In this document: positions 1-26,627 of the stretch, piece by piece
How the letters are laid out: each line of letters opens with the position of its first letter
How positions within the stretch are numbered: the first letter of the stretch is position 1
From: a virus
Virus record (IMG/VR): IMGVR_UViG_3300041402_000717
Span: 1 to 26,627 of that record
Reading direction: 5' to 3' (one strand)
Length of the DNA: 26,627 nucleotides
Program-made: the position numbers and the translations under genes
The notes under the pieces: generated by a model
The model's input: the letters and a program-made list of their open reading frames with translations, nothing else
What the model was told of the DNA's origin: nothing
Database searches by the model: none

Positions 1-99
1 AGCGTTTTACGTTACAGATATGAGCTTCTCCAGGGCTGGAATAAGTCACGCATTAAAGAGATTAGAAAAACATTACGAGGAGAAATAGCATGCATTTAG
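1..99 (+). CDS. C-terminal end of an unknown upstream gene (partial)
   Basis: Frame 1 is open from the window edge to a TAG at 97-99 and would encode 32 residues ending LRGEIACI. It overlaps the ssb start by 10 bases, the same tight packing seen throughout the window, which favours a real gene end over chance. The fragment is basic (KSRIKEIRKT) and too short for a family call. Confidence 0.45.
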   Translation, partial: SVLRYRYELLQGWNKSRIKEIRKTLRGEIACI

Positions 100-518
100 C
101 AATATTCAGTGGCGGCTTGGGCCGTGACGCAGAGCGCGGAACCGCAGGTACAAACAATACGCCATACCTCAAATTTCCATTAGGCGTTACAACTGGGTAC
201 GGCGAAAGAAAGAGAACACTTTGGGTGTTGTGCACAATGTGGGGAAAACGCTCCGAGTCTAAGCTATTCGATCACTTGGGCAAGGGTAGCAAGGTCACTG
301 TTCATGGTGAAGTTGATCTGGACGTTTACACGAAGGGTAGCGGTGAGCAGGGCGCATCGATCACGGTCAAGATCGGGGAGCTGGATCTGAATGAGGGCAA
401 GCCCAACGGCAACGTCCAGCACCAGCCAGCAGCTCAGCCTGCCGCACAGCAAAACGCCCAAGCTAGCGCCAAGGCCGCCGTTGATGATGAGGATTGGAAT
501 AAAGATATTCCTTTCTGA
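90..518 (+). CDS. ssb: single-stranded DNA-binding protein
   Basis: A 142-residue SSB-type protein that would coat single-stranded DNA during phage replication and recombination. The N-terminal ~105 residues read as an OB fold, with an SSB-like run of basic and aromatic residues (KRTLWVLCTMWGKRSESK) followed by a Gly/Val-rich strand (GSKVTVHGEVDLD). A flexible Gln/Ala/Pro linker follows (about 108-130). The tip DDEDWNKDIPF matches the acidic bacterial SSB tail that recruits replication and repair partners. The start is supported by AGGAG at 77-81, nine bases before the ATG. E. coli SSB is 178 aa, so this is a short but complete version. It begins the visible gene string and is followed by a promoter and a terminator-like RNA. 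Confidence 0.93.
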   Translation: MHLAIFSGGLGRDAERGTAGTNNTPYLKFPLGVTTGYGERKRTLWVLCTMWGKRSESKLFDHLGKGSKVTVHGEVDLDVYTKGSGEQGASITVKIGELDLNEGKPNGNVQHQPAAQPAAQQNAQASAKAAVDDEDWNKDIPF

Positions 519-555
519 TATGTTCCGTTTTAAGCCTGCCATCTGTGTTATATGG

Positions 556-584
556 TTGACAGGATAGTGGTATTAATGGACAAT
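556..584 (+). promoter_or_regulatory. sigma70-like promoter candidate
   Basis: A perfect TTGACA (556-561) is followed after 17 bases by GACAAT (579-584, four of six consensus positions). The predicted start is near 591, just upstream of a structured stretch ending in an intrinsic terminator. Promoter activity is inferred. Confidence 0.5.
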
Positions 585-590
585 GACAGT

Positions 591-690
591 GTACGAAAGG
601 TGCAGGTGGAGACTCCTACTGAAGCCTGTATACGCGGGGATTACGATCAGGACCCCGCACTGACCCAGCCCTCCGGGGCTGGTCTTTTTT
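591..690 (+). ncRNA. candidate small RNA or transcription attenuator
   Basis: About 100 nt between a promoter candidate and an intrinsic terminator, with no convincing gene. Visible pairings are CAGG 603-606 with CCTG 625-628, a perfect six-pair stem GCGGGG 634-639 with CCCCGC 653-658, and the terminator stem 662-671/676-684. CCCCG at 653-657 could instead pair with CGGGG at 674-678, which would open both the upstream stem and the terminator. That gives mutually exclusive anti-terminator and terminator folds. It could be a stand-alone small RNA or a leader controlling the small genes from 736 onward. I do not recognise the family. Confidence 0.45.
662..690 (+). terminator. intrinsic terminator
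   Basis: Stem GACC(C)AGCCC / GGGCTGGTC with one bulged C and a short TCCG loop, followed directly by six T residues (685-690). This is a classic Rho-independent terminator. It would end a transcript from the promoter at 556-584, or read-through from ssb. Confidence 0.8.
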
Positions 691-735
691 ACCAAACAAC
701 TGGGATAAGCATGCTAAGTACTGCTCAACGATACG

Positions 736-915
736 ATGGAAAATCTGGACAACATAGTCAGCATCAATCTGAGCTCTGTCAACGAGAGCGCTTTGCTCGT
801 GCGCGGTACTGATGTGACTTATCTCTTCGAGTTCGACTCTAAAGAAGAAGTCCAAGCTGGACTGGCACAGATCGCTCAGGCTTATGCGAGCCAGGAATCA
901 GTGCTGGAGCTGTAA
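736..915 (+). CDS. hypothetical small phage protein (59 aa)
   Basis: A 59-residue open frame beginning MENLDNIVSI and ending SQESVLEL. It has alternating hydrophobic strands (VSINL, ALLVRG, VTYLFEF) and a C-terminal helix (KEEVQAGLAQIAQAYA), a composition expected of a small folded alpha/beta protein. A TAA at 715-717 fixes 736 as the only ATG start in frame. The Shine-Dalgarno site is weak, which may mean regulated translation. It lies directly downstream of the terminator-like RNA and just before another small protein of similar layout. Function unknown. Confidence 0.6.
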   Translation: MENLDNIVSINLSSVNESALLVRGTDVTYLFEFDSKEEVQAGLAQIAQAYASQESVLEL

Positions 916-951
916 TTCTGTTACCCCTATCAACTACTACAGAGAGATAGC

Positions 952-1158
952 ATGTCCGACGGCGTAAAGAACACCAATATAGGAATCAACGTGGACGTGA
1001 ACGGCAAGAATGTTGTCGTCGCGTTCGATCAGAAAGTCCAGTGGATCGAGCTGAAGCCCGAGCAAGCCATCGAGCTAGCCTATGCTATCTATGAGAAGTC
1101 ACTGAAGGCACAGGGCAAGACCAGCAGCGTCATATTGATACCGAGGCTGGACGGATGA
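952..1158 (+). CDS. hypothetical small phage protein (68 aa)
   Basis: A 68-residue protein with a beta-rich N-terminal half (INVDVNGKNVVVAFDQKVQWIEL) and a C-terminal helix (EQAIELAYAIYEKSL). The layout resembles the 59-aa protein just upstream: strands, then an Ala-rich helix. AGAGAGA lies about six bases before the ATG. The stop overlaps the start of the acyl carrier protein gene (ATGA), so the two are probably translationally coupled. I do not recognise a family. Confidence 0.7.
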   Translation: MSDGVKNTNIGINVDVNGKNVVVAFDQKVQWIELKPEQAIELAYAIYEKSLKAQGKTSSVILIPRLDG

Positions 1159-1394
1159 ACAGAGCTGACATACAAAAAATAATTATCGATATTCTCGAGA
1201 AGGAAATGGGTCTGGTAGATGGAAGCGTCGCCCTAGATCAGACTCGTGAAAGCTTGGGCTTGGATTCATTGGATGACTTTGAAATACTCATGTGGATCGA
1301 GGAAGAGTGTGGTGTAGATATTCTCGATGAAGAATGGGTAGCATTAACAACGGTCAGTGACATGGTCGAACTGGTAGCGGGGAAGATATTATGA
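1155..1394 (+). CDS. phage-encoded acyl carrier protein
   Basis: A 79-residue acidic protein with the full four-helix pattern of an acyl carrier protein. The signature LGLDSLDDFEI puts Ser38 of Asp-Ser-Leu at the usual 4'-phosphopantetheine attachment site, and IEEECGVDILDEEW matches the conserved recognition helix II and following loop of bacterial AcpP. Length equals that of E. coli AcpP (78 aa). ACPs carry acyl chains as thioesters in the cytoplasm and need a phosphopantetheinyl transferase; none is visible here, so host AcpS would have to act. It overlaps both neighbours by ATGA, placing it in an operon with a Tat-signal-like protein. The family call is firm; the viral role is unknown. 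Confidence 0.88.
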   Translation: MNRADIQKIIIDILEKEMGLVDGSVALDQTRESLGLDSLDDFEILMWIEEECGVDILDEEWVALTTVSDMVELVAGKIL

Positions 1395-1714
1395 AAAGAC
1401 GTAACTTTATGAAGTGCCTACTGGGATCAGCTGCGTTACCACTGGTGGCGCAGGACGTTATCGCGTTTGGCTCTGGCCTTGCTCAGGTTAAGAATGACGG
1501 AAGCGTCGAACACATTCCTCTCGCTACCATAGCGGTTGACCTTGCGGAGCCCGGATCTGATGAAACCGTCATTGGTACGTTTGACCCAACCAGTAACCAA
1601 ATCATAACGAAGAAAGTGCGATCCGTTCGTGCCAGTCGAGATCTTTTTGCTGAACAATACTTCCGTGAGACCAACGCCATGCTTAAAGTGAGGAGACGTA
1701 ATGTCAGAACTTGA
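1391..1714 (+). CDS. small protein with a twin-arginine-like signal peptide
   Basis: A 107-residue protein beginning MKRRNFMKCLLGSAALPLVA. The RRNFMK stretch matches the twin-arginine (Tat) consensus RRxFLK, followed by a moderately hydrophobic stretch and possible cleavage sites after LVA or VIA (about residues 20-25). The remaining ~80 residues have no motif I recognise and end in a basic tail (KVRRRNVRT). It is unusual among phage structural-region genes for carrying an export signal. It overlaps the ACP gene upstream by ATGA and the next gene by 14 bases. It could be a periplasmic or membrane-anchored host-modifying protein. Sec export or an uncleaved anchor are alternatives. Confidence 0.65.
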   Translation: MKRRNFMKCLLGSAALPLVAQDVIAFGSGLAQVKNDGSVEHIPLATIAVDLAEPGSDETVIGTFDPTSNQIITKKVRSVRASRDLFAEQYFRETNAMLKVRRRNVRT

Positions 1715-1880
1715 AGCAGCCCGCTGGTTAGAGCAACAGGCCGGGGCAAGGATAGATATCGGTGAGAACGGCCAGATAACAATCACCGACGGCTGCAGCG
1801 TGAAGGTCACAGGCACAGGCTTCCTTGATGCGGTGATACAGATGCAGTCAGTGCTGAGCCAGATGAGGGATGACAGCTGA
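1701..1880 (+). CDS. hypothetical small phage protein (59 aa)
   Basis: A 59-residue open frame starting MSELEAARWLEQQ and ending LSQMRDDS. It has an N-terminal helix, two short strands (ARIDI, QITITD) and a C-terminal helix (FLDAVIQMQSVLSQM). AGGAG at 1691-1695 sits five bases before the ATG, giving a strong start. It overlaps the end of the preceding gene by 14 bases. No family recognised. Confidence 0.65.
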   Translation: MSELEAARWLEQQAGARIDIGENGQITITDGCSVKVTGTGFLDAVIQMQSVLSQMRDDS

Positions 1881-1881
1881 T

Positions 1882-2004
1882 ATGTGCGAGACGCCATCGA
1901 TATTGAGTTTGTTTGTTATATGTGGATCAGTAGCTATATACATAGGTTTCGTTGCATTTATTAATTACTGGTTTGTGTTGAGAGATGAGAAGCAATGCCT
2001 ATAG
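1882..2004 (+). CDS. small single-pass membrane protein (40 aa)
   Basis: A 40-residue open frame with one clear hydrophobic span (SLFVICGSVAIYIGFVAFI, about residues 9-27), a polar N-terminus (MCETPS) and a charged C-terminus (RDEKQCL). It follows the previous stop after one base and overlaps the small terminase start by 10 bases. GAGGGA at 1865-1870 is a distant Shine-Dalgarno site. Small one-helix peptides near lysis or packaging genes can be spanins, holins or membrane modulators, but nothing here singles one out. Confidence 0.5.
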   Translation: MCETPSILSLFVICGSVAIYIGFVAFINYWFVLRDEKQCL

Positions 2005-2555
2005 CTAGAGACGAATACGGACTATCCCCAAAGGAACGCGCTGTAGCTGACCTGTATAGGGCTGGTCCTGATGAAGTGAGGGGGAATGCTACGCTCTGTT
2101 ATATGCAGATACATCCCAGGGCGAAGAGAACATCGGCTAGTGCAATGTCATGTCGCATGTTAAGAAAGGTCAAGATAAAGACATATCTGGAGTTGATGGC
2201 CAAAGAAGCTGCGAAGGAAGCCAGCATTGACGCCGCCTGGTTACTGAAAAGACTGGCCGAGGAATGCACCGCTGACCTGGCTGACATCTACCACGAGGAC
2301 GGATCACTCAAGCCAATACATAGCTGGCCGAAGATCTGGAGACAGGGCCTGGTGGCTGGTCTTGATGTAGATCAAAAGCTCCTGTCCCAGGACGGCGTGA
2401 AGATTCCCGATGGCTACATTACCAAGATCAAGATTTCTGACCGGGCCAAACGATTAGAGATGCTGGGTAAGCACAAATCAGTCCAGGCATTCGAAACTGA
2501 GCAGATCCAGGTGGGTGTTGCTGTTTATATTGAAGGAAAGGATGCACAGGCATAA
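1995..2555 (+). CDS. terS: terminase small subunit
   Basis: A 186-residue protein resembling the small terminase family that recognises phage DNA for packaging. The N-terminal part (LSPKERAVADLYRAG... and the following ~50 residues) fits the DNA-binding region, and SIDAAWLLKRLAEECTADLADIYHEDG marks the central part. The segment SLKPIHSWPKIWRQGLVAGLDV followed by KIKISDRAKRLEMLGKH is very typical of this family. It would act as a ring with the large terminase, which here starts about 3 kb downstream rather than immediately after. The start overlaps the small membrane protein frame; GAGAAG lies just upstream. Confidence 0.85.
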   Translation: MPIARDEYGLSPKERAVADLYRAGPDEVRGNATLCYMQIHPRAKRTSASAMSCRMLRKVKIKTYLELMAKEAAKEASIDAAWLLKRLAEECTADLADIYHEDGSLKPIHSWPKIWRQGLVAGLDVDQKLLSQDGVKIPDGYITKIKISDRAKRLEMLGKHKSVQAFETEQIQVGVAVYIEGKDAQA

Positions 2556-2630
2556 CGATTTTTAATAACCTGCGGCACTAAAGGCTTGCAGGAAACACGC
2601 GGACGGTTAGCCGTCTGGTTGATTTATTTG
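2556..2630 (+). other. intergenic stretch with two hairpins before the cassette insertion point
   Basis: No gene. Two stem-loops are visible: CCTGC 2569-2573 with GCAGG 2588-2592, and GGACGG 2601-2606 with CCGTCT 2611-2616 around a TTAG loop, followed by a T-rich but imperfect tract. They could form a weak terminator for terS. The stretch ends at G2630, the putative recombination point for integron-type cassette insertion. Confidence 0.4.
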
Positions 2631-2970
2631 TTAGCTGATTTGTGGCTACATAGGAGAGTAAAATGACTACATGTAACGGTATTGGATGTTCTGCTGAAAA
2701 CGGGCATGGTCACTCTGTAGAGTGTGAGGTTGCACATAGTGCATGGGTGTTTAGAGGAGCTGGGAATAGAAACCCAGAGGCGAGGTACGCCGGGTATAAA
2801 GAACGCCCTCTTCATAAAAATGCGAACAATGACCAAAGGTCTGCATGGCTTGAGGGATATAAAGCAAGGGAAGGCTGGAAGATATACAGCTAACGTTGAG
2901 TTCAGCGGGCGGCTGGAAAACAACAACGACAAAGCGCCGGAACTTGACCCGCTCCGACTGCAACGCTTTG
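2631..2970 (+). mobile_element. integron-type gene cassette 1 (Rmf/CrpP-like gene plus attC)
   Basis: A 340-bp unit with the organisation of an integron gene cassette. It begins right after a G with TTAGCTG, holds one gene with a short leader and its own Shine-Dalgarno site, and ends with an attC-like site. The bases just after the gene (CAGCTAAC, 2887-2894) are the exact reverse complement of the cassette's own first bases plus the preceding G (GTTAGCTG, 2630-2637), as expected when a circular cassette opens at G/TT. A second cassette follows immediately at TTATGAGC. No integrase gene or attI site is visible, so insertion would have been by a host integron integrase acting in trans. Confidence 0.75.
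2663..2893 (+). CDS. Rmf/CrpP-like small protein on a cassette
   Basis: A 76-residue protein with two parts. Residues 1-27 are Cys/His-rich (CNGIGC...GHGHSVECEVAH) and could bind a metal. Residues 36-72 (NPEARYAGYKERPLHKN... then NDQRSAWLEGYKARE) resemble the ribosome modulation factor/CrpP pattern, in which two aromatic-glycine helices flank an Asn-rich turn. Rmf dimerises ribosomes; the role of the phage or cassette versions is not established. AGGAGAG lies about six bases before the ATG. The TAA stop is inside the R'' box of the attC site, a common arrangement in integron cassettes. Family assignment is tentative. Confidence 0.6.
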   Translation: MTTCNGIGCSAENGHGHSVECEVAHSAWVFRGAGNRNPEARYAGYKERPLHKNANNDQRSAWLEGYKAREGWKIYS

Positions 2971-2976
2971 TTATGA
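2888..2976 (+). other. attC recombination site of cassette 1
   Basis: The site runs from R'' AGCTAAC (2888-2894) to R' GTTATGA (2970-2976). Between them are two arms: GTT/CAG/CGG/GCGG (2900-2912), pairing with CCGC (2949-2952), CCG (2954-2956), CTG (2958-2960) and AAC (2962-2964). This gives 13 pairs interrupted only by three extra bases, T2953, A2957 and C2961, all on one arm. TAAC/GTTA closes the outer stem, and five unpaired bases on each side (2895-2899, 2965-2969) form a central spacer. This reproduces the known attC plan: R and L boxes, unpaired spacer, same-strand extrahelical bases (G and T among them on the bottom strand) and a variable terminal loop. The crossover would be between G2970 and T2971. 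Confidence 0.78.
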
Positions 2977-2992
2977 GCAAACGAGAGCTAAA

Positions 2993-3724
2993 ATGATTAA
3001 ATTAATACAAGGCGATTGCCTAGAAAAGATGAGTGAAATACCAGACGGCACGGTGGACATGATTTTAACTGACCCGCCCTATGGCACGACTGCCTGCAAA
3101 TGGGATAGTGTGATACCACTAGAGCCAATGTGGGCGCAGTTGAAGCGTGTGATTAAGCCTAACGGAGCTATTGTTATGACAGCAAGCCAGCCGTTTACCG
3201 CCGCTCTAATAATGAGCAACCCGAAGATGTTTAAGTATGAGTTAATTTGGCTTAAAGATAAGCCTACAGACCCGCTAAATGCTAAAAAAAGAGTTATGAA
3301 GTACCATGAGAACATTTGCGTTTTTTATAATAAGTTACCAGTGTATAACCCACAGCGCGAACTAAGGGACAAGGACAATAAAAGGAATAATAAGCCAAGA
3401 GAGTTTAATTCTGCGGTAAATAATGAGTGGAAAACTAAGGATAGCAATACATTGCAAATGAATCAGGGGAGTTCTGATTACATATACCCGAAGTCAGTTA
3501 AGAAATTCAACATGCAAAGAGGGCTACACCCTACACAAAAACCAGTAAGCCTAATGGAATACTTGATAAAGACTTACACTAATGAAGGTGAGACCGTGTT
3601 GGACTTTACAATGGGGAGTGGAACTACGGGCGTTGCCTGCGTGAATTTAGGAAGAAAGTTTATAGGGATTGAACTGGATGAAGATTATTTTAATATTGCG
3701 AGTGAGCGAATTTTAGGCTCATAA
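2993..3724 (+). CDS. DNA adenine/cytosine N-methyltransferase (N6/N4 type)
   Basis: A 243-residue amino-methyltransferase. The catalytic motif IV, DPPYG, is at residues 27-31. The S-adenosylmethionine-binding motif DFTMGSGTTG is near residues 203-212, followed by FIGIELDEDYFNIA. The order (catalytic motif first, AdoMet site last) fits the beta class of N4-cytosine/N6-adenine enzymes. The middle (about 95-175) is Lys/Asn-rich and probably the target-recognition region. Phages use such orphan enzymes to protect their DNA from host restriction. No partner endonuclease is present. The gene is AT-rich relative to its neighbours and sits on the second cassette. A GAGAGCTAAAATG start resembles that of the cassette 1 gene. 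Confidence 0.9.
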   Translation: MIKLIQGDCLEKMSEIPDGTVDMILTDPPYGTTACKWDSVIPLEPMWAQLKRVIKPNGAIVMTASQPFTAALIMSNPKMFKYELIWLKDKPTDPLNAKKRVMKYHENICVFYNKLPVYNPQRELRDKDNKRNNKPREFNSAVNNEWKTKDSNTLQMNQGSSDYIYPKSVKKFNMQRGLHPTQKPVSLMEYLIKTYTNEGETVLDFTMGSGTTGVACVNLGRKFIGIELDEDYFNIASERILGS

Positions 3725-3725
3725 C
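3717..3725 (+). repeat. R''-like inverted repeat of cassette 2
   Basis: GCTCATAAC is the exact reverse complement of GTTATGAGC at 2970-2978, and the match extends to 11 bases if the neighbouring AA/TT is included. The TAA stop of the methyltransferase gene lies inside it. It marks where the attC of cassette 2 should begin. Confidence 0.7.
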
Positions 3726-3755
3726 AAGGGAATAGTAGGCAAAAGAAATCACCCT

Positions 3756-3768
3756 CACCATTATGGTG
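3756..3768. promoter_or_regulatory. perfect palindrome, operator-like
   Basis: CACCAT-T-ATGGTG is a perfect six-base inverted repeat with a one-base centre, in the only non-coding gap (3725-3807) between the methyltransferase and the next small gene. It could be a regulator-binding site or a remnant of the lost attC region. No promoter is obvious beside it. Confidence 0.3.
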
Positions 3769-3807
3769 CAATAACGAACAAAGACGCGCAGGCGTAGGAG
3801 TAAGGCA

Positions 3808-4065
3808 ATGAGCACATCATTAAATATTGAATTGGTAAAAGGCAACACGGCACCAAGATATACCACTGACTGGAAGCAGTTGAACCTAGACAAAGCCCTC
3901 ATCACTGAAGAAGGTATGGAGTCAAAGCTGCCACTGGTTGACTTACAGTTAACAGATAGCGACGGCAATACGCACTTCACCATGGTTAGCGGTCGTATAA
4001 TCCTTGCCTTGGCTGAGGCGATTCAGGGCGTGAACCTTCGCAATCATGGGAGCACGAACCCATGA
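3808..4065 (+). CDS. hypothetical phage protein (85 aa)
   Basis: An 85-residue protein of a type I associate with phage genomes but whose function I do not know. It has a Lys-Gly-Asn-Thr-Ala-Pro turn, then alternating strands (KLPLVDLQLTDSDG, HFTMVSGRIILALAEAI) suggesting a small beta-rich fold. AGGAG at 3796-3800 is seven bases before the ATG. It begins a string of genes linked by ATGA overlaps that runs to the J-domain gene. Confidence 0.75.
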   Translation: MSTSLNIELVKGNTAPRYTTDWKQLNLDKALITEEGMESKLPLVDLQLTDSDGNTHFTMVSGRIILALAEAIQGVNLRNHGSTNP

Positions 4066-4385
4066 GTGGCGACTCAGAGCCAAAAACATGCATGACCGAT
4101 GGCGCCGAAGTTACCGATGATCACCGCGACCTGAAGGAGAATGGCCAACAGAAGGGTTACGTCGTGCTCTGCCCTGAAGAAAGGGCGAAGGGTTACGTGA
4201 GACCATTGCGCCAGACTTATATCCACACCGAGTGCGGTGGTGAAACTACCATGAGTATGGAGATCGCCGAAACTTATGCCCGTAATCCTAAGTTTTATGG
4301 CGCCACTTTCTGTGTTCAGTGTCGTAATCATTTTTCTCTGGGCCAGTTCACTTGGAAGGGCACTAATGAGTTGGTTGGGTCATGA
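4062..4385 (+). CDS. hypothetical phage protein with possible zinc site (107 aa)
   Basis: A 107-residue protein. From about residue 32 it has the pattern GYVVLCPEERAKGYVRPLRQTY, then HTECGG and, ~30 residues on, FCVQCRNHF. The spaced HxxC and CxxC pairs suggest one bound zinc. I recall similar phage proteins of unknown function with this ERAKG...RP...C...ETYARNPKFYG layout. It overlaps both neighbours by four bases (ATGA), so translation is coupled. Confidence 0.75.
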   Translation: MSGDSEPKTCMTDGAEVTDDHRDLKENGQQKGYVVLCPEERAKGYVRPLRQTYIHTECGGETTMSMEIAETYARNPKFYGATFCVQCRNHFSLGQFTWKGTNELVGS

Positions 4386-4585
4386 GCACCGATGCTGAGC
4401 TAAAAACCTGCGAGCTCATAATACTGGGAGCAATCAGCAAAGCATCCGATGACGAACAGGCCGCAATTAAATCAGCCAGAGTTGCTATCGACGATCTGAT
4501 CTGCCAGATGGATAAGACATTTGATACCGATGCCGTCAGTTACGCATTGTCTCTGGCGTACATTGATAGGATGAAGAAGCAATGA
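4382..4585 (+). CDS. hypothetical small helical protein (67 aa)
   Basis: A 67-residue acidic, mostly helical protein (AELKTCELIILGAISKA, DEQAAIKSARVAIDDLICQM, DAVSYALSLAYIDRM). It has no recognisable domain. It overlaps the preceding gene and the J-domain gene by ATGA, so it is probably made together with the J-domain protein and may work with it. Confidence 0.65.
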   Translation: MSTDAELKTCELIILGAISKASDDEQAAIKSARVAIDDLICQMDKTFDTDAVSYALSLAYIDRMKKQ

Positions 4586-5172
4586 CCGATCCATACGAAG
4601 AGCTTGGCCTGAGTGGCGACGCATCCGATGAAGAGGTCAAGAAGAAGTTCAAGCAGCTGGCTAATATCCATCACCCGGATAAGCCCGGCGGCGATGAGGA
4701 GGCCTTCAAGAAGCTGAAGGCTGCCTACGAAGCGATCGTTGGTGGTGCCAAGCCTGACAACCTGGAAGCTGATGCCATGGCCAGGCTGCACGATTGCTTT
4801 GATCAGATGCTAAACCAAGTTGATCCATTCACTGTAGATATCGTAGAGCAGGCGACCGGTGCAATTCAAACCGCACTGGCTGACCTCATAGAAAGTCTGG
4901 CAGATGCTAAATCACAGCGTAAGAAGTTTAAGAAGCTGGTCGGCAAAATGAAGACCAAGACCGTGGTCAATCTGTTTGAGCTGCTGATCTTTGATAAGAT
5001 CGTGGTGCTGAACAAAGGGATTGAGCGTACCGAACGTGATATCAAGGTACTGACCCGGATGCTGGCACTGTTGAAAGACTATGAGTACAGCTACGAGTCA
5101 CCGATAGATCGATTCTCTACTGGTGTTGGAGTAAGTCGACCCAGCGGTAGTGGATGGGCTCACCTTTCGTAA
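4582..5172 (+). CDS. J-domain (DnaJ-like) co-chaperone
   Basis: A 196-residue protein whose first ~55 residues form a J domain: DPYEELGLSGDASDEEVKKKFKQLA, the essential HPD triad at 31-33, then EEAFKKLKAAYEAI. The HPD loop in J proteins stimulates ATP hydrolysis by DnaK/Hsp70. The remaining ~140 residues lack the Gly/Phe and zinc-finger regions of full DnaJ and read as long helices (FDQMLNQVD..., LADAKSQRKKFKKLVGKM), probably a client- or virion-specific domain. It lies between the two terminase genes, so it may recruit host DnaK to packaging or head assembly; that is inference. It overlaps the upstream gene by ATGA. Confidence 0.88.
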   Translation: MTDPYEELGLSGDASDEEVKKKFKQLANIHHPDKPGGDEEAFKKLKAAYEAIVGGAKPDNLEADAMARLHDCFDQMLNQVDPFTVDIVEQATGAIQTALADLIESLADAKSQRKKFKKLVGKMKTKTVVNLFELLIFDKIVVLNKGIERTERDIKVLTRMLALLKDYEYSYESPIDRFSTGVGVSRPSGSGWAHLS

Positions 5173-5190
5173 TGATAAAGGAGATGGCTA

Positions 5191-5634
5191 ATGTCGAATG
5201 ACGGGGAAATAATTTATAAGTGCTGCCCTATTTATGGGGATAGCCTAAATAGCGTATGCAGCAGAGGAACAAAGGGCTGCGTCGAAGATCATAGCGAGGC
5301 TCATACTCTTTCCGAGCTAAACGAATCCTTGCTGGCGCAGGTAGAGGAATTGCGTGTATGTGAGCCTTGTCCGTGCGGGGATGTTGGTTTCTTTGTCGTG
5401 CCAAACAATTACAATGGCGAGCCAGAGCAAGAGCAATGCGAACACTGTTATACGAATCCAAAATCAAGATTCAACGCGCTAAATAACACCTCTCAGCAAT
5501 CCCTGAACTCACTCAAGGCCGCTACAGAGCAATCAACGATCTATTACGTGGTCAACTATCTCAGGGGAGAAGGTTATAACCATGAAGACATTCTTTACGC
5601 TATTAGAAACATTCCCCGCAAGCACCAAACATGA
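5191..5634 (+). CDS. hypothetical Cys-rich phage protein (147 aa)
   Basis: A 147-residue protein. The N-terminal third carries scattered cysteines (YKCCPIYG, VCSRGTKGC). A central zinc-ribbon-like block follows (CEPCPCGDVGFFVV ... QCEHCYTNPKSRFN), then a helical tail (TIYYVVNYLRGEGYNHEDILYAIRNI). Zinc-ribbon proteins of this size are common accessory genes in phages and include anti-restriction candidates, but there is no specific match I can defend. AAGGAG lies before the ATG, and the stop overlaps the terL start. Confidence 0.65.
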   Translation: MSNDGEIIYKCCPIYGDSLNSVCSRGTKGCVEDHSEAHTLSELNESLLAQVEELRVCEPCPCGDVGFFVVPNNYNGEPEQEQCEHCYTNPKSRFNALNNTSQQSLNSLKAATEQSTIYYVVNYLRGEGYNHEDILYAIRNIPRKHQT

Positions 5635-7076
5635 CAGAAACAATAGCCGAGTCAGTCGAAAAGATTAAGGAAGAGTTCAAGCTCACCGTAGCACAGGATC
5701 ACGCCAGAGATATGCTGATCTCTGACGCGGTTCATTGCTGCTTGGGGGGTGGTTCTCGATCTGGCAAAACTTTTCTCCTTGTAAGAATGATAGTGATTCG
5801 TGCACTGAAGGCGCCCGGCTCCAGGCATGCAATCTTCCGCTTCCGATTCAACGCTATTAAGGCCTCGATCATCTATGACACGCTCCCGAAAGTCTTCGCC
5901 CTGTGTTTTCCTGGTCTGTGGAATCCCAAGTCTCTTAACAAAACTGATTGGTTCTACAAGTTCGATAATGGATCCGAGATATGGTTCGGCGGACTCGACG
6001 ATAAAGAGCGTACAGAGAAAATCCTGGGCCAAGAGTACGTTACACTTTACTTCAACGAGACCTCCCAGATCCCTTGGGCATCACGAGTGCTCGCCATGTC
6101 TCGACTTGCACAGAAGGTCAAGGTCTCCTCGGTCCAGGGACAGCCGGACACGTACCTGAAGCTCAAAGCCTACTATGACTTGAATCCGAGCTCCAAGAAT
6201 CACTGGGTGTATCGCGTTTTCATTGAGAAGAAAGACCCGATCAGTAAGCAGGAACTTAACCGTCCATTCAACTACGCCTACTACAAGATCAACCCGATCG
6301 ACAATCTGGAGAACCTGAGTGACGAATACATTCATGAGCTCGAGGATCTACCGGTCAAGGCTAGAAGGCGATTTCTTAACGGTGAGTTTGAAGATGATGA
6401 GAACGGCCAGCTGTGGACCATTGAGCTTCTGGAGCAAAATCGAGTACTGGGTCAGAAGGGAACATTGCCAGACTTTCTCCGTGTCGTTATTGCCGTTGAT
6501 CCGTCGGGCTGTACCGGTGCCGAAGACTCCAGGTCCGATGAGATTGGTATCATGGTTTGCGCGTTGGGCACTGATAACCACGGCTACCTAATTGAGGATC
6601 TATCTGGCAAGTACAGTCCTGAAACATGGGGGCAGATTATAGTCGCAGCTTACGAACGGCACAGCGCTGACCGAGTTGTTGGCGAAGTAAACTATGGTGG
6701 CGACATGGTTCGAGCCGTAGTTCATGCGGTGGATAATACGGTACCGTTTAACGCTGTGACCGCCTCCAGGGGTAAGGTTGTTCGAGCACAGCCCATCTCA
6801 ACTCTGTACGAAATGAACAAGATTCATCACATTGGTTACTTCCCAGAGGTTGAAGACCAGATGTGTTCTATGACACAATCGGGATATCAAGGCATAGGAT
6901 CACCCGACAAAGTGGATGCAGCTGTCTGGGGGTTCACTGAATTGTTCCCTGGAATGACAAAGAAGGCCGGGGTTAAATGGACGGCTCCTGCGGTACATAC
7001 CAGCAAAAGGTCGTCCTCGAGGTTTGAGAACAACTCACGGGCTAGACCCACTGTTAAGCGAAACCGGAGATACTAA
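5631..7076 (+). CDS. terL: terminase large subunit (packaging ATPase/nuclease)
   Basis: A 481-residue motor that pumps and cuts DNA during head filling. The Walker A loop GGGSRSGKT is at residues 39-47. A hydrophobic strand ending in the Walker B-type acidic residue (VTLYFNETSQIP) lies near 135-147. The C-terminal nuclease is marked by VIAVDPSG near 286-293 (first metal-binding Asp), GEVNYGGDMV near 350 and KVDAAVWGF near 427-435. The size fits the family. The C-terminal tail (about 445-481) is basic and low in complexity, which suits portal docking. It overlaps the upstream gene by ATGA and is followed by a short linker protein and the portal. Confidence 0.95.
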   Translation: MTETIAESVEKIKEEFKLTVAQDHARDMLISDAVHCCLGGGSRSGKTFLLVRMIVIRALKAPGSRHAIFRFRFNAIKASIIYDTLPKVFALCFPGLWNPKSLNKTDWFYKFDNGSEIWFGGLDDKERTEKILGQEYVTLYFNETSQIPWASRVLAMSRLAQKVKVSSVQGQPDTYLKLKAYYDLNPSSKNHWVYRVFIEKKDPISKQELNRPFNYAYYKINPIDNLENLSDEYIHELEDLPVKARRRFLNGEFEDDENGQLWTIELLEQNRVLGQKGTLPDFLRVVIAVDPSGCTGAEDSRSDEIGIMVCALGTDNHGYLIEDLSGKYSPETWGQIIVAAYERHSADRVVGEVNYGGDMVRAVVHAVDNTVPFNAVTASRGKVVRAQPISTLYEMNKIHHIGYFPEVEDQMCSMTQSGYQGIGSPDKVDAAVWGFTELFPGMTKKAGVKWTAPAVHTSKRSSSRFENNSRARPTVKRNRRY

Positions 7077-7077
7077 T

Positions 7078-7332
7078 ATGAATGACGTAGTTAAGAAGGT
7101 AATCAGCCCGCTCACAGCAATATCAGCACCAACAAGCTTGGTCAAGGAAGGGATGGACAAAGCTATCGAGAAGCTGGTGCCAGACGTTCCCACTCCACCA
7201 AAGCCCAAGGTTGCTCCGGTCGCTGATGATCTCGCAAGGCGACGAGCCGGTGCACGAGCTGCTTCACGTAAACAAGAAGGCGCAGGCCGCGCAGGTACCA
7301 TGTTGACCGGTGCCGGCAGCAAACTAGGATAA
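7078..7332 (+). CDS. small Pro/Arg-rich phage protein between terminase and portal (84 aa)
   Basis: The frame is open from 7024, but the ATG at 7078 (MNDVVKKVI...), one base after the terL stop, is the better start because GGAG lies about nine bases upstream. Of 84 residues, the middle is a Pro/Lys hinge (VPDVPTPPKPKVAP), followed by a basic stretch (DDLARRRAGARAASRK) and a Gly-rich end (GTMLTGAGSKLG). Short basic proteins with an RRR...TxLTG ending often sit between terL and the portal gene in phages. Function is not known to me. Confidence 0.75.
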   Translation: MNDVVKKVISPLTAISAPTSLVKEGMDKAIEKLVPDVPTPPKPKVAPVADDLARRRAGARAASRKQEGAGRAGTMLTGAGSKLG

Positions 7333-7338
7333 CCAATC

Positions 7339-8925
7339 ATGAAAATGGATCTCGCTCAGACGAAGGCCTTTGGTAAAAAGGTCATAGACGACCACATCCC
7401 GATGATGTCTCTGTATCAAACGATAGCGGATAACTTCTATCCAGAGCGTGCAGACTTCACGATCGTTCGTAATATCGGCACCGAGCTGGCAGATCTATTA
7501 GTTGATTCCTACCCCATACTGGTACGTCGAGACCTTGGTGACTCATTGAGCGCCATGCTTCGAGATGGTAAGTGGTTTGAGGTGGGCATTGATGGTGAAC
7601 CGGACCACTTGGGCAGGATGTGGCTCCAATGGGCTAGTGAGCGACTGATGAAGCTGGTCAAAGCTCGAAGCGCTAACTTCACACGATCAACTAAAGAAGG
7701 TGACCATGACTTCGTGACATTTGGCCAGTGCTGCATCTCGGTTCAGAAGAACAAGAAAGGTGACGGCCTGCTGTACCGGTGTTGGCATCTTCGTGATGTG
7801 TCGTGGTATGACGATGAATCTGGCGAAGTGGGCGGCGTTGTTCGCAAATGGTCCCCTACCTATGGCGAGATGAAGCGATACTTTGGTGACAATGTTCACC
7901 CAGATATCAAAAAGGCTACCGGCAAAGATGAATTCAAAAAGGGCAAGGTTCTCCACATGGTAATCCCGTCCGAGACCTATGGTGACCCAGCTATCGAGGC
8001 CCGTCATAAATGGGTGTCGATCTTTATCGATACCGAGAAGGATCACATCATGGAAGAGCGCGGCATGAACAACAAGATATACGTGATCCCCCGGTTCAAA
8101 ACAATCCCAGGCTCACCGTTCGCTTACTCACCTGCTACTGTTTGTGGTCTGCCTGATGCTCGATCTATTCAGCAGATGCAGTACACACTGCTCGAAGCTG
8201 GCGAGCGATACACTCGACCCCCATTGATAGCGACCCAGAAAGCTATTCGATCTGATGTCGACCTGGCTGCCGATGGCATTACTTGGGTCGATGACGAGTA
8301 CGACGAAAAGATGGGTGCAGCACTGAGACCATTGGTCCAGAACAGTAGCGGGTTCCCGATCGGCTTAGAACTGAAGCAGGACCTGGTTGATACATTGAAA
8401 GCTGCCTTCTACGCCAATCGATTATCACTTCCCGAGACTGGCCAGGACATGACTGCCTACGAGGTGGGTGTCCGCATGAAGCAGTACCGTCGTGAAAACA
8501 TTCCGCTATTCGCGCCCATTGAGGAAGAGTACAACGGCCAGATCTGTGAGTTATCATTTGACGTTGCTATGGATGCAGGTTTCTTGGGTTCGCCCTACGA
8601 TATTCCTGAGTCATTAGCCGATCGTGACGTTGTCTTTAAGTTCGAGTCTCCACTCAATGAGTCCGAGGAAGAGAAGAAGATGACCCAGTTCAGCCAGGTT
8701 ATCGAGATGACTACTGCCGCCATGACTTTAGACGAATCAGTGGGTGCCAATATCAATATCGATGAAGCGCTCCGTGATGCCATCACTGGAACCGGTGCTC
8801 CTGAGAACTGGAAGCACGACCCTGAAAAGGTGCAGATGCTCAAAGAAGGTGTCGCCCAGGCACGAGCAGCCCAGGCCGCACTTGAGAGTGGCGTCGATCC
8901 AGAGCAGTTAGCGAATGTCGGATAG
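7339..8925 (+). CDS. portal protein (T7-type head-tail connector)
   Basis: A 528-residue protein that would form the dodecameric channel at the head vertex through which DNA enters and leaves. The N-terminal helices (MDLAQTKAFGKKVIDDHIPMM, YQTIADNFYPERADF), the central LGDSLSAMLRDGKWFEVGI and the region around SPATVCGLPDARSIQQMQYTLLEAGERYTRPPLI fit the podovirus head-tail connector family. T7 gp8 is 536 aa, so the length is normal. The last 60 residues are Gln/Ala/Glu-rich helices. It is placed between the terminase and scaffold genes as expected. A second ATG six bases in (7345) is possible. Its end overlaps the next small gene. Confidence 0.92.
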   Translation: MKMDLAQTKAFGKKVIDDHIPMMSLYQTIADNFYPERADFTIVRNIGTELADLLVDSYPILVRRDLGDSLSAMLRDGKWFEVGIDGEPDHLGRMWLQWASERLMKLVKARSANFTRSTKEGDHDFVTFGQCCISVQKNKKGDGLLYRCWHLRDVSWYDDESGEVGGVVRKWSPTYGEMKRYFGDNVHPDIKKATGKDEFKKGKVLHMVIPSETYGDPAIEARHKWVSIFIDTEKDHIMEERGMNNKIYVIPRFKTIPGSPFAYSPATVCGLPDARSIQQMQYTLLEAGERYTRPPLIATQKAIRSDVDLAADGITWVDDEYDEKMGAALRPLVQNSSGFPIGLELKQDLVDTLKAAFYANRLSLPETGQDMTAYEVGVRMKQYRRENIPLFAPIEEEYNGQICELSFDVAMDAGFLGSPYDIPESLADRDVVFKFESPLNESEEEKKMTQFSQVIEMTTAAMTLDESVGANINIDEALRDAITGTGAPENWKHDPEKVQMLKEGVAQARAAQAALESGVDPEQLANVG

Positions 8926-9094
8926 CAAGGCAACAATTCAGATTTCTGTCAACGAAGAAGACGGATCTTATTCAGTTGATCTGATCGGGGGCGAAGACTC
9001 CACGGCCAGATACATCGCTGAAGAAATAATGGACTGCGCTTATCACGAGTCCAACGGAATATATGCCCATTACACTGTCAACACGGAGCACTGA
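8915..9094 (+). CDS. hypothetical small phage protein (59 aa)
   Basis: A 59-residue open frame (MSDSKATIQISVNEEDGSYS ... AHYTVNTEH) that overlaps the portal end by 11 bases and the next gene start by one base. It fills what would otherwise be a 170-base gap. Strand (TIQISVNE), strand (SYSVDLIG) and helix (DSTARYIAEEIMDCAY) suggest a compact alpha/beta fold. No family recognised. Confidence 0.6.
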   Translation: MSDSKATIQISVNEEDGSYSVDLIGGEDSTARYIAEEIMDCAYHESNGIYAHYTVNTEH

Positions 9095-9390
9095 TGCCCG
9101 CTAAAAGAACAGAAGAGTGCTTCGAGTGCGCTCCATTAAACAAAGAAGAGATCGCCTCATTGAAAGCATTGCATGAAGGAAATGCCACTCCCAGGCAGCA
9201 GGCGCTATCGCTATCGGTGATCGTTAATAAGTTCGCACGAGCTCATGACATGCCTTACATCCCCGGCTCGTTTGATCAGTCGACATTCATTTCAGGTCGC
9301 GCGTTTGTGGGCCAGAAGATATTGAAATACTTGCACGTCCCTATCGGGAAACTAATTAAAGAAGAGGAAGATAAAAATGAAGCATCTTAA
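9094..9390 (+). CDS. small virion-region protein, possibly Bbp19-like (98 aa)
   Basis: A 98-residue protein between portal and scaffold. The part from about 35 to 90 (ALSLSVIVNKFARAHDM... then STFISGRAFVGQKILKYLHVPIG) loosely resembles small phage proteins of the Bbp19 type found in this position. The N-terminus has a CxxC-like pair (ECFECAP). The start overlaps the preceding stop by one base (TGATG), and the stop lies 14 bases inside the scaffold gene. Function unknown. Confidence 0.65.
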   Translation: MPAKRTEECFECAPLNKEEIASLKALHEGNATPRQQALSLSVIVNKFARAHDMPYIPGSFDQSTFISGRAFVGQKILKYLHVPIGKLIKEEEDKNEAS

Positions 9391-10417
9391 TAGAGCGCGA
9401 CGATTTGGTATGCGTACATTTGGCCCTGTCTACATGATGGCTGACGGTGATGGCGACGGTGGTGGTGGCGACGGAGGAGACGGTGATGGCGGAGCTGGCG
9501 ACGGTGATGGCGGAGCTGGCGACGGTGATGGCGGTGATGGGGGAGACGGTGCTGGTGACGGTGATGGCGATGGCGGCGATGCTGGTGTAGTTGATTACTT
9601 CGGTGCTGGCGTTCCTGAAAACTGGCGCAACCAGGCCTTAGTCAAGGCAGGTATAGCAGCTGATAGCGATGACTTCGGCAAAGCCATGAAGCAGCTTGAT
9701 CGTGTTTCTGATATCGGTGTGCTGACAAAGAACTACCTATCGGGCCAGGAAAAGATCCGATCAGGCATGGTGTCCACTGGGCTGCCTGACGATGCTACAC
9801 CCGATCAATTGGCTGATTACCGCACGGCTAACGGTATCCCTGAAACTGCCGAGGCTTACGAATTGCAGCTCGATGAAGGCTTGGTGCTGGGTGAGGAAGA
9901 TAATCGAATCTTCAAGGGCGTGTTCGACGTAGCCCATGGCCTCAATCTTCCGGGTACCGCAATGAGCGCATTAACCAATGCCTTATTGACCGGTCGTCAA
10001 GTAGAAGCTGATGCCGCAGTAGCTCAGGACGGTGTTGATAATCAATTGACCAATCAGCAGCTCAAGGAAGCTTGGGGTGGTGACTTCGAACGAAACAACA
10101 ACTCTGTCAAAGGCCTAATTGCTAAGCTGCCTGAGTCAATCCGACAGTCATTTATGGATGCTCGCCTTCCTGATGGCCGCGCTGTGTTCAACTCACCTGA
10201 GATCATGGTGGCCATGGCTGAATGGGCAATGGCTATCGATCCAGCTGCGACCGTGGTACCTAACTCAGCCAACGCTGTCCAAGCCATGAACGACGAAATC
10301 AAGGCTCTTGAAGCTCGCATGGGTGATGATGACTGGCATGCAGATACCGAAGCCAACGCTCGATATGAGACGTTGATTGATGCTCGTGAGAGACTAGCAG
10401 CAAAGGATGCAGCGTAA
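9377..10417 (+). CDS. capsid scaffolding protein
   Basis: A 346-residue acidic protein placed just before the capsid gene, where phage scaffolds are encoded. The N-terminal 20 residues are basic; residues 23-67 are almost pure Gly/Asp/Ala repeats. The rest is helical: ENWRNQALVKAGI, then a patterned region DDATPDQLADYRTANGIPETAEAYEL that is typical of podovirus scaffold/assembly proteins, and a C-terminal coiled segment (MNDEIKALEARMG...RYETLIDARERLA). Scaffolds guide capsid folding and then leave. A strong GAGGAAG site supports the ATG at 9377, so the Gly/Asp tract is inside the protein rather than upstream of it. Confidence 0.82.
   Translation: MKHLNRARRFGMRTFGPVYMMADGDGDGGGGDGGDGDGGAGDGDGGAGDGDGGDGGDGAGDGDGDGGDAGVVDYFGAGVPENWRNQALVKAGIAADSDDFGKAMKQLDRVSDIGVLTKNYLSGQEKIRSGMVSTGLPDDATPDQLADYRTANGIPETAEAYELQLDEGLVLGEEDNRIFKGVFDVAHGLNLPGTAMSALTNALLTGRQVEADAAVAQDGVDNQLTNQQLKEAWGGDFERNNNSVKGLIAKLPESIRQSFMDARLPDGRAVFNSPEIMVAMAEWAMAIDPAATVVPNSANAVQAMNDEIKALEARMGDDDWHADTEANARYETLIDARERLAAKDAA
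9481..9534 (+). repeat. 21-bp in-frame tandem repeat in the scaffold gene
   Basis: Two perfect copies (9481-9501 and 9502-9522) and 12 bases of a third (9523-9534) of a unit starting CGGTGATGGCGGAG. They lie within a longer degenerate GGTGAC/GGTGAT run from about 9443 to 9590. Each copy adds seven residues, so slippage would change protein length without breaking the frame. Confidence 0.85.
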
Positions 10418-10680
10418 TGAAATGGCTAAAGAGCTGGCTGTGTGGGTTCTGTCCTAAACCTGAGTCTGCGCCAGAACCTGAAATTATTCCTGGGCCTGTT
10501 CAGTACGTTACTGATCCGGAGGTGGAGCAGAATGTTACTGACTTAGAGCAGGACGTTGATGATCTGTTACAGACCATGACTAACCTGGTTAAGGCCGGCG
10601 TTCTCACCATTGAAGAGCTAAAAAGCAAGCTGTCACCAAAGCAGCAGCTGATGCTCGAGTACTACCAGGATCGAAAATAA
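10417..10680 (+). CDS. hypothetical acidic protein with helical C-terminus (87 aa)
   Basis: An 87-residue protein that overlaps the scaffold stop by one base (TAATG). It has a Trp/Cys-containing basic N-terminus (MKWLKSWLCGFCP), a Pro/Glu hinge (ESAPEPEIIPGP) and an acidic amphipathic helical region (DPEVEQNVTDLEQDVDDLLQTMTNLV) followed by LTIEELKSKLSPKQQLM. It ends the gene run before a terminator. It could be a second assembly factor or a membrane-interacting protein; I do not recognise it. Confidence 0.65.
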   Translation: MKWLKSWLCGFCPKPESAPEPEIIPGPVQYVTDPEVEQNVTDLEQDVDDLLQTMTNLVKAGVLTIEELKSKLSPKQQLMLEYYQDRK

Positions 10681-10689
10681 TCTACACTG

Positions 10690-10730
10690 AAGTGATCAAA
10701 GCAACACAGTGAACGCTGGCCTTATCACTT
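10690..10730 (+). other. stem-loop downstream of the scaffold operon
   Basis: AAGTGAT (10690-10696) pairs perfectly with ATCACTT (10724-10730). It lies just upstream of the terminator in the 273-base gap before the capsid gene. It may protect the 3' end of the transcript. No T tract follows. Confidence 0.35.
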
Positions 10731-10745
10731 GGCTCAGCATCGAAG

Positions 10746-10778
10746 CCCTTGGATCAAACGATCTAGGGGTTTTCTTTT
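10746..10778 (+). terminator. intrinsic terminator before the capsid gene
   Basis: A ten-pair stem CCCTTGGATC / GATCTAGGGG (two G-U pairs) around an AAAC loop, followed by TTTTCTTTT. It separates the terminase-scaffold transcript from the capsid transcript. Confidence 0.85.
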
Positions 10779-10790
10779 GTCCGCAGGTCG

Positions 10791-10799
10791 TGCTATATT
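10791..10799 (+). promoter_or_regulatory. extended -10 promoter candidate for the capsid gene
   Basis: TGC-TATATT forms an extended -10 element immediately after the terminator. No good -35 is found at 17 bases upstream (TTTCTT at 10771-10776), but extended -10 promoters can work without one. The predicted start near 10806 would give a leader of about 150 nt. A promoter after a terminator and before the major capsid gene makes functional sense. Confidence 0.45.
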
Positions 10800-10805
10800 G
10801 GCAAC

Positions 10806-10953
10806 ACAACCGAAAAGTAGACCCCCGATGAAGGCGTCGCGGCCCCTTTCAAGGCCAACCCGCAATTCACACCATCTGAAGGCTAACTCGAAAGACGGTA
10901 TTTTGAGATCAGGGAAACCTGGTTATTTATACTTTTATTGAGGAGATACTCAG
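10806..10953 (+). other. structured leader of the major capsid gene
   Basis: About 148 bases without a convincing gene. Stems visible: GCGG 10839-10842 with CCGC 10860-10863 (or alternatively GGCC with GGCC), and ATCAGG 10908-10913 with CCTGGT 10918-10923 closed by a GAAA tetraloop. After the hairpin come an AT-rich stretch and a strong AGGAG (10941-10945) before the ATG. It may stabilise the capsid mRNA or control its translation. Confidence 0.4.
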
Positions 10954-11787
10954 ATGTCTGAAACTGCATTCCAGACCAAGTACCGCCAAGAGTTTATCGC
11001 AGGATTCGAGAAGCGCCAGTCGCTCGCTCGTCGTACTGTGACGACTGAAACCGAGGTTAACGGCAATACTGCTGTGTTCTTGGTAGCTGACTCAGGTGGT
11101 GCTACAGCGGTTACTCGCGGTGTGAACGGTGATATTCCAACACGCCCAGATAACCTAAATCAGTTCTCTGCGGTTCTTGCCGAATGGCATGATGTCCCAG
11201 AGCGCACTAATTTCAACCTTTACGCATCTCAAGGCAATGGTCGTAAGATCATGCAGCAGACCTCGATGGCCGTTGTTAATCGTAAGATTGACTCTGACAT
11301 CCACACTGCACTTGAAACCGCAACAGTAACCTGGAACTCAGGCACACCTGATACAGCTGACCTGACTGCCGTTACTAAAGCTAAAACCAAACTAGGTAAT
11401 GCCTTTGCATTGGAAGAAGAGCCTTTCGCTCTGATCACTCCTGCATATCATGGCTACCTGATGGCGATGAATCAGTTCACTTCAGCAGACTACATTAACT
11501 TGAAGCCTTTTGAGAACGTGAGCAAATCAATCGCTTTCAACTGGTTCGGTGTTAACTGGATCGTTGATGCGGGACTTCCTGGCGCTGGTACTGCCGATGC
11601 ATCATGCTTCATGTACGCGAAAGCGGCTATGGGTCATGCTTGTGATATGGAGCGGATCAGCACTCACGTAGGCTATGATGAGAAAAACGACAAGTCTTGG
11701 GCTCGTTGTTCTACTTACATGGGCTCTAAACTCTTGCAGAATAGTGGTGTTGTTAAGATGGACCACGATGATTCTGCTCTAAGCTAA
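10954..11787 (+). CDS. major capsid protein
   Basis: A 277-residue protein positioned after the scaffold gene with its own terminator, promoter candidate, leader and strong Shine-Dalgarno site, as expected for the most abundant virion protein. The N-terminus (SETAFQTKYRQEFIAGFEKRQSLARRTV) is a helix. The middle has TAVTRGVNGDIPTRPDN and a segment describing an alpha/beta core (TSMAVVNRKIDSDIHTALETAT; FALITPAYHGYLMAM; FNWFGVNWIVDAGLPG). The end is CSTYMGSKLLQNSGVVKM. This fits the short HK97-fold capsids of podovirus-like phages. Assignment rests on position and pattern rather than on a unique motif. Confidence 0.85.
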   Translation: MSETAFQTKYRQEFIAGFEKRQSLARRTVTTETEVNGNTAVFLVADSGGATAVTRGVNGDIPTRPDNLNQFSAVLAEWHDVPERTNFNLYASQGNGRKIMQQTSMAVVNRKIDSDIHTALETATVTWNSGTPDTADLTAVTKAKTKLGNAFALEEEPFALITPAYHGYLMAMNQFTSADYINLKPFENVSKSIAFNWFGVNWIVDAGLPGAGTADASCFMYAKAAMGHACDMERISTHVGYDEKNDKSWARCSTYMGSKLLQNSGVVKMDHDDSALS

Positions 11788-11800
11788 TTGGGGAACTAAT

Positions 11801-12718
11801 ATGTCTTATGAAATCGCAAATCCAGTACGACTGGTTTCTCAAAGCGTTGGCGCTAATGGCGGTGATCTTTGGGTTTACAAAGACGGCGACGCCTTAGCGA
11901 GTGTTGCTGCTATTAACTACGTTTCAAATGCTGCGGACTTAGGTCTGAAAGCGGGTGATGTAGTTCATCAAATAGATACCACTAACGGCTTGACCACACT
12001 AATGTCCGCCGTTGCCGCCGCTTCTGGTGGCACAGCTGTTGGCGCTAAATGTAGCGCTATCGAGCCAATCGGTGAAACATCAATCGCACTAGCAAGTGCA
12101 GGCACTGGTTCAATCCTGGCTGACGGCATTATCACCTTCGATAACCATGACACTGAGTACGAAGTCACAGTTGGTGATGCAGATGTCTCAGGTGGTGGTA
12201 CTTTAACCATCACACCTGGACTGGTTGCAGCAACCGAAGTTGGTACTGTTATCACTGTTAAAACGGGTGTAATCAACCTGTCTACAGGAGCATCTGGTCG
12301 TAACACTCATGCATCGTCTTTGGCGACTCGTGATCTAACGGCTTCTGAGTCTGGCGATCTGTTCTTGTTCGACAAGGCGGACGGCATCGTGTTCACGCTA
12401 CCTGTCGGCGTTCCCGGCATGAACTTTGAGTTCATGACTACAGTGGACCTAACCTCGAACGCCTATGCGGTTCTGACTAATACAGACACTGCTGGTGACT
12501 TCCTGGTAGGTTATATCTCAGGCGCTATTGAGTCAGAAGCTACCGGTGAAGACTGGTTTGCTAACGGCTCGAGCCATCTGGGTATCTCCAGCAATAAAAC
12601 CACTACTGGTGGTCTTATCGGAAGTACCTATAAGGTTGAGTGTATCGCTGCTAACTTGTGGTCAATTAACGGCGTCGTGTCTTGTACTGCGACTCCTGCA
12701 ACTCCGTTCACAACTTAA
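11801..12718 (+). CDS. capsid decoration / head-associated structural protein
   Basis: A 305-residue, Gly/Thr/Ser/Val-rich, almost all-beta protein directly after the capsid gene. The first ~65 residues (SYEIANPVRLVSQSVG, LWVYKDGDALASVAAINYV, LGLKAGDVVHQIDT) match a module that I recall following capsid genes in many phages. The remainder has beta-sandwich repeats (TEYEVTVGDADVSGGGTLTIT, GDLFLFDKADGIVFTLPVG) suited to surface decoration or fibre-like attachment. Short spacing (13 bases) to the capsid stop suggests cotranscription and high expression. Confidence 0.7.
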   Translation: MSYEIANPVRLVSQSVGANGGDLWVYKDGDALASVAAINYVSNAADLGLKAGDVVHQIDTTNGLTTLMSAVAAASGGTAVGAKCSAIEPIGETSIALASAGTGSILADGIITFDNHDTEYEVTVGDADVSGGGTLTITPGLVAATEVGTVITVKTGVINLSTGASGRNTHASSLATRDLTASESGDLFLFDKADGIVFTLPVGVPGMNFEFMTTVDLTSNAYAVLTNTDTAGDFLVGYISGAIESEATGEDWFANGSSHLGISSNKTTTGGLIGSTYKVECIAANLWSINGVVSCTATPATPFTT

Positions 12719-12741
12719 CAGGCCTTTGATGTAAACTGAGT

Positions 12742-12769
12742 ATCGGCTCCCCTTATTAGGAGAGCCGAT
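12742..12769 (+). other. strong intergenic hairpin after the decoration gene
   Basis: Perfect eight-pair stem ATCGGCTC (12742-12749) / GAGCCGAT (12762-12769) with a 12-base loop containing further partial pairing. No T run follows, so it is more likely an mRNA-stabilising or processing structure than a simple terminator. It would set capsid and decoration transcript levels above those of the tail genes. Confidence 0.5.
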
Positions 12770-12795
12770 CCTTACTAACTGAAAGAGGTGGCCCC

Positions 12796-13260
12796 ATGGC
12801 TAATGCAGCTAAAAAGAAGAAAGAACAACTAATTCCCCTGAAGCCCGCAGAGTTCTCTCTGTTTGAGCATTCAACCCGTAAATTCAATGCCACCGTTCCT
12901 GGCGGCTCCTCAGAAGAAGATCTTGAAAACCCCGACCTTTGGGTAAATTGTGCCCAAAAGATGGAGATGGGTGACGAAGTCCGATGTCTCGCTGACGATA
13001 TGTCATTCGTGGCTTATGGTATTTGTACCTTTGTTCAGGGATCTGTGGCTAAAATCAAGATCATCGCTGGTTACGAGCTAGACGCGGTGGACTATGAAGC
13101 GGTAGCCGACGAGGCCAGCAACTTCGAGTGCAAGCAGCGCGGGCCTAAGAAGTGGTGCATCATCAATAAAAAGAATGGCGACATCGTCAAGGAAATGATT
13201 CCGACACAGCTCCAAGCTATGAAAGAGCTGGCCGATTACCAGAAAGCACTGAGGACATAA
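12796..13260 (+). CDS. hypothetical virion-region protein (154 aa)
   Basis: A 154-residue protein between the decoration and adaptor genes. It has a Lys-rich start (MANAAKKKKEQ), then PEDLENPDLWVNCAQKMEMGDEVRCLADDMSFVAYGIC-like strands (about 44-78) and a repeat of YEAVADEAS...KWCIINKKNGDIVKEM near the end. Proteins with this LW...GDEV...DD pattern occur next to capsid genes in podovirus-like phages. A head-completion or assembly role is plausible but not shown. AAAGAGGTGG precedes the ATG. Confidence 0.65.
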   Translation: MANAAKKKKEQLIPLKPAEFSLFEHSTRKFNATVPGGSSEEDLENPDLWVNCAQKMEMGDEVRCLADDMSFVAYGICTFVQGSVAKIKIIAGYELDAVDYEAVADEASNFECKQRGPKKWCIINKKNGDIVKEMIPTQLQAMKELADYQKALRT

Positions 13261-13261
13261 C

Positions 13262-14452
13262 ATGGCAGCCAGCCAGCTCGGACTCTATAACAGCGCCCTA
13301 CTGCTGGTTGGCCAGCGCAAGCTCACCGGTCTCACAGAAGAACGGGAACCGCGCCACCTACTAGATGACGTTTACGATCTGGGTGCAATTGAATATTGCC
13401 TCGAGATCGTCAAACCCAAATTCGCCAGCGTGACAGTCAAGCTGGACTCACCGGCAACCAGCTCGGTTCACGGTCTGGATAGTGTTCACACACTGCCAAC
13501 CACTTATCTCACCAACGGCGTTGTAGGCGTCTACAGTGACGACAAGCTGGATCAGCCTATTGAGCGATACTTTGTTGAAGGTAATACGCTCGTTTGCGAG
13601 TACGACACCGTTTATCTTCGCTATATCGATACTGCGGCGGTCACCACATTTACTTACTGGTCTCAATCATTCACCCGTGTCGTTGCTTCTTACTTGGCCC
13701 GCGAGATCTGTATCAAACTTGCGCCTTCTCAGTATGAAGATATTAGTGCTTTATTTGTAGACCGAGTTGAAGTCGCTCAAGGCCTATCCAGTGATAGCGA
13801 GCCAGAGAACCGATCATCCGGTACCACAGTTACTCTTACAAATGACTGGCGCCATGTTTACAACGACGCCCTCCAGGTCATGGGACTGGAAGATATCACT
13901 TCGAACACCGATGACTCCAACCGCCGGTCTAAACTGGATCGCGCACTGGATTCGTCACTGGTCGCAGATCTGCTCGAAGTCACAGGGTGGAGTTTTGCCT
14001 TGTCTTCAACGAGGAGCAACTACGACCCAGCCATAGAGCCAGCTTGGGGATATCAGCGAGCACACGCTCATCCAAGTGACATGCATCGCCTGGAAGGTAT
14101 CTGGCACGACGAATACATGCAGAGCCCGCTCAAAGCCTACAATGATGAGGGTGGTTACTTCTACACCGACTATGATGAGTTTTATCTCGAGTACGTCAGC
14201 ACTTCATTCCTGACTAACCCAACTCAGTGGCCTGCTCATTTCAGAAAGCTGGTCGCCGCTAAGATGGCTACCGACGCAGCGGCCAGCTTGAAGGGTGAAG
14301 GTGCGGATACAGAACGGTCCAAGGGTATTTACGATGAGCGCGAGAGCAATTCCAAATCAATCGATGTCATGACCTCACCACCACGCAAGCTAGCCAGTGG
14401 CAACTGGGTGAAGGCTCGGTTCCAGGGGCGCAGCAATAGAGATCGTCCGTAA
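13262..14452 (+). CDS. tail-tube adaptor (T7 gp11-like), internally duplicated
   Basis: A 396-residue protein, about twice the size of T7 gp11 (196 aa), the adaptor joining portal and tail nozzle. Two halves begin alike: LYNSALLLVGQRKLTGLTEE...RHLLDDVYD near residues 7-40 and VYNDALQVMGLEDITSNTDD...SKLDRALD near 197-230. Each is followed by a leader into a conserved pattern (IVKPKFASVT / VTGWSFALSS). The first half continues into VHTLPTTYL and a strand-rich region, the second into HAHPSDMHRLEGIW and later WPAHFRKLVAAKMATDAAASLKG. The start ATG lies one base after the upstream stop, and the end overlaps the next gene by one base (TAATG). Confidence 0.8.
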   Translation: MAASQLGLYNSALLLVGQRKLTGLTEEREPRHLLDDVYDLGAIEYCLEIVKPKFASVTVKLDSPATSSVHGLDSVHTLPTTYLTNGVVGVYSDDKLDQPIERYFVEGNTLVCEYDTVYLRYIDTAAVTTFTYWSQSFTRVVASYLAREICIKLAPSQYEDISALFVDRVEVAQGLSSDSEPENRSSGTTVTLTNDWRHVYNDALQVMGLEDITSNTDDSNRRSKLDRALDSSLVADLLEVTGWSFALSSTRSNYDPAIEPAWGYQRAHAHPSDMHRLEGIWHDEYMQSPLKAYNDEGGYFYTDYDEFYLEYVSTSFLTNPTQWPAHFRKLVAAKMATDAAASLKGEGADTERSKGIYDERESNSKSIDVMTSPPRKLASGNWVKARFQGRSNRDRP

Positions 14453-17127
14453 TGATTCGCGGGTTAGTCAATACCTTTAACAGGGGCGAAGTAGATCAAC
14501 GAGCTCTGGGTCGTGAAGATGTCAAAAGAGTAAGCAGCTCGGCCTCGTCCATGGTTAACTTCGTTCCGTTCCGATTGGGTGGAATGATTTATCGAGGCGG
14601 CTCTGAGTGGATCGCTACGCTCAACACAATCTATGCCCACAAGATGGTGCCCTTTGTTGCGGCGATCGATGACACGGCAGTGGTTGATTTCTATAACGAC
14701 AAGGTAGAGTTCACCGCCAACGACGTACCAGTCACTGTGAATGCAGTCGCCACCACCATTGCCAATGGTACGTTCACTACCGATATTGCTAGCTGGGTTG
14801 ACGCCTCTGACGGGGCTCTGACTCATGCTTGGCATGACTACGGAACAGGTGATGGCGCACTGGACCTGACTGGGAACGGTGGCCAGAGTGCAGGATCAAC
14901 ACAAACATTCGGATCTACGGCTACCGGCAGTGAGCACTTTCTCCGCATAGTGGTCGATCGTGCACCGGTCAAGGTTTTGCTCGGTACCTCCGGGGCCGGC
15001 TCATTCGACTTGCACTCAGGAACGCTCAAGCCTGGCACCCATATACTCGTGGTGACACCTGGCGCAGCACTAACGGTAACATTCAAGAACGCTAAGAAAT
15101 ACGCAGCACTGATCAACTCGGTGTCGCTTGACACTGGCTCAGCCAACATGGTGATCGATACACCATTAACATCAGCCACGCTTGACTCGCTACGTTACGT
15201 GCAGTCTGGTGACATTATCTTCTGCGCCTTTGATGGCGGCAAACCGTTCCAGATCGAGCGACGTGGTACCAAATCATGGTCGGTGGTTGATTTCCGGGCC
15301 GATGACGGCCCCTTTGACTCGATCAATAACACTAATATCACGCTCACCCCTGGCGCATTAAACGGCGACACTACACTGACTGCTTCGGATGATCTGTTTC
15401 AATCCGACCATATGGGCGCCTTGTTTAAAGTTGCTTCCGTCGGTCAACAAGTATCGGCGACACTCTCTGATGATAACGGAGTGGTGACTAGTTCTATTCG
15501 TGTTACCGGTGTCGGCACTTCCAGAAATTTCCTTAGAACTATCTCAGGATCGACAAGTGTCGCCTCAATAGTGACTCTTCAGCGGTCAGCCGATGATACT
15601 TCATGGGTCGACGTGACCACAGAAACTGGCAATGTAACTGACCAGCCTTTCAATGACGGCTTTGATAACGCGATCTTTTATTACCGGTACAACATAAAGG
15701 CAGGCGATAACCCAACACCAGACCCTATGGTAATCACTCTCGATTATGATTCAGGGTCGATTGATGGCATCTGTCGAGTAACCAAGTACACCTCAACTAC
15801 CATTGTGGATGTTCAAGTACTGTCCGATTTTGGTGGCACAGATGCGACACTGGACTGGTACGAAGGCTCATGGTCGGCAGCTAATAAGTTCCCGGCTTCC
15901 GTTGAGCTCACCGAGGGCCGTCTTTTTTTTGGTGGCGACGAAGAGATCTGGGGCTCCGTTTCAGATTCTTACTACTCATTTGACCGCACCATCGTGGGTG
16001 ATTCATCTTCGATACTGCGGACCATCGGCTTCGGTCCTTCAGATGCTATTAAGTGGATCAAGGCGTCCGATATCGTGGTAGCCGGTACAACCGGTGACGA
16101 AGTGACGCTGAGATCGAGCTCATATGGTGAATACCTGACCCAGGACAACGCCAACATCAAGTCAGGGTCTACCCAGGGATCTGCCAATGTAGAGCCCGTT
16201 AAGGTGGATGGAACGATCTATTTTGTTCAGCGATCAGGCGTGAAGCTGATGTCGCTATCTACCAGTATTGACTCGAACACCTTCGCCACCATTGATGCGA
16301 CCCTACTCAACCAGGATATCTGTGCTGCCGGGATCCATCGAATAGCAGTGGCCAGGCAGCCAGAGACTCGACTATTCCTCGTGATGGATGATGGCACCGT
16401 GGCTATCTTTACTGCGGACGTTTACGAAGAGGTCGCAGGCTGGAGCCGATACGAGACCGCTAATGGTGGTCTGATCAAGGACGTCATTGTTCTACCCAGC
16501 ACCAGTGAAGACAGTGTTTATTTTGTCGTCGATCGCGGATCGTATACTTACCTGGAGAAACTGGCCAAGTTCAAGAACGCTGTCGGCGGTACCGTCTCTG
16601 AGACCTTTGATGGATTCCTGCGTTATACCTCACCAGGTACAACTATCACCGGGTTGGATATCCACGAAGGCGAAACCGTTGGGGTCTGGGCTGATGGTCA
16701 GGATCGAGGAACGTACACGGTTGCCAGCAATCAGATCACAGTTGCCAGCTCCTGGACCGACGTTATTGTTGGCCTGCCTTACGTGGCCGACTACGTGACA
16801 AGCAAGGTCACAAACTACGATCAGTATACTGCCGCCACCGAACGCAAACGCATTGTTGATACCGGCCTGGTCCTGACAGATTACTGGCCTGGCTCACTAA
16901 AGGTTGGTCCTACTGTTGCGCTGCTCAAGCAGATGCCCGGTATTGAAGATGGTACCGATGTTGATGCCACGGTCACCAACACTGATTACAGCGAGCTGCC
17001 GTTCGAGTTTGACGGTGAGACCGAATCCGATCCACGCATTTACATGAGGGCGACCGGACCAGTGACAGTACTGGCTCTGTCGTATGGAATTGATGGCGAA
17101 CGCGCATATAAGGCCAGCGACACGTAA
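14452..17127 (+). CDS. tail nozzle / tail tubular protein B-like
   Basis: An 891-residue, beta-rich protein following the adaptor, the position of T7 gp12 (tail tubular protein B, 794 aa). The N-terminus (IRGLVNTFNRGEVDQRALGREDVKR...SMVNFVPFRLGGMIYRGG) closely follows the start seen in this family, where the nozzle subunit contacts the adaptor. The region IKWIKASDIVVAGTTGDEVTLRSSS and later GVKLMSLSTSIDSNTF fit the conserved propeller part. The middle (about 60-440) holds extra jelly-roll-like strands. It would form the hexameric end of the short tail. The stop lies inside the start of the next gene. Confidence 0.85.
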   Translation: MIRGLVNTFNRGEVDQRALGREDVKRVSSSASSMVNFVPFRLGGMIYRGGSEWIATLNTIYAHKMVPFVAAIDDTAVVDFYNDKVEFTANDVPVTVNAVATTIANGTFTTDIASWVDASDGALTHAWHDYGTGDGALDLTGNGGQSAGSTQTFGSTATGSEHFLRIVVDRAPVKVLLGTSGAGSFDLHSGTLKPGTHILVVTPGAALTVTFKNAKKYAALINSVSLDTGSANMVIDTPLTSATLDSLRYVQSGDIIFCAFDGGKPFQIERRGTKSWSVVDFRADDGPFDSINNTNITLTPGALNGDTTLTASDDLFQSDHMGALFKVASVGQQVSATLSDDNGVVTSSIRVTGVGTSRNFLRTISGSTSVASIVTLQRSADDTSWVDVTTETGNVTDQPFNDGFDNAIFYYRYNIKAGDNPTPDPMVITLDYDSGSIDGICRVTKYTSTTIVDVQVLSDFGGTDATLDWYEGSWSAANKFPASVELTEGRLFFGGDEEIWGSVSDSYYSFDRTIVGDSSSILRTIGFGPSDAIKWIKASDIVVAGTTGDEVTLRSSSYGEYLTQDNANIKSGSTQGSANVEPVKVDGTIYFVQRSGVKLMSLSTSIDSNTFATIDATLLNQDICAAGIHRIAVARQPETRLFLVMDDGTVAIFTADVYEEVAGWSRYETANGGLIKDVIVLPSTSEDSVYFVVDRGSYTYLEKLAKFKNAVGGTVSETFDGFLRYTSPGTTITGLDIHEGETVGVWADGQDRGTYTVASNQITVASSWTDVIVGLPYVADYVTSKVTNYDQYTAATERKRIVDTGLVLTDYWPGSLKVGPTVALLKQMPGIEDGTDVDATVTNTDYSELPFEFDGETESDPRIYMRATGPVTVLALSYGIDGERAYKASDT

Positions 17128-17455
17128 GGATGTTATCGATTACCTGGGCAAGCCCTATAGGGAGTCGTTCAGGGGGATTGTTGCAGACAAGGGTGGTAAG
17201 ATCATCGGCATGGCCGGGGTTATACACACCGAGCATCTCCAGGCGTTCAGTAATTTTAGTCAGGAAATGAAAGAAGACAAGCGGGCCATGGTGCTGGGAA
17301 TAAGAAAGTATCGTGAGATATTGAACTCGTACAGCTCGACAATATACGCGCTACCGAGTAAGAAAGAAGAAACAGCGGCGAGCTTTTTGATGCACGTCGG
17401 CTTTGAACCCTATAACGAGGAGCTATACAAATGGCCGCAGCGTCCGCAGCTTTAG
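17093..17455 (+). CDS. T7 gp13-like internal virion protein A (GNAT-like fold)
   Basis: A 120-residue protein (MANAHIRPATRKDVIDYLGKP...) reading like the phage Gp13 family, small proteins with an acetyltransferase-type fold. GGKIIGMAGVIHTEHLQAFSNFS looks like the strands of such a fold, and SFLMHVGFEPYNEE resembles its terminal motif. T7 gp13 is 138 aa and is needed for a normal virion. The frame is open from 17084; the ATG at 17093 is preferred because IRPATRKDV is the usual start of the fold. No strong Shine-Dalgarno site is seen, so coupling to the overlapping nozzle gene is likely. Catalytic activity is not implied. Confidence 0.7.
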   Translation: MANAHIRPATRKDVIDYLGKPYRESFRGIVADKGGKIIGMAGVIHTEHLQAFSNFSQEMKEDKRAMVLGIRKYREILNSYSSTIYALPSKKEETAASFLMHVGFEPYNEELYKWPQRPQL

Positions 17456-17871
17456 CAGTAACATCGACAATGGTCAGTATGTCGGCTCTCGACAAAGAGG
17501 GCGACGCTGCCGTTCGTGACGCCGACTACAAAGCCAAGACCCATATTGCTAACGCAACCCACCGAGCTGGCGCTGCCAAGCGAGAAGGTGAACTCATTGA
17601 GTCCAACGCCAGAGCTGCTAGAGCTGCAGGTGGCGGTGCTTACGATGCCGGTGCTGAAGAACGTCAGGCCAAGATCAAAGAACGCACAGATTACAACGTC
17701 ATGTCCGCTATGTTCGAGGGTGAGCAGTCTGCCCAGATGGCTAAATACCAAGGCGAAGTGATCAAGAAAGCGACCAAAGCAAAGAAACTATCGACCGTAT
17801 TAAGTGGCGCCTCTCAGGCATTCAGTGCTTACAGTGCCAGAGCTCCAGGCTCTGCTCCTGAAAACGGATAA
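17431..17871 (+). CDS. T7 gp14-like internal virion protein B
   Basis: A 146-residue Ala-rich, helical protein beginning MAAASAALAVTSTMVSMSAL, a mildly hydrophobic start. Long helices follow (AVRDADYKAKTHIANATHRAGAAKREGELIESNARA) with the characteristic ...AAGGGAYDAGAEERQ turn and a C-terminal TVLSGASQAFSAYSA. T7 gp14 (196 aa) is ejected into the outer membrane and forms the first part of the DNA channel. The overlap with the upstream gene is 25 bases. The order gp13-, gp14-, gp15-like supports the assignment. Confidence 0.72.
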   Translation: MAAASAALAVTSTMVSMSALDKEGDAAVRDADYKAKTHIANATHRAGAAKREGELIESNARAARAAGGGAYDAGAEERQAKIKERTDYNVMSAMFEGEQSAQMAKYQGEVIKKATKAKKLSTVLSGASQAFSAYSARAPGSAPENG

Positions 17872-17886
17872 GTGGTAACCAGAACT

Positions 17887-19476
17887 ATGTCAAAGATCCC
17901 AAGTTATATAAATATCAAACAGGATACCCCTGATCTTCGCCATGAGGTTGAGTCAGGCGCTCCTGCACGTGCCGGACAGGGCGTAGCCAAGGGCCTGATG
18001 GACGTATCAAGAACAGTGGGTGCCTACCAGGAAACTGTCGACAAGGAGGAATTTGCCAAGGCGAAAACTAACTTCATGATCGACCTGGTTGCTAATAATG
18101 AAGAAATCAAGAGCGATCCAGATTACGCCACACACCTGGATAAGTACGACAAAAGCGCCAGCGAGACCCTTGCCAGCCAGTCCGGTACCATCGGCAGCCA
18201 GAAATACAGGACCGCTTTCGAGCAGGATGCGCGACTTCAGATCGCCCAGGACCGCGAGCAACTTTCTAATGTGGTGACCGCTAAAAAGAACGAACACGAC
18301 GTCGCTGACTTTTTAACCAGATCATCAACAGCAGCAGACGCTGCTGTTCTAGGTGGTGGTGACAAGATTCTTCAGACTAGAGACAGCATCAACATGGAGG
18401 TCGACTCACTGGTAGAGCGAGAGGCTATGAGTCCAGTCGAGGGTGTTAAGTTTAAGAAAGACTTCATGAATGGTGTCGCGCTGAGACACATCAAAGCGCT
18501 CCCTTACGATCAGCAGGCCGCCGCCATCAACGAACCCTGGGCAATCACTAATCTGCCGGAAGATGTTCGCCTGAAGCTCTTACGCGAAGCCGAGGAAGAA
18601 ACGAACAAAGCCGAAGCCACTACCATGGTGGATGAATATCTTGATAATGAATTAACCTACGACGAAGCCAGAAAGCAAGCCAAAAAGGACACAAAAGGTA
18701 AGCCCGGGCTGCGTAAAGTGGCTGATGGTCATCTGGATTACGAGTACAACCGTCGCAGTAAGGCCGATGCTCAGGTTCAGTCAGACCTGTTCGACAATTA
18801 TTATGGAAATATAGCGCTCGGCAAGGCCACTGTGGAGCAGGTTAATGCTGAAGACTGGGTTGAGATGACGCCGGAAATGCAAAGGAGCTTGATCGCTGCA
18901 CAACGGTCTGCCGTGTCGGATAAAAAGACTGGCTATAATTTAGCCGCTGACGATCATCTCATGCTGCTCACTAAGCAGAAGAAGTTCATCGAAGCCAGAA
19001 ACTACTTTACTGAGAACGCTTCAGACATGAGTCAGGCTCAGCAGAACGAGTGGTCAAAGCTTACGATCGAGGGTTTAACTCCAGAGCATAAGGGTCCGTT
19101 CAATGCTAGGCAGATGGTCCAAGATAGTACCCCAAAATATAGCAAAGAGCAGCGTGGACCGATCTACGAGGAAATTACCGAATGGTTCATGGATGTCCAG
19201 CAAAGCACTGGTGCCGATCCCACTGACAAAGAGGTCAAGGAGCGCATCCAGTCCGTCATTCTCAAGTACGACACGAGTTGGTGGTGGGGCGGTACCAAGT
19301 CCATGGTTGATATGGATGAGAGTGAGAAAAACTCAGTCATGGCCGATGCCAAGGAAGAGGACCCGGATACATTCGACAAGGTTGCCGAGTACTTTAAGAG
19401 GATCGGAGCTCAGCCTGATCAGGCTGATTACATGCGAGCCTATACTGTTCTGAGGGATAACCAGAGTGTTGAATGA
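17887..19476 (+). CDS. internal virion protein C-like (T7 gp15 position)
   Basis: A ~529-residue, charged, mostly helical protein with coiled-coil-like stretches, in the place of T7 gp15 (internal core protein, 747 aa). The start MSKIPSYINIKQDTPDLRHE... is preferred at 17887; a GTG at 17872, right after the previous stop, would add five residues, and neither has a good Shine-Dalgarno site. Segments such as KEEFAKAKTNFMIDLVAN, LLREAEEETNKAEATTMVDEYL and FKRIGAQPDQADYMRAY suggest repeated helical bundles. A Trp-rich WWWGG near residue 464 is odd. It would be ejected and form part of the channel spanning the cell envelope. Confidence 0.65.
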   Translation: MSKIPSYINIKQDTPDLRHEVESGAPARAGQGVAKGLMDVSRTVGAYQETVDKEEFAKAKTNFMIDLVANNEEIKSDPDYATHLDKYDKSASETLASQSGTIGSQKYRTAFEQDARLQIAQDREQLSNVVTAKKNEHDVADFLTRSSTAADAAVLGGGDKILQTRDSINMEVDSLVEREAMSPVEGVKFKKDFMNGVALRHIKALPYDQQAAAINEPWAITNLPEDVRLKLLREAEEETNKAEATTMVDEYLDNELTYDEARKQAKKDTKGKPGLRKVADGHLDYEYNRRSKADAQVQSDLFDNYYGNIALGKATVEQVNAEDWVEMTPEMQRSLIAAQRSAVSDKKTGYNLAADDHLMLLTKQKKFIEARNYFTENASDMSQAQQNEWSKLTIEGLTPEHKGPFNARQMVQDSTPKYSKEQRGPIYEEITEWFMDVQQSTGADPTDKEVKERIQSVILKYDTSWWWGGTKSMVDMDESEKNSVMADAKEEDPDTFDKVAEYFKRIGAQPDQADYMRAYTVLRDNQSVE

Positions 19477-21523
19477 TGATGAAGTTGGCCTGCTTGACAA
19501 AGCCTTTGCTGCGCCTGACATAGGCGCCTCGCTCGACAAGGCTTCGCATATAGATCCAGATCTTTTTGCTGAGAGCAGAAACGCTCCAGTATCCAGTGAG
19601 TTCTACGCCGACACCAAGCCGGAGATTGATCGCCAGAAGAAGGTGGCCGACATGAATATCCCGGACATCAAGGCCAACTATCCGAGCACCACAAAGTTTC
19701 TCGAGAAGGATGACAATGCCGCTATGGCTAGCGACGATCTCGATGTTCTTAAAGGAATGGAGGGTGCTGTTCGTGACAAAAAGAAAGGATTCTTTGGCCT
19801 CAGAGCTGATGATATTGAGCGCGGCTTTGCTGCACTAAGGCGGACCGGTAATTATATGCAGGCCGACGACTCAATGAACGACGTTTCTCAAATGGCCGTA
19901 ATTGAAGAAGATAAACCTGAAAACCGTATTGACCTTGTTCGAGCCCTTGCAAAGAGAGGGATGGCAACCGGGAGCACTTTTAATGTTGATCGGTACATTG
20001 AAAGCACACCAGAAGAACGCGAAATAATGAGGTCAGAAGCTTATAATAAGCTGGCCGACATCTCTGGCAGCATTGCAGCAAGAACCGCTGAAATTGAATC
20101 CATTCCCCATAGCCAGGCTGTTGAAAAGTTCTTTCAGTCAAAAGGCTGGGGGGCTGGCCTAAGCGCTGTCGCTGAAGATCCGCTTGAAGTGATTACCAGC
20201 ATTGCTACAGAATCATTTGTCCAGTTTGCCCCCGCCCTTCCATTAGCTCTGGTTAGTGGTGGACTGGGTGGTCTTGGTGCTGGGATGACTTCGTTCTCGA
20301 TGGAGTATGCCGGGGATATTATCGGCTCTATGCAAGAGGCCGGAATTGACGTCAAAGATAAGGACGCCATGCTGGCAGCCTTTGTGGATACAGATCAAAT
20401 GAGCTTATGGAGGAGTCATGCTGTTAAAAAAGGCATCCCAATAGCGTTACTTGATGCTCTTTCTGTCGGGGTTGGTGGTGCTCTAGTTGATGTGGCAAAA
20501 ACCCCGGTGAAGAAAGCCGTGGCCGGAGCTGTTGAGGCATTTGCTGTTCAGCCTGCACTGGGCGGTGCCGGTGAAGTGCTTGGTACTCTTGCCGCTGGCG
20601 ACGAGATCGATCCGGTCAATGTTCTTGCTGAGATCTTCGGTGAGTTCGCTACCGGTCCAGTTGAGGTAGCTGCAGGCGTATACAGACAGGCCCGTGTTGC
20701 TTCTGAGGTGAAATCATTTAAAAACGGCATGGAATCTATTGGAGACCAGCAGTTTCTCGAGTCTGTTGTCGAGTACGCCCAATCAAGTGCGGTCAATGGT
20801 CGCGCCCCTGAAGTGTACGCAGAATTCATCGACAGTCTGGACGAAGGTCGAGAAGTACTTATTCCCGAAGAAGTGGCAGCCCAGCTCGAAGGCGCACCTG
20901 AATACATTACCGAACAGTTAAATGGTCTTGGTCACAGCGTCAGCATTCCGCTCAAGGTGTTCGCTAGCGAGATAGCTAAGAATGAAATCTGGATGGAGAC
21001 CGTCCGACCTCATGTCAAGTTAAGTGAAAACACGATGACCATGGAAGAGTTGTCGACCAATGAAAACGCCGAGATGAAATCACTGCTCGAGAAGGCCAAC
21101 GTCCAGCAGGAAACAATGACCGAGGTCGAGGAGATCTACGAACAGGTCAAGGATCAGCTTGTTTCCACCGGTAAGCAGAGTGAATCTACGGCCCGTCAGA
21201 GCGCTCAGCTATACCCGGCGACTGTTGCTGTATATATCGAGAAAGCTCGCAAGATGGGTAAGGAGATCTCGCCCACCGAGGTGTTTGCGATGATGGGCTT
21301 CCAAGTAAAGTCAGATCTGCCTGCTCCCGGGCCTACTGAGGGTGAGCTTATTGTTGATCAGGCTGGAGAGAAAGTTATTCCTGCTGATACTGAGATCGAG
21401 ATGGACACTACCGACGTGCGTACTGGCGAAGTCACCACCGAGACCTATAATGCAGCTGAGATATCGACTGAGATCAATGATAATATCTCAACCTATGAAC
21501 GACTGAGAGATTGCCTTGCATAA
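19466..21523 (+). CDS. giant internal virion protein, N-terminal portion
   Basis: A 685-residue protein starting at GTG (19466) with GAGGG nine bases before. It overlaps the preceding gene by 11 bases. It is acidic and helical at first. Gly/Ala-rich hydrophobic segments (FAPALPLALVSGGLGGLGAGM near 252; GIPIALLDALSVGVGGALVDVA near 325; VEAFAVQPALGGAGEVLG near 352) suit membrane insertion during DNA ejection. The end NDNISTYERLRDCLA then meets a TAA, while a similar DCL block reappears 2.3 kb on at the start of the next large gene. It therefore looks like the first part of a single large protein, akin in place to T7 gp16, cut by the fibre genes. Confidence 0.75.
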   Translation: MLNDDEVGLLDKAFAAPDIGASLDKASHIDPDLFAESRNAPVSSEFYADTKPEIDRQKKVADMNIPDIKANYPSTTKFLEKDDNAAMASDDLDVLKGMEGAVRDKKKGFFGLRADDIERGFAALRRTGNYMQADDSMNDVSQMAVIEEDKPENRIDLVRALAKRGMATGSTFNVDRYIESTPEEREIMRSEAYNKLADISGSIAARTAEIESIPHSQAVEKFFQSKGWGAGLSAVAEDPLEVITSIATESFVQFAPALPLALVSGGLGGLGAGMTSFSMEYAGDIIGSMQEAGIDVKDKDAMLAAFVDTDQMSLWRSHAVKKGIPIALLDALSVGVGGALVDVAKTPVKKAVAGAVEAFAVQPALGGAGEVLGTLAAGDEIDPVNVLAEIFGEFATGPVEVAAGVYRQARVASEVKSFKNGMESIGDQQFLESVVEYAQSSAVNGRAPEVYAEFIDSLDEGREVLIPEEVAAQLEGAPEYITEQLNGLGHSVSIPLKVFASEIAKNEIWMETVRPHVKLSENTMTMEELSTNENAEMKSLLEKANVQQETMTEVEEIYEQVKDQLVSTGKQSESTARQSAQLYPATVAVYIEKARKMGKEISPTEVFAMMGFQVKSDLPAPGPTEGELIVDQAGEKVIPADTEIEMDTTDVRTGEVTTETYNAAEISTEINDNISTYERLRDCLA

Positions 21524-21807
21524 TGAAGACTTACTCGAAACCAACTCCTAAGATCAAGAAAAACAAGCTACCAGTGGTTGTCGAAAAGCCAGAGATAAAC
21601 TTAACTCTCAGCCCAGTCATCGAGGTAGTCGCCCCGGCGGCAGACATGAGCCCTATTGCCGAGGCTATCAAGCAGATGATGCCGAGCCCAAATACTCATA
21701 AGGAAGACCATAAAGACAAGCCACGCCAGATAGAGATTGACGTGGTTGAACGCGATGGTCGTGGTTTTATCAAGAAACTAATTTGTACGGAGTTAACCGA
21801 TGTCTGA
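21523..21807 (+). CDS. small Pro-rich protein preceding the tail fibre (94 aa)
   Basis: The ATG at 21523 overlaps the previous stop (TAATG) and is preferred over an in-frame ATG at 21511. Of 94 residues, the N-terminal half is Lys/Pro/Val-rich (KPTPKIKKNKLPVVVEKPEINLTLSP) and the last part (QIEIDVVERDGRGFIKKLICTEL) follows a VERDxRGxIKK pattern. I recall this as common in short proteins next to phage tail fibre genes; the function is unknown. It is not AT-rich, unlike the fibre gene it overlaps by eight bases. Confidence 0.7.
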   Translation: MKTYSKPTPKIKKNKLPVVVEKPEINLTLSPVIEVVAPAADMSPIAEAIKQMMPSPNTHKEDHKDKPRQIEIDVVERDGRGFIKKLICTELTDV

Positions 21808-23668
21808 TTCAGATAATGTATTAGTTGATCCTGGCGAAAGGCCCAATGCGTTTACAGTTGCTACGGATGAAATAGGTGGTACCCATTATCCTATTTACAA
21901 GATGTCTGTTGGACCTTTGGGTTCTCAAATACCTGTATCTGAAGAAGACCCTCTTCCTGTTTCTCTAGAGAATAAAGTCTCTACCAATAACTCAACTACC
22001 ACTCCGCTAGGAATTGGAGGCGTATTTACTGGAGTTGGTGATGATATATCAAAGTATGCAGCTCTCACTGTCATGGTGTTTGCAGATCAAGGCTCTGCTG
22101 TAGATGGGCTTTCTGTTGAGTTTTCATCGGATAATGAAAATTGGGACGAAAAAGAAACATACGACGTAGTAGCGAATGAGGCTTTCACCCTGCAACCAAT
22201 GGGCGAGGGTCATTATTTTCGTATTGTCTACACCAATGGTGGCGTAGCTCAAACTGAATTTAGGCTGCATGTTATTTGCAAAGTCATCCCATCAGTCGGC
22301 GAGATTATGCACTTAGATATTGATCTAAGTGGTGATGGTGACGCTCAATTAGTGAGGGCGGTTCTTGCTGCTTTGAAGCCCAACGGTAAATACGCAAATA
22401 TAAATGCAACAAATGGCGGCAATTTAAAATTCTCATTAGAAGAATTTGATGAGTCTTTTCATAGCAACCCTTTACCTGTAGATACTAAATTACATCAAAC
22501 GGCTTTCGGTGAATTACTTACAGGTGAATTGCATCCTCAATTTCAAGGATCATTTGAATATACAGTAGACAATACTGATCTTAATACTAATACTGAGGTT
22601 AATAGTGGCACTGTAACTCAGGCTTCCGGTATGGCTGTGATGACCACCAGTACCACAACTGCAAGTTCCGCTTGTTTTCAAAGTAAACAACATGGGCGAT
22701 ACAAATCTGGTCTGGGTGGAGTAGATAGATTTACTGCTTTATTCACTACTCCTGTTGTCGGAACAGAGCAATTTATTGGCCTAGCTGATGAGTCAGGCAG
22801 TTCAGAAGCATTTAAAAATGGATATATGATCGGGTATGATGATGAGGGTGTTTTTGGTTTTCATCGATTTTCTAATGACGTTAAATTTACAACTGCATTA
22901 GCAGACTGGGATGACCCATTGGATGGTACGGGCGCATCTGGTATGACGCTTGACCAAACGAAATTAAACGTTTTCTTCATCCCTTATCAATATCTTGGTG
23001 CTGGGGCAATTCATGTATTTGTAGAGAATGACGCAACCGGACATCCAATGTTAATGCATACGGAGCTATATGCTAACTTAAATACAGAGCCATCTACTCA
23101 TAATCCAAATTTTCATCATACGATGTGGGTTGATAATAAGGCCACAACAAGTAATTTAATATTAAAGTCTTCTTCTTATGCTTATTTTGTTGAGGGCAAA
23201 ACATCATTTATTGAATTACATCAACCAGAAAACTCGTCAGGTAAGAAAACAAAAACCAACGTATCAAGTGAAGTGGCTATATTCACGATTAGAAATAAAA
23301 CAGCCTATGCCTCTAAGGCAAATTTTATAGATATTCTCTTGATGGGAGCGGGTGCGAGTATAGAGGCATCTTCTGCAAATAATCTAGGGGAGATAAGAGT
23401 AGTTAAAAATGCAACTTTAGGAGGAACACCATCATGGAATGATATTAATACAACTAATTCCGTTGTCGAAATCGATACAGCCGGAACCACTGTGACGGGT
23501 GGAAAAGAATTAGCCAGTAGTTTGCTTGCTGGTAAAAATGACAGAGTTAATAGAGATTTAATAAATAGCAAAATCATTCTTAATCCAGGTGAGACATTAA
23601 CATTTGCTGGGAATAGCGAAAATGCTGCAATCTTTAATGCACGTGCTGGTTGGCGAGAATTGTTCTAA
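21800..23668 (+). CDS. tail fibre / receptor-binding structural protein
   Basis: A 622-residue beta-rich protein. Residues ~50-165 form a module seen in many phage tail proteins: DPLPVSLENKVSTNNSTTTPLG, then SKYAALTVMVFADQG, GLSVEFSSDNENWD, HYFRIVYTNGGVAQTEFRLHV. This is a carbohydrate-binding-like beta sandwich, probably the virion-anchoring part. The C-terminal ~400 residues are lectin- or jelly-roll-like (QFIGLADESGSSEAFKNGYMIGYDDEG; IHVFVENDATGHPMLMHTELY) and probably contact the host. Base composition is strikingly AT-rich (27% G+C counted over 23161-23220 against 50% over 20881-20940), suggesting exchange by horizontal transfer. It lies within the insert that splits the giant internal protein. 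Confidence 0.75.
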   Translation: MSDSDNVLVDPGERPNAFTVATDEIGGTHYPIYKMSVGPLGSQIPVSEEDPLPVSLENKVSTNNSTTTPLGIGGVFTGVGDDISKYAALTVMVFADQGSAVDGLSVEFSSDNENWDEKETYDVVANEAFTLQPMGEGHYFRIVYTNGGVAQTEFRLHVICKVIPSVGEIMHLDIDLSGDGDAQLVRAVLAALKPNGKYANINATNGGNLKFSLEEFDESFHSNPLPVDTKLHQTAFGELLTGELHPQFQGSFEYTVDNTDLNTNTEVNSGTVTQASGMAVMTTSTTTASSACFQSKQHGRYKSGLGGVDRFTALFTTPVVGTEQFIGLADESGSSEAFKNGYMIGYDDEGVFGFHRFSNDVKFTTALADWDDPLDGTGASGMTLDQTKLNVFFIPYQYLGAGAIHVFVENDATGHPMLMHTELYANLNTEPSTHNPNFHHTMWVDNKATTSNLILKSSSYAYFVEGKTSFIELHQPENSSGKKTKTNVSSEVAIFTIRNKTAYASKANFIDILLMGAGASIEASSANNLGEIRVVKNATLGGTPSWNDINTTNSVVEIDTAGTTVTGGKELASSLLAGKNDRVNRDLINSKIILNPGETLTFAGNSENAAIFNARAGWRELF

Positions 23669-23847
23669 TGTTACCAGAAACTCCAATGGGTCCAGGCTGG
23701 TTTATGTTTTTTAAGAATGTCAAAAGAGGAGGGCCAACTGACAAGCCACCAACTGATCGAGATAGAATACTGAAAGACGATAACGAATTAATTGAAATAA
23801 TAACAATGGTGATTAACTGCGATGGCATTAGCGGACTGCTTAAGTAA
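23668..23847 (+). CDS. small protein following the fibre (59 aa)
   Basis: A 59-residue protein starting MLPETPMGPGWFMFFKNVKRGG at the TAATG overlap with the fibre gene and ending NCDGISGLLK. The helix DDNELIEIITMVINCDG suits a small adaptor. Its end overlaps the next large gene by 26 bases. An in-frame ATG at 23650 would be inside the fibre gene and is less likely. Function unknown. Confidence 0.6.
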   Translation: MLPETPMGPGWFMFFKNVKRGGPTDKPPTDRDRILKDDNELIEIITMVINCDGISGLLK

Positions 23848-26627
23848 AATTGGCCTCAATGATGAGGAAACGAGCATTTACAATGACTTGGTTGCCAAGC
23901 ATCAAGCCGAGGGCATGTCGCCTGAAGAAGCTCAGATGGCGGCTGCTGAGTCACGCATTGCTGAGCTTGGTCAGGATAAGACCGATGTGCAGGCCAAGGT
24001 CGATGAGGCTGTCGTTGCTGGTGATCGTCAATTATTCCAGAGCGCCGTCTCAGAAGCTTACGAATTCACCCAGCCTGCGGTTCAATTATTCACCGCCATG
24101 GCAGAGCAGCAAGATAACTTCAAAGGTCCTGAAACTTCACAGGCTGCAGACATTGAAACAATCGCTTCTGAAATGGGTGCAGATCAAGGCTGGATCGGTG
24201 AAACAACCACGGATAAGCTGCATCGGTCACGTACAGAGTCGGGCGTAGATGGTACGGCTCCAGCGGTAGCGATTAACGATGAAGACGGCAATCGAATTAT
24301 CACTGTTCATGACACTGAAAGCGATACGCCTTATGCCACTATATTGCCCGGCGAGCGTAAAATTGATGGTGCACTTGCCTATCAGTCGGCAATGGCTTGG
24401 GCACATAACAACGGAAAAACATTAGTCCCTGATCCTGCTGGCCTGACCGCTATCAATCGTTTGCGCCGATCCGAGGCGATGATCTCATCGATGCTTCGTA
24501 TGGGTACGTCAATGCATTTAGAGCCTGACTCTACTCAGTTTGTAGGTTTTCTGTCTCAGGCTGATTACGACACATTGCAGGAAGGTGCTGCCAAACAAGG
24601 CGCTCGCATGGAAGGGCTTAATGTTCGTGAGTTTCCTGAGATACGTCAAAAACTTGAACAATTAAAGGAAATATTGTGGCAAAAAGAATCAGCAGCTAGT
24701 ACGATAGGGGTAGAGGCTGTATTTGAGGAGAACTTAAACTCGTTAATGATGGCCTCAGCAATGCTGACAAGAAGGAGAATAGGCGATGCAAAATACAAGC
24801 AGGCAGTTGAACAAGCAGTTAACTTTCTCGAATCGGCTGGCGATCCTGAAATCAGCCTTGACTTCGGGCAGCTCCTCGACGCAGGTGACTTCTCAATGGG
24901 TGTGGGCGACACTACGCTTCGCAGGGCAGCTCTCATCGAGGCTGCGGGGCAAGCTGATCTTGCCGCAATTACTGACGGACAGCGTGCACTCGGGATTCAA
25001 CCACTGGAGAAAGATGCACAAGCTGAACCATTGGAGGCAGGCGCTGAAAGGCCTTTGCTTTCTGACAGCGTTCTTGCTCGGATTTCACAAGCTCCGCAAT
25101 TAGCTCGGACGCTTTATCAGGGCGAGACACCAGTAATAGCAAAATCATTTCTTGAGGAATTCATTCTTAAGTTTCGTGAAGGAGGTTCCTTGGGAGGCAA
25201 GAAATCTACCGAGGCTAACATTACTGCAACCAATTTTATCAGCGATTTTTTGGTTAGCAAGACCGGCCTTGATGAATTCTTTAATCTCATCCAGATTCCA
25301 CCTGAACTTTTTGCCTTTAGCGAAACCCCTGATGCTGTTGATGTCGATGCCTCTGCGGTCAAAGGCAGATTCAATCGTGTGAATTCTAACATCCAAGCGA
25401 TTAGCGACATCGCGTCTACTGAGGCCTTCTTTAAAAAGGGCTTTAGCGGTCTCGACATCGAAAGTCAAAGGCTTATGCTCTCGAATATGGTCGGCTTGGT
25501 TCATGATCCTAAGATTCTCAATTCGATTGTCAGTCTTATCCCCGTTGATATGGTGAACGATTTCGGTGGAAAGCAGGTCACGTCCGATATGATCTTGCAT
25601 AACTTTACGATGATTGAGGATTCTATTTCCATTATAGCTGGTGCGGATATAGCCATCCTTGATGCAGCCAGTTCGACTAAAGTCAGAGAAGCAAGCTCTA
25701 TTGCAAAAGAATCTCCCGCCGAATTTATCATTTCCCAACTTGAAGCGGTAGTCAGTTCTGACGAGTTGATTTCCGCATTGGGCGCACTTAGTAAGGTTCA
25801 TAAAACAACTTTAGCACATGAAAGAATGGCAGTAAAGACTAGGGCATCAGTCCAGTTCACAGAAGACGGTAAGAGTATTATCCGTCTCGGGAAGTCTTCG
25901 AATTTAAGTTCATTTTTACATGAATCGGCTCATATTTTCTTGGAGATGGAGAAACGGTTCGCTGATAAGTTCGGTGTCACCGAAGAACAGAAGCGACTGC
26001 TCGAATGGTTTGGCGTTGAATCTTTTGACGACGTTACCGTTGAGCACCATGAGAAGTTCGCTGAGACCTTCGAGGCTTATTTGCGTGAAGGCAAGGCTCC
26101 GTCCATCAAGCTCCGTGACGCCTTTGCATCATTCGCTCGCTGGCTGACAGTTATCTACCAGAGATTAACCGATCCACGCCTCGCACGTGTAGAGCTGACG
26201 CCTGAAATCCGTGATTACATGGACCGCATGCTGGCCACCGAGGCTGAGCTCGAACAGGCCAAAGCCAATCCTGCCTATGATCAGCTATTCAGATCAAAAG
26301 AGCAGGCAGGCATGACCGATGAAGAGTGGGAGAAATACACCGATCAGGTTGCCAAGGCCAGTAATAAGGCAAGTGTTGATCTAAATCAAAAAGTCATCGA
26401 TGAATATCGTAAGCGTAAAACAAAAGAGTGGAATGAAGAGAAAGCTCCTATCGTTAAATCTGAGACGGAACGCCTGAGCAAAGAAGCCGTCTACCAGATC
26501 TTGAATGACCTGAAAGATTATCCGATGGATTACAATCTGGTTATTGAAGCGCTCAGTGCTGATCAGGATGAAAAGGCGAAGCTCCCCGGTAAGTTGATCG
26601 GCAAGGCCAAGAAAGAAGGCGGCATCG
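23822..26627 (+). CDS. giant internal virion protein, C-terminal portion with zinc-peptidase motif (partial)
   Basis: Starts at ATG 23822 (an in-frame TGA at 23810-23812 rules out an earlier start) and stays open for at least 935 residues to the window edge. The start MALADCLSKIGLNDEE resembles the end of the upstream large protein around DCL. Residues ~1-220 are helical with a large globular region (RIITVHDTESDTPYATILPGER). Residues 442-660 are encoded opposite the HNH gene. Then come ASVQFTEDGKSIIRL and LHESAHIFLEM, with HESAH at 700-704 matching the HExxH zinc-peptidase motif, followed by HEKFAETFEAYL (Glu748 as possible third ligand). Such domains occur in large phage polyproteins. No Shine-Dalgarno site is obvious. 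Confidence 0.8.
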   Translation, partial: MALADCLSKIGLNDEETSIYNDLVAKHQAEGMSPEEAQMAAAESRIAELGQDKTDVQAKVDEAVVAGDRQLFQSAVSEAYEFTQPAVQLFTAMAEQQDNFKGPETSQAADIETIASEMGADQGWIGETTTDKLHRSRTESGVDGTAPAVAINDEDGNRIITVHDTESDTPYATILPGERKIDGALAYQSAMAWAHNNGKTLVPDPAGLTAINRLRRSEAMISSMLRMGTSMHLEPDSTQFVGFLSQADYDTLQEGAAKQGARMEGLNVREFPEIRQKLEQLKEILWQKESAASTIGVEAVFEENLNSLMMASAMLTRRRIGDAKYKQAVEQAVNFLESAGDPEISLDFGQLLDAGDFSMGVGDTTLRRAALIEAAGQADLAAITDGQRALGIQPLEKDAQAEPLEAGAERPLLSDSVLARISQAPQLARTLYQGETPVIAKSFLEEFILKFREGGSLGGKKSTEANITATNFISDFLVSKTGLDEFFNLIQIPPELFAFSETPDAVDVDASAVKGRFNRVNSNIQAISDIASTEAFFKKGFSGLDIESQRLMLSNMVGLVHDPKILNSIVSLIPVDMVNDFGGKQVTSDMILHNFTMIEDSISIIAGADIAILDAASSTKVREASSIAKESPAEFIISQLEAVVSSDELISALGALSKVHKTTLAHERMAVKTRASVQFTEDGKSIIRLGKSSNLSSFLHESAHIFLEMEKRFADKFGVTEEQKRLLEWFGVESFDDVTVEHHEKFAETFEAYLREGKAPSIKLRDAFASFARWLTVIYQRLTDPRLARVELTPEIRDYMDRMLATEAELEQAKANPAYDQLFRSKEQAGMTDEEWEKYTDQVAKASNKASVDLNQKVIDEYRKRKTKEWNEEKAPIVKSETERLSKEAVYQILNDLKDYPMDYNLVIEALSADQDEKAKLPGKLIGKAKKEGGI
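25145..25801 (-). CDS. HNH homing-type endonuclease with zinc ribbon and HTH repeats
   Basis: A 218-residue minus-strand protein. Residues 6-37 form a zinc ribbon (C6xxC9 ... C33xxxC37). The nuclease core contains H64, H83-H84 (EIVHHINGDKTDN), N92, N96 and H105/H109 (ADHIREHK), a complete HNH pattern. The C-terminal half has two helix-turn-helix repeats (KALFKEGLSRRDVANRLDV; IKEFIKAGLANQKIADKIG) used for DNA recognition. Free-standing enzymes of this kind spread by cutting phage genomes lacking them. It is the only minus-strand gene and lies wholly inside the frame of the giant virion protein, in exact codon register. No Shine-Dalgarno site is seen; a promoter candidate lies immediately upstream. 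Confidence 0.93.
   Translation of the reverse strand: MNLTKCAQCGNQLVRTDYRFKLGNDKFGGRFFCNRACFSDFSRTGCIKDGYIRTSYNGNRILNHRKVMQDHIGRDLLSTEIVHHINGDKTDNRIENLRIMNQADHIREHKPLTFDVETAKALFKEGLSRRDVANRLDVRIHTIESAFDRRGIDINSIRGFAKGKKFRWNLDEIKEFIKAGLANQKIADKIGCSNVSLGRFLASQGTSFTKLKNEFLKK
25808..25836 (-). promoter_or_regulatory. promoter candidate for the antisense HNH gene
   Basis: On the minus strand TTTACT (25831-25836) and TAAAGT (25808-25813) are 17 bases apart, each matching four of six consensus positions, with a TGC just before the -10. The predicted start falls about at the HNH ATG, implying a leaderless or near-leaderless mRNA. Weak evidence. Confidence 0.3.

Follow-up and report, generated by a model that had tools for sequence, protein, structure and literature searches.

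A Phage Late Operon with a Probable Integrase-Less Pair of Integron Cassettes Whose Genes Run against Their attC Sites

Introduction

Clusters of attC sites lacking an integrase (CALINs) have been described in the virulent phages TJE1, P12002L, and PH101 (Qi et al. 2023, PMC9892861), where such clusters carry methyltransferases and where five of six tested sites recombine; of P12002L, that study says only that its attC sites are of divergent direction. Unusual orientations are known from bacteria in two other forms. The sRNA-Xcc1/symE unit of Xanthomonas is a single inverted cassette in a bacterial integron (PMC12444791), and in the reverse integrons of Treponema and others it is the intI gene that is turned round (PMC3607928, PMC6557892). 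In the literature searched outside subscription journals, no report was found of back-to-front cassettes as a phage feature, or of ORFs opposite to their attC sites in phages.

Here, these systems are compared with a locus on a virus contig (IMG/VR record IMGVR_UViG_3300041402_000717; 26,627 bases, possibly a fragment), the whole of which is referred to as the window. With a probability of about 90%, the locus consists of two genuine integron cassettes without an integrase, inserted in a phage late operon between the small terminase gene, terS, and the genes that precede the large one, terL. Like the published phage CALINs, it combines attC sites in the absence of an integrase with a methyltransferase as cargo in a small array. 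Unlike in TJE1, where the ORFs run with their own attC sites, both ORFs here point the other way.

Results

Phage Setting of the Locus

Pfam and PHROG identify small and large terminase subunits, a head-tail adaptor, capsid, and tail proteins on the contig, which places the locus in a phage late region. No tyrosine recombinase or integron integrase was found in the 26.6 kb contig, possibly a partial record, and no intI gene, the mark of a complete integron, adjoins the array within it. A sequence-only reading had proposed an attC site inside a phage packaging module and no integrase close to it, and for this contig both points are supported. An acyl carrier protein-like gene (1155-1394, plus strand; PF00550, E 4e-8) lies upstream of the terminase genes, and at 19466-21523 (plus strand) lies the gene for a 685-residue protein in which an LPD22 (large polyvalent protein) domain was recognized (E 2e-10). 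Between the cassettes and terL are five more small genes (3808-5634, plus strand), of which one (4582-5172) encodes a DnaJ domain (E 1e-12) and the remaining four match no Pfam or PHROG family; this stretch is absent from terminase relatives.

Table 1. Coordinates of the terminase gene, the cassettes, and their attC sites in the window
Feature	Position	Strand	Details
terS (terminase small subunit)	1995..2555	+	Pfam Terminase_2, E 9e-16
terS stop TAA	2553-2555	+	left boundary of the array
attC of the 76-aa-ORF cassette	2549..2637	-	score 10.3, second-best in window; cassette-end match
Its boxes	R'' 2637-2630; R' 2556-2549	-	R'' CAGCTAAC; R' GTTATGCC
Its arms	L'' 2624-2610; L' 2576-2564	-	extra bases 2621 and 2614, in L''
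Its predicted crossover	between 2555 and 2556	-	
Cassette 1	2556..2893, 338 bp	- (attC orientation; ORF on +)	delimited by GTTAGCTG at 2630 (+) and 2887-2894 (-)
76-aa ORF	2663..2893	+	against own attC; stop TAA 2891-2893 at crossover
attC of the methyltransferase cassette	2887..2978	-	score 13.0, best site in window
Its boxes	R'' 2978-2970; R' 2894-2887	-	R'' GCTCATAAC; R' GTTAGCTG
Its arms	L'' 2964-2949; L' 2912-2900	-	extra bases 2961, 2957, 2953, in L''
Its predicted crossover	between 2893 and 2894	-	
Cassette 2	2894..3724, 831 bp	- (attC orientation; ORF on +)	delimited by GTTATGAGC at 2970 (+) and 3717-3725 (-)
N6/N4 DNA methyltransferase, 243 aa	2993..3724	+	Pfam N6_N4_Mtase, E 1e-35
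Right boundary	3717..3725	-	cassette start G/TTATGAGC; no folded attC beyond

Two Adjacent attC Sites on the Minus Strand

Candidate sites were scored by a custom procedure that looks for AAC...GTT boxes, spacers of 4-7 nt, and an arm with bulges permitted in the left arm only. The scorer had first been tried on known integrons with bulges permitted on either side, and its calibration set comprised the Vibrio phage record MK672802, the Shewanella prophage MZ568829, and the P1 phage MH445380 with class 1 integrons. In the calibration sites, the extra bases are confined to L'' (as in GTTcAAGCCGaCCGCG and CAGtCAGtGCGaCATT), and TAACAA is present in 21 of 22 known sites, the lone exception being a class 1 site with TAACAG.

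When both strands of the window were scored, the two top structural matches were two neighboring sites on the minus strand (Table 1), 250 bp apart, which, together with the absence of intI, is the arrangement that defines a CALIN (at least two close attC sites). Both have R'' and R' boxes of the form TAAC/GTTA, with an AAC/GTT core and complementary flanks. The stronger site (GTTgCAGtCGGaGCGG) has TAACAA, spacers of five bases on each side, and 13 pairs; its three extrahelical bases all belong to L''. The sequence-only reading had described the same structure, and its anatomy is confirmed: TAAC (2891-2894) and GTTA (2970-2973) close it, the spacers are 2895-2899 and 2965-2969, and the arm that pairs 2900-2912 with 2949-2964 is interrupted only by T2953, A2957, and C2961, on one strand. 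The second site (AATcAACCAGaCGGC), which that reading had overlooked, has 12 pairs, two extra bases, and spacers of five and seven bases. The R' boxes GTTAGCT and GTTATGC are each one base off the consensus GTTRRRY, which counts against the attC reading; among the known arrays examined, GTTATGC and similar R' boxes are found as well. Shewanella, Vibrio, and class 1 cassettes share with the window TAACAA, the spacing of the extra bases in L'', and matching cassette ends.

Cassette Boundaries and Genes

In known integrons, the first 8-12 bases of a cassette are complementary to R'' in the attC that belongs to it. Each R'' in the window is the exact complement of the other end of its own cassette, over 8 and 9 bases. 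GTTAGCTG occurs in just two copies in the window, at 2630 (plus strand) and 2887-2894 (minus strand), and GTTATGAGC in just two exact copies, at 2970 (plus strand) and 3717-3725 (minus strand). An end match of 8-9 bases is by itself not unusual in shuffled sequence (mean 0.61 versus 2 observed); its weight comes from its exact placement. All three boundaries, those after terS, the 76-aa ORF, and the methyltransferase gene, lie directly behind TAA stops (TAA/C). terS itself was considered as a further cassette and rejected, GTTATGCC being found only at the terS stop.

The methyltransferase is also recognized by PADLOC as a type II methyltransferase (E 1e-81); its ORF runs against its own attC and ends at the crossover (stop TAA, 3722-3724). 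The GC content of its cassette is 0.42, versus 0.50 in terS and terL. The 76-aa ORF has two distant viral homologs and matches no Pfam or PHROG family, so that the label "Rmf-like" given to it earlier is unsupported. In distant terminase relatives, terS runs straight into the next large gene with no insert at this point. The search for an empty site yielded no near relative that has one, which counts against the cassette reading, and returned no relative of the product of the gene at 3808.

Controls for Chance Occurrence

In 60 shuffles of the whole window, matches scoring at least 10 occurred 0.37 times per window and those scoring at least 12 occurred 0.017 times, with none at 13. TAACAA, GTTA, a score of at least 10, and a cassette-end match coincide in the window only at these two sites. 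None of 300 shuffles reproduced the combination; control phage DNA totalling 605 kb contained it once, on L018, a short phage contig that has a genuine array. There, at 1972-3440, a methyltransferase homolog is accompanied by two more cassettes, with attC sites on the minus strand and ORFs on the plus strand; one R' core, at the stop of the preceding ORF, has apparently decayed (GCTAGCTG).

A pattern built from the left half of one site (site 1; 19 fixed bases) gave four matches in 257 Gb of bacterial genomes, where about two would be expected by chance as estimated from the size of the collection. Two of the four fold as full attC sites, and two of the bacterial genomes with a match carry integron integrases above the curated cut-off. 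Rfam returned no match.

Present Mobility, Orientation, and Other Readings of the Hairpins

The alternative that fares best accepts the cassettes and denies their mobility: ordinary recombination would have brought them in from an array of a bacterium or phage, leaving the sites as relics. The lack of an integrase on this contig favors such a dead array, as does the result for 21 records with similar arrays, none of which has an integron integrase above the cut-off, although one shows a partial match. Competing folds point the same way. The attC fold lies above the free-energy minimum by 4.4 and 6.9 kcal/mol, the latter being the cost of forcing it at 2887-2978 on the plus (bottom) strand; the values for control sites are mostly 0-2.6, with one of 10.8. 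Since a free strand has a fold more stable than that of attC, activity may be low or lost. Folding the bottom strand had been suggested earlier as a check; the free fold of either strand differs from the attC fold. On the other hand, full arms, spacers, and ends are kept at both sites, and in other phages attC sites have been shown to recombine on a par with a bacterial control (PMC9892861). Loss of mobility is a serious possibility, somewhat short of an even chance.

A second alternative, the orientation originally proposed, places the attC on the plus strand with a G/TT crossover at G2970, so that the ORFs would run in the usual direction, towards their attC sites. Plus-strand pairing gives the same helix, the cassette-end match is symmetric and suits both strands, and ordinary cassettes, too, typically have ORF stops in TAAC. 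However, the extra bases would then fall in L', unlike in all known sites examined; TAACAA is missing from the plus strand at both sites; no canonical-score match exists on that strand there; and no third attC lies behind the methyltransferase gene, where neither a GTT nor an arm is found at the right distance. Because the plus strand has the extra bases in its 3' arm, whereas known integrons carry them in L'', and because it has no site after the methyltransferase gene, the array reads on the minus strand. The plus-strand site was rejected on these two grounds and is very unlikely. The original claim of an attC at 2888-2976 is upheld in its canonical anatomy (score 13.0) and reversed in its strand. 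The minus-strand reading moves the crossover from G2970 to the position after A2893, directly behind the stop of the upstream ORF, and G2970, once put forward as the base to mutate, is the wrong base, not being at the predicted crossover.

Finally, that the hairpins are intergenic terminators or chance attC-like structures, as terminator-like stems flagged within both sites and free folds that are simple hairpins might suggest, is highly improbable given the shuffle and control statistics, the matched cassette ends, and the resemblance of a site's left half to bacterial attC sites.

Cassette Orientation in Viral and Bacterial Arrays

With the cassettes of the window read on the minus strand, gene and attC are opposed, and the frequency of this arrangement was assessed with the same scorer. 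Among unambiguous cassettes, 25 ran opposite to and 24 with their attC in viral contigs, versus 2 and 62 in bacterial arrays (Fisher p = 1.6e-9); the viral contigs, so named by their IMG/VR label, had mostly been gathered by attC patterns and are biased towards certain attC types, and the bacterial arrays were those adjoining integron integrases, integrase-less bacterial clusters not forming a separate class. Orientation was called by ORF length, which left 23 of 72 viral cassettes unclear and makes the 76-aa cassette of the window ambiguous owing to a spurious 70-aa frame on the opposite strand. Counted by the majority within each array, the ratio of opposite to same is 16/18 in viral and 0/18 in bacterial arrays (p 3e-4). 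Nine records that are phage isolates or encode phage-family or phage-like proteins contain 11 opposite and 4 same cassettes. The stop codon falls exactly at the predicted crossover in 19 of the 25 opposite viral cassettes.

A second bacterial group, with arrays on the other side of intI, gave seven same and one opposite cassette, or six, one, and two unclear on a stricter reading; opposite cassettes are few regardless. Four loci in the phylum of G004 (L307, L309, L313, and L314) have arrays only on the far side of intI and are reverse integrons. The genome of L099, taken as a third control group, contained no integron integrase. By these counts, back-to-front cassettes are frequent in contigs of phages but rarely seen in integrons of bacteria.

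DNA methyltransferases are a frequent cargo of opposite cassettes, as in the window, P12002L, L147, L158, L198, and L210, and methyltransferase homologs in L018 and L027 adjoin partial cassette ends. The partial integrase match noted above (E 1e-27, 56 residues) lies on the L210 contig (G295:C1:11899-12060), which also has a back-to-front methyltransferase cassette; in view of this match, part of that contig may be bacterial. Back-to-front cassettes form longer series in phage early regions encoding Erf, HNH, NinG, and RecE-like proteins (L115, L126/L140, and L127). Relative to the phage operon, opposite-type genes run 12 with and 5 against, and same-type genes 10 with and 6 against, weak support for the idea that cassette genes follow the operon direction, which was set aside.

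Discussion

As judged from sequence, the locus is a real phage-borne cassette array. The model proposed here would have an integron integrase, supplied by the host and acting in trans, insert the cassettes at an antisense G/TTA, a secondary site formed by the terS stop (TAA/C). Insertion at this point would leave terS intact, and the operon would gain units that bring start signals of their own. The predicted empty site reads ...GGCATAA/CAAGGGAATAG... (GGCATAACAAGGGAATAG). The cassette genes would be read together with the phage operon; a scan of 1900-5700 showed no sigma-70-type promoter. The methyltransferase, made alongside the phage proteins, would modify phage DNA against host restriction, and it probably protects that DNA, as has been proposed for phage-borne methyltransferase cassettes (PMC9892861).

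In chromosomal and class 1 integrons, unlike in the window, an integrase is close by and the ORFs follow the direction of their attC (62 of 64 calls). Reverse integrons share an unusual direction inside an integron, but their ORFs still mostly run with the attC, as in seven of eight cassettes in the bacterial arrays analyzed here. In the single inverted cassettes of bacteria (V. anguillarum, MK672802; Xanthomonas), the ORF also opposes the array. The inverted methyltransferase gene of V. anguillarum likewise stops at the R' core; as a relative of the window methyltransferase it was rejected, the two being unrelated. Such cassettes are rare exceptions in bacterial integrons, whereas in the phage-confirmed contigs analyzed here they are commoner than the same-direction type. 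By our own scan, the P12002L methyltransferase cassette is also back to front.

Methyltransferase-bearing CALINs with functional attC sites have already been published from phages; what appears to be new, in the literature searched, is the direction of the ORFs, opposite to attC. Tentatively, and with the odds somewhat against it, phages may carry a distinct mirror-image class of cassettes, in which the gene opposes its attC, the TAA stop coincides with the crossover, and host integrases append cassettes, often methyltransferases, behind the stop of an operon gene without breaking that gene. If the mirror arrangement is general, phages would gain genes behind existing stops by means of an integrase that they do not carry, and methyltransferases against restriction would be a recurrent cargo. 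It would also be relevant to the questions of cassette origin and of cassette transfer between bacteria and phages.
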